In this document: positions 1 to 40,747 of the stretch, piece by piece
Position numbering within the stretch: the first letter of the stretch is position 1
Layout: the number at the start of each line of letters is the position of its first letter
Source: Patescibacteria group bacterium
GTDB taxonomy: Bacteria > Patescibacteriota > Minisyncoccia > Phycocordibacterales > UBA918
NCBI GenBank assembly: GCA_019750255.1
Contig: JAIEOU010000003.1
Coordinates: 83,350 to 124,096, forward strand
DNA length: 40,747 nucleotides
Reading direction: 5' to 3'
Notes under the pieces: generated by a model
Seen by the model: the letters and a program-made list of their open reading frames with translations, nothing else
What the model was told of the DNA's origin: nothing
Database searches by the model: none
Translations under genes and position numbers: made by a program

Positions 1-633
1 TCCTGGTTGCTCAAACGTTATCCCGATATGCAGGGGGTAGGTGAGCCTGGTCTCTCGCCAAAAGGCAAGCCCCTGGAGCGTTCAGGAGTGGTACACCGAC
101 TCGACCGTGATACATCAGGAGTAGTGGTCTGTGCCAAAAATCAAGATGCCCACGCCTTCCTCAAGCAACAATTTCATGACCGTCTTGTCTATAAAGAGTA
201 CCGTGCTTTTGTGTATGGTCGCGTCCATGACCGATGGGGGACGATAGATAGACCAATCGGTCGCAGTGCCAAAGACTTTAGACTGCGTTCGGCCCAGCGG
301 GGAGCTCGCGGTATTATGCGTCCGGCAACGACCGACTACGAACGGATTGGTGCTGGTGAATATGAGGGCGAATCGTTTTCGTATGTAAAGCTGATTCCAA
401 AGACCGGTCGCACCCACCAACTTCGCGTACACTTAAAGGCAATTGATCGTCCAATTGTTGGTGACACTCAGTATGCCCCAGCGCATGTCGAGCGTTCTAA
501 TAATCTGGATTTGAAACGTCTAGCACTCCATGCCCACATCCTTGAGTTTATCGTTCCCGGTGGTGAATCAGAGCGTTTTATGGCGCCGGTACCGCCTGAT
601 TTCGAGACCGCTGCGGAACGTATTGCGGAGTAG
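1..633 (+). CDS. RluA/RluD-family pseudouridine synthase, truncated at the left window edge
   Basis: ORF open to window start; catalytic motif GVVHRLDRDTSGVVV and downstream PKTGRTHQLRVHLKAIDRPIVGDTQY. Confidence 0.92.
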   Translation, partial: SWLLKRYPDMQGVGEPGLSPKGKPLERSGVVHRLDRDTSGVVVCAKNQDAHAFLKQQFHDRLVYKEYRAFVYGRVHDRWGTIDRPIGRSAKDFRLRSAQRGARGIMRPATTDYERIGAGEYEGESFSYVKLIPKTGRTHQLRVHLKAIDRPIVGDTQYAPAHVERSNNLDLKRLALHAHILEFIVPGGESERFMAPVPPDFETAAERIAE

Positions 634-648
634 TCAGGCCTGTGGTAG

Positions 649-694
649 ATTATGGCACTTGTAAACGGCCCGAAGTAGCATTTCGAGCCATAAT
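649..694 (+). promoter_or_regulatory. Possible L19 leader hairpin (ATTATGGC ... GCCATAAT)
   Basis: 8-bp perfect inverted repeat 649-656/687-694 just upstream of the rplS start. Confidence 0.3.
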
Positions 695-709
695 TAAAAG
701 GATTATTAT

Positions 710-1342
710 ATGACAACAGCAGTTCGAGGCGTCGTGACTTCACCGGTCAACATGGAAGAGCGTTCAACGCTCGGACTTCGTGTAGGCGATACGGTGCGTG
801 TTCACCAAAAGATTCAGGACAAGGGTAAAACCCGCCTTCAGATTTTTGAAGGTCTCGTGCTCGCACGAAAGCACGGTGCCGAAGCTGGAGCCACCTTTAC
901 TGTTCGTAAGGTAACGAGTGGGGTTGGTGTTGAGAAGATTTATCCTCTCTACTCTCCAAACATCGATAAGCTCGAAATCGTCAAGCGAGCAAAGGTTCGT
1001 CGTGCCAAGCTCTACTACATCCGCGACAAGGTAGCTCGTGAGGTAAAGCGACAGATGCGTCGCATGAGTGTGGTAGACCTCTCGACGGACTCAGAGACAG
1101 AAATTGCAGCTCGTGTTGCCGCAGAAGCAAAGGCGGCTGAAGAGGCTGAGCGTAAGGCGCTTGAAGAGGCGGACCTCAAGGTCAAGGAAGCAGAAGCCGC
1201 CGCCGCAGTAGTGGTAGAGGAGGTTGCTGTAGCTGAAGAGGCAGCTCCAGAGGTGGTAGCGGAAGAGGCTCCGGTTGCGGACGTTACCCCTGAAGTTGCG
1301 GCAGCAACGGATGAAGTCCCTGCCGAAGAGAAGAAAGACTAA
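710..1342 (+). CDS. rplS: 50S ribosomal protein L19 with long Ala/Glu/Val-rich acidic C-terminal tail
   Basis: RVGDTVRVHQKIQDKGKTRLQIFEGLVLARK...GVEKIYPLYSPNIDKLEIVKRAKVRRAKLYYIRDK is L19; about 90 extra residues of low-complexity tail. Confidence 0.95.
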   Translation: MTTAVRGVVTSPVNMEERSTLGLRVGDTVRVHQKIQDKGKTRLQIFEGLVLARKHGAEAGATFTVRKVTSGVGVEKIYPLYSPNIDKLEIVKRAKVRRAKLYYIRDKVAREVKRQMRRMSVVDLSTDSETEIAARVAAEAKAAEEAERKALEEADLKVKEAEAAAAVVVEEVAVAEEAAPEVVAEEAPVADVTPEVAAATDEVPAEEKKD

Positions 1343-1357
1343 CTCTTTTAAAGTAAG

Positions 1358-1387
1358 AAAACACCCCGGCCTCTGCCGGGGTGTTTT
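1358..1387 (+). terminator. Rho-independent terminator after rplS
   Basis: AAAACACCCCGGC-CTCT-GCCGGGGTGTTTT perfect hairpin. Confidence 0.9.
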
Positions 1388-1588
1388 CTCTTATGTAAAG
1401 TGTTCTGTTACTCAATGAGAAGTGTGCGGATCGCAAAGCTGACCGGGTTCGTGGTTATGTGTGGGAGTAATAGTTTGTGGTTTCTTCATCTTTTGTGGCA
1501 CACTCGTATCAAGCGAGCGTGGGGTCGGTTTTCGTTGTTGCAATGTGGTCATATTCTGTGCATAATGTCGCCACTCATCTGAGTACCT

Positions 1589-1672
1589 GCCCAGGTGGCG
1601 AAATTGGTAGACGCACTACCTTGAGGTGGTAGCGCCTTCACGGGCATGCTGGTTCAAATCCAGTCTTGGGCA
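1589..1672 (+). tRNA. tRNA-Leu (anticodon GAG)
   Basis: GCCCAGG acceptor, long variable arm, anticodon stem CTACC-TTGAGGT-GGTAG, T-arm GGTTCAAATCC, 3' CTTGGGCA; CCA not fully encoded. Confidence 0.93.
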
Positions 1673-1717
1673 CATAAAACAAAACCGGCTTTCGCCGGTT
1701 TTGTTTTATGTGCCCAA
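1666..1717 (+). terminator. Terminator hairpin, 24-bp perfect stem overlapping the tRNA-Leu 3' end
   Basis: TTGGGCACATAAAACAAAACCGGC-TTTC-GCCGGTTTTGTTTTATGTGCCCAA. Confidence 0.85.
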
Positions 1718-1979
1718 AGTCGCACCCTGCGGTGCGACGTGCTGGATTTGAAAACCGCAGCGATGCCGGAGGCGAACGAGGTGGGGCCGCAAGTACTTAG
1801 ATTTTTATGAATAAAATGAAATAAAAAGCTTAGTAACTTGGACCAAATCAGTCTTGGTTCACTGTATAGCCAGTATAGTTAGTAACTTGACCCCATAAGC
1901 GGTTCGGCACCCCCGTTTACGTCCAGTCTTTACTTGTTCGAGTGAAATAATGAATTCAGAAAGACGTATACTTAGGTGC

Positions 1980-2879
1980 ATGTCCCGCTTCACCAGTACT
2001 TTGAAAACGTTCACACCCATCGTTCTTTTGGGCTTGGTACTGTTATCGCCAGTGGCGCCTGTTCAGGCCGCGGCTACAGAAAGTGCCCAAAGTCGTGCTG
2101 GACTCTTAGCTCAGATACACATCCTCACCAAAGAGGTAGAGCGCTTAAAGGCCCTCATAGCTGCCAGGGCACTGGTACAAAAACCCCTGAAAGTCTATGA
2201 ATCTCGCTTTTTTGATGTTCGCTTTGAGACGGTTTATCAAGTTACTCAAAGAGGTCTCGTTCGGCTTGATGCTCCAGGCGCCGGCGTCCGCACTGTCGAC
2301 GCTCAAATCTACAGCCTACTGACCGGTGTTCTTGGCTCGGCAACTATTCTGGAATACATCGATGACTTTCGTGTATTTAATAACGATAATACGGAATTGA
2401 GCGCCTTTGTTGAAACAAAAAGCGGTGGCGATACCTGGCTGTTTGGAGTCAATCGTTCAGGTTTTTCACTCACTGACGGCGAAACGAAAGCATCATTCAT
2501 CGATTTGTTTTTACACGAGTACGCCCATCTACTGCTCCTCAAAGAAGATGATTTGGTGAGTGACTATGAGGATTCCTTTTGGTCCACGGCTGATTACCGA
2601 CATGCGACACGCGTAGAGCGAGCGGTTGATCAATTTGACGTTATGCAAGCATATTACGAAAGTAATAAAGATCGCTTTGTGAGTGACTACGCTACCATGA
2701 ACGTCGACGAAGATATCGCCGAATCTTTCGTCTCGTTTGTGGTGACGAACCGTCCTGTCGGCAATCGACTTCGGGACCAAAAAATAAACTTTTTCTATGG
2801 CTCCAGGGCGATGGTGGAGGAGCGGACCCGATTACGAAACAATCTCCGGACGCAAGGAGTGATACTGTCTGGTTCCTAG
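1980..2879 (+). CDS. Secreted/membrane-anchored putative zinc metallopeptidase (HExxH), hypothetical
   Basis: Signal/TM-like N-terminus, short coiled coil, IDLFLHEYAHLLLL (HEYAH motif). Confidence 0.6.
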   Translation: MSRFTSTLKTFTPIVLLGLVLLSPVAPVQAAATESAQSRAGLLAQIHILTKEVERLKALIAARALVQKPLKVYESRFFDVRFETVYQVTQRGLVRLDAPGAGVRTVDAQIYSLLTGVLGSATILEYIDDFRVFNNDNTELSAFVETKSGGDTWLFGVNRSGFSLTDGETKASFIDLFLHEYAHLLLLKEDDLVSDYEDSFWSTADYRHATRVERAVDQFDVMQAYYESNKDRFVSDYATMNVDEDIAESFVSFVVTNRPVGNRLRDQKINFFYGSRAMVEERTRLRNNLRTQGVILSGS

Positions 2880-2949
2880 ACAGACCGGGCCGTGTCTGGG
2901 CTGGTAGGGTGGGAGGTAAGGAGCGGGTATATACTACGTCTTCTTATAT

Positions 2950-3576
2950 ATGAGTACATTAAAGTATCTGATTCTTGGAGTAGTAGTGTTGGTTGTCGGT
3001 ATTGTCGGCTTTGGTTTGTATGGCGAGTATGCGAAGGATCAGGCGGTGGTTGCGGTAGCAATAGAAAAGATTGACCGTCCTGATTTGGGATTTTCGTTCA
3101 CGTATCCTAGTGGAGAGGAGGCGTTTAGCATGATCCAGTCTATGGCGACCAGCACCGGTTCCATGCTCCAGGCCTACGTGATGATGCCTACTGAAGAGTA
3201 TTTCGCTTTAGAGGAGAGTAAAGATGCGCGTGAGACCCCGGCTGCTATGAGTGTCTTTGTGTTCACTGATGACCAAGCCACGACCACCACTACCGGCACC
3301 ACCACAGTACGCCTCGACCGTAGCGAGCGCCTGGTTAACTGGGCCACCGCCAATGACTCATTCACTTCATTTACCCGACCACTCTCACCCCCAGAGCAAA
3401 CAGAAATCGACGGCGTAGACGCTCTCCACTACCGAGCTGATGGTCTTTATCCGCAAGATATTTACCTTGTAAGCTACAAAAATCGCATCTATATGTTTGT
3501 TACTCAGTTTAATGCTGAAACTGACCTAACCTACACCACCTTTCAAGAGCTAATTGCTTCGGTCTCATTTGATTAA
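2950..3576 (+). CDS. Hypothetical N-terminally membrane-anchored protein
   Basis: N-terminal TM (YLILGVVVLVVGIVGFGLYG), then a soluble domain. Confidence 0.7.
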   Translation: MSTLKYLILGVVVLVVGIVGFGLYGEYAKDQAVVAVAIEKIDRPDLGFSFTYPSGEEAFSMIQSMATSTGSMLQAYVMMPTEEYFALEESKDARETPAAMSVFVFTDDQATTTTTGTTTVRLDRSERLVNWATANDSFTSFTRPLSPPEQTEIDGVDALHYRADGLYPQDIYLVSYKNRIYMFVTQFNAETDLTYTTFQELIASVSFD

Positions 3577-3581
3577 TAACT

Positions 3582-3612
3582 AAAAACCGGCCCATGAAAC
3601 GGGCCGGTTTTT
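3582..3612 (+). terminator. Terminator (probably bidirectional)
   Basis: AAAAACCGGCCC-ATGAAAC-GGGCCGGTTTTT between convergent genes. Confidence 0.88.
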
Positions 3613-3641
3613 TTTAAATCTAAATCACGGCCGGTGATTTT

Positions 3642-5114
3642 TTATTCAGAGCTGGAAAAATAAGCGCTGGCTCGCTTCTCGAACGCACTTCGCTTTGCGG
3701 TAGACATTTTTTCCAATAACTTGGGCATCATCGATAGTCGGTGGTTTTTGTTGAAAAAGGCTTTATGTGTATCAATAAAATTCCAGTAGAGTGCTGTCCA
3801 TAACTCCTCCCAGTCGCCGCCGGGGAAGTCCGACATTTTCTTCAGGTAGCTACTGCCTGAAATATAGGGTTTCGTTGCAAAAATTCCACCGTCGGCAAAT
3901 TGACTCATCCCGTAGACGTTCGGCACCATCACCCAGTCGTACGCGTCGACATACATGGCCATAAACCAGCGGTATGCCTCATCAGGATGGGTGTGCGAAA
4001 GCAGCATGAAGTTACCAAGTACCATTAAGCGTTCGATGTGGTGATTGTAGCCATGTTGTAGAGCGCGATTAATAGTTATATCGACGGGTAGCACACCAGT
4101 GGTGCCGGACCAAAAGCTCGGCGGGAGAGTTCGCGTGTGCTGCCAAAAATTTTTAGTGCGCATGGTCGTACCGTCGCACTCATAGCTGGCACGAATAAAC
4201 TCGCGCCACCCGAGCACCTGTCGAACAAAGCCCTCAATATTATTTAAAGGGATGTCGTGTTCGTTGCCGTAAGTAATCACAGTCGCAAGAACTTGAGTAG
4301 GGGTAAGGAGACCGATATTTATGAGCGGAGAAAGGGTCGAGTGAAATAACTGCGAGTGATTGATGGTCAGCGCATCCTCGTAGTCACCGAAATGGTGGAG
4401 GCGTTCGGTCACGAAGTTATGTAGGTGCGCCTCGGCAGTAGCATGGGTCCAGGGTACCCAGACTGCCGCATCGCCGTATCGTTCGCCTGGTACCGATTCG
4501 AGCCATCTTAGTGCGTCATTTACATCGGCACTTTCGACCGTCGTTATGTCAGAAGGAAGTGAAACATTGTTTGGCAACTTTTTGCGATTATCTTCATCAA
4601 AGCTCCAGGCTCCACCCTTAGGTTCGTTCGTGTCGGTAGTGAGTATTTTTTTATCAATGCGGAGCCGCTTATAAAAGCGGGCCATGTGCTTACCGCTTTT
4701 TTGGTAGCGAGCGACAGCTTCTTCCTTAGAAAGGATGAAGAGGGGAGACTCGTAGTGCGTAAGGGTAAAGCTGTGTACTCGAACGGATTTTTCGATGCGC
4801 CGCTCAAGCCACCGGTCGGTCGTGTCGCAGATGTGGAGATGAGTGATGCTGGCATTCGCCAGGGCTGAGAAGATACTAGTGCTATCGGAAAGGCTACTAA
4901 TATCGAGGTATATAACCTGGTATCCCTGCTCCTCGAGGTAAATTTTGTACGCCCGCATCGATAGTCGGTGGAGGAGGAGTTTTTGAGTATGGACCGGAAA
5001 TTCAGTCAGAAACAGGGGCTCCTCAACTAAGTAGACCGTTCGCTCCAGGGCGAGACCGGGGTGTTCTAAAAAGAGTTGGTTCGGATAGATGACGGTCGCT
5101 TCTTTCACAGTCAT
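3642..5114 (-). CDS. Deoxyribodipyrimidine photolyase-related (FeS-BCP/PhrB-like) cryptochrome/photolyase family protein, lacking Fe-S cysteines
   Basis: IYPNQLF...VEEPLFL, HIERLMVLGNFMLLS, DWVMVPNVYGMSQFADGGIFATKPYISGSSYLKKMSDF, LYWNFIDTH. ATG at 5114 preferred over the longer ORF start at 5198. Confidence 0.9.
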   Translation of the reverse strand: MTVKEATVIYPNQLFLEHPGLALERTVYLVEEPLFLTEFPVHTQKLLLHRLSMRAYKIYLEEQGYQVIYLDISSLSDSTSIFSALANASITHLHICDTTDRWLERRIEKSVRVHSFTLTHYESPLFILSKEEAVARYQKSGKHMARFYKRLRIDKKILTTDTNEPKGGAWSFDEDNRKKLPNNVSLPSDITTVESADVNDALRWLESVPGERYGDAAVWVPWTHATAEAHLHNFVTERLHHFGDYEDALTINHSQLFHSTLSPLINIGLLTPTQVLATVITYGNEHDIPLNNIEGFVRQVLGWREFIRASYECDGTTMRTKNFWQHTRTLPPSFWSGTTGVLPVDITINRALQHGYNHHIERLMVLGNFMLLSHTHPDEAYRWFMAMYVDAYDWVMVPNVYGMSQFADGGIFATKPYISGSSYLKKMSDFPGGDWEELWTALYWNFIDTHKAFFNKNHRLSMMPKLLEKMSTAKRSAFEKRASAYFSSSE

Positions 5115-5133
5115 GAGTATACTAGACCTAACA

Positions 5134-5271
5134 ATGGCGACAAAACCTAAAGAAACCAAGCTGTGTCTGGCGTGTAAGCGGCCGTTTACCAACCGCAAAA
5201 GTTGGAAAAGTCGGGGGCAATGGGACGGGGTACTCTATTGTTCAGATCGCTGTCGAAAGCAGAAAGTTTGA
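5134..5271 (+). CDS. DUF2256-like small zinc-finger protein
   Basis: MATKPKETKLCLACKRPFTNRKSWKSRGQWDGVLYCSDRCRKQKV: CxxCxRPF...RK.W...W..V.YCS.RCR pattern. Alternative ATG at 5113. Confidence 0.8.
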   Translation: MATKPKETKLCLACKRPFTNRKSWKSRGQWDGVLYCSDRCRKQKV

Positions 5272-5376
5272 ATCCCTCGCTCTCTTGTGCGGGGTAGTCC
5301 GAGCTCAATGATTCTTTTTTGCTGCCTCCTTTAGCGTTTTATGCAGGCGGTTCGGTGATGCAACTAAAGGGACTCG

Positions 5377-6009
5377 TTACTGAACCGGTACCAATAGTTC
5401 ATTGCGGAGGACTAGAGGCATGGAGAGGGGTGGATTGTACTGCGCCACACTGACCTCTCCGCTAATGGTCACTTTGTCTCGTGCGAGGGCGGATAGTAAT
5501 TGCGCCTTTTTCCTTTCGAGTCGAGTAGCGGTGGCGTACCAGGTGAAGGTCACGGCTGCCACTTTGTGGGCGGGCACTTCCCTAATGGTTACTGCGGAGT
5601 TATTGGGGCGCGGAAGAGTATCGAGTGTGTATAGTGATGGAAGTACAAATGCAACCGTAGTGTCACCCGTTCTGTCTGGGGTGCTCAGTACCGGCGTCGT
5701 CATAGCAATTTTTTCGGCCGCGGGGGTTTCAAGGACGGGGGCCGTCATGGCAATGCTCGTCCTACTCACGTTATTGCCAAATATATAATCAGCAATGACG
5801 CGAAAGCCAGAAGATAATGCGCCTTCGGGGCCGCTCGGTACAGTAGTCTCGGCCACAATGTAGTTTTTGTACTCGCGAATTTCATAACCCTCATGTTCGG
5901 ACACTACGGTATAGACAGGTTTTTCAATATTCCGAACTACTAAGTAGCTACCGAGTGCCCACAGGATAAGTATGAGTAGAGTCCCGAGCGCAGTGTAGGA
6001 GATGAACAT
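5377..6009 (-). CDS. SOUL-type heme-binding family protein
   Basis: YEIREYKNYIVAETTV...GFRVIADYIFGNNVSRTSIAMTAPVLETP..EKIAMTTPVLS. Confidence 0.88.
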   Translation of the reverse strand: MFISYTALGTLLILILWALGSYLVVRNIEKPVYTVVSEHEGYEIREYKNYIVAETTVPSGPEGALSSGFRVIADYIFGNNVSRTSIAMTAPVLETPAAEKIAMTTPVLSTPDRTGDTTVAFVLPSLYTLDTLPRPNNSAVTIREVPAHKVAAVTFTWYATATRLERKKAQLLSALARDKVTISGEVSVAQYNPPLSMPLVLRNELLVPVQ

Positions 6010-6229
6010 ACATCTGAGTATAGCACCGGGCCCATGAAAGGGTAGTTATGAATAAAAATTCCCCCCAACAGTAGTTAAAAAGTTGAGTGATAGGATCCAG
6101 CCTGGATTACTGCAAGAGAAATGATTCTGGTAGGACTGGCCTTAAGAGTAATAACGGTAAGCACAAAGCGGATGGTACGGCACAGTAAGAAAGAGAAATC
6201 AGAGATAGGCGAGAAGATGGCTCCAGAAT

Positions 6230-7660
6230 ATGCACTACCTACTAGCTCGTATAACTCAGATTAACTATCGCCATTATTTAGTGGGTGGGCTTGTGCTTTG
6301 TGTAATGGCTGGCTTTGGCTGGATTAAACACGCTTCCGCCCAGGCTGCCTATTCTGTAGACGTAACCACAAACACGGTATCTGGCAACTCCGTCACCATA
6401 CAATGGTCAGCTCCCTCGAATCGACCAATCGGTACCGGCTGGGTTGGAATCTACACCCCCGGCGCCGCTGACGAGCAGTACTACCGCTGGGCCTATGTCT
6501 CTAGCGGTACAGGTGGCACTGTCACTATTTCGTACGTCGAACCCGGCACCTACCAGGTCCGCCTCTTTACCGGTTCACAGTACGAACGTGTTGCCTCGGG
6601 TGGCACCTTTACCGTACTTGGTGGACAGGGTCAGGGTGGTGCTGGCAATAATAATGGTACCGGAGGCAATAGTAATTCTGAAGGTAATACGAGCGGGAGC
6701 TACTCACTTTCACTTTCAGCGACCTCAATTGCCCCGGGCGGAAGGGTAACGGTCACTATCAACACACCTGCTTCCGCTAATCGTAATCGAGATTGGATCG
6801 GACTCTACCGCGTTGGCACAAGTAATGAGTCGTATATAGACTGGCAATATGTGGATGATGACGATTCAAGTGCTGCGACCGTCATTATCGATAATGCTGG
6901 GCAGTATGAATTTCGCTATTTTAGAAACGATAGCTACGCTGACGTGGCGACGTCCCCCGTGGTTACCGTTACTACAACTTCCGGTGGGAGTAACCAGTGC
7001 TCGCTTAGTACTGTGGCAGGCGTGACTAATTATCCACCACGCAGTGGCCCGGTCGTCGCCTTCGGAGACAGCTTAACCGCAGGCGTAGGTGCCACAGCCG
7101 GGCAGGACTATGTCAGCCAGCTCGAGCGGCTCACCGGCGTTTCCATTGTTAATGCGGGAGTGAGTGGTGATACCACCAGAACGGCCCTCGCGCGACTGGA
7201 GAGTGATGTGCTAGCGCGGGACCCTGCGACAGTGATCGTCTGGATAGGGGGTAACGACATTTTATCGCACTACTATGATCGTGTCGTTCGTGGTCTCGAG
7301 AGTCAGACGGTGAGGGAGGTGGTGCGCCAAGCGTTCGAGCGCCTTGGCAGTAACCTTGCGAACGCGCCGGTTATTATGCCTAATGAGACGTTTGAAAACC
7401 TAGAAACCATTGTGCGCAGAATTCACGCTGATGGGGCGGTTGTCATCTTGGTCGGTTTCAGCGGGGAACCCTTTAATACTAATCTCGACAGTAGGTTTAG
7501 GGCGGTGGCAGAAGCAACGGGTGCCATCTACGTACCTGATGTGCTCGATGGGGTAATTGGTAGACCGAGCCTCATGAGTGATTTGATCCACCCTAATGAT
7601 GAGGGGTACCGCATCGTAGCAGGTCGCATCAACCAACAGTTATTGTGCGTGGTTAGGTAG
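6230..7660 (+). CDS. Secreted SGNH/GDSL hydrolase (TesA-like) with two N-terminal beta-sandwich (SKICH-like) repeats
   Basis: Signal peptide; repeats GTGWVGIYTPG...YYRWAYV and NRDWIGLYRVG...YIDWQYV; SGNH blocks AFGDSLTAG, NAGVSGDTT, WIGGNDIL, DLIHPNDEGY. Confidence 0.85.
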   Translation: MHYLLARITQINYRHYLVGGLVLCVMAGFGWIKHASAQAAYSVDVTTNTVSGNSVTIQWSAPSNRPIGTGWVGIYTPGAADEQYYRWAYVSSGTGGTVTISYVEPGTYQVRLFTGSQYERVASGGTFTVLGGQGQGGAGNNNGTGGNSNSEGNTSGSYSLSLSATSIAPGGRVTVTINTPASANRNRDWIGLYRVGTSNESYIDWQYVDDDDSSAATVIIDNAGQYEFRYFRNDSYADVATSPVVTVTTTSGGSNQCSLSTVAGVTNYPPRSGPVVAFGDSLTAGVGATAGQDYVSQLERLTGVSIVNAGVSGDTTRTALARLESDVLARDPATVIVWIGGNDILSHYYDRVVRGLESQTVREVVRQAFERLGSNLANAPVIMPNETFENLETIVRRIHADGAVVILVGFSGEPFNTNLDSRFRAVAEATGAIYVPDVLDGVIGRPSLMSDLIHPNDEGYRIVAGRINQQLLCVVR

Positions 7661-7840
7661 TTCCTACTAGTTTTGTTCAGGGAGGCTAGTTTAGTGAGGA
7701 CTGCGCGCCTGCGAAAGCAACATCACCGAAAGGGGGTTTTGCTCCAGGGTGGCTACAGGGAGTCGATCCGGAGAACTAAAGAAACAGTCCATTGTCTTAC
7801 ATTACCAAGCCACCGTTCAGTAGGGGGGGTGGTTGTGTGA

Positions 7841-8455
7841 TTATAGTTCGCACGTAAGGCCACAGCTCTCTGCGGGGGCCGTACCGCGTTCCGGGCAGGT
7901 TCCGCTATAAATGCAGGACGTATCGGTTACCGCATCGAGATAGGAGGACAGGGAAGGGTTGTTCGGATCTCCCAGGTATAGCAACACACGGTCTTCATCG
8001 TTAGGTACATAGGTAAGAAGTTCGCTAGTACGTTCTTCTTCATTTACATAGAGGAGCAGCTCCGTCTCTTCTCCGGTGCAGTTTAATTTATTTTGAATAG
8101 TAATACAGTCAGAGGTGAGCGTGATGCCGAGTGAGGATAGAAACTCTACCAAGGTGATGTGTGGCGCGTGGAAATGAATCACCTTACCATTCCCGTCGTG
8201 GAGGTGTACGCCCGCGTGGAGTATCCTTTCAGCCACTGACATGTATTCTTTGTCAGAAAGGTCAATTTTGGTGTCGTTGATCACTATCAAAAAGTCGGCG
8301 TGCGTATGGTACTCCTCGGAGTGTTCGTGTGTGTCGGAAAACAAGTAGGGGCGGTCATACCCGAAGACCGGCAAAAGGACGGCGCTCGTAAGTGCTCCAA
8401 CTATAAGGCCGGCCAACAGCGCTATGAATGTGCGCAATGAAAGCATCTGTAACAT
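7841..8455 (-). CDS. Hypothetical membrane-anchored His-rich protein
   Basis: N-terminal TM; HEHSEEYHTHADF...HAGVHLHDGNGKVIHFHAPH. Confidence 0.65.
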   Translation of the reverse strand: MLQMLSLRTFIALLAGLIVGALTSAVLLPVFGYDRPYLFSDTHEHSEEYHTHADFLIVINDTKIDLSDKEYMSVAERILHAGVHLHDGNGKVIHFHAPHITLVEFLSSLGITLTSDCITIQNKLNCTGEETELLLYVNEEERTSELLTYVPNDEDRVLLYLGDPNNPSLSSYLDAVTDTSCIYSGTCPERGTAPAESCGLTCEL

Positions 8456-8508
8456 GACACTACTATACCCCAGATTTTAAATAGGGGAATTCCATAATAT
8501 GTCTGGGG

Positions 8509-8555
8509 GCCGCCCACGAAAAAAGCCCCCGAAGGGACTTTTCCGCGTGGGCGGC
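8509..8555 (-). terminator. Terminator of tRNA-His, stem extending into the tRNA 3' end
   Basis: 10-bp outer stem GCCGCCCACG/CGTGGGCGGC around AAAAG..CTTTT core with T-run on the minus strand. Confidence 0.65.
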
Positions 8556-8621
8556 TAGAGAGAATCGAACTCTCGATACCGGCTCCACAAACCGGAGTTT
8601 TACCACTAAACTATAGCCGCC
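8550..8621 (-). tRNA. tRNA-His (anticodon GTG), with encoded G-1
   Basis: Minus strand GGCGGCTATAGTTTAGTGGTAAAACTCCGGTTTGTGGAGCCGGTATCGAGAGTTCGATTCTCTCTAGCCGCC; loop TTGTGGA. Confidence 0.93.
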
Positions 8622-9099
8622 ATAAACCGTTTGTATTCACTTTTATCGTGATGTACAAGGTGGTGGCAATTGTGGCACAACCAAGCCAGATTTTCAATAG
8701 CGTTATTGAAATGGTTCTTGTCAATGTGATGTACTGCTAAAACCCGAAAATCACTACTTCCGCAAAGTCTACAAATCTTTGGATTAGTCTGCCTGGCCAA
8801 AAAACTTCTATAGGCATTGTTACCATTTTTCCAATTAGGATGTTTTTCCATTGAAAATTCTGCATTTCGCCATTTAGTCTGACATGACTTTCCACAAAAG
8901 AATTTCCCGCTCTTTGAACCCCGCAAAGCTTTTCCCTTTTTGTAGGTTTCACTGTTGCAAATAGTACAATTTACGATTTTTCCATCCTTGACGCAGTCAC
9001 CTTACATACACGAGAACAATAAATACCGTAGCCGTTCTTTATCCAAGAGGGCTTTGCGTTGAAAGGATTATGGCACTGTTTGCAAGTAACAGTAGTCAT
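8606..9099 (-). pseudogene. HNH endonuclease, apparently frameshifted (N-terminal zinc finger in another frame)
   Basis: Frame 1: MTTVTCKQCHNPFNAKPSWIKNGYGIYCSRVCK; frame 2: KIVNCTICNSETYKKGKALRGSKSGKFFCGKSCQTKWRN...VLAVHHIDKNHFNNAIENLAWLCHNCHHLVHH. Frames break between about 8973 and 9004. Confidence 0.75.
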
Positions 9100-9238
9100 T
9101 CATAAAATTAAACTAACAAAGAATATTAAGTTATAACCATGCTTTGTGTATACAGCAAGCCCATCTTATTATTTCTCTTTATATAAGCGAGCTATCTGAT
9201 CGAGTGTTCGGAACAGTCTGCGCTATACTATTGTCACT

Positions 9239-9328
9239 ATGGATAAAACGGTACTTACCATCACGCTCTTTTTTACCTTTATGATTGGGGCCGGGGTTGG
9301 CTTCTACCTGATGCGTATCATTTTCTAA
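9239..9328 (+). CDS. Small single-TM protein (29 aa)
   Basis: MDKTVLTITLFFTFMIGAGVGFYLMRIIF; below ORF-track cutoff; TATACT -10-like box just upstream. Confidence 0.45.
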   Translation: MDKTVLTITLFFTFMIGAGVGFYLMRIIF

Positions 9329-9380
9329 TAAATAGCAGGACGTAGCCCTCGGTGATGTGGCGGTGTAGAATGGCGTATAT

Positions 9381-10508
9381 ATGAAGCGCTACGTTTTAGG
9401 GATACTGGCCTTGTTGTGGGTGCTCCCGGGTGTCGGGTTGGCACAAGAGGTACACCAAGAATGGCAAGAAACCGTGCGCGGTGAGGTGCTTGAGGTAACG
9501 GCACAATACGAACGCGACATTATGGGTACGGACGCTACCACCACCGTGCAGGAGCTTCGTGTTCAAATTATGGATGGCGAACGAAGTGGGGAGGTAGTGC
9601 GTCTTGAAAATGACTTGGTGGTACTGGATAAGGGTGATGCTATTTTTGTTGACCGGTTGATATCAATTGATGACACGGAGTACTATTTATTTAAAGATGT
9701 TGAGCGACGGCCGCAACTTATTTACTTGACCGGTTTTTTTGTACTGATGGTACTTCTGTTTGCTGGGTGGCAAGGAGCCCGAGCGTTAATTAGTTTATCG
9801 ATTAGTGTTGGCGCTATACTACTGCTTCTTGTTCCGGCGCTACTCGCGGGCTACTCGCCGGCACTCACTAGTCTTGGGATTGCCGCACTTATACTGGCGG
9901 TAACCTTATTTATTACCCACGGGATTAACGCCCGCTCGGTGATTGCGTTTATAGGGACCCTTTCGGCCGTGGCGGTGACCTGTGCTATTGCTGCCTGGTC
10001 GGTGTCGGCGATGCGACTCACTGGCTTTGCTTCGGACGCGTCGGTGTTTCTTAACTTTTCGACCGGAGGTACGCTCGACTTTACCGGCCTTCTTTTAGGA
10101 AGCATTATTATTGGTCTACTTGGGGTCCTGGATGACGTATCAATCACGCAAGCTTCGGTTGTTCAGGAGCTGCGCGGTGCGAATCAAGAACTTCCTTGGC
10201 TGCAGCTGTATACCCGCGCCATTAGGGTAGGGCGTGACCATGTCGGCTCGCTGGTTAACACGCTTGCTCTCGCGTACGTGGGGGCGGCGCTTCCGCTCGT
10301 GCTCCTGTTTGCGCGGGCTGATTCAGCCCTTGGGCTTACCCTCAATCAGGAAGTGGTGGCGGTTGAGATTGTTCGGATTGTAGTAGGAAGCATTGGACTC
10401 ATTCTCGCGGTACCGCTTACGACCGTGATGGCGGCGTGGTATTTTAAAGATAAAGACGTGGAGCGGGGGAGTGGTCATAGTCATGGACATGCGCACCACC
10501 ATCACTAG
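9381..10508 (+). CDS. YibE/F family multi-pass membrane protein with His-rich C-terminus
   Basis: Long TM-rich core with ITHGINARSVIAFIGTL...GLLGVLDDVSITQASVVQEL; tail GHSHGHAHHHH. Confidence 0.88.
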   Translation: MKRYVLGILALLWVLPGVGLAQEVHQEWQETVRGEVLEVTAQYERDIMGTDATTTVQELRVQIMDGERSGEVVRLENDLVVLDKGDAIFVDRLISIDDTEYYLFKDVERRPQLIYLTGFFVLMVLLFAGWQGARALISLSISVGAILLLLVPALLAGYSPALTSLGIAALILAVTLFITHGINARSVIAFIGTLSAVAVTCAIAAWSVSAMRLTGFASDASVFLNFSTGGTLDFTGLLLGSIIIGLLGVLDDVSITQASVVQELRGANQELPWLQLYTRAIRVGRDHVGSLVNTLALAYVGAALPLVLLFARADSALGLTLNQEVVAVEIVRIVVGSIGLILAVPLTTVMAAWYFKDKDVERGSGHSHGHAHHHH

Positions 10509-10571
10509 AATTAGGTTTTGTTTAGGACGGACCACTGTTCATAATAGAAGTATTAAAAATGTAGGTATTAT

Positions 10572-10958
10572 ATGAAAAACTTCATTCTTGAGTTCAAGCA
10601 GTTTGCCATGCGGGGCAATGTTATCGACCTGGCGGTGGCGGTGGTCATTGGTACGGCTTTTGGGCGCATTACTTCATCGCTTGTCGATAACATCATCATG
10701 CCGTTTTTGGGGATCTTGATGGGCGGAATTAATCTAAGCGATTACTCGTTTACCTTTATACATTCGACCATTACCTACGGTGTTTTTATCCAGTCAGTGA
10801 TTGAATTTATTCTCATCGCTTTTGCGGTGTTTGTCTTTGTAAAGGTGTTGAGTAAGGTGAAGGAGACCTTGATTCGGACTGAAGAAGTCAAGCCAACGCC
10901 ACCGCCAAGTGAAGAAGTGCTACTCTTGCGGGAAATTCGGGATAGTGTAAAGCAATAA
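10572..10958 (+). CDS. mscL: Large-conductance mechanosensitive channel
   Basis: FKQFAMRGNVIDLAVAVVIGTAFGRITSSLVDNIIMPFLGIL. Confidence 0.95.
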   Translation: MKNFILEFKQFAMRGNVIDLAVAVVIGTAFGRITSSLVDNIIMPFLGILMGGINLSDYSFTFIHSTITYGVFIQSVIEFILIAFAVFVFVKVLSKVKETLIRTEEVKPTPPPSEEVLLLREIRDSVKQ

Positions 10959-10979
10959 ACGGGAAGAGGTTTAAGAAAG

Positions 10980-11011
10980 CACTACGACGTCAACGTCGCG
11001 GTGTTTTTTTT
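10980..11011 (+). terminator. Terminator after mscL
   Basis: CACTACGACGT-CA-ACGTCGCGGTG followed by T8. Confidence 0.8.
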
Positions 11012-11077
11012 GTAAACCGGTCCCGAGCCGCACTAGTCAAAGGGTAAAAAAGTTGCTGACTACGACCTGCTCGGTGG

Positions 11078-11086
11078 TTATCCACA
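11078..11086 (+). promoter_or_regulatory. DnaA-box consensus (TTATCCACA) upstream of nrdBA
   Basis: Exact 9-mer in the noncoding leader region. Confidence 0.35.
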
Positions 11087-11427
11087 GAGCACCCACAGTC
11101 CAAGGAATAATAATCCTTATTTGTAGCCATGCAGACGATGTAAAGCCCTATTTTACGAAGTGCCCAACAGCTTCTATGATGAACGCATCACACTCCACTG
11201 TGTGTCGGAGGTTACAGACACGCGCTTAGTCACGTGCCATGCTAGTCACATGGTTTGTCTTTCGCTCCCCTGCAAATCATTTGTAGACATGATCGTCCTA
11301 TGCGCCCTGGCTGCGCGCGTAGACACACCACATACGATCGCGTGTGCACATGATGTTCCCGAAGGGGTCTGACGATAGGCGTGAAGCGCGGGTCTCTGCT
11401 GTCTTTATTATGAATCGGAAAGTACAC

Positions 11428-12741
11428 ATGAAAATTGAACATATTCGAAAGCGAGACGGGTCGATTCAGCCATTCGATATAAATAAGATTGAGAGCGCCA
11501 TCTTCAAAGCGCTAAATGAAACACAAGCCGGCACCCCAAGCGAGGCGGCAATTGTCGCGGCCAAGGTGCACGAAAAGGTGATTGCTATGTGTGTCCAGGC
11601 AGCCACCGCAGAACCCGGCAGTCCGATTGCTCAGAAATGTGTCGACGGCTACCCAGCGGTGGAAGAAATTCAGGACCTCGTAGAAGAAGCACTCATGGAG
11701 ACCGGTTTCTTTGATACGGCCAAGGCCTACATCATCTATCGAAATGAGCGCAAGAAGATGCGTGAGCGTGACATTTTCAAGAAGCGGGTGAACCTAAAGC
11801 CCTACGAATATCCAGAACTTAACGAGTACGTCAGTGCGGTGCGTCACTCCTACTGGGTACATACTGAATTCAACTATACGAGTGACGTGCAAGACTTTCA
11901 TGTAAACGTCACTCCGAAAGAACGGAGCGCGATGAAAAACGCGATGTTGGCAATCGCTCAAATAGAGGTATCGGTAAAGACCTTCTGGGGCAACATCTAC
12001 CAGAAAATGCCAAAGCCAGAAATTGGCTCAGTCGGCTTTACGTTTGCTGACAGTGAGGTGCGCCACATGGACGCGTACGCCCACTTGCTCGAGCTCCTCG
12101 GACTAAACGCTGAGTTTGAAAAAATTAAGGATATCCCGGTTATCCAGGAGCGTATCAACTACCTCGAAAAGACCATCACGCTCGCACGGACTGAAGAGAA
12201 CCGGCAATACATGCATTCGGTGCTGCTTTTTTCGCTCTTTATCGAGCACGTGTCCCTGTTCTCGCAGTTCCTCATAATCATGTCGTTTAACAAGCATCGG
12301 AATCTCTTTAAGGGTATTAGTAACGCGGTAGAAGCCACCTCTAAAGAAGAGCAAATACATGGCATGTTTGGCATTGATGTAATTAACATCATTCGAAAGG
12401 AACACCCAGAATGGTTTGATGATGCCTGCAAGGCAATGATTGTAAAAGCCTGTGAAGAAGCGTACGTCGCCGAAAGTAATATTATTGATTGGATCTACGA
12501 AGCGGGGGAGCTTGATTTCCTGCCGTCACAAAACGTAAAGGAGTTCGTGAAGCATCGCTTCAATAACTCGCTCGCTGCCATTGGTATGCCCCGCATCTTC
12601 GATGTAAGCGAAGCGCTCCTTGAAGAGACGGACTGGTTTGATAATGAGGTTATCGCCACCAAGCATGTCGACTTCTTCCAAAAACGATCTATCAATTACA
12701 ACAAGCGCAGTGCAAGTGTGACCAGTGCCGACCTCTTTTAA
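11428..12741 (+). CDS. nrdB: Ribonucleotide reductase beta (radical-generating) subunit with N-terminal ATP-cone
   Basis: N-terminal ATP-cone MKIEHIRKRDGSIQPFDINKIESAIFKAL...AKAYIIYRNERKKM; R2 ligands in IEVSVKTFWG, SEVRHMDAYAHL, FIEHVSLFSQF, EEQIHGMFGID. Confidence 0.93.
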   Translation: MKIEHIRKRDGSIQPFDINKIESAIFKALNETQAGTPSEAAIVAAKVHEKVIAMCVQAATAEPGSPIAQKCVDGYPAVEEIQDLVEEALMETGFFDTAKAYIIYRNERKKMRERDIFKKRVNLKPYEYPELNEYVSAVRHSYWVHTEFNYTSDVQDFHVNVTPKERSAMKNAMLAIAQIEVSVKTFWGNIYQKMPKPEIGSVGFTFADSEVRHMDAYAHLLELLGLNAEFEKIKDIPVIQERINYLEKTITLARTEENRQYMHSVLLFSLFIEHVSLFSQFLIIMSFNKHRNLFKGISNAVEATSKEEQIHGMFGIDVINIIRKEHPEWFDDACKAMIVKACEEAYVAESNIIDWIYEAGELDFLPSQNVKEFVKHRFNNSLAAIGMPRIFDVSEALLEETDWFDNEVIATKHVDFFQKRSINYNKRSASVTSADLF

Positions 12742-14461
12742 TTACCGTCCTGACATTAACTCTGAATTCCGTATGACTCGAGAACCGTGGTACTGGCTGA
12801 ACGACAACAGTCGCGCTTTCCTAGCGCGAGGCTACCTTGCCCAAGGGCAGACCGCTGAAGAGCGCGTGCGTGTCATTGCCGAAACAGCCGAGAATATTCT
12901 AAAGAAGCCGGGGTTTGCCGATAAGCTTGTTGATTACACCAGTCGCGGCTGGGTATCGTTTGCGTCACCTGTGTGGAGCAACTTTGGTGCGGGTCGGGGG
13001 CTGCCGATTAGTTGCTTTGGTTCATATATCGCCGACGACATGGCCAGTATTTTGTACACCAATGCGGAGGTAGGCATGATGAGTAAGTATGGGGGTGGTA
13101 CCTCAGCCTTTTTTGGTGACCTACGGGCGCGCGGGGCAGGGATCAGTGATATGGGTTCTAGCAATGGTCCGGTTACTTTCATGCAGCTCTTCAATGTGAT
13201 GATGAATGTGGTAAGTCAGGGTTCGGTCAGACGGGGTAATCTGGCTGCCTATCTACCGATTGATCACCCAGATATTCTTGAGTTTCTGGACATTGCGACT
13301 GAAGGGAATCCTATTCAAGGTCTGACACATGCCGTAACTGTTACTGACGCCTGGCTCGAAGAGATGGTAGCCGGAGATGAAGAGAAGCGGGCGGTGTGGG
13401 CACGAGTTATTCAGCGTCGCGGTGAGATGGGCTTCCCATACGTGATGTTTATTGATAACGCGAACAACAATACGGTTGATGTCTACAAGGATAAGGGGCT
13501 TAAGATTGTGGCCTCAAACCTGTGTAGCGAAATCATGCTCCCGAGTACGCGCGACTGGTCGTTTGTGTGTTGTCTCTCGTCCATCAACGTCTTGTTCTAC
13601 GATGACTGGAAGGACACTGACCTGGTCGAAACCATGACTTACTTCCTCGACGCGGTGATTAGTGAGTTCTGTGAAAAGCTCGAGGCGCTTCGCGACCATA
13701 CCGACGCTGATAAGCGCCAGGCCTTTTACTTTATGGAGCGAGCCTATAAGTTCTCTATCGAGAACCGAGCGCTCGGACTTGGGGTGCTTGGTTGGCACTC
13801 ACTCCTTCAGGAAAAGATGCTCGCCTTTGAAAGCGAGGAAGCAGCAGTGCTTAACGTTGAGCTCTTTAAGCTCATCGGTGACCGCGCCAAGGCCGCCAGT
13901 GTCGCGATGGGGAAGGAGTACGGCGAACCAGCGGTACTAAAGGGCTACGGCCGCCGCAATACGACCACCATGGCGATTGCACCAACTACCAGTTCCGCCT
14001 TCATCCTCGGTCAGGTATCACAAGGTATCGAACCAGTGTGGAGTAACTGCTATATCAAAGACGTAGCCAAGCTGAAGGTGACTATTAAAAACCCGTTCCT
14101 TGAGAAGCTGCTTGAGACCAAGGGAATGAATACCAAAGAGGTCTGGGATGGTATCCGCGACAATGACGGATCGGTGCAGCATCTAGACGCCCTTACCGAT
14201 CAAGAGAAAGCGGTGTTCCGGACCTTTGCGGAAATTGACCAGGGTGCCGTGATAGATCAGGCCGCTGACCGGCAGCCGTTTATTGACCAGGGCCAGTCGC
14301 TCAATGTGATGGTGCCGCCAAGTGTTACGGCTAAAGAAATTAATGCCCTCTACATGCGGGCCTGGAAGGGCGGGGTAAAGGCACTCTACTACCAGCACAG
14401 CATGAACGCCGCTCAAGAAATGGTGCGCAAGAAGATCGCGTCAAATGCCAAAGCAGAGTAA
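12725..14461 (+). CDS. nrdA: Ribonucleotide reductase alpha (catalytic) subunit, no ATP-cone
   Basis: PISCFGSYIADDM, GGGTSAFFGDLRARGAGI, SNLCSEIMLPS...VCCLSSIN, TTTMAIAPTTSSAFILG; GTG start overlaps nrdB by 17 nt. Confidence 0.93.
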   Translation: MPTSFNYRPDINSEFRMTREPWYWLNDNSRAFLARGYLAQGQTAEERVRVIAETAENILKKPGFADKLVDYTSRGWVSFASPVWSNFGAGRGLPISCFGSYIADDMASILYTNAEVGMMSKYGGGTSAFFGDLRARGAGISDMGSSNGPVTFMQLFNVMMNVVSQGSVRRGNLAAYLPIDHPDILEFLDIATEGNPIQGLTHAVTVTDAWLEEMVAGDEEKRAVWARVIQRRGEMGFPYVMFIDNANNNTVDVYKDKGLKIVASNLCSEIMLPSTRDWSFVCCLSSINVLFYDDWKDTDLVETMTYFLDAVISEFCEKLEALRDHTDADKRQAFYFMERAYKFSIENRALGLGVLGWHSLLQEKMLAFESEEAAVLNVELFKLIGDRAKAASVAMGKEYGEPAVLKGYGRRNTTTMAIAPTTSSAFILGQVSQGIEPVWSNCYIKDVAKLKVTIKNPFLEKLLETKGMNTKEVWDGIRDNDGSVQHLDALTDQEKAVFRTFAEIDQGAVIDQAADRQPFIDQGQSLNVMVPPSVTAKEINALYMRAWKGGVKALYYQHSMNAAQEMVRKKIASNAKAE

Positions 14462-14549
14462 GTCTTGTACACAAAAACGTCTGGTGGGTGTTGAAAGCTG
14501 AAGTGAAGCGACCGAAGGGTAAGGTATGATGATGATGTCACAGAGTGCT

Positions 14550-14610
14550 AAAAGGCGCTCGGCAGGGACTACGCGTCGCGACCGCGCAGTCCCCGCCGAG
14601 CGCCTTTTTT
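14550..14610 (+). terminator. Long terminator hairpin after nrdBA
   Basis: AAAAGGCGCTCGGC-A-GGGACT...AGTCCC-C-GCCGAGCGCCTTTTTT. Confidence 0.9.
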
Positions 14611-14652
14611 AGTGTCTGGTAAGCGAGTAGGCATATTTGGTACTATAGGACC

Positions 14653-15600
14653 ATGCGCAGTAGCTTCATTATTGTCCTTATCGCCACGATTTTATTTTCA
14701 GGTGCGCACTGGTATATCCGTACTGAGGGCGTGTGCCCAGTGCCGCTTAAGTATCGTCTAGGCTCTTACGATGAACGTTTTTTGCTTTCTCCTGACGAAG
14801 TGAAGCAGGTCATTGGGGAGGCTGAGGTAGCCTGGGAAGAAGCGGTGGGGCGAGAACTATTTATATACGATGAGTCGGCTGATTTTGTCGTTGATTTTGT
14901 GTTTGATGAACGACAGCGTCGCGCCGAAAGTGAGGAGGAGTCACGACAGAGGCTTAATGAGCAGGAAGAGCGTACTAGTGCTACCCGGGCCGCGATCGCT
15001 GCTCTCGAGGCTGATTTTAGCGAGGCGAAAGAGCAATATGAGACGCGGACACGGGTATATGAGCGAGACTTGGGTAGGTATAATGCAGAAATCGAAGCCA
15101 TTAACGCGCGCGGAGGAGCCGATGAAAGAGAGCGAACGGAACTCGCGGCTCGGCAACGCGCCTTTGCCGCCGAAGAGCGAACGCTCGAGTCGATGGCCAA
15201 AAACCTCAACACCCTTATCGAGCAGATCAATGAGCTCGGTAGTGAAGGGAATATGCTTGTCGAACAATACAATGAAGAGGTGGCGGTTTATAACGACCGC
15301 TACGGTGAGGCGGGTGCCTTTACACAGGGCGAATATGCCGATGGTCGAATTACCATCTACAAATATAGTGATACCACCGAGCTGCGACAGGTAATGGCGC
15401 ATGAGTTTGGGCACGCGCTGGGCGCCGACCACGTTGAGGACAACCAAGCGATACTGTACTATTTACTTGAGCAACAACCTGACGAGCTCACGCTAACGCC
15501 TTCTGACGTTAGCGCAGTAGCGCTCGTTTGTGGCGAGGGTGACGAATTCTCGCACCGTTTGCGGCACTTTATACGCACCGCGCTGTCGTTACTAACATAA
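14653..15600 (+). CDS. Matrixin-like (metzincin) zinc metallopeptidase with internal coiled coil
   Basis: N-terminal TM; LKYRLGSYDERFLLSPDEV; long coiled coil; VMAHEFGHALGADHVEDNQAILYYLL (HExxHxxGxxH). Confidence 0.8.
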   Translation: MRSSFIIVLIATILFSGAHWYIRTEGVCPVPLKYRLGSYDERFLLSPDEVKQVIGEAEVAWEEAVGRELFIYDESADFVVDFVFDERQRRAESEEESRQRLNEQEERTSATRAAIAALEADFSEAKEQYETRTRVYERDLGRYNAEIEAINARGGADERERTELAARQRAFAAEERTLESMAKNLNTLIEQINELGSEGNMLVEQYNEEVAVYNDRYGEAGAFTQGEYADGRITIYKYSDTTELRQVMAHEFGHALGADHVEDNQAILYYLLEQQPDELTLTPSDVSAVALVCGEGDEFSHRLRHFIRTALSLLT

Positions 15601-15614
15601 CCATTTCACAGTTT

Positions 15615-16406
15615 ATGAACGAAACATTTTTTAGCAGTCCAATCAATCGAATACTCGGTACTTTGGCGCTTGTCGGTCTGGTTGTCTCATTTGCAGCGTA
15701 CGCGTACTACACACTGAAACAGGCTGAGTACATGTACATGGGTCCGACCACCATCTCGGTAACAGGTGAAGGAGAGGTGCTTGCGGTGCCTGATGTGGGA
15801 CAGTTTAGTTACACTGTGAGCGCGAGCGCTCCTGACGCTACGGCAGCCCAGACTGAGGTGGCTACGAAGGGCAACGCCGTGATTGCCTATTTGAAAGAGC
15901 AAGGAATCGAAGATCGTGATATTAAAACCCAACAGTACTCAATGTACCCAAAGTACCGCTGGGAAGAGCGGCCGTGTGTGTATGGCGTGCCGTGTATGCC
16001 GGGACAGCAGATCGAGGACGGGTTCGAGGTTAGTCAGAGCGTAACCGTAAAAGTGCGCAACCTCGATACTGCCGGTAACCTCATCACTGGAGTTGGAGAA
16101 AAAGGGGCTACTAATCTTTCCGGTCTTACCTTTACTGTTGACGATGAAGAGGCACTGAAGAGCGAAGCGCGCACTCTTGCGATTGCCGATGCGCAAGCTC
16201 AATCAGAACAGCTCGCGAAAGATCTCGGTGTCCGCATTGTCAAAATGAATGGTTACTACGAAGAGGGTCCAATGTCCCCACTCTATGGGTATGGTGGTGA
16301 AATGGACGCCAAAATGCAGTCAGCGATGCCGGCGGTCGCTCCTGAGCTTCCAGCTGGAGAGAGTGCAACCAAAAGCCGCGTGACGGTAACGTACATCGTA
16401 AAGTAG
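15615..16406 (+). CDS. SIMPL (DUF541/YggE-like) domain protein
   Basis: ISVTGEGEVLAVPDVGQFSYTVSASAPDATAAQTEVATKGNAVIAYLKEQGIEDRDIKTQQYSMYPKY. Confidence 0.9.
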   Translation: MNETFFSSPINRILGTLALVGLVVSFAAYAYYTLKQAEYMYMGPTTISVTGEGEVLAVPDVGQFSYTVSASAPDATAAQTEVATKGNAVIAYLKEQGIEDRDIKTQQYSMYPKYRWEERPCVYGVPCMPGQQIEDGFEVSQSVTVKVRNLDTAGNLITGVGEKGATNLSGLTFTVDDEEALKSEARTLAIADAQAQSEQLAKDLGVRIVKMNGYYEEGPMSPLYGYGGEMDAKMQSAMPAVAPELPAGESATKSRVTVTYIVK

Positions 16407-16424
16407 GGAATAGAGGTTGCTATA

Positions 16425-16460
16425 AAAAGCGACCCCGGGCAACAGCCCGGGGTCGCTTTT
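16425..16460 (+). terminator. Terminator after SIMPL gene
   Basis: AAAAGCGACCCCGGGC-AACA-GCCCGGGGTCGCTTTT. Confidence 0.92.
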
Positions 16461-16535
16461 GACATTAACCAAAAAAAGAGTACTATTGTAGTTAATCCGC
16501 CCCCGAGGCGTTTTTATTTTGCTAAACTATTAGGT

Positions 16536-16724
16536 ATGAATGCACTCAGTAAATACTTCCGCGACACCTTTGCCGAAATGCGACAGGTGGCGTGGCCAAC
16601 CCAATCACAGGCCCTCAAGTACACCGCGCTCGTGGTCGCGATTTCAGTATTCGTGGCGCTGTTTGTAGCTGCCTTTGACTACCTCTTTTCGCTTGGGATT
16701 AATGCTATCGTAACCTCTTTCTAA
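16536..16724 (+). CDS. secE: Preprotein translocase subunit SecE
   Basis: 62 aa, KYFRDTFAEMRQVAWPTQSQALKYTALVV, single TM, directly before nusG. Confidence 0.92.
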   Translation: MNALSKYFRDTFAEMRQVAWPTQSQALKYTALVVAISVFVALFVAAFDYLFSLGINAIVTSF

Positions 16725-16728
16725 TTAT

Positions 16729-17274
16729 ATGGCTAAACAAGTTTCAACAGGCGAACGGCACTGGTACGCGATTCACACCTACTCGGGCTATGAGAATGCC
16801 GTAACGCGCAACCTCAAGCAGCGTATCGACTCACTCGGCATGCATGACAAAATTTTCAACGTTGTCGTGCCAACTGAAAAAAAGATTCGGGTAAAGGGTG
16901 GCAAGCGTGTTATGGAAGAGGAGCGTATCTACCCTGGATACGTCCTCGTAGAAATGGTAGTGGATGATGAGTCGTGGTACGTCGTGCGTAACACGCCACG
17001 GGTCACCGGGTTCGTCGGTAGCGGCACCCAACCAGTACCCCTCACACAGGCCGAGTACGACTCGCTCATGAAGCGTATGAGTACTGATACCGTGAAGCAT
17101 AAGGTTGATGTCTCGGAAGGTGACCTTGTGATTATTACCGATGGTCCGTTTAAGGAGCTTGAAGGGAAGGTGGGTGGTGTTGACGAAAAGAGCGGCAAGG
17201 TAAAGGTGCTTGTTGCCATGTTCGGTCGCGAAACTCCGGTTGAACTCGACTTTTTGCAAATTAAGCGGGTTTAA
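16729..17274 (+). CDS. nusG: Transcription termination/antitermination protein NusG
   Basis: HWYAIHTYSGYENAVTRNLKQRI...YPGYVLVEM...VTGFVGSGTQPVPL; KOW GDLVIITDGPFKELEGKV. Confidence 0.97.
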   Translation: MAKQVSTGERHWYAIHTYSGYENAVTRNLKQRIDSLGMHDKIFNVVVPTEKKIRVKGGKRVMEEERIYPGYVLVEMVVDDESWYVVRNTPRVTGFVGSGTQPVPLTQAEYDSLMKRMSTDTVKHKVDVSEGDLVIITDGPFKELEGKVGGVDEKSGKVKVLVAMFGRETPVELDFLQIKRV

Positions 17275-17305
17275 GGAGGCCGTAGGCCGACTATAAACCG
17301 CTTAT

Positions 17306-17450
17306 GCAGGCGCTTCATTATTTCTGAGCATCAAAGCGAAAGAAATAATGGTAGCGAGCTGCGAAAAAGAGTATGAATTGGCGAATAACTTCGTCGGTAC
17401 GGAAAAAGGAGCGCTTGCTGGACACGTGTCCCACTCGCGCTCCTTTTTCC
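17306..17450 (+). ncRNA. Candidate structured RNA (element A): three-stem hairpin plus linker plus terminator
   Basis: GCAG-G-CGCT-T-CATTATTTC / GAAATAATG-GT-AGCG-AG-CTGC with loop TGAGCATCAAAGCGAAA, then terminator GGAAAAAGGAGCG...CGCTCCTTTTTCC (17401-17450). Confidence 0.55.
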
Positions 17451-17576
17451 TAGACTCCTCGTTCTTCATCCAATTTCTGCCTTTTGATAAAAGCCCCTGT
17501 GTGCTGCTAAATGAGCTAATTAACAAAACGCCCGCAAGCTATGCTCGCGGCTGTTTTGTTTGTATATAAAAAGAAT

Positions 17577-17600
17577 GGGCGCGTTCCGGAGAACGCGCCC
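17577..17600 (-). terminator. Terminator for the minus-strand ORF 17625-18101
   Basis: GGGCGCGTTC-CGGA-GAACGCGCCC; minus-strand continuation ATTCTTTTTATA. Confidence 0.75.
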
Positions 17601-17624
17601 ATGATGCTGCTAGCTGGGCTTGTA

Positions 17625-18101
17625 TCAGGTGACCGGCGCGAATACCAGAGTTCCTGCATTCCACAGGCGGTTGCGGCCGACGTGTCTAAGGATTCCTGTA
17701 CCAGGAACACGTTGATTCGTATCCGCACTCCAGCGGTGCCAGAAGGACAGCGAGACAACCTGTTCGTTCAGGTACCCGATGACGGACTGTGAGAGTCGTC
17801 GTTTGCTTTTGAACAAGAAGGCAAAGAGATGCGCGACCTGCTCTGGACGGAAGTGGTACCCGGGGTTCAGTTCGGCGAGAGCTGCCTCGATGGTATCGTC
17901 ATCCGCGCATGGTTCGAGAGAGATCTCAAACACATTCACACGGAACGGCGGCAACGGGTGCGGTGACGGTGTCGGCTCGAGCACATGCTCGAAAAAACCT
18001 AGCGTGCAACCGGGCCCTTCCGAGCTGCTGTAGAAGTTACCGAGATGGAAATCAGGAGGCAGCGAAACTTCATGACTACCGCACGGAACGAGTACTTTCA
18101 T
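17625..18101 (-). CDS. Hypothetical protein (158 aa)
   Basis: Long ORF with its own terminator; no family recognised. Confidence 0.6.
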   Translation of the reverse strand: MKVLVPCGSHEVSLPPDFHLGNFYSSSEGPGCTLGFFEHVLEPTPSPHPLPPFRVNVFEISLEPCADDDTIEAALAELNPGYHFRPEQVAHLFAFLFKSKRRLSQSVIGYLNEQVVSLSFWHRWSADTNQRVPGTGILRHVGRNRLWNAGTLVFAPVT

Positions 18102-18295
18102 GGATGTTACCTTTGCTCGATGATCGGTTGTGGGGCAGCAAAAGCTGCCTGTCTGTTTAATATTATATCACATTATACTCAAAAAGCAATTATGTGGCTT
18201 GCTTAATAGGCATTTCTCTTGTATTCTACGCGGGCTTCAGGACGGGCTCAGGTATGGACCCTGGCTCTCTCCACACAATTTAAATTAAACAATCC

Positions 18296-18721
18296 ATGGC
18301 AAAGAAATTAGTAAAGAAAATAAAGGTACAGGCAACCGGTGGTAAGGCAACTCCAGCTCCGCCACTCGGACCTGTGCTTGGTCAGGCAGGTATCAATATC
18401 GGCGAGTTCGTAAACCAGTTTAACGAACAGACCCGTGATCGTATGGGCGAAGTGGTGCCAGTAGAGCTCATGGTCTACGATGACCGTAGCTTCACTTTCA
18501 TCACTAAGGTGTCACCAGCATCGCGTTTGGTGCTCAAGAAGATGAACAAAGACAAGGGTTCAAGTAAGAACGTCTCTTCAAAAATCGGTACTATCACCCG
18601 TGCCCAGGTGCGCGAGATTGCTGAAATAAAAATGGTCGACATGAACGCTGCTTCAGTTGAGGCCGCGATGAAGACTATCGAAGGCACGTGCCGTTCAATG
18701 GGAGTGACGGTGGTAGACTAA
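18296..18721 (+). CDS. rplK: 50S ribosomal protein L11
   Basis: KKIKVQATGGKATPAPPLGPVLGQAGINIGEFVNQFNEQT. Confidence 0.97.
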   Translation: MAKKLVKKIKVQATGGKATPAPPLGPVLGQAGINIGEFVNQFNEQTRDRMGEVVPVELMVYDDRSFTFITKVSPASRLVLKKMNKDKGSSKNVSSKIGTITRAQVREIAEIKMVDMNAASVEAAMKTIEGTCRSMGVTVVD

Positions 18722-18743
18722 AGATTCTCAATTAAATCAAAAA

Positions 18744-18769
18744 CAAAAGCCGGGTAATCCCGGCTTTTG
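18744..18769 (+). terminator. Terminator after rplK
   Basis: CAAAAGCCGGG-TAAT-CCCGGCTTTTG. Confidence 0.9.
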
Positions 18770-18808
18770 TTGTGCAGAAAACTATCACCTTGTGTTGTGT
18801 GTGTTACT

Positions 18809-19321
18809 ATGCCGACAGCAACAATTGTGGAGTCTCCCATGCCCCTTATCGGTGTGCCAAAACTACATCGTATCGTCGCCCTCAGAGCACAATACGACGG
18901 ATCGTGTGCTCGGGGCTGGTTACTCGCTAAAAAGTTCTTTCCCGAACGAGCCCTTTTAGCTCGCCTTTTCGCTCGTGGTGCTTTGCTTAACGAATTCACG
19001 CAAGCTCCGACGACCAAGCAGGTGAGCGATATGCTTTGTCAGATTACGTGCACATATGTCGCCCTAGAGGTTCGTGAGTTGGGTGCAATTGAGCGTATAG
19101 CGGCTATCGGAGTTCGGTTGTGTCGGCACTACCATCATGTGCAGTCTCCTGATTTTTGGGAATTACCACAAGTACTTCCGCACCGTATGGCATTTTCCAG
19201 TACGGTCAGTGCAGACACCGTCACTCTGATGGGCGAACACAGCTCGTACCACCTCGGCAGTGTAGGTCGCGAGTTAGCTCGGGTGCTGGCTGAAGATATC
19301 CAGACGCGCCAGGCGGCGTGA
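18809..19321 (+). CDS. Hypothetical protein
   Basis: Open frame followed by hairpin GGCGGGATTCC...GGAACCCGCC; no family recognised. Confidence 0.5.
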   Translation: MPTATIVESPMPLIGVPKLHRIVALRAQYDGSCARGWLLAKKFFPERALLARLFARGALLNEFTQAPTTKQVSDMLCQITCTYVALEVRELGAIERIAAIGVRLCRHYHHVQSPDFWELPQVLPHRMAFSSTVSADTVTLMGEHSSYHLGSVGRELARVLAEDIQTRQAA

Positions 19322-19427
19322 ATCAGTGGCGGGATTCCCTCGGTGGAACCCGCCGCTTTCTTATGTATGTTAGAGCAGGTCGAATTCTCTAGCGGGTGCA
19401 CGTGCTGTTGTATTAGCTCAGGATGTC

Positions 19428-20072
19428 ATGGTAGTGTTTGAGTCGGTTTGTTCCGAGGAGATGAAAATGTCGAGTTTAAAAGGCCGCAACGATAGCGTTG
19501 TCCTGGAAGAGCGAATTCTCCTACAACTGCTCGATTCGCCCTATCGTCGACACAAGCACGCAAGCTTGGCCGACGAGCGCCTCACGGTAGTTGCCTTCGT
19601 CTATACACCCGAAGGTCAGCTGCTGTTTGTCCTTCCATCTCGTGCGAAGAAGCACGGCTGGATTCCTCCACAAGGTGGGGTCGAAGAAGGGCAGACACTG
19701 CGAGCGGCGGTGGCGGCAGAGCTCCGGGAAGAGTGTCGCTACGGTATCCACCGACTGGGGAATGAAATGAAGCTTCTCGGTCACTGGCGCTCTGATAATG
19801 GGCGCGGTGGCGTGAAGCGGCTTGTGGGAGTGTTTGTGCCCCTGCTCTCATGGCAGGAACCAAAGACCAACTACGAGAACCGCAAATGGTGCTTGGCGGG
19901 TAGTTGGGATGAGGTGGCGAAGCTTATGAAGGACGGCAGCGATAACAAGCGTCTGGCCGTTAACCATTTTTTAGGCGCTGCTGCAGTACGCGTTCCGCGT
20001 TTCAAGAAAAAGTGGGGAGTACCCACAGTTCCGTTCCGGCTGGCTATGCAAGCTGAAGCCGTCGCCGCTTAA
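19428..20072 (+). CDS. NUDIX hydrolase-like protein
   Basis: HGWIPPQGGVEEGQTLRAAVAAELREECRYGI, a divergent Nudix box. Start uncertain (19428 or 19461). Confidence 0.75.
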   Translation: MVVFESVCSEEMKMSSLKGRNDSVVLEERILLQLLDSPYRRHKHASLADERLTVVAFVYTPEGQLLFVLPSRAKKHGWIPPQGGVEEGQTLRAAVAAELREECRYGIHRLGNEMKLLGHWRSDNGRGGVKRLVGVFVPLLSWQEPKTNYENRKWCLAGSWDEVAKLMKDGSDNKRLAVNHFLGAAAVRVPRFKKKWGVPTVPFRLAMQAEAVAA

Positions 20073-20086
20073 GCAGTGGCCAAAAA

Positions 20087-20112
20087 GGCGGGTCCGATTT
20101 ATTGGACCCGCC
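20087..20112 (+). terminator. Terminator after NUDIX gene
   Basis: GGCGGGTCC-GATTTATT-GGACCCGCC. Confidence 0.75.
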
Positions 20113-20167
20113 ACTTTCGTGCCTGGAAAGTAGGTTAGGGAAATAAGATATTTGATATACTGAGCGT

Positions 20168-20716
20168 ATGTTTCTTTCCGATACGGATATAAAAAAAGCG
20201 GTAGAGAGTGGAGCAATTACCCTTGAACCATTTGATCCAGCTCGGCTCCAGCCGGCGAGCTATGACATTAGGCTCGGCAACACGTTTTTAATAAACGAAG
20301 CCCATTCCATTCAGGCAATTGATCCAGCAAAAAAGATCTACCCACAAACGCAAACCCTAACGATTCCTGATGGTGAAGAGTTCGTCCTTCATCCTGGCGT
20401 GAGCATCCTTGGGTATACCAAAGAAAAATTTGGCTCAAATGAGTTTTTGATAGAGCTCAATGGTAAGTCGTCGCTGGCTCGAATTGGACTCATCGTTCAC
20501 AACTCCGCGAGTATTGTGAATCCTGGCCACTTTCTCCATATGGCGCTCGAGCTTTGTAACCTCAATAACGTGCCGATTGTCCTCCGGCCCGGGATGGAGA
20601 TTGCCCAGCTGACGTTTTCAACCCTCTCTTCACCACCGCGGCAATTTTACGCCGAGCGCGGTCGCTATAGCGAAGACAATATCGCGGGGTATAAACCACC
20701 GAAGGAGGTGGTATAG
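20168..20716 (+). CDS. dcd: dCTP deaminase
   Basis: LQPASYDIRLGNTFL...ELNGKSSLARIGLIVHNSASIVNPGHFLHMALELCN. Confidence 0.88.
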   Translation: MFLSDTDIKKAVESGAITLEPFDPARLQPASYDIRLGNTFLINEAHSIQAIDPAKKIYPQTQTLTIPDGEEFVLHPGVSILGYTKEKFGSNEFLIELNGKSSLARIGLIVHNSASIVNPGHFLHMALELCNLNNVPIVLRPGMEIAQLTFSTLSSPPRQFYAERGRYSEDNIAGYKPPKEVV

Positions 20717-20745
20717 AAATGCAGTTCGCCGCCACTTCTTTTTAA

Positions 20746-20797
20746 CAAACACAACCGCTGAATTCTCCCTGTGGGGTCGAATTCAGCGAAGTGTTTG
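20746..20797. terminator. Bidirectional terminator-like hairpin between convergent dcd and thyX
   Basis: CAAACAC-AAC-CGCTGAATTC ... GAATTCAGCG-AA-GTGTTTG. Confidence 0.75.
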
Positions 20798-20828
20798 CCT
20801 AAGCAAAATATAGTCGGCCTAAGCCTCC

Positions 20829-22208
20829 TTAGTTCTCCTCAACTTTTACAATGTCACTTTCGCCGCGCTTTACGTTAAAGCGTCCCGGGTCTGGGTCGAG
20901 GTGAAGTGTGAGACCAGTATCAGCATAGGCGTCCCTAAGAAGGACAGCCATTTCCGCTGCGCGCTTAGCGAGGGTGGGGTGGACGAGGCTTGTCGCCCGT
21001 AGCTCCACGAGATAGGCGAGTGCCGGTAGGTCGCCTGAAAGGTAGTTGCTGATATCCAGCCCCATGGGGAGATAGTACTGTCGCACGGCAGCGTCGGGTG
21101 TGATTGTCTGCGCAGATGCGAGTTGGCTCGCAATCAATGCTTCGGCTTTGGTGCGCAAGGTCGGAGTGAGTTCACCCAAGTACCACTGATTAAAGCCCAA
21201 ATCGGCCGTAAGAAGCGGCATTCTTTGGGTAACCGCACGGTGGCGTTGAATGTCACGAAATGAACCGAAGTCTAACGTAAAGGCAAAGGCTGCCTCTCCG
21301 TAGGCGCCGAGGAATTTTGGTAGCTCGGTTTTTGCGGGCCGCGCGGCAATGAGTTCGCGGTATGGTGCAAGCGCGGCCTTGTCGATGCTGTCGCGGACGA
21401 GCGCTACCGCCGGTGATTTCAGGTCATGATAGTAGTAGTGCTTATACGAAGCCTTAACGTACGCTTCCGTGCCTTCGTAGCGCTTCTTGTTGGTATCAAA
21501 GGAGTTTGGGTAGACGGTAATCAAGGCGTCTTCCAATTTTTCAGCAATCTCCCGGACCTCAAGGAGGGGATGGTGGCGTAGCTGGAGTATGCGGTCGGCA
21601 AACTGGCGTAAGGTCGTTGTCCAAGCCAGGTTCGTAGAAGCACCAGCCGGGAGAAAGCCCCGGCACATATCAAAGGCGCGCGCCGCAATCGCTTTTTGAT
21701 AAATCGTTTCTTTTTCTTCTGCCCCGCGGGGGTAGCGGGCCGGAAGCGCCGCTTTCATTTCAGCCACCGCTTCCAGATAAAACGTCCGCCAAGTTTCAAG
21801 TACAATGGTACTTTCAGGTGTCCCTACGGGATCAATAAAGGGCTGGGCGGCAAAATCAATGTAGCGGGTTGACGCCTCCTGTCCGTTGTACAGTTTTGAG
21901 TCTTGAATCGCTTTAGCGGCCAGCATCGAGATACCTTCCACAAACACAATCGCGCTGCCGCAGTCACCGATTGATTTGTGTCCGTAGCCAACGTAGTAGG
22001 TGGACATAAATTTTTCCGCCCCGCGCTCGGCGAGGACCTTGAGGTGCTCATCGATACCCCCAGTTGAGCGCGAGTGGAGCGCCTGTAGCATTGAGGTGGC
22101 TTCAGCATTCAACACGGCTCCGGGATTAAGGATTACAATCTTGCCGCCGCCCACGAGCCCGGTCGTGTGGTGGGTGAGGTCGGCCAAATCATTAGTATGG
22201 GTTTTCAT
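20829..22208 (-). CDS. thyX: FAD-dependent thymidylate synthase, tandem ThyX-domain fusion
   Basis: 459 aa, about twice the usual ThyX length; first half VGYGHKSIGDCGSAIVFVEGIS...NGQEASTRYIDF, second half FGSFRDIQRHRAVTQRMPLL. Confidence 0.85.
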   Translation of the reverse strand: MKTHTNDLADLTHHTTGLVGGGKIVILNPGAVLNAEATSMLQALHSRSTGGIDEHLKVLAERGAEKFMSTYYVGYGHKSIGDCGSAIVFVEGISMLAAKAIQDSKLYNGQEASTRYIDFAAQPFIDPVGTPESTIVLETWRTFYLEAVAEMKAALPARYPRGAEEKETIYQKAIAARAFDMCRGFLPAGASTNLAWTTTLRQFADRILQLRHHPLLEVREIAEKLEDALITVYPNSFDTNKKRYEGTEAYVKASYKHYYYHDLKSPAVALVRDSIDKAALAPYRELIAARPAKTELPKFLGAYGEAAFAFTLDFGSFRDIQRHRAVTQRMPLLTADLGFNQWYLGELTPTLRTKAEALIASQLASAQTITPDAAVRQYYLPMGLDISNYLSGDLPALAYLVELRATSLVHPTLAKRAAEMAVLLRDAYADTGLTLHLDPDPGRFNVKRGESDIVKVEEN

Positions 22209-22352
22209 ATGGTCCTAGTGTAGCTTTGTGGCCGAGAGCGCGCTTGTGGATCTTGCGGGGATAGTGTGTACTTGTGGTGTTTAGGACATGGAGCAGGGGG
22301 GTTGTATAGACTTCTTGTGCGAAAAGAAGGCTGCTTATGGTATAAAAAAGCC

Positions 22353-23060
22353 ATGTCAAAAATTGGAACCCTCATAGTGATCGATGGTGCCGATGGTGCC
22401 GGAAAGGCCACTCAGACGAAGCTACTCGTTGACCGATTGCGCAGTGAAGGGCGGACCGTTGAAACGTTGTCGTTTCCCGGCTACGAAACCAATACCTTTG
22501 GAAGACTTATCCGCGAGTGTCTGCTCGGAGAGCGGGGGAATTTTAAGAAGGGAGGAAAAGTGGGCGATTTTGCTTCGCTCGACCCGCGCATTGCTTCGAC
22601 GTTGTATGCAGCTGATCGGTTTGAATCACGACCGCAACTTGTATCGTGGCTCGAGGGTGGCGCCACGGTTATTCTCGATCGCTACGTGAGCTCGAATATG
22701 CTCCATCAAGGCAGCAAGATTCATAATGACGAAGCAGCGCTGACCGAATTCTTGTCTTGGAATGATCATGTCGAGCACACAATTTTCGGGATGCCGCGAC
22801 CGGATGCAATTCTCTATTTAGATGTGCCCTTTGAAGTACGAAAAAATATGATGCACCACGACGGAGTCCGGGGCGAGCTCGATACTGTAGAAAAAGATGA
22901 AGACTACCAACGAGCGGCTGAGGAGTGTTCACGAACGCTGCTCGCGCGGCTCAATAATTGGACACCGATTAAGTGTACCGAGAATGGAGTTATTAAATCC
23001 AAAGAGGCGATTCATGAACAGGTGTACAACACTGCCACGCAAATACTTGCTCGCGCCTAA
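22353..23060 (+). CDS. tmk: Thymidylate kinase
   Basis: IGTLIVIDGADGAGKATQTKLLVDRL...TLYAADRFE...VILDRYVSSNMLHQG. Confidence 0.93.
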   Translation: MSKIGTLIVIDGADGAGKATQTKLLVDRLRSEGRTVETLSFPGYETNTFGRLIRECLLGERGNFKKGGKVGDFASLDPRIASTLYAADRFESRPQLVSWLEGGATVILDRYVSSNMLHQGSKIHNDEAALTEFLSWNDHVEHTIFGMPRPDAILYLDVPFEVRKNMMHHDGVRGELDTVEKDEDYQRAAEECSRTLLARLNNWTPIKCTENGVIKSKEAIHEQVYNTATQILARA

Positions 23061-23081
23061 TCTTGGTATACTTCTTCCCAT

Positions 23082-23504
23082 ATGAAACTACTCATCAAAA
23101 AAATTGACCCCGCTGCCAAGGTGCCGAGCTTTGCCCACAGTACTGATGCTGGGCTCGACGTATGCTCACTTGAAGAGGTGGTCATCCTTCCTGGGGAACG
23201 GAAGTCGCTTCGGACAGGCATAGCGATGGCGATACCGGAAGGCCATGTCGGCCTGGTTTGGGACAAGAGTGGCATTGCGCACAAGGGCGGGCTAAAGACG
23301 CTGGGAGGCGTCATCGACGCTGGGTACCGCGGCGAAATTTTTGTCGGTCTTTTGAATGCAGGCGATAGCGCCTATACGTTTGCGGTGGGCGACAAGGTAG
23401 CGCAAATTCTTATTCAGACAATTGTGCAGCCGGAATTAGTGGTAGCCGATGAGCTGCCTGAAGCTGACCGTGGCGAAGGCGCCTTCGGCAGCACGGGGAA
23501 GTAA
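23082..23504 (+). CDS. dut: dUTP diphosphatase
   Basis: STDAGLDVCS, WDKSGIAHKGGL, GGVIDAGYRGEI, RGEGAFGSTGK. Confidence 0.95.
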   Translation: MKLLIKKIDPAAKVPSFAHSTDAGLDVCSLEEVVILPGERKSLRTGIAMAIPEGHVGLVWDKSGIAHKGGLKTLGGVIDAGYRGEIFVGLLNAGDSAYTFAVGDKVAQILIQTIVQPELVVADELPEADRGEGAFGSTGK

Positions 23505-23531
23505 GGCGTATTAAGAGCTGCGGTATTGTCC

Positions 23532-23873
23532 ATGAAAAACAGAAACACCAACCTCAGGATTGCAATTGGACTGGTCGCATTGGTGGCGCTGGTCGCAGGC
23601 TTTGTGTATGGTCCCGGATACCTGCGGGAGCGTGAGGAGGGGAGGTTGAATACCGTTGGGACAGAAGTGCCGGCTGTTATCCTTGGTGTGGAAGAGACAG
23701 GAAATCGGTATAACGATATGTCCGAGTTACTCTATACAGTCGAGGTTACACCGGTTGGCGCTGCGCCGTACCGGGTTTCCATCACGACCGTTGGCACGCC
23801 ACAGCCCGGAGGAACGCCAGTGACGGTGGTCGTAGATCCAAACGATACACAGAGTGTTGCCTTTAAACAATAA
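23532..23873 (+). CDS. Hypothetical membrane-anchored protein (DUF3592-like?)
   Basis: N-terminal TM, then small beta-rich domain VPAVILGVEETGNRYND...YTVEVTP...VTVVVDPNDTQSVAFKQ. Confidence 0.55.
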   Translation: MKNRNTNLRIAIGLVALVALVAGFVYGPGYLREREEGRLNTVGTEVPAVILGVEETGNRYNDMSELLYTVEVTPVGAAPYRVSITTVGTPQPGGTPVTVVVDPNDTQSVAFKQ

Positions 23874-23882
23874 TATTCCCGC

Positions 23883-25151
23883 ATGTCACACTACGATTTC
23901 ATAAAAGCCCAGGACGCCGAGGTGTTTGGCGCACTCATGGGGGAGGAGGAGCGTGAACGGCACGGCATCGAACTCATCCCGTCAGAGAACTACGTATCGC
24001 GGGCGGTCTTAGAGGCTAACGGCTCAGTCTTTACCAATAAGTACTCGGAGGGATATCCTGGCAAGCGCTATTACGGGGGTCAGGAATTTACCGATATTGT
24101 TGAGACGATTGCGATTGAGCGCGCGAAGCAACTCTTTGGCGCAGCCTTCGCTAATGTGCAGCCACTAGGCGGCGCAGCGGCGAATGTTGCCATGTACTTT
24201 GCGCTCATGGAGCCCGGCGACACCGTACTTGGTATGGATCTTTCGCACGGCGGACACTTGACCCACGGTCACCCGACGACCGCCATCAATAAAGTGTTCA
24301 ATTTTGTTCGCTACAAGATGAAGGATGTTGATACCGGTGAAATTGATTATGAGCACTTGCGCCAAGTGGCCCTCGAGCACAAGCCAAAAATAATTCTAGC
24401 TGGCTTCTCGGCCTATAGTCGAGAACTTGATTACGCGAAGTTTGTCGAGATTGCGCGCGAGGTTGGAGCGTATACCGTAGCTGATATGGCACATATCGCT
24501 GGACTAATTGCCGGTGGTGCGCTTAAGAATCCTTTTGATGCGGGCTTTGATGTAATAATCACGACCACCCACAAGACCTTGCGCGGTCCGCGCGGGGGGA
24601 TGATTCTCGTCCGCGAGAACGCTGATATTGCCAAGAAAATAAACAAGGCAGTATTCCCGGGGATGCAGGGCGGTCCGCACATGCAAGCCATTGCCGCCAA
24701 GGCGGTGGCCTTTGGTGAGGCGCTTCATCCAAATTTTAAAGTGTACGCGGCGCAGGTACTCAAAAACGCCAAAGCGATGGAGGTGGTGTTTAAAAATGAA
24801 GGGGTGCGCCTACTGTGTGGCGGAACCGACAATCACCTACTACTTGCGGATGTATACGGTTCACTCGGGGTAACCGGGCAGGAGGCGGAAGTGCTGCTCG
24901 ATGAGGTCGGTATAACGCTAAACAAAAACATGATTGCGGATGAACCCCGCACCGCCATGGACCCGTCAGGTATACGCTTTGGTACCCCGGCTATGACTAC
25001 TCGCGGTATGAAAGAGTTGCAAGCGACACGTCTCGCTGAACTTATGCTCGAGACCCTTCGCCACAAGGACGATACTGCGAAGAAGTTGGCGGTGAAGGCG
25101 GAGATAAAAGAAATGTGCCTGGCGCACCCCGTTCCCGAGTCGTTTGTTTAA
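23883..25151 (+). CDS. glyA: Serine hydroxymethyltransferase
   Basis: ELIPSENYVSRAVLEANGSVFTNKYSEGYPGKRYYGG; TTTHKTLRGPRGG. Confidence 0.98.
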   Translation: MSHYDFIKAQDAEVFGALMGEEERERHGIELIPSENYVSRAVLEANGSVFTNKYSEGYPGKRYYGGQEFTDIVETIAIERAKQLFGAAFANVQPLGGAAANVAMYFALMEPGDTVLGMDLSHGGHLTHGHPTTAINKVFNFVRYKMKDVDTGEIDYEHLRQVALEHKPKIILAGFSAYSRELDYAKFVEIAREVGAYTVADMAHIAGLIAGGALKNPFDAGFDVIITTTHKTLRGPRGGMILVRENADIAKKINKAVFPGMQGGPHMQAIAAKAVAFGEALHPNFKVYAAQVLKNAKAMEVVFKNEGVRLLCGGTDNHLLLADVYGSLGVTGQEAEVLLDEVGITLNKNMIADEPRTAMDPSGIRFGTPAMTTRGMKELQATRLAELMLETLRHKDDTAKKLAVKAEIKEMCLAHPVPESFV

Positions 25152-25180
25152 CATTGCGACTACCAGTGAAGAGAGCAAAC

Positions 25181-25202
25181 GGTGCGACCTGCAGGTCGCA
25201 CC
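25181..25202. terminator. 22-bp perfect palindrome after glyA, probable terminator
   Basis: GGTGCGACCTGCAGGTCGCACC followed by ATTTGTTGT. Confidence 0.6.
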
Positions 25203-25214
25203 ATTTGTTGTACA

Positions 25215-26318
25215 ATGTTCCATATGGTTTGGCGTTCATTGTTAGAGAGACCGGCGGTGCGGGCGGTGCAAAAGCACTGGCTGTCGATGGCGTTCGTGCT
25301 TGGGTTTGTTAGTGACCTGATCCTTCTTAATCAAATCGATAGTCTCTTCGATAACCTTCTCCTCGCGTTTTATGTCACGCTTGCGACTGTCTCGCTCCTG
25401 TTATTTTATGCCGGTGTCGCACAGCGGGGCGGGGAACGCTTTTCGCGAATATGCGAGCGGTACATGCCGGTCCTCATGCAGTACTCGTTTGGCGGTCTCT
25501 TGTCAGGGATGCTTATTTTCTATGGCCGCTCGGGAGATTTTTTTGTCAGTGCGCCGTTTTTGCTTTTGATTGTCGGCGTGGTATTTGGGAACGAATTTAT
25601 AGTGAAGCGGAGCAATCGGCTGTTGTTCCATCTTGCGCTCTATTTCATCGGTACCTTTTCGTACCTCGTCATGGTTGTCCCTCTCCTGACTGGCTATATG
25701 GGTGACGTTATATTCGTGGGCTCAGGGATACTGGCGGCACTTCTTATTTTTGCAGTGGTAAAGCTGCTTATCCGCATTATTCCCAATTTTGTTACCCTGC
25801 AAATCCGCTCAATTGTGTTTGTACTCGGTGGTATTTACGTGTTGTTTAATGGTCTCTATTTCTTGAACGTTATTCCCCCGATCCCACTCTCACTTACCGA
25901 ATTACATATCTATCACTCAGTTGAAAAAACAAGCGCTGGAGGGTATCGCGTACTCACTGCAAACGAAAGCTGGTGGGAGCAATTGCCGTACTTGCCGATT
26001 ACTTTCTCGCCAGCACCAGGGAAGGGTGCCTACTGCTTTGCGCGGGTGTATACGCCGGTACGGCTCCATACCGATATTTACCACCATTGGGAGTACTACA
26101 GTGAGGCGGCTGGTGAATGGCAATCGCGCTTTCGTATCTCCTATCCTATCTCAGGAGAAAACAAAAGTGGCTATGGCGGCTACTCTGTATCCAATAATCT
26201 GGCTAACGGTAAGTGGCGTTGTAGTGTAGAGACTGAGCGGGGGCAGGTGCTCGGACGACGTACCTTTACGGTTGATCTCAGTCAGTCGCCCGGCGAACTG
26301 ATTACTCGAGTAGAATAA
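25215..26318 (+). CDS. Multi-TM protein with C-terminal DUF2914-like domain
   Basis: About seven hydrophobic helices, then CFARVYTPVRLHTDIYHHWEYYS...SGYGGYSVSNNLANGKWRCSVET. Confidence 0.75.
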   Translation: MFHMVWRSLLERPAVRAVQKHWLSMAFVLGFVSDLILLNQIDSLFDNLLLAFYVTLATVSLLLFYAGVAQRGGERFSRICERYMPVLMQYSFGGLLSGMLIFYGRSGDFFVSAPFLLLIVGVVFGNEFIVKRSNRLLFHLALYFIGTFSYLVMVVPLLTGYMGDVIFVGSGILAALLIFAVVKLLIRIIPNFVTLQIRSIVFVLGGIYVLFNGLYFLNVIPPIPLSLTELHIYHSVEKTSAGGYRVLTANESWWEQLPYLPITFSPAPGKGAYCFARVYTPVRLHTDIYHHWEYYSEAAGEWQSRFRISYPISGENKSGYGGYSVSNNLANGKWRCSVETERGQVLGRRTFTVDLSQSPGELITRVE

Positions 26319-26370
26319 CCGAAATGTTGATGCTACCAGAGCACTTGTCGTTGTGGTAGGATGCCTTTAC

Positions 26371-26426
26371 ATGCCTGATACGCATGGTTCCAAATGCTCA
26401 CGCATTTGGTTATGTCTGATATACAT
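26371..26426 (+). promoter_or_regulatory. Three small tandem hairpins in the ileS 5' region
   Basis: ATGC-CTGATAC-GCAT, CCAAATGC-TCAC-GCATTTGG, ATGT-CTGATAT-ACAT. Confidence 0.35.
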
Positions 26427-26442
26427 AATAATTTAATTTCAT

Positions 26443-29400
26443 ATGAGTAAGCTACAGGGTCGTGAGAACGACACCGTTACAGTCGACACGGTAGTAAAAA
26501 GCGAGGTCGCCCTACGTGAGGAAACTATCCAGGCGTTTTGGGAAGAGCACGACATTTTTCATAAAAGTATAACGACGCCCGCCGGCGCCGAACCAAAAGG
26601 GGACTTCGTTTTTTACGACGGGCCGCCATTTGCGACTGGCACCCCGCACTACGGACATATTTTGGCCGGTACTATCAAGGATGCCATTCCGCGTTTTTGG
26701 ACGATGCAGGGTTACCGGGTGCGTCGTAAGTGGGGGTGGGATTGCCATGGGCTTCCACTCGAGAACCTCATCGAGAAGAAGCTAGGGTTGGCGACGAAGC
26801 GTGATATTGAAACCTACGGGGTAAAAAACTTTAACGAAGCGGCGCGTGCGGCGGTGATGGAATATGCTGATGATTGGGCAAAAGTAGTGCCACGCATGGG
26901 GAGGTGGGCGGATATGGAAGTGGACTATAAGACGATGGATAGCACCTACACCGAAAGCGTGTGGTGGGTGTTTTCCGAGCTTAATAAAAAAGGGCTCGTC
27001 TACGAAGGTTTCAAGAGTATGCACCTTTGCCCGCGCTGCGGGACAACCCTCAGTAACTTCGAGGTAAACCAAGGGTATAAAGATATAAAAGATATTGCCG
27101 TGACGGTAAAGTTGCCGCTCCTCGACGCAGCGGGTCTGCCGACCGATACCAGTCTCCTTGTTTGGACGACTACACCGTGGACGTTACCCGGCAATATGGC
27201 CGCGGCTATCCACCGCGACTTTGAGTACGTGAAGGTACAACTTGAGGGCGGGTATGTAATTCTGGCCAAAGGGCGTCTAGCCCAGCTCGGTGACACCCCT
27301 CATGAAATCGTCGAAACCATGAAGGGTAGCGACCTGGTCGGACGTTCTTATGAGCCGCCATTTAATTATTGGCAGAAGCAGGACTTCGATGGTAAAGGTA
27401 AGGCTTGGAAAATCTATCACGCTGACTATGTTGAGCTTGGTGAAGAAGGAACCGGCGCGGTGCACCTCGCTCCGGCCTATGGGGATGAGGACATGCAGCT
27501 CGCGAAAGCCGAGGGCGTACCAATCATGCATCACGTCGATGGCGCTGGGCACTTCCTCGATTTTGTGACCGACTTTGCCGGACAGCTCGTGAAGCCAAAA
27601 GATGATGATGAAGCTGGCGTCGATCACAAGGCCGCAGACATTGAAGTACTGAAAAAACTTCAGGAAATGGGGAAGGTGTTTAAGAAGGAAAATATCACCC
27701 ATAGCTACCCGCACTGTTGGCGCTGTGACACGCCGCTCCTCAACTACGCGACCACGTCGTGGTTTGTGAATGTGCCCAAGATAAAGGATGAACTGGTGGC
27801 AGCGAACGACACCGTACAGTGGGTACCCGACCACGTGGGCAGTAACCGGTTTGGTCGCTGGCTCGAAGGGGCACGCGACTGGGCGGTGTCGCGCCAGCGC
27901 TATTGGGGTGCCCCTCTTCCGATCTGGAAAAACGAAGTGACGGGGGAGTATAAAGTCTTCGGATCACTAAAAGAACTTTTGAGTCATGCTCCGAAGCGGG
28001 GTAATCAATACTTTGCTGTGCGGCATGCGCAAGCAGAGAGCAATCTCACTGGTGTTATAAATGCGCTTTCTGGTACAGACAATCCACTCACTGAAACTGG
28101 TAGGGCACAGTGTGTGGAAATTGCATCAGCGCTCAGAGACAAAGGAATTACGAAAATCGTACACTCTGGTCTCGAGCGTGGACGTGAGACGGCCGAGCGG
28201 GTAGCAGCGAGCCTTGGTCTTCCCTTAGAGGTTGTTGTCGAAGATTCTCGCATCATTGAATTCCAAGTTGGCGCAGCCTACGAAGGTAAAACATGGGAGG
28301 AGTTTAATGCGAACTTTAATAGTGAAGCGGAGAAGTTTACCAAAGAGCTCCCTGGCGTGGAGCGTCGTCGTGACCTCATTAAGCGAGCTGGTGAGTTTCT
28401 GTATGAATTTGACGCAGCTCACCGAGAGGAAAATGTACTTATCGTTGGTCATGGTAGTTCTATCTTTGCGCTGCAGTGTGCCGCCGAAGGTGCCGACATG
28501 AAGCGTACGGTAGCGCTCAAGGAAGAAGGATATCTAAAAAATGCTGAAGTCCGACCAGTGCCGTTTACACCCCTGCCACACAACGACTTTTACGAGCTCG
28601 ACTACCATAGACCATATATCGATGATTTTGAGGTGGTTGATACCGACGGTACGCGACTTGTGCGTGTTCCCGACGTTTTTGACTGTTGGTTTGAGTCAGG
28701 CTCGATGCCTTATGCGCACCATCATTACCCATTTTCCTGCGGTAATGAGCAATTTGGAAAAGAGTATTTCCCAGCCCAGTTTATCGCCGAAGGGCTCGAT
28801 CAAACGCGGGGCTGGTTCTACTCACTCATTGTGCTGGGAACGGCTCTGTTTGGTAAATCGCCGTATGAGCACGTGATTGTTAATGGACTTGTGCTGGCTG
28901 AAGACGGAAAGAAGATGTCAAAGTCATTGCGTAATTACCCCGACCCAATGGAGCTTACAGAACGGGTGGGAGCGGATGCGATGCGCTACTACCTTCTCAC
29001 TTCACCGGTGGTGCGCGGCGAGGATTTGCACTTCTCCGAAAAGGAAGTGCTCGAGCTACAGCGAAAGAATATTGGTCGCCTCCATAACGTACTTGCGATG
29101 TACGAGCTGTATAAAGACGGTACGGCACCGGGAGGAGATTCGGCGAATATTCTCGACCGGTGGATTGTGGCGCGCCTCAACCAGCTGATTGCCGACTCGG
29201 AGGCGGGGTATCGCGCGTACGAGCTCGACCGGGCAACACGCCCAGTCGCGGACTTTATTGATGACCTGTCGGTCTGGTATCTGCGTCGTAGTCGTGACCG
29301 CCTTAAGGGTGATGACGCAGAGGATAAGGCGCTTGCCCTTGGAACCTTGCGACACGTATTACGCGAGCTCGCGCTTGTTATGGCCCCGGTCATGCCATTT

Positions 29401-29991
29401 TATGCTGAGTACTTATGGCAGGCGGTGGAGGAAGAGAGTGGTGCCGAAAGTGTGCACTTAGGTGCGTGGCCGAAGAGTGGGCTGGTTGATAGTGAGTTAC
29501 TGTCTCATATGGAGCGAGCACGGGTGGTGGTGACAGTTGCTCTACAGGAACGAACAACAGCCAACATAAAAGTGCGTCAGCCAATTACTTCGGTTACTGC
29601 TCCAGATATGCCAGAGGAGTTTCAGAAAATTGTTTTAGATGAAATTAACGCAAAGGGATATGTGTGTGGCGGCCCAGCTGGTCAGCATGGTGGAATAATT
29701 GTCTCTATTGACCGCGTACTTACCCCCGAACTCATTGCCGAAGGGAATGTGCGTGAACTGATGCGGGGGATTCAGGAGCAGCGTAAAATCATTGGTCTCT
29801 CACCGCAGGACCGAATAGTATTGATGGTAGAAACCAGAGAAGAAGGACAGGCGCTGCTGAGGGGTGAATCTCGTGATTTGTTGATGAAAACGGTAGGTGC
29901 AAACGACGTGGTCTTTGGCGAGGCTGGAGACGGCATCTCCATCACGGCTGGAGAACACTCATTTAAAGTTGCGGTGATCAAGGTGGGATAA
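26443..29991 (+). CDS. ileS: Isoleucyl-tRNA synthetase with inserted histidine-phosphatase domain
   Basis: HIGH-like GTPHYGHIL, KMSKS in GKKMSKSLRNYPDP, editing-domain motifs TTPWTLPGN and GAVHLAPAYGDED; insertion at about 28000-28545 with VRHAQAESN, SGLERGRETAERV and VGHGSS. Confidence 0.95.
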   Translation: MSKLQGRENDTVTVDTVVKSEVALREETIQAFWEEHDIFHKSITTPAGAEPKGDFVFYDGPPFATGTPHYGHILAGTIKDAIPRFWTMQGYRVRRKWGWDCHGLPLENLIEKKLGLATKRDIETYGVKNFNEAARAAVMEYADDWAKVVPRMGRWADMEVDYKTMDSTYTESVWWVFSELNKKGLVYEGFKSMHLCPRCGTTLSNFEVNQGYKDIKDIAVTVKLPLLDAAGLPTDTSLLVWTTTPWTLPGNMAAAIHRDFEYVKVQLEGGYVILAKGRLAQLGDTPHEIVETMKGSDLVGRSYEPPFNYWQKQDFDGKGKAWKIYHADYVELGEEGTGAVHLAPAYGDEDMQLAKAEGVPIMHHVDGAGHFLDFVTDFAGQLVKPKDDDEAGVDHKAADIEVLKKLQEMGKVFKKENITHSYPHCWRCDTPLLNYATTSWFVNVPKIKDELVAANDTVQWVPDHVGSNRFGRWLEGARDWAVSRQRYWGAPLPIWKNEVTGEYKVFGSLKELLSHAPKRGNQYFAVRHAQAESNLTGVINALSGTDNPLTETGRAQCVEIASALRDKGITKIVHSGLERGRETAERVAASLGLPLEVVVEDSRIIEFQVGAAYEGKTWEEFNANFNSEAEKFTKELPGVERRRDLIKRAGEFLYEFDAAHREENVLIVGHGSSIFALQCAAEGADMKRTVALKEEGYLKNAEVRPVPFTPLPHNDFYELDYHRPYIDDFEVVDTDGTRLVRVPDVFDCWFESGSMPYAHHHYPFSCGNEQFGKEYFPAQFIAEGLDQTRGWFYSLIVLGTALFGKSPYEHVIVNGLVLAEDGKKMSKSLRNYPDPMELTERVGADAMRYYLLTSPVVRGEDLHFSEKEVLELQRKNIGRLHNVLAMYELYKDGTAPGGDSANILDRWIVARLNQLIADSEAGYRAYELDRATRPVADFIDDLSVWYLRRSRDRLKGDDAEDKALALGTLRHVLRELALVMAPVMPFYAEYLWQAVEEESGAESVHLGAWPKSGLVDSELLSHMERARVVVTVALQERTTANIKVRQPITSVTAPDMPEEFQKIVLDEINAKGYVCGGPAGQHGGIIVSIDRVLTPELIAEGNVRELMRGIQEQRKIIGLSPQDRIVLMVETREEGQALLRGESRDLLMKTVGANDVVFGEAGDGISITAGEHSFKVAVIKVG

Positions 29992-29997
29992 TCGCGC

Positions 29998-30576
29998 ATG
30001 TCGTATTCGACCTATACGACAGAAGCCATTGTCTGCGGCACTCGTGACCGCAACACTACCGACCGTTCATTTCTCTTGTTTACCCAAAGTGGTGGCATGC
30101 TCTATGCTGAGGCGCGGGCGGTGCGGCGAGAAAACAGTAAGCAGCGACACGCTCTTCAGGATTTTACCCGGGTACGCATTTCGCTCATTCGCGGTAAGTC
30201 GGGGTGGCGGGTCGGAAGTGTCGAAGCTCTGGAAAACTACTACGCAAATGCCGTTGATCGGGAGGCTCGGGGAAGTGTAGTGGGACTCGTCAAAATGTTG
30301 CGACGGTTCGCGCGGGGCGAAGAGGCTATGACCGAAGTGTATGAATTTATCAAAGTCGCGCTCGCGGTACTTACGCAGTCCCAGGCGTCACGTACCTTTC
30401 TTGATGCGTATGTTCAGGTGCACTTTTTGGCCTATCTGGGGTATGTCGCACTTGGTATGTTACCGGCCCCGCTACAGCACACCAATGTTACGTCGGCGGG
30501 AGCGCTTGCGAGTAAAGACTACGAGGCGCTCTTGCGTATACAATTAGAAAGCGCCGTAGTTCACAGTCATCTTTAG
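29998..30576 (+). CDS. recO: RecO-like DNA repair protein (short)
   Basis: N-terminal OB-like YTTEAIVCGTRDRNTTDRSFLLFTQSGGMLYAEARAVRRENSKQRHALQDFTRVRISLIRGKSGWRVGSVE. Confidence 0.65.
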   Translation: MSYSTYTTEAIVCGTRDRNTTDRSFLLFTQSGGMLYAEARAVRRENSKQRHALQDFTRVRISLIRGKSGWRVGSVEALENYYANAVDREARGSVVGLVKMLRRFARGEEAMTEVYEFIKVALAVLTQSQASRTFLDAYVQVHFLAYLGYVALGMLPAPLQHTNVTSAGALASKDYEALLRIQLESAVVHSHL

Positions 30577-30660
30577 AAGAATTCCACAGTAATGAGTAGC
30601 TGTGGGAAAATCTGTTTACTCAGATGACGTGGTAACTTGAAGCGGGGTATACTGAAGCAT

Positions 30661-32601
30661 ATGCCGGATTTCAAAGATAAGGAAAAAATGGAATCGCTCC
30701 GCGGCCGACTCTATGAGCGTGGTCAAGACGCAGCGTTTATTTCTGCGCGCCACAGCCTTTCGCGTCCTCAGTCGGTTGATGTGGCGCGTGGTTGGGCTTC
30801 GACCGCTCCCGTTGCAGTCGTCGAGTCCGTACCGGTACAGCATGTGGCCGAGGCTACCCCGGCTGACGATCAAAGCGCGGCAGAGGCCAAAAATCCACGG
30901 CGCTACCGGTCGATTATTCTGCTTGTCACTACGGTGTTATTTGTTCTTACCGTCGGGACATCAAGCGTGTACCTCTTTTTTGGTGGCAATCAAATCTCGG
31001 GTAAAAATATTGACTTTGTACTCACGGGCCCCCTGGCTGTTGCGGGTGGTGATATCGTAACCCTCCAGGTAGCCGTCAATAACAATAATGCTGTCGCCAT
31101 TGAAGGGGCAACGCTCGTGGTTAATTATCCCTCGGGTACCAAGTCGATTGGTGAAGGGTCGCGAGACCTTTTTGAAGAGCGCATCCCGCTTGAAACAATA
31201 GCAGCTGGTGAATCAAAAGTGATACCCATCCAGGTAGCTGTATTTGGAGAAGAAAATGAAGGAAAGGAAATTACCGCAGCCATTGATTACCGTGTTACTG
31301 GCAGCAACGGTACGTTTTATAAAGAAGCTGAACCGGTCAAGTTCACTATCAACTCTTCTCCCGTGATTTTGCGGGTGGAGTCGGTAGAAAAAATATCGGC
31401 CGGACAGGAATTCGAAATTAAGCTCAGTGTGCTATCAAATGCTAAGTCCCCACTGTCTAATGTGCTCATTAGTGCGGCTTACCCAGACAGCTTCCGTTTT
31501 GTGAGCGCTAAGCCCGAGCCGTCATACCGGCAAAGTGAATGGACACTCAAAGAGCTTGCAGCGGGCGAAACTCAAACAATCACTATTCGCGGGGTGGGGA
31601 CTGGGCTGTCGAGTGAGGCCTTTATTGTGCGGTTCCAAGCCGGTACCCCAAGAACCGATAATCAATTTATGATTGGATCGGTCCTCGCTCAGACCGCCAG
31701 CACCTTTACTGTCGAACAGCCGTTTGTTGATATGCAAGTGCGGATAGGTAATGATACAGATAATGACGTGGTCCTACCTGCGGGCGGTGCAACAGATGTG
31801 GTGGTGGTAGTGACGAATACTCACAGTGAGCCAATCTACGATATGAACTTGCGCGTGGTACCGGCCGGTAGTGCTTTCAATGAATCACTGCTACGTATAA
31901 ATGCTGGCTTTTACGATTCGCTCAAAAAGGAGCTCCGCTTTGAGGTGTCGGGCTCTCCGGAGCTGGCGCTTGTGCAGCCTGGTGAAAAGCGAGAGTTCCG
32001 TTTTACTTTGAGTGGAGATACTGAACTACGGACTGCCACTCTTGACTTGGCGGCGAGCGTGTATGGTCGGCGGGTGAGCGAACGTAATGTGCCAGAAGTG
32101 CTGATTGGTGCGGCCGAGACATCGGTCCGTTACTCATCGGTAGCAACGTTGGCTCAGCAAATTGACCACTTAAGCGGTCCTGTGCCGCCAACGGTGAATG
32201 AGGAAACGCTGTATACTTTGACCCTTGAAGCGACGGCCGGAGCTAATGATGTAACCGGTGCTCGTGTGGTCACTACCTTGCCGCAATATGTAGGCTGGCT
32301 CGCGGCTTATAACGGTCCAGGGGAGGTTAGCTTTAACCCTATCAATAAAGAGCTGAGTTGGAATATTGGTGAGGTTAAGAGTAGTGAGCGCAAGGTGTTG
32401 TCTTTCCAGGTAAGCTTTACGCCAAGTGTTCTCCAGGTTGATACTGTCCCTGTCATGATGAATCGCCAAGTCTTTGAGGCTACTGACCGCTTTACCGGCG
32501 CCCGCCTTTCTACCGACGCACCACCAATTACCACGCAGTTATCAGAAGAGCAGGGCTACGACCGCGACAACGGAATAGTGGTAAATAATGGCGGAGAGTA
32601 G
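30661..32601 (+). CDS. Large single-TM protein with repeated beta-sandwich (DUF11/CARDB-like) domains
   Basis: Charged cytoplasmic N-terminus, TM SIILLVTTVLFVLTVGTSSVYLFF, then repeated Ig-like segments. Confidence 0.75.
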   Translation: MPDFKDKEKMESLRGRLYERGQDAAFISARHSLSRPQSVDVARGWASTAPVAVVESVPVQHVAEATPADDQSAAEAKNPRRYRSIILLVTTVLFVLTVGTSSVYLFFGGNQISGKNIDFVLTGPLAVAGGDIVTLQVAVNNNNAVAIEGATLVVNYPSGTKSIGEGSRDLFEERIPLETIAAGESKVIPIQVAVFGEENEGKEITAAIDYRVTGSNGTFYKEAEPVKFTINSSPVILRVESVEKISAGQEFEIKLSVLSNAKSPLSNVLISAAYPDSFRFVSAKPEPSYRQSEWTLKELAAGETQTITIRGVGTGLSSEAFIVRFQAGTPRTDNQFMIGSVLAQTASTFTVEQPFVDMQVRIGNDTDNDVVLPAGGATDVVVVVTNTHSEPIYDMNLRVVPAGSAFNESLLRINAGFYDSLKKELRFEVSGSPELALVQPGEKREFRFTLSGDTELRTATLDLAASVYGRRVSERNVPEVLIGAAETSVRYSSVATLAQQIDHLSGPVPPTVNEETLYTLTLEATAGANDVTGARVVTTLPQYVGWLAAYNGPGEVSFNPINKELSWNIGEVKSSERKVLSFQVSFTPSVLQVDTVPVMMNRQVFEATDRFTGARLSTDAPPITTQLSEEQGYDRDNGIVVNNGGE

Positions 32602-32617
32602 TAGGATAGCGCTTATT

Positions 32618-34018
32618 ATGGCTGACAAAGAAAATACCACAATGGAAAAAATCGTCTCGCTCTGTAAGCGGCGGGGCTTTATCTTCCAAGGGAGCGAAAT
32701 CTACGGTGGGCTCGCAGGAACCTTTGATTATGGTCCCTTAGGCCTCGCCATAAAGAAGAATATTGAGCGCTTGTGGTGGAAGCGGTTCGTCGATGATCGG
32801 ACTGATATGTACGGTATTGACGCTTCGCTTATCTCAAGCGCCAAGGTCTGGGAGGCCTCTGGTCACACCACTACTTTTAATGATCCCCTGGTAGAGGATC
32901 TTAAAACTAAAAAGCGCTACCGCGCTGACCATCTGCTTGAAGATGCTGGTCATAACGCTGAAGGTCTTACCCTTGAAGAGCTTACGGCTAAACTACAGGA
33001 GCATGAGGTAAAGAGTCCTGATGGCAATGCAATCTCTGAACCAAAGTTGTTCAACATGCTCTTTCCGGTCTATATGGGTGCCGTGGCGAATGATGACTCT
33101 TTGGCGTACCTGCGTGGTGAAACTGCTCAAGGTATGTTCACTAATTTTAAAAATATTCTCGATTGTTTCTCACCCAAGCTCCCGTTTGGTATTGCCCAGA
33201 TTGGTCGTTCGTTTCGTAACGAAATTGCTCCGCGTGACTATATCTTCCGTGTCCGGGAGCTTGAGATTATGGAGTTCGAGTACTTCATCAAAGAGGGTGA
33301 ATGGGAGGCCCAGTTTGAAGCGTGGCGCGCTGAATACCATCGCTGGTTTTCTGCTCTCGGGTTTACCACCGATGACTACAAAGAGGTGGAGCTCGACGAG
33401 AAAGACCGCGCTCACTACAGTAAGCGGACGATGGATTTCTATTTTAAGTATCCGTTTGGTTTTAAAGAGATTGGCGGCATCGCGTATCGTACGGACTATG
33501 ACCTTAAAAACCACATGGAAAAAAGTGGTGTTGATATGCGCTACCTCGATAGCGAGACCAATGAAAAATATATACCGCACGTGATGGAGCCAACCTTTGG
33601 CCTTGGCCGCACAGTGCTCGCAGTAATCGCAAAAGGTTACACCGAAGATGAAATGGGAGGGGAGACTCGTACGTACCTGAAGCTGCCTACGCACCTCGCC
33701 CCGTACCGGGCGTGCGTATCGCCGCTCCTCAAGAACAAGCCACAGCTTGTAGAAAAAGCCCGAGAAGTATTTCTCATGCTCAAAAAGGAATTTGGTAACA
33801 TTGCCTGGGATGATAATGGTAATATCGGCAAGCGCTACCGACGACATGATGAAATTGGTACACCATACTGCATTGTTATTGACTTCGATACGCTCGGTGA
33901 GGATGATTCGGCCGCTAAGGACACGGTAACAATCCGCGACCGCGACACTGGAGCCCAGGAACGCTTGACCATTTCTGAGCTCGCGAGTCATCTACGTACG
34001 AGCAGCTTAGGGGGCTAG
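32618..34018 (+). CDS. glyS: Glycyl-tRNA synthetase (dimeric type)
   Basis: LCKRRGFIFQGSEIYGGLAGTFDYGPLG...FRNEIAPRDYIFRVRELEIMEFEYF...EPTFGLGRTVLAVI. Confidence 0.96.
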   Translation: MADKENTTMEKIVSLCKRRGFIFQGSEIYGGLAGTFDYGPLGLAIKKNIERLWWKRFVDDRTDMYGIDASLISSAKVWEASGHTTTFNDPLVEDLKTKKRYRADHLLEDAGHNAEGLTLEELTAKLQEHEVKSPDGNAISEPKLFNMLFPVYMGAVANDDSLAYLRGETAQGMFTNFKNILDCFSPKLPFGIAQIGRSFRNEIAPRDYIFRVRELEIMEFEYFIKEGEWEAQFEAWRAEYHRWFSALGFTTDDYKEVELDEKDRAHYSKRTMDFYFKYPFGFKEIGGIAYRTDYDLKNHMEKSGVDMRYLDSETNEKYIPHVMEPTFGLGRTVLAVIAKGYTEDEMGGETRTYLKLPTHLAPYRACVSPLLKNKPQLVEKAREVFLMLKKEFGNIAWDDNGNIGKRYRRHDEIGTPYCIVIDFDTLGEDDSAAKDTVTIRDRDTGAQERLTISELASHLRTSSLGG

Positions 34019-34052
34019 TATTAATAAAAACCTTTAGGTGTTACTGAGGGTT

Positions 34053-34081
34053 TTGACACATTATTATAATTGTAGTTTATT
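34053..34081 (+). promoter_or_regulatory. Sigma70-like promoter upstream of the XRE regulator
   Basis: TTGACA (34053-34058), 17-nt spacer, TTTATT (34076-34081). Confidence 0.4.
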
Positions 34082-34111
34082 AGACACGGACCACAGTGAA
34101 AGGGTGGAATA

Positions 34112-34483
34112 ATGTTTGATCAGGTTAGGGCTTTTCCAAAACACCGTAAAGCCATCGATAGACACATCGGAAAGCAGATTGCTGAAGCGCGTCAGGTGTT
34201 GGGAATGTCCGAGCAGACGCTTGCAGATGCTGTTGGTCTATCGCCGGCAGCGCTTCTTAGTATCGAGCAAGGACGCGCGCGCATCACTGCCCTCTATCTT
34301 TTTGACGTGGCAGCACACCTCAATAAGTCGCTTGGTTACTTTTACGGGATGACGGAAGTGACGACGGAGCGAATAAAAGACCGTATGCTCGCGACCGAAG
34401 AAGAGTGGCTGCTGGCTAAGGTTCGGACACTCAGTGAGAAGCAGCGTGAGGTGCTCCGGAGACTGCTTGAGGTGCTGCAGTAA
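34112..34483 (+). CDS. XRE-family helix-turn-helix regulator
   Basis: IGKQIAEARQVLGMSEQTLADAVGLSPAALLSIEQGRARITALYLFDVAAHLNKSLGYFY. Confidence 0.85.
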   Translation: MFDQVRAFPKHRKAIDRHIGKQIAEARQVLGMSEQTLADAVGLSPAALLSIEQGRARITALYLFDVAAHLNKSLGYFYGMTEVTTERIKDRMLATEEEWLLAKVRTLSEKQREVLRRLLEVLQ

Positions 34484-34560
34484 ATTGAAGTACATGAGCC
34501 CCGGGTGCACCAGCACTCGGGGCTACCGTTTTTTTATAGGCAGTGGTACAGTAGATTTCT

Positions 34561-36009
34561 ATGGAAAAGTCAGCACGCTACATCACTACCACCCTCCCGT
34601 ACGTCAACGATGCGCCGCATTTAGGTCACGCACTTGAATTTGTGCAGGCGGATACGCTTGCTCGGTTTTGGCGGCAGAGTGGCCACGAGGTGTTTTTTAA
34701 CTCTGGTACCGACGAGCATGGACAGAAAATCGCTGATAAGGCAGATGAGAAAGGCGAGAGCCGGCAAGGCTACGTGGATCATTATGCCGGAGAGTTTATG
34801 AAGCTCGGCGAAGCGCTTAGTCTTTCGTACGATAACTTTATCCGTACTACGAGCCCGGCCCACAAAGCCGCTGCGCAAGCGATTTGGCACAAGTGTCTTG
34901 AAAAGGGCGATATATATAAAAAGAAATATAGTGGCCTTTATTGTGTGGGTGATGAGGCGTTCATGAAAGAGTCGGATCTGGTCGATGGTCGCTGTCCAAA
35001 TCACCCCAACCAAGAGTTGGTTCAGGTGGAAGAGGAAAACTATTTCTTTAAGCTTTCAAACTATCAATCCTACTTAGAGGAGTATCTCGCGCAGCCGGGC
35101 GTGATTGTGCCCGAGTGGCGCCGCGAAGAAGCGCTTAATTTTGTAAAGGCAGGCCTAGAAGATTTCAGTATTTCCAGGGAGGCCGAGCGGCTTACCTGGG
35201 GTGTACCGGTACCAGGCGACGATACCCAGGTGATGTACGTGTGGTTTGACGCCCTTACGAACTACATCAGTACCCTGGGCTGGCCTGCCGATACGGACGG
35301 TAATTTTCAAAAGTTTTGGCACGAAGGCGAGACGCTCCAGCTCGCCGGCAAGGACCAAGTGCGTTTCCAGTCAATTATGTGGCAGGCGATGCTACAAAGT
35401 GCTGGGGTTAAGGCAACTGACCGCGTGGTCTATCACGGCTTCCTAACCTCGGCAGGTCTGAAGATGTCAAAATCGATAGGTAACGTAATTTCTCCCTATG
35501 AACTCGTCGCCAGGTATGGTACCGACGCAACACGCTACCTACTGTTGCGGCACGTCCATCCATTTGAGGATACCGATATTACCTGGGAGCGGCTTGATGA
35601 ATGGTACACCGCCAATTTAGTAAATGGCCTTGGTAACCTCGTAGCACGGGTGATGAAGATGGCCGAGACGCACCTGCCGGCACCTGTAGCGGTTACCGCA
35701 GAAGCGCTTGATGAGTCATTTGTGGCGCTCGTCGATGGTTACGATTTCCAAAACGCCATGGTCCACATCTGGGAACATGTACAAAAAGCTGATGCATATA
35801 TTCAAGAAACTGAACCATTTAAGGGGATAAAATCAGATAATGCCGACGAGGTAGCGGCTGCTAAGGCGGTTATTGAGCAGTTGGTTCAGCATCTCTACAC
35901 ACTCGCACAGTACCTAGTGCCGTTTATGCCGGCCACCGCTCTCATTATTACCAAGGCGGTGCAGGATAATAAAAAACCGGAAAACCTCTTTAACCGGCTA
36001 GAAGTGTAG
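34561..36009 (+). CDS. metG: Methionyl-tRNA synthetase
   Basis: ITTTLPYVNDAPHLGHALEFVQAD; GLKMSKSIGNVISP. Confidence 0.96.
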   Translation: MEKSARYITTTLPYVNDAPHLGHALEFVQADTLARFWRQSGHEVFFNSGTDEHGQKIADKADEKGESRQGYVDHYAGEFMKLGEALSLSYDNFIRTTSPAHKAAAQAIWHKCLEKGDIYKKKYSGLYCVGDEAFMKESDLVDGRCPNHPNQELVQVEEENYFFKLSNYQSYLEEYLAQPGVIVPEWRREEALNFVKAGLEDFSISREAERLTWGVPVPGDDTQVMYVWFDALTNYISTLGWPADTDGNFQKFWHEGETLQLAGKDQVRFQSIMWQAMLQSAGVKATDRVVYHGFLTSAGLKMSKSIGNVISPYELVARYGTDATRYLLLRHVHPFEDTDITWERLDEWYTANLVNGLGNLVARVMKMAETHLPAPVAVTAEALDESFVALVDGYDFQNAMVHIWEHVQKADAYIQETEPFKGIKSDNADEVAAAKAVIEQLVQHLYTLAQYLVPFMPATALIITKAVQDNKKPENLFNRLEV

Positions 36010-36072
36010 TCGACAATAGTTCAATTGATTGAACTAGAGTGACGATAGTAATGTGTGGTAGGGTAAGGCTCT

Positions 36073-36936
36073 ATGACCTGGCAGTACATCGATACCCACG
36101 CCCACGTAAATCTCTCTGCTTTTAACGGTGACCGTGAGGTGGTGCTTGCTCGCGCCTATGAAGCTGGGGTGGCACACATCAATATCGGTACAAAGCGAAG
36201 TACGAGTGCGCGGGCGGTAGAGATTGCCGAGGCGCACGATGATGGGAGTAATACGATTTGGGCAATTGTCGGTCTTCATCCCATTCAAACTACACCAGGC
36301 AGTCATGGCGAGGAAGAAATTGGTGAGGGTGGTGTGCCGTTTGTGTCGCGCGGTGAAGTGTTTGATGTTGAGTACTACCGTGCGCTCGCACGTCATAAAA
36401 AAGTGGTGGGGATAGGGGAGTGTGGTTTTGATTATTACCACTGTGACGCGAGTACCTACGAAGCGCAGGAGGATGCCTTTATTGCGCAGATACGACTCGC
36501 TAATGAGCTTAAGCTCCCGCTCATGATCCACACCCGTGACCCAAAGCCGGGCGAACCAACTCCAACGGGTAATAGTGCCTACGACGACGTGCTCCGACTG
36601 CTCCGTGAACATGCCGTCGTACCAGGGAACGTGCATTTTTATGCCGGCTCTGACGAACAGGCAAAGCAGTTTTTTGATATTGGTTTCACTATTTCGTTTA
36701 CGGGGGTGATTACCTTTGCTAGGGCCTACGAAGAGCTTGTCAAAGCAGTCCCTCTTGACCGTATGCATGCCGAGACCGACTGTCCCTACGTAGCGCCCGT
36801 GCCCTACCGTGGGCAGCGCTGTGAGCCAGCGCACGTGATTGAGGTGGTAAAGAAAATTGCAGATTTGAAGAATCTTGATATTAGAGTGGTGAGTGAGCAG
36901 TTGGCAGAAAACGCGCGGAGCTTGTACGGGCTGTAG
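36073..36936 (+). CDS. TatD-family metal-dependent hydrolase
   Basis: YIDTHAHVNLSAF...GLHP...GIGECGFDYY...PLMIHTRD...ETDCPYVAPVPYRG. Confidence 0.93.
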   Translation: MTWQYIDTHAHVNLSAFNGDREVVLARAYEAGVAHINIGTKRSTSARAVEIAEAHDDGSNTIWAIVGLHPIQTTPGSHGEEEIGEGGVPFVSRGEVFDVEYYRALARHKKVVGIGECGFDYYHCDASTYEAQEDAFIAQIRLANELKLPLMIHTRDPKPGEPTPTGNSAYDDVLRLLREHAVVPGNVHFYAGSDEQAKQFFDIGFTISFTGVITFARAYEELVKAVPLDRMHAETDCPYVAPVPYRGQRCEPAHVIEVVKKIADLKNLDIRVVSEQLAENARSLYGL

Positions 36937-37003
36937 CGTCAGAGCTTGTTTTAAAAGATGGTGTTTGGTAGGGTAGGAACCGAACCAGTTAAGGGATGTT
37001 CCA

Positions 37004-37291
37004 ATGACCACAGTTAGCGGCAGTAGAAACTACCCGCTATGCGATTACTCTGTATCCGATCCGAGTAGTGATGGGGAGGGTATCATCGAGTGCATGAGAG
37101 CCTCTCGTCACCAAGGTCCCTGTATGGGCATAGATTGCACAGAGCAAACCGTTCTGTGGTGTCGCCTCGTGTGTGATGGCTGTGACGCCCGAGGGTGCGC
37201 GGATGACCCAGTCATTAGCTGCCCCTTTGATGGTGATGTCGAAGCGGCGCTGGCGGGAGCGCAGAAGCTCCCGTGTCTACAGAAACACTGA
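37004..37291 (+). CDS. Small cysteine-rich hypothetical protein
   Basis: 95 aa with 10 Cys, including WCRLVCDGCDARGCADDPVISC; followed by its own terminator. Confidence 0.5.
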   Translation: MTTVSGSRNYPLCDYSVSDPSSDGEGIIECMRASRHQGPCMGIDCTEQTVLWCRLVCDGCDARGCADDPVISCPFDGDVEAALAGAQKLPCLQKH

Positions 37292-37295
37292 AACG

Positions 37296-37330
37296 AAACG
37301 GCGCGAATCCATCCTGGGTTCGCGCCGTTT
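37296..37330 (+). terminator. Terminator after Cys-rich ORF
   Basis: AAACGGCGCGAA...TTCGCGCCGTTT. Confidence 0.85.
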
Positions 37331-37347
37331 GAACGTCTCCTGGTTTC

Positions 37348-38280
37348 TTAATCGAAGATGCTCACGAGGTACTCGTCAATCTTACGTTGCTCCCAGTCGT
37401 AGAAGTGAACGTCGGCAGCATGCAGGTCTCGAGCGAGGTCTTCGCCGACAAATCTCCAGTGCCAAGGCTCGTAGACGTAGAAACTATTATTTTCGGGATA
37501 GGAAAGTATGAAACCGTACTTGTGAGCATTTTCTTGCAGCCACGTGTAGGCGGGAGTGGCCGCAAAACTAGTGTACGGTCCGCCGACCGCTGGGGTGGTC
37601 AGGTCGAGTGTTGTGCCGAGTTGGTGCTCAGAAAAGCCTTGGTCTGCCGAAAAGGCATTGGCGCCCGTTCCGTATTGCTGGGTGTATTGACCCTTTAATT
37701 CATTTTGTTCATCAAATGAACGGTATGCCGACACTACTTTTAAATCAATGGCGTCGTCAGCGGCGTCGTCAAGCATTTCTTTTAAAAACTTCCAGGCCGA
37801 GGCATGAAAATATTGTTCCTTCCTGCCGGGAAGTACATAGGAATCGTCAATTTTGGTGAGGCGTTGGGGAATGTAGTTTTCGTTTAAAAAGTACACCTTT
37901 GAGTACTTTTGTAGCAACTCTTTGTCGGTCTTTGAGAGCTTGTCGAGCACGCCAATGGTACCGGCGAGGTCATCGAGCTGATCTTCGAATTCTTCGTTGC
38001 GGTTTTGTTCACGGTCGAGGTCTCGCTCGGTCTCACGCAGTTCTTCCTCGGTTATGGAGAGTCGATAAGCGAGGTCAGTGATGGTGGAGCTGGCCTGTGC
38101 ACGTTCGACTACCAGAGTATTGGAAGAGGAGGCGTTTTCGAGTAAAAAGAAGTTTCGCTCCTTTAAGAGCATATCAATGTGGGAACGCTGGGTCAGGTGC
38201 TGCCAGGTTAGGTAGGTGGTTGTCACTGCAAGGGTAAGGGTAATAACCCCCAGGGCATAGACGAGATAGGAACGCTGCAT
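37348..38280 (-). CDS. D-alanyl-D-alanine carboxypeptidase, VanY/M15B-like, with coiled-coil stalk
   Basis: VVSAYRSFDEQNELK...GFSEHQLGTTLDLTTP...EPWHWRFVG; N-terminal TM and coiled coil. Confidence 0.9.
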   Translation of the reverse strand: MQRSYLVYALGVITLTLAVTTTYLTWQHLTQRSHIDMLLKERNFFLLENASSSNTLVVERAQASSTITDLAYRLSITEEELRETERDLDREQNRNEEFEDQLDDLAGTIGVLDKLSKTDKELLQKYSKVYFLNENYIPQRLTKIDDSYVLPGRKEQYFHASAWKFLKEMLDDAADDAIDLKVVSAYRSFDEQNELKGQYTQQYGTGANAFSADQGFSEHQLGTTLDLTTPAVGGPYTSFAATPAYTWLQENAHKYGFILSYPENNSFYVYEPWHWRFVGEDLARDLHAADVHFYDWEQRKIDEYLVSIFD

Positions 38281-38369
38281 GTAGGGCTTATTCTACCATG
38301 TTCCGTAATGCTTGAAGCGGGGCAGTTTTTATGGTAGGGTGTGCCCGTTACTAGTAAGCAGTTTTGCAC

Positions 38370-38915
38370 ATGCAAGAAAGCACAATGCCGGCGGTTGAGG
38401 CCGAAGTGGTTGGAAACGAGCGCGAGCCCGTAGCCTACGAGTTCGCCTTCCACATTCTTCCAACAGTCGCCGAAGGGGAAGTCGAGAGTGTTTACAACAC
38501 CCTCAAAGAGCATATTACAAAGGCTGGAGGCACTATCTTTGACACGGAAGCACCAGAGCGTTTTGATCTCGCCTACGGCGTGGTTAAGTACCTCGAAGGT
38601 CGCAACCGGGTATTTACAAGCGCGTATTTCGGTTGGATTCGCTTCCATCTCACGCCCGCTGCGCTCGCAGGCCTTACCGAAGACATCGATGGCGTCAAAG
38701 AACTCCTCCGTTACCTCCTTATTCGCCTCACGCGTGAAGAAGAACAGGCACCGTTTCGTTTTCACGAAGCATTGGCTGAAACTCGCGTAAAGACGATTGG
38801 GACTCCCGATGGTGAAGTGATTGCTGCCGATGCTGAAGTGGTAGAAGAAGTAGTTGAAGGTGCTCCAGAAGTGGCCGTTGCTGACGCAACCGTCTCTGGC
38901 GAGGAGGTAAAGTAG
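38370..38915 (+). CDS. rpsF: 30S ribosomal protein S6 with N- and C-terminal extensions
   Basis: YEFAFHILPTVAEGEVESVYNTLKEHITKAGGTIFDTEAPERFDLAYGVVKYLEGRNRVFTSAYFGWIRF; upstream of ssb and rpsR. Confidence 0.88.
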   Translation: MQESTMPAVEAEVVGNEREPVAYEFAFHILPTVAEGEVESVYNTLKEHITKAGGTIFDTEAPERFDLAYGVVKYLEGRNRVFTSAYFGWIRFHLTPAALAGLTEDIDGVKELLRYLLIRLTREEEQAPFRFHEALAETRVKTIGTPDGEVIAADAEVVEEVVEGAPEVAVADATVSGEEVK

Positions 38916-38963
38916 TAGGTATACTAATAGGGTAATAACCCTAACCACCTACGAATTCACTCT

Positions 38964-39410
38964 ATGTACCTCAACAAGGCGATGGTCTACGGTAACCTTA
39001 CCCGCGATCCAGAAATGAAGGCACTGCCAAGCGGTATGAGCATCTGCTCGTTCTCACTAGCCACTAACCGCGTCTACAACGACCGGGACGGCAAGCGTCA
39101 GGAACAGACTGACTACCACAACGTTGTGGTATTCGGAAAGCAGGCGGAAACCACCGCTAAGTACCTCACGAAGGGCAGTAGCACGTATGTCGAGGGCCGG
39201 ATGCAGACACGTAGTTGGGAAAAGGATGGCCAGAAGCAGTATCGTACCGAGATTGTCGCTGACCGCGTACAGTTTGGCCCACGTACGGGTGGTAGTGGTG
39301 GAGCGGCTCCGGCTGCTTCAGCCGCGGGGGGTAATAACCCCGACGACCGCGCACCGGCGCTTCCGGATTATCCAGAGGAAGAGATCAATCCTGAAGACAT
39401 TCCCTTCTAG
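38964..39410 (+). CDS. ssb: Single-stranded DNA-binding protein
   Basis: NKAMVYGNLTRDPEMKALPSGMSICSFSLATNRVYND...YHNVVVFGKQAETTAKYLTKGSSTYVEGRMQTRSW; C-terminal DIPF. Confidence 0.97.
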   Translation: MYLNKAMVYGNLTRDPEMKALPSGMSICSFSLATNRVYNDRDGKRQEQTDYHNVVVFGKQAETTAKYLTKGSSTYVEGRMQTRSWEKDGQKQYRTEIVADRVQFGPRTGGSGGAAPAASAAGGNNPDDRAPALPDYPEEEINPEDIPF

Positions 39411-39573
39411 AGCACACCACCGGCCCAGCTACTTTGTTGGCGCTATCGTAAAAACGTTCACCGTACACCTACGTACGCCTCACGTTTTTACTCCGCGCCG
39501 CCGCGTATCTGAACCAGTGGCTGCACTCTAGAATCAGGCCGCTGACGTTCCGCTGATTAAAATTAAAAATATG

Positions 39574-39628
39574 CAGGTTGCCACCGTTACTTTTTTCGCT
39601 TTGATGCTCAAAAGTAACGAGGCAACTG
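39574..39628 (-). ncRNA. Candidate structured RNA (element C), minus strand, between ssb and rpsR
   Basis: Minus strand CAG-TTGCC-T-CGTTACTTTT / AAAAGTAACG-GT-GGCAA-C-CTG with loop GAGCATCAAAGCGAA. Confidence 0.45.
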
Positions 39629-39696
39629 ACTAAGGAAAACATAGTCTCAGCTCCGCTGCTCCTTGTTTCTCCTCATTATTAGATAAAAGTATTCCC

Positions 39697-39900
39697 ATGG
39701 AAAAGCACAACCTCCACAAGAAAGCCCCGGTCGAACACGTCGACTACAAAGACATTACCCGTCTGGGAGCCCTCGTAAACCCACACGCTCGTATCCTCAA
39801 CCGCCGCCGCACCGGCTTTACTGCCAAGCAGCAGCGCGACCTCTCACGAGGCATCAAGCGCGCTCGATTTATGGCCCTCATGCCGTACATCCAACACTAA
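39697..39900 (+). CDS. rpsR: 30S ribosomal protein S18
   Basis: VDYKDITRLGALVNPHARILNRRRTGFTAKQQRDLSRGIKRARFMALMPYI. Confidence 0.95.
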   Translation: MEKHNLHKKAPVEHVDYKDITRLGALVNPHARILNRRRTGFTAKQQRDLSRGIKRARFMALMPYIQH

Positions 39901-39910
39901 GCAGAAACAA

Positions 39911-39930
39911 AGAGCGGCGTAAGCCGCTCT
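39911..39930 (+). terminator. Terminator after rpsR
   Basis: AGAGCGGC-GTAA-GCCGCTCT then TATGTTTT. Confidence 0.75.
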
Positions 39931-39943
39931 TATGTTTTGCTTA

Positions 39944-40073
39944 CGTGGGCGCTTCACTAGTTTCGACCCTTAAAGGGAGAAACTGGTGGCAGCGAGCCAC
40001 GGTGAACACTCCAAATAGTACTTCCAGTATCAAACACTTCGGCGGATTGTCCCTTCACAGGGACAATCCGCCG
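39944..40073 (+). ncRNA. Candidate structured RNA (element B): three-stem hairpin plus linker plus terminator
   Basis: CGTGG-G-CGCT-T-CACTAGTTTC / GAAACTGGTG-GC-AGCG-AG-CCACG with loop GACCCTTAAAGGGA; terminator CGGCGGATTGTCCC-TTCACA-GGGACAATCCGCCG (40040-40073). Confidence 0.55.
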
Positions 40074-40355
40074 ATTTGTGTGTGCAAAGATAGTCCGTAT
40101 GGTAAACAGGCGCGGCTAGTCTCCTCTCCTCAGTGTTTGAAAAAAGTAACGGAGGCGAGTTGAGGTGAGGCGAGCTTGAAATTAGATACTATATTATTTA
40201 ATCGAGAAGTTCTGATCATTCGCGAGAGGGAATAGCTAAAAACACCAGCACGCACGTGTGGGTTTTTTGTTGAGTCTGTAATGCTTTAAAGGCCGTTCAC
40301 CTCAATAAAGCCTTATTTTTATAGCCGCTTATAAGTGCTCGGAGTGGGGAATTTA

Positions 40356-40384
40356 TTGCTTTTTAGAAAAAATTATGCTATAGT
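40356..40384 (+). promoter_or_regulatory. Promoter (TTGCTT-17 nt-TATAGT)
   Basis: -35 at 40356-40361, -10 at 40379-40384 with upstream TG. Confidence 0.6.
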
Positions 40385-40433
40385 ATATTTCTAGTGAAAG
40401 GATGTCCTCTCACTAAGATTGGAGGAAAGGTCA

Positions 40434-40568
40434 ATGAACAAACTGTGTTCGAGAGATCAGGATTTTCAAGACATGGAGTCCCGTCCAGGTGCAGGTGGTG
40501 CCGGAATCTTCGGCTTAACCCTGATACTTGCGGTCCTCTATATCCTCATCGCGAATCTCTTTTTCTGA
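40434..40568 (+). CDS. Small single-TM protein (44 aa)
   Basis: RBS GGAGGAAAGG; MNKLCSRDQDFQDMESRPGAGGAGIFGLTLILAVLYILIANLFF; promoter at 40356-40384. Missed by the 60-aa ORF cutoff. Confidence 0.6.
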   Translation: MNKLCSRDQDFQDMESRPGAGGAGIFGLTLILAVLYILIANLFF

Positions 40569-40747
40569 AAGACGCGCATTGTCGGGAAATCATCAGGTTC
40601 CGGAAGTAGCGGCGAAATTACCCTTAGGGTAGCTTCGCACGCACTCCCGGGCCTTTCATTTTTTATACTACTTAGACTCAAACCCCAACTGCACTAATAC
40701 CAAATAGTTTAGCAAACGATTCTTCTGGTGTCTCCCAGTTTAATGTC

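Follow-up and report, generated by a model that had tools for sequence, protein, structure and literature searches.

Does the hairpin that follows nusG in this genome belong to a small transcript of its own, or is it one copy of a repeat scattered over the chromosome? The window (the whole stretch of DNA analysed here, 40,747 nt of contig JAIEOU010000003.1 from a Patescibacteria group bacterium) contains three related elements, A, B and C, which an earlier note had interpreted as a structured RNA family under selection for its fold and not as a copied DNA repeat. The hairpins of A and B fold exactly as that note described (z-scores relative to dinucleotide shuffles: −6.8 and −8.6). Element C is indeed the same element as A; its strand had to be corrected, as it lies on the minus strand, and its reverse complement is 77% identical to A across 62 nt; the 17-nt loop (TGAGCATCAAAGCGAAA) is the same in both. 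The window also holds a 27-nt inverted pair (TTTGCTAAACTATTAGGTATGAATGCA; 16518–16544 and 40690–40716; 89% complementary), one arm of which is located just upstream of a small ORF preceding nusG.

The described hairpin proved to be the second half of a larger unit. When twenty copies are aligned, conservation starts upstream of it, at a TAAG sequence, with an additional 5′ hairpin that had been missed; the complete unit is thus a pair of hairpins, which starts at TAAG, ends at the foot of hairpin 2 and measures about 105 nt. Hairpin 1 has the consensus TAAGGAGAAAYA-AGGAG-(small hairpin)-CGACTA-TRTTTTCCTTA with a bulged G and a stem of variable sequence. Hairpin 2 follows the consensus GCAR-N-CGCT-T-(9–10 bp)-GA-(3 bp, loop)-GA-(9–10 bp)-GY-AGCG-AN-YTGC, that is, stem 1, a small internal loop, the CGCT/AGCG stem, the T/GY internal loop, a variable stem 3 and an apical tandem-GA motif. 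The 5′ boundary is sharp at TAAG, and the flank preceding it is unconserved except for an A/T bias at position −1. The 3′ end reads NAA(A/G), and conservation of the 3′ flank fades just beyond the foot of hairpin 2. Some copies hinted at a conserved tetranucleotide in the flank (TTTC/GAAA, bottom strand), which the flank logo does not bear out.

Table 1. Coordinates of the repeat units, their hairpins and copies of the second structured family. R1 is a covariance model built from 17 copies; z-scores refer to dinucleotide shuffles.
Feature	Position in the window or locus	Strand	Remarks
Element A, full two-hairpin unit	17262..17367	+	R1 match 113.6 bits (C15:100611-100716)
Element A, hairpin 1	17262..17304	+	TAAGCGGGTTTA / TAAACCGCTTA, bulged G, conserved internal loop AAGGAG...CGACTA
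Element A, hairpin 2 (hairpin of the earlier note)	17306..17362	+	fold z −6.84
Element B, full unit	39898..40005	+	R1 match 93.7 bits; starts exactly at the rpsR TAA stop codon
Element B, hairpin 1	39898-39943	+	5′ of the hairpin described earlier
Element B, hairpin 2 (hairpin of the earlier note)	39944..40001	+	fold z −8.56
Element C, full unit, between ssb and rpsR	39568..39675	−	R1 match 102 bits; reverse complement aligns to A
Fourth copy, absent from the earlier note	20740..20841	−	R1 match 76.2 bits
Second structured family, copy 3′ of element A	17374..17476	+	covarying alignment A5
Second structured family, copy downstream of ssb	39417..39521	+	row 2 of alignment A5
Second structured family, nusG downstream regions	L143, L145, L146, L149, L155, L157		
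Second structured family, rpsR or ssb downstream regions	L174, L177, L182, L185, L186, L188		

Several copies depart from the standard architecture. Three composite copies of this genome (G000:C13:34610, C12:70802 and C15:12966) contain a third module resembling hairpin 1 between hairpins 1 and 2 (CCAATTTTTAAGGAG...CGACTATGAAAATGAAGTACTCCTGTGG). At two further loci (G000:C13:94-249 and C14:79293-79370) hairpin 1 is joined to a different second hairpin (GTCAGATTTTCCTC...GAGGAAAATCTGAC), and the hairpin 1 module therefore combines with other partners as well.

The claim that the stems differ in sequence yet keep pairing, from which selection on RNA structure had been proposed, is borne out by covariation among 60 distinct copies that far exceeds both shuffled and slid controls. 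Already among the 17 seed copies 28 of 33 pairs have changed on both sides (covariation score 0.498, versus 0.203 for shuffled alignments). With 60 distinct copies the figure rises to 31 of 33, with a score of 0.492 versus 0.180 in shuffled alignments and at most 0.083 for structures slid by 1–3 columns; the changes occupy 355 cells versus 97 in shuffled alignments, the copies being related and the cells hence not independent events. On each of five measures, none of 500 shuffles reached the observed value, and slid structures stayed at background. Pairs are intact in 94.8% of cases at a mean stem divergence of 24% from the consensus, while independent columns would yield 76%; alignments fitted to a structure or a model do lean towards pairing. 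The internal loops are kept across copies too (the bulged G, AGGA/GACTA, T/GY and GA/GA), as had been stated for the 1×2 loops of A and B.

Mismatched pairs indicate which strand adopts the fold. Read on the described strand, they comprise 57 G-T and 15 A-C combinations (19 and 6 in the first alignment, built without a covariance model), implying that this strand, as RNA or as single-stranded DNA, is the one that folds; strand-biased cytosine deamination can be another source of such an excess.

A BLAST search with element A detects approximately ten further places in the 950-kb, 16-contig genome, and a search by layout pattern adds others. The covariance-model search which the earlier note had proposed as a check finds about 60 places in the 950 kb (64 matches with 60 distinct sequences on one pass), occurring in both orientations and in several cases at contig ends. 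At one locus (G000:C10:8016-8370) copies share one hairpin head-to-head and form a near-identical 187-bp tandem, which suggests local amplification. Related genomes contain further matches, and none of the outcomes that the earlier note had named as refuting its claim was encountered. The spread is patchy: with the same filters, 63 copies are counted in this genome and 0–11 in 34 other species of the genus. No match was obtained in 240 sampled genomes of the class outside the genus, a search of limited sensitivity in which few candidates were scored per genome. The exact hairpin 1 pattern identifies 11 stretches over GTDB species, whose record titles read Patescibacteria, Paceibacterota, Parcubacteria, Kaiserbacteria and related names, one being labelled only as "bacterium"; the same pattern has no match in viral contigs. 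Two loose regular-expression scans produced mostly noise and were set aside except for one mismatch count.

The roughly 40-nt linker and intrinsic terminator, earlier regarded as part of the element, do not belong to the unit, as conservation stops just past the hairpin foot. After A, they are part of a separate repeat family that covaries on its own, with 21 of 22 predicted pairs changed on both sides (alignment A5). It is built of an outer stem, AAAAATAAC.../...GTTATTTTT, and an apical motif YTCRCYG-GAC...GTC-CACTC, and many species of the genus carry it downstream of nusG, ssb or rpsR.

Two whole units were found nested inside hairpin 2 of other copies, both at the same position (...AAAGGGA|TAAACAG...GTGTTGTA|GAATCC and ...AAAGGGA|TAAGCAG...GTGTTTGT|GAAAATAATGG). 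Removal of the nested unit restores the host hairpin exactly, and no target duplication is present; partial cases and cases of hairpin 1 alone are seen there too. A TA target duplication of the IS630-like type was considered and rejected, as the restored nested sites lack TA. The distribution among relatives is uneven also at single loci: B is absent 3′ of rpsR in the 26 other readable congener loci, and the sister species G004 has no A at nusG. Judged from these sequences, nested insertions without target duplication together with the patchy distribution indicate mobility. Inspection of the Y1 loci of this genome and genus found no mobilising gene linked to the repeats.

Many copies start right at a stop codon. 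In 12 of the 60 copies, counting those with sufficient flank, the stop codon of an upstream sense gene falls within the first 13 nt of the unit, and in three more it lies in the 13 nt before it, with none further out within 39 nt; this enrichment could partly reflect that the unit itself supplies stop codons and that only harmless insertions survive. Genes on the opposite strand show no comparable peak of stop codons at the 3′ end of the unit in the same 60 copies. The genes at docked copies include nusG, rpsR, groEL, ftsZ, infC, khpA, an aminoacyl-tRNA synthetase gene and a thyX-like gene (20832–22214, minus strand; Pfam Thy1), whose stop codon is overlapped by the fourth copy of the window. 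The native C-terminus is kept in all four genes that were compared with relatives (nusG, rpsR, ftsZ and groEL). Docking at ftsZ is the same in this genome (G000) and in G032, and G027 possesses a degraded form.

At nusG, the first 13 nt of element A are the last codons of the gene and the stop codon, the latter located at element position 13. The 5′ arm of hairpin 1 is made of the native terminal codons (QIKRV or QVKKI) together with the stop codon, and the untranslated 3′ arm changes along with them: the arms are TAAGCGGGTTTA/TAAACCGCTTA in this genome, TAAGAAGATTTA/TAAATTTCTTA in G034 and G002, TAAAAGAATTTA/TAAATTCTTTA in G024 and CAAGAAAATTTA/TAAATTTCTTG in G022. In these five species, which use different codons and are scattered over the genus tree, 10–11 of 11 pairs form between the codon arm and the 3′ arm, and the latter is preceded by CGACTA or TGACTG. 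The remaining nusG loci form 7–9 of 11 pairs and lack the motif. Hairpin 1 stems of copies in other species are likewise very different in sequence with pairing kept.

We propose, with a probability of about 0.6, that A, B and C are copies of a dispersed REP/MITE-like repeat of mobile origin, in which selection sees the folded single strand. A putative mobilising enzyme would recognise the fold and insert the unit without target duplication. Copies landing in sense on a stop codon would join the 3′ UTR of the upstream gene and persist there as RNA structures, with hairpin 1 overlapping the stop codon and hairpin 2 placed between it and the gene's own terminator. The most likely effect in this position would be on mRNA 3′-end stability or on translation termination, and it may be mediated by a protein that binds the conserved loops. 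The opposition of structured RNA and copied DNA repeat is a false alternative: the structure is conserved, as the earlier note held, and the element is a dispersed, probably mobile repeat as well.

An independent trans-acting small RNA of 130–145 nt with its own conserved terminator, as originally suggested, would agree with the strong structure and with the terminator that follows both A and B. However, nothing beyond the hairpin belongs to the unit, linker and terminator show no conservation (after A they are part of another repeat), and some 60 copies occur in both orientations, many of them in predicted 3′ UTRs starting directly at a stop codon; we regard such an sRNA as very improbable. 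Covariation plus an adjoining terminator does not by itself establish an sRNA. Integron attC sites carry terminal core motifs. These are missing from the boundary alignment, and the copies are dispersed beside housekeeping genes with no cassettes between them, so that attC recombination sites or remnants of cassette arrays can practically be dismissed, even though a folded attC site has a similar layout (stem, spacer loop, stem, variable terminal structure) and some copies abut in tandem.

The main rivals are mobilisation in trans by a RAYT enzyme and homogenisation by template switching. According to the former, the units are true REP elements moved on single-stranded DNA by a RAYT-type Y1 transposase (TnpA_REP) of the genome. 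A single RAYT-like Y1_Tnp gene is in fact present (225 aa; L021:1300-1977, G000:C9, at C9:10401), and bulged hairpin repeats in many extragenic copies, inserted without target duplication, are compatible with its action. However, this gene is not flanked by the repeat, and neither are the 29 other Y1 loci of the genus, bar one noise-level match (E 0.097). Nor do the two always occur together: G020, G034, G002 and G006 have repeats without a Y1 match, and G001 and G012 show the reverse. Besides, the unit ends carry no GTAG or CGTC tag, and the unit comprises two hairpins over 105 nt instead of one of 20–40 bp, which leaves us doubtful about this explanation. The second rival holds that quasi-palindrome (template-switch) mutation homogenises the palindromes, so that matching changes are mutational and imply no function. 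Stems can be both created and repaired by template switching, with compensatory changes of several bases (PMC8794818), and the nusG 3′ arm is a reverse-complement copy of the codons. Such repair would, however, erase the conserved bulges and internal loops (bulged G, T/GY, tandem GA), it does not account for G-T intermediates outnumbering A-C ones, and it leaves the conserved loop motifs AAGGAG and CGACTA unexplained. We therefore consider it unlikely as a general explanation, although template switching may contribute at nusG.

There is also a bolder interpretation, which we put forward only tentatively and hold to be improbable as a whole: a new type of mobile RNA module, docking in sense on stop codons, serving as a shared 3′-UTR controller of core genes and moved by a non-RAYT system. 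It would include that the host's last codons serve as one arm of hairpin 1, with the other arm adjusted to them, and that the module controls mRNA fate or translation termination at nusG, rpsR, groEL, ftsZ and others. Despite the tiny genomes of CPR bacteria, an elaborate folded repeat is present here in about 60 copies, many of them at the ends of core genes. Together they amount to a natural covariation experiment, in which matched changes preserve one fold across some 60 copies and in several species, coding changes in nusG that are mirrored in an untranslated arm among them. Whether repeats of this kind are selfish DNA or RNA regulators, or began as the one and became the other, is thereby turned into a testable question.

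The earlier note knew of no matching family, and this agrees with Rfam, which gives no gathering-level match and nothing plausible at E-values up to 5; the literature search found no paper in which "repetitive extragenic palindromic" and "Candidate Phyla Radiation" occur together. Like integron attC sites (PMC8946536), the repeat combines a folded strand with a variable terminal stem and conserved unpaired bases, and differs from them in lacking core motifs and cassettes. With the ends of IS200/IS605 elements and their non-autonomous derivatives it shares subterminal hairpins and insertion without target duplication; unlike them, it has no conserved tetranucleotide in the left flank and no linked Y1 gene. 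BOX, RUP and ERIC are modular intergenic hairpin repeats of about 100–200 bp, proposed to act as RNA. Compared by description, the present family resembles them as a modular hairpin repeat in intergenic DNA and differs in taxon and architecture.

The closest known kind are REP/MITE-like repeats without a known transposase. As in REP, BIME and REPIN sequences (PMC3733652, PMC3116915, PMC6006769), the copies are extragenic and dispersed; they form imperfect palindromes with bulges, frequently lie 3′ of genes, and show G-T stem pairs, clusters and a patchy distribution among species. In being multi-copy and divided into stem-compensated subfamilies they correspond to REPs, and as in CGTC REPs a linked transposase is absent. 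For repeats of the kind without a known transposase, G-T pairs in the stems and a location 3′ of genes have led to the proposal of RNA roles (PMC3733652). REP superfamilies are defined by a GTAG or CGTC tag (PMC3733652), which a minority of our copies have close to an end (within about 10 nt) and which is not found at the unit ends themselves; further differences from REP are the two-hairpin unit, the changes on both sides of nearly every pair, the use of host codons as a hairpin arm at docked stop codons, and the restriction to Patescibacteria. The family is previously uncatalogued and is set apart from REP/MITE repeats by its architecture, tag, extent of covariation, stop-codon docking and taxon.
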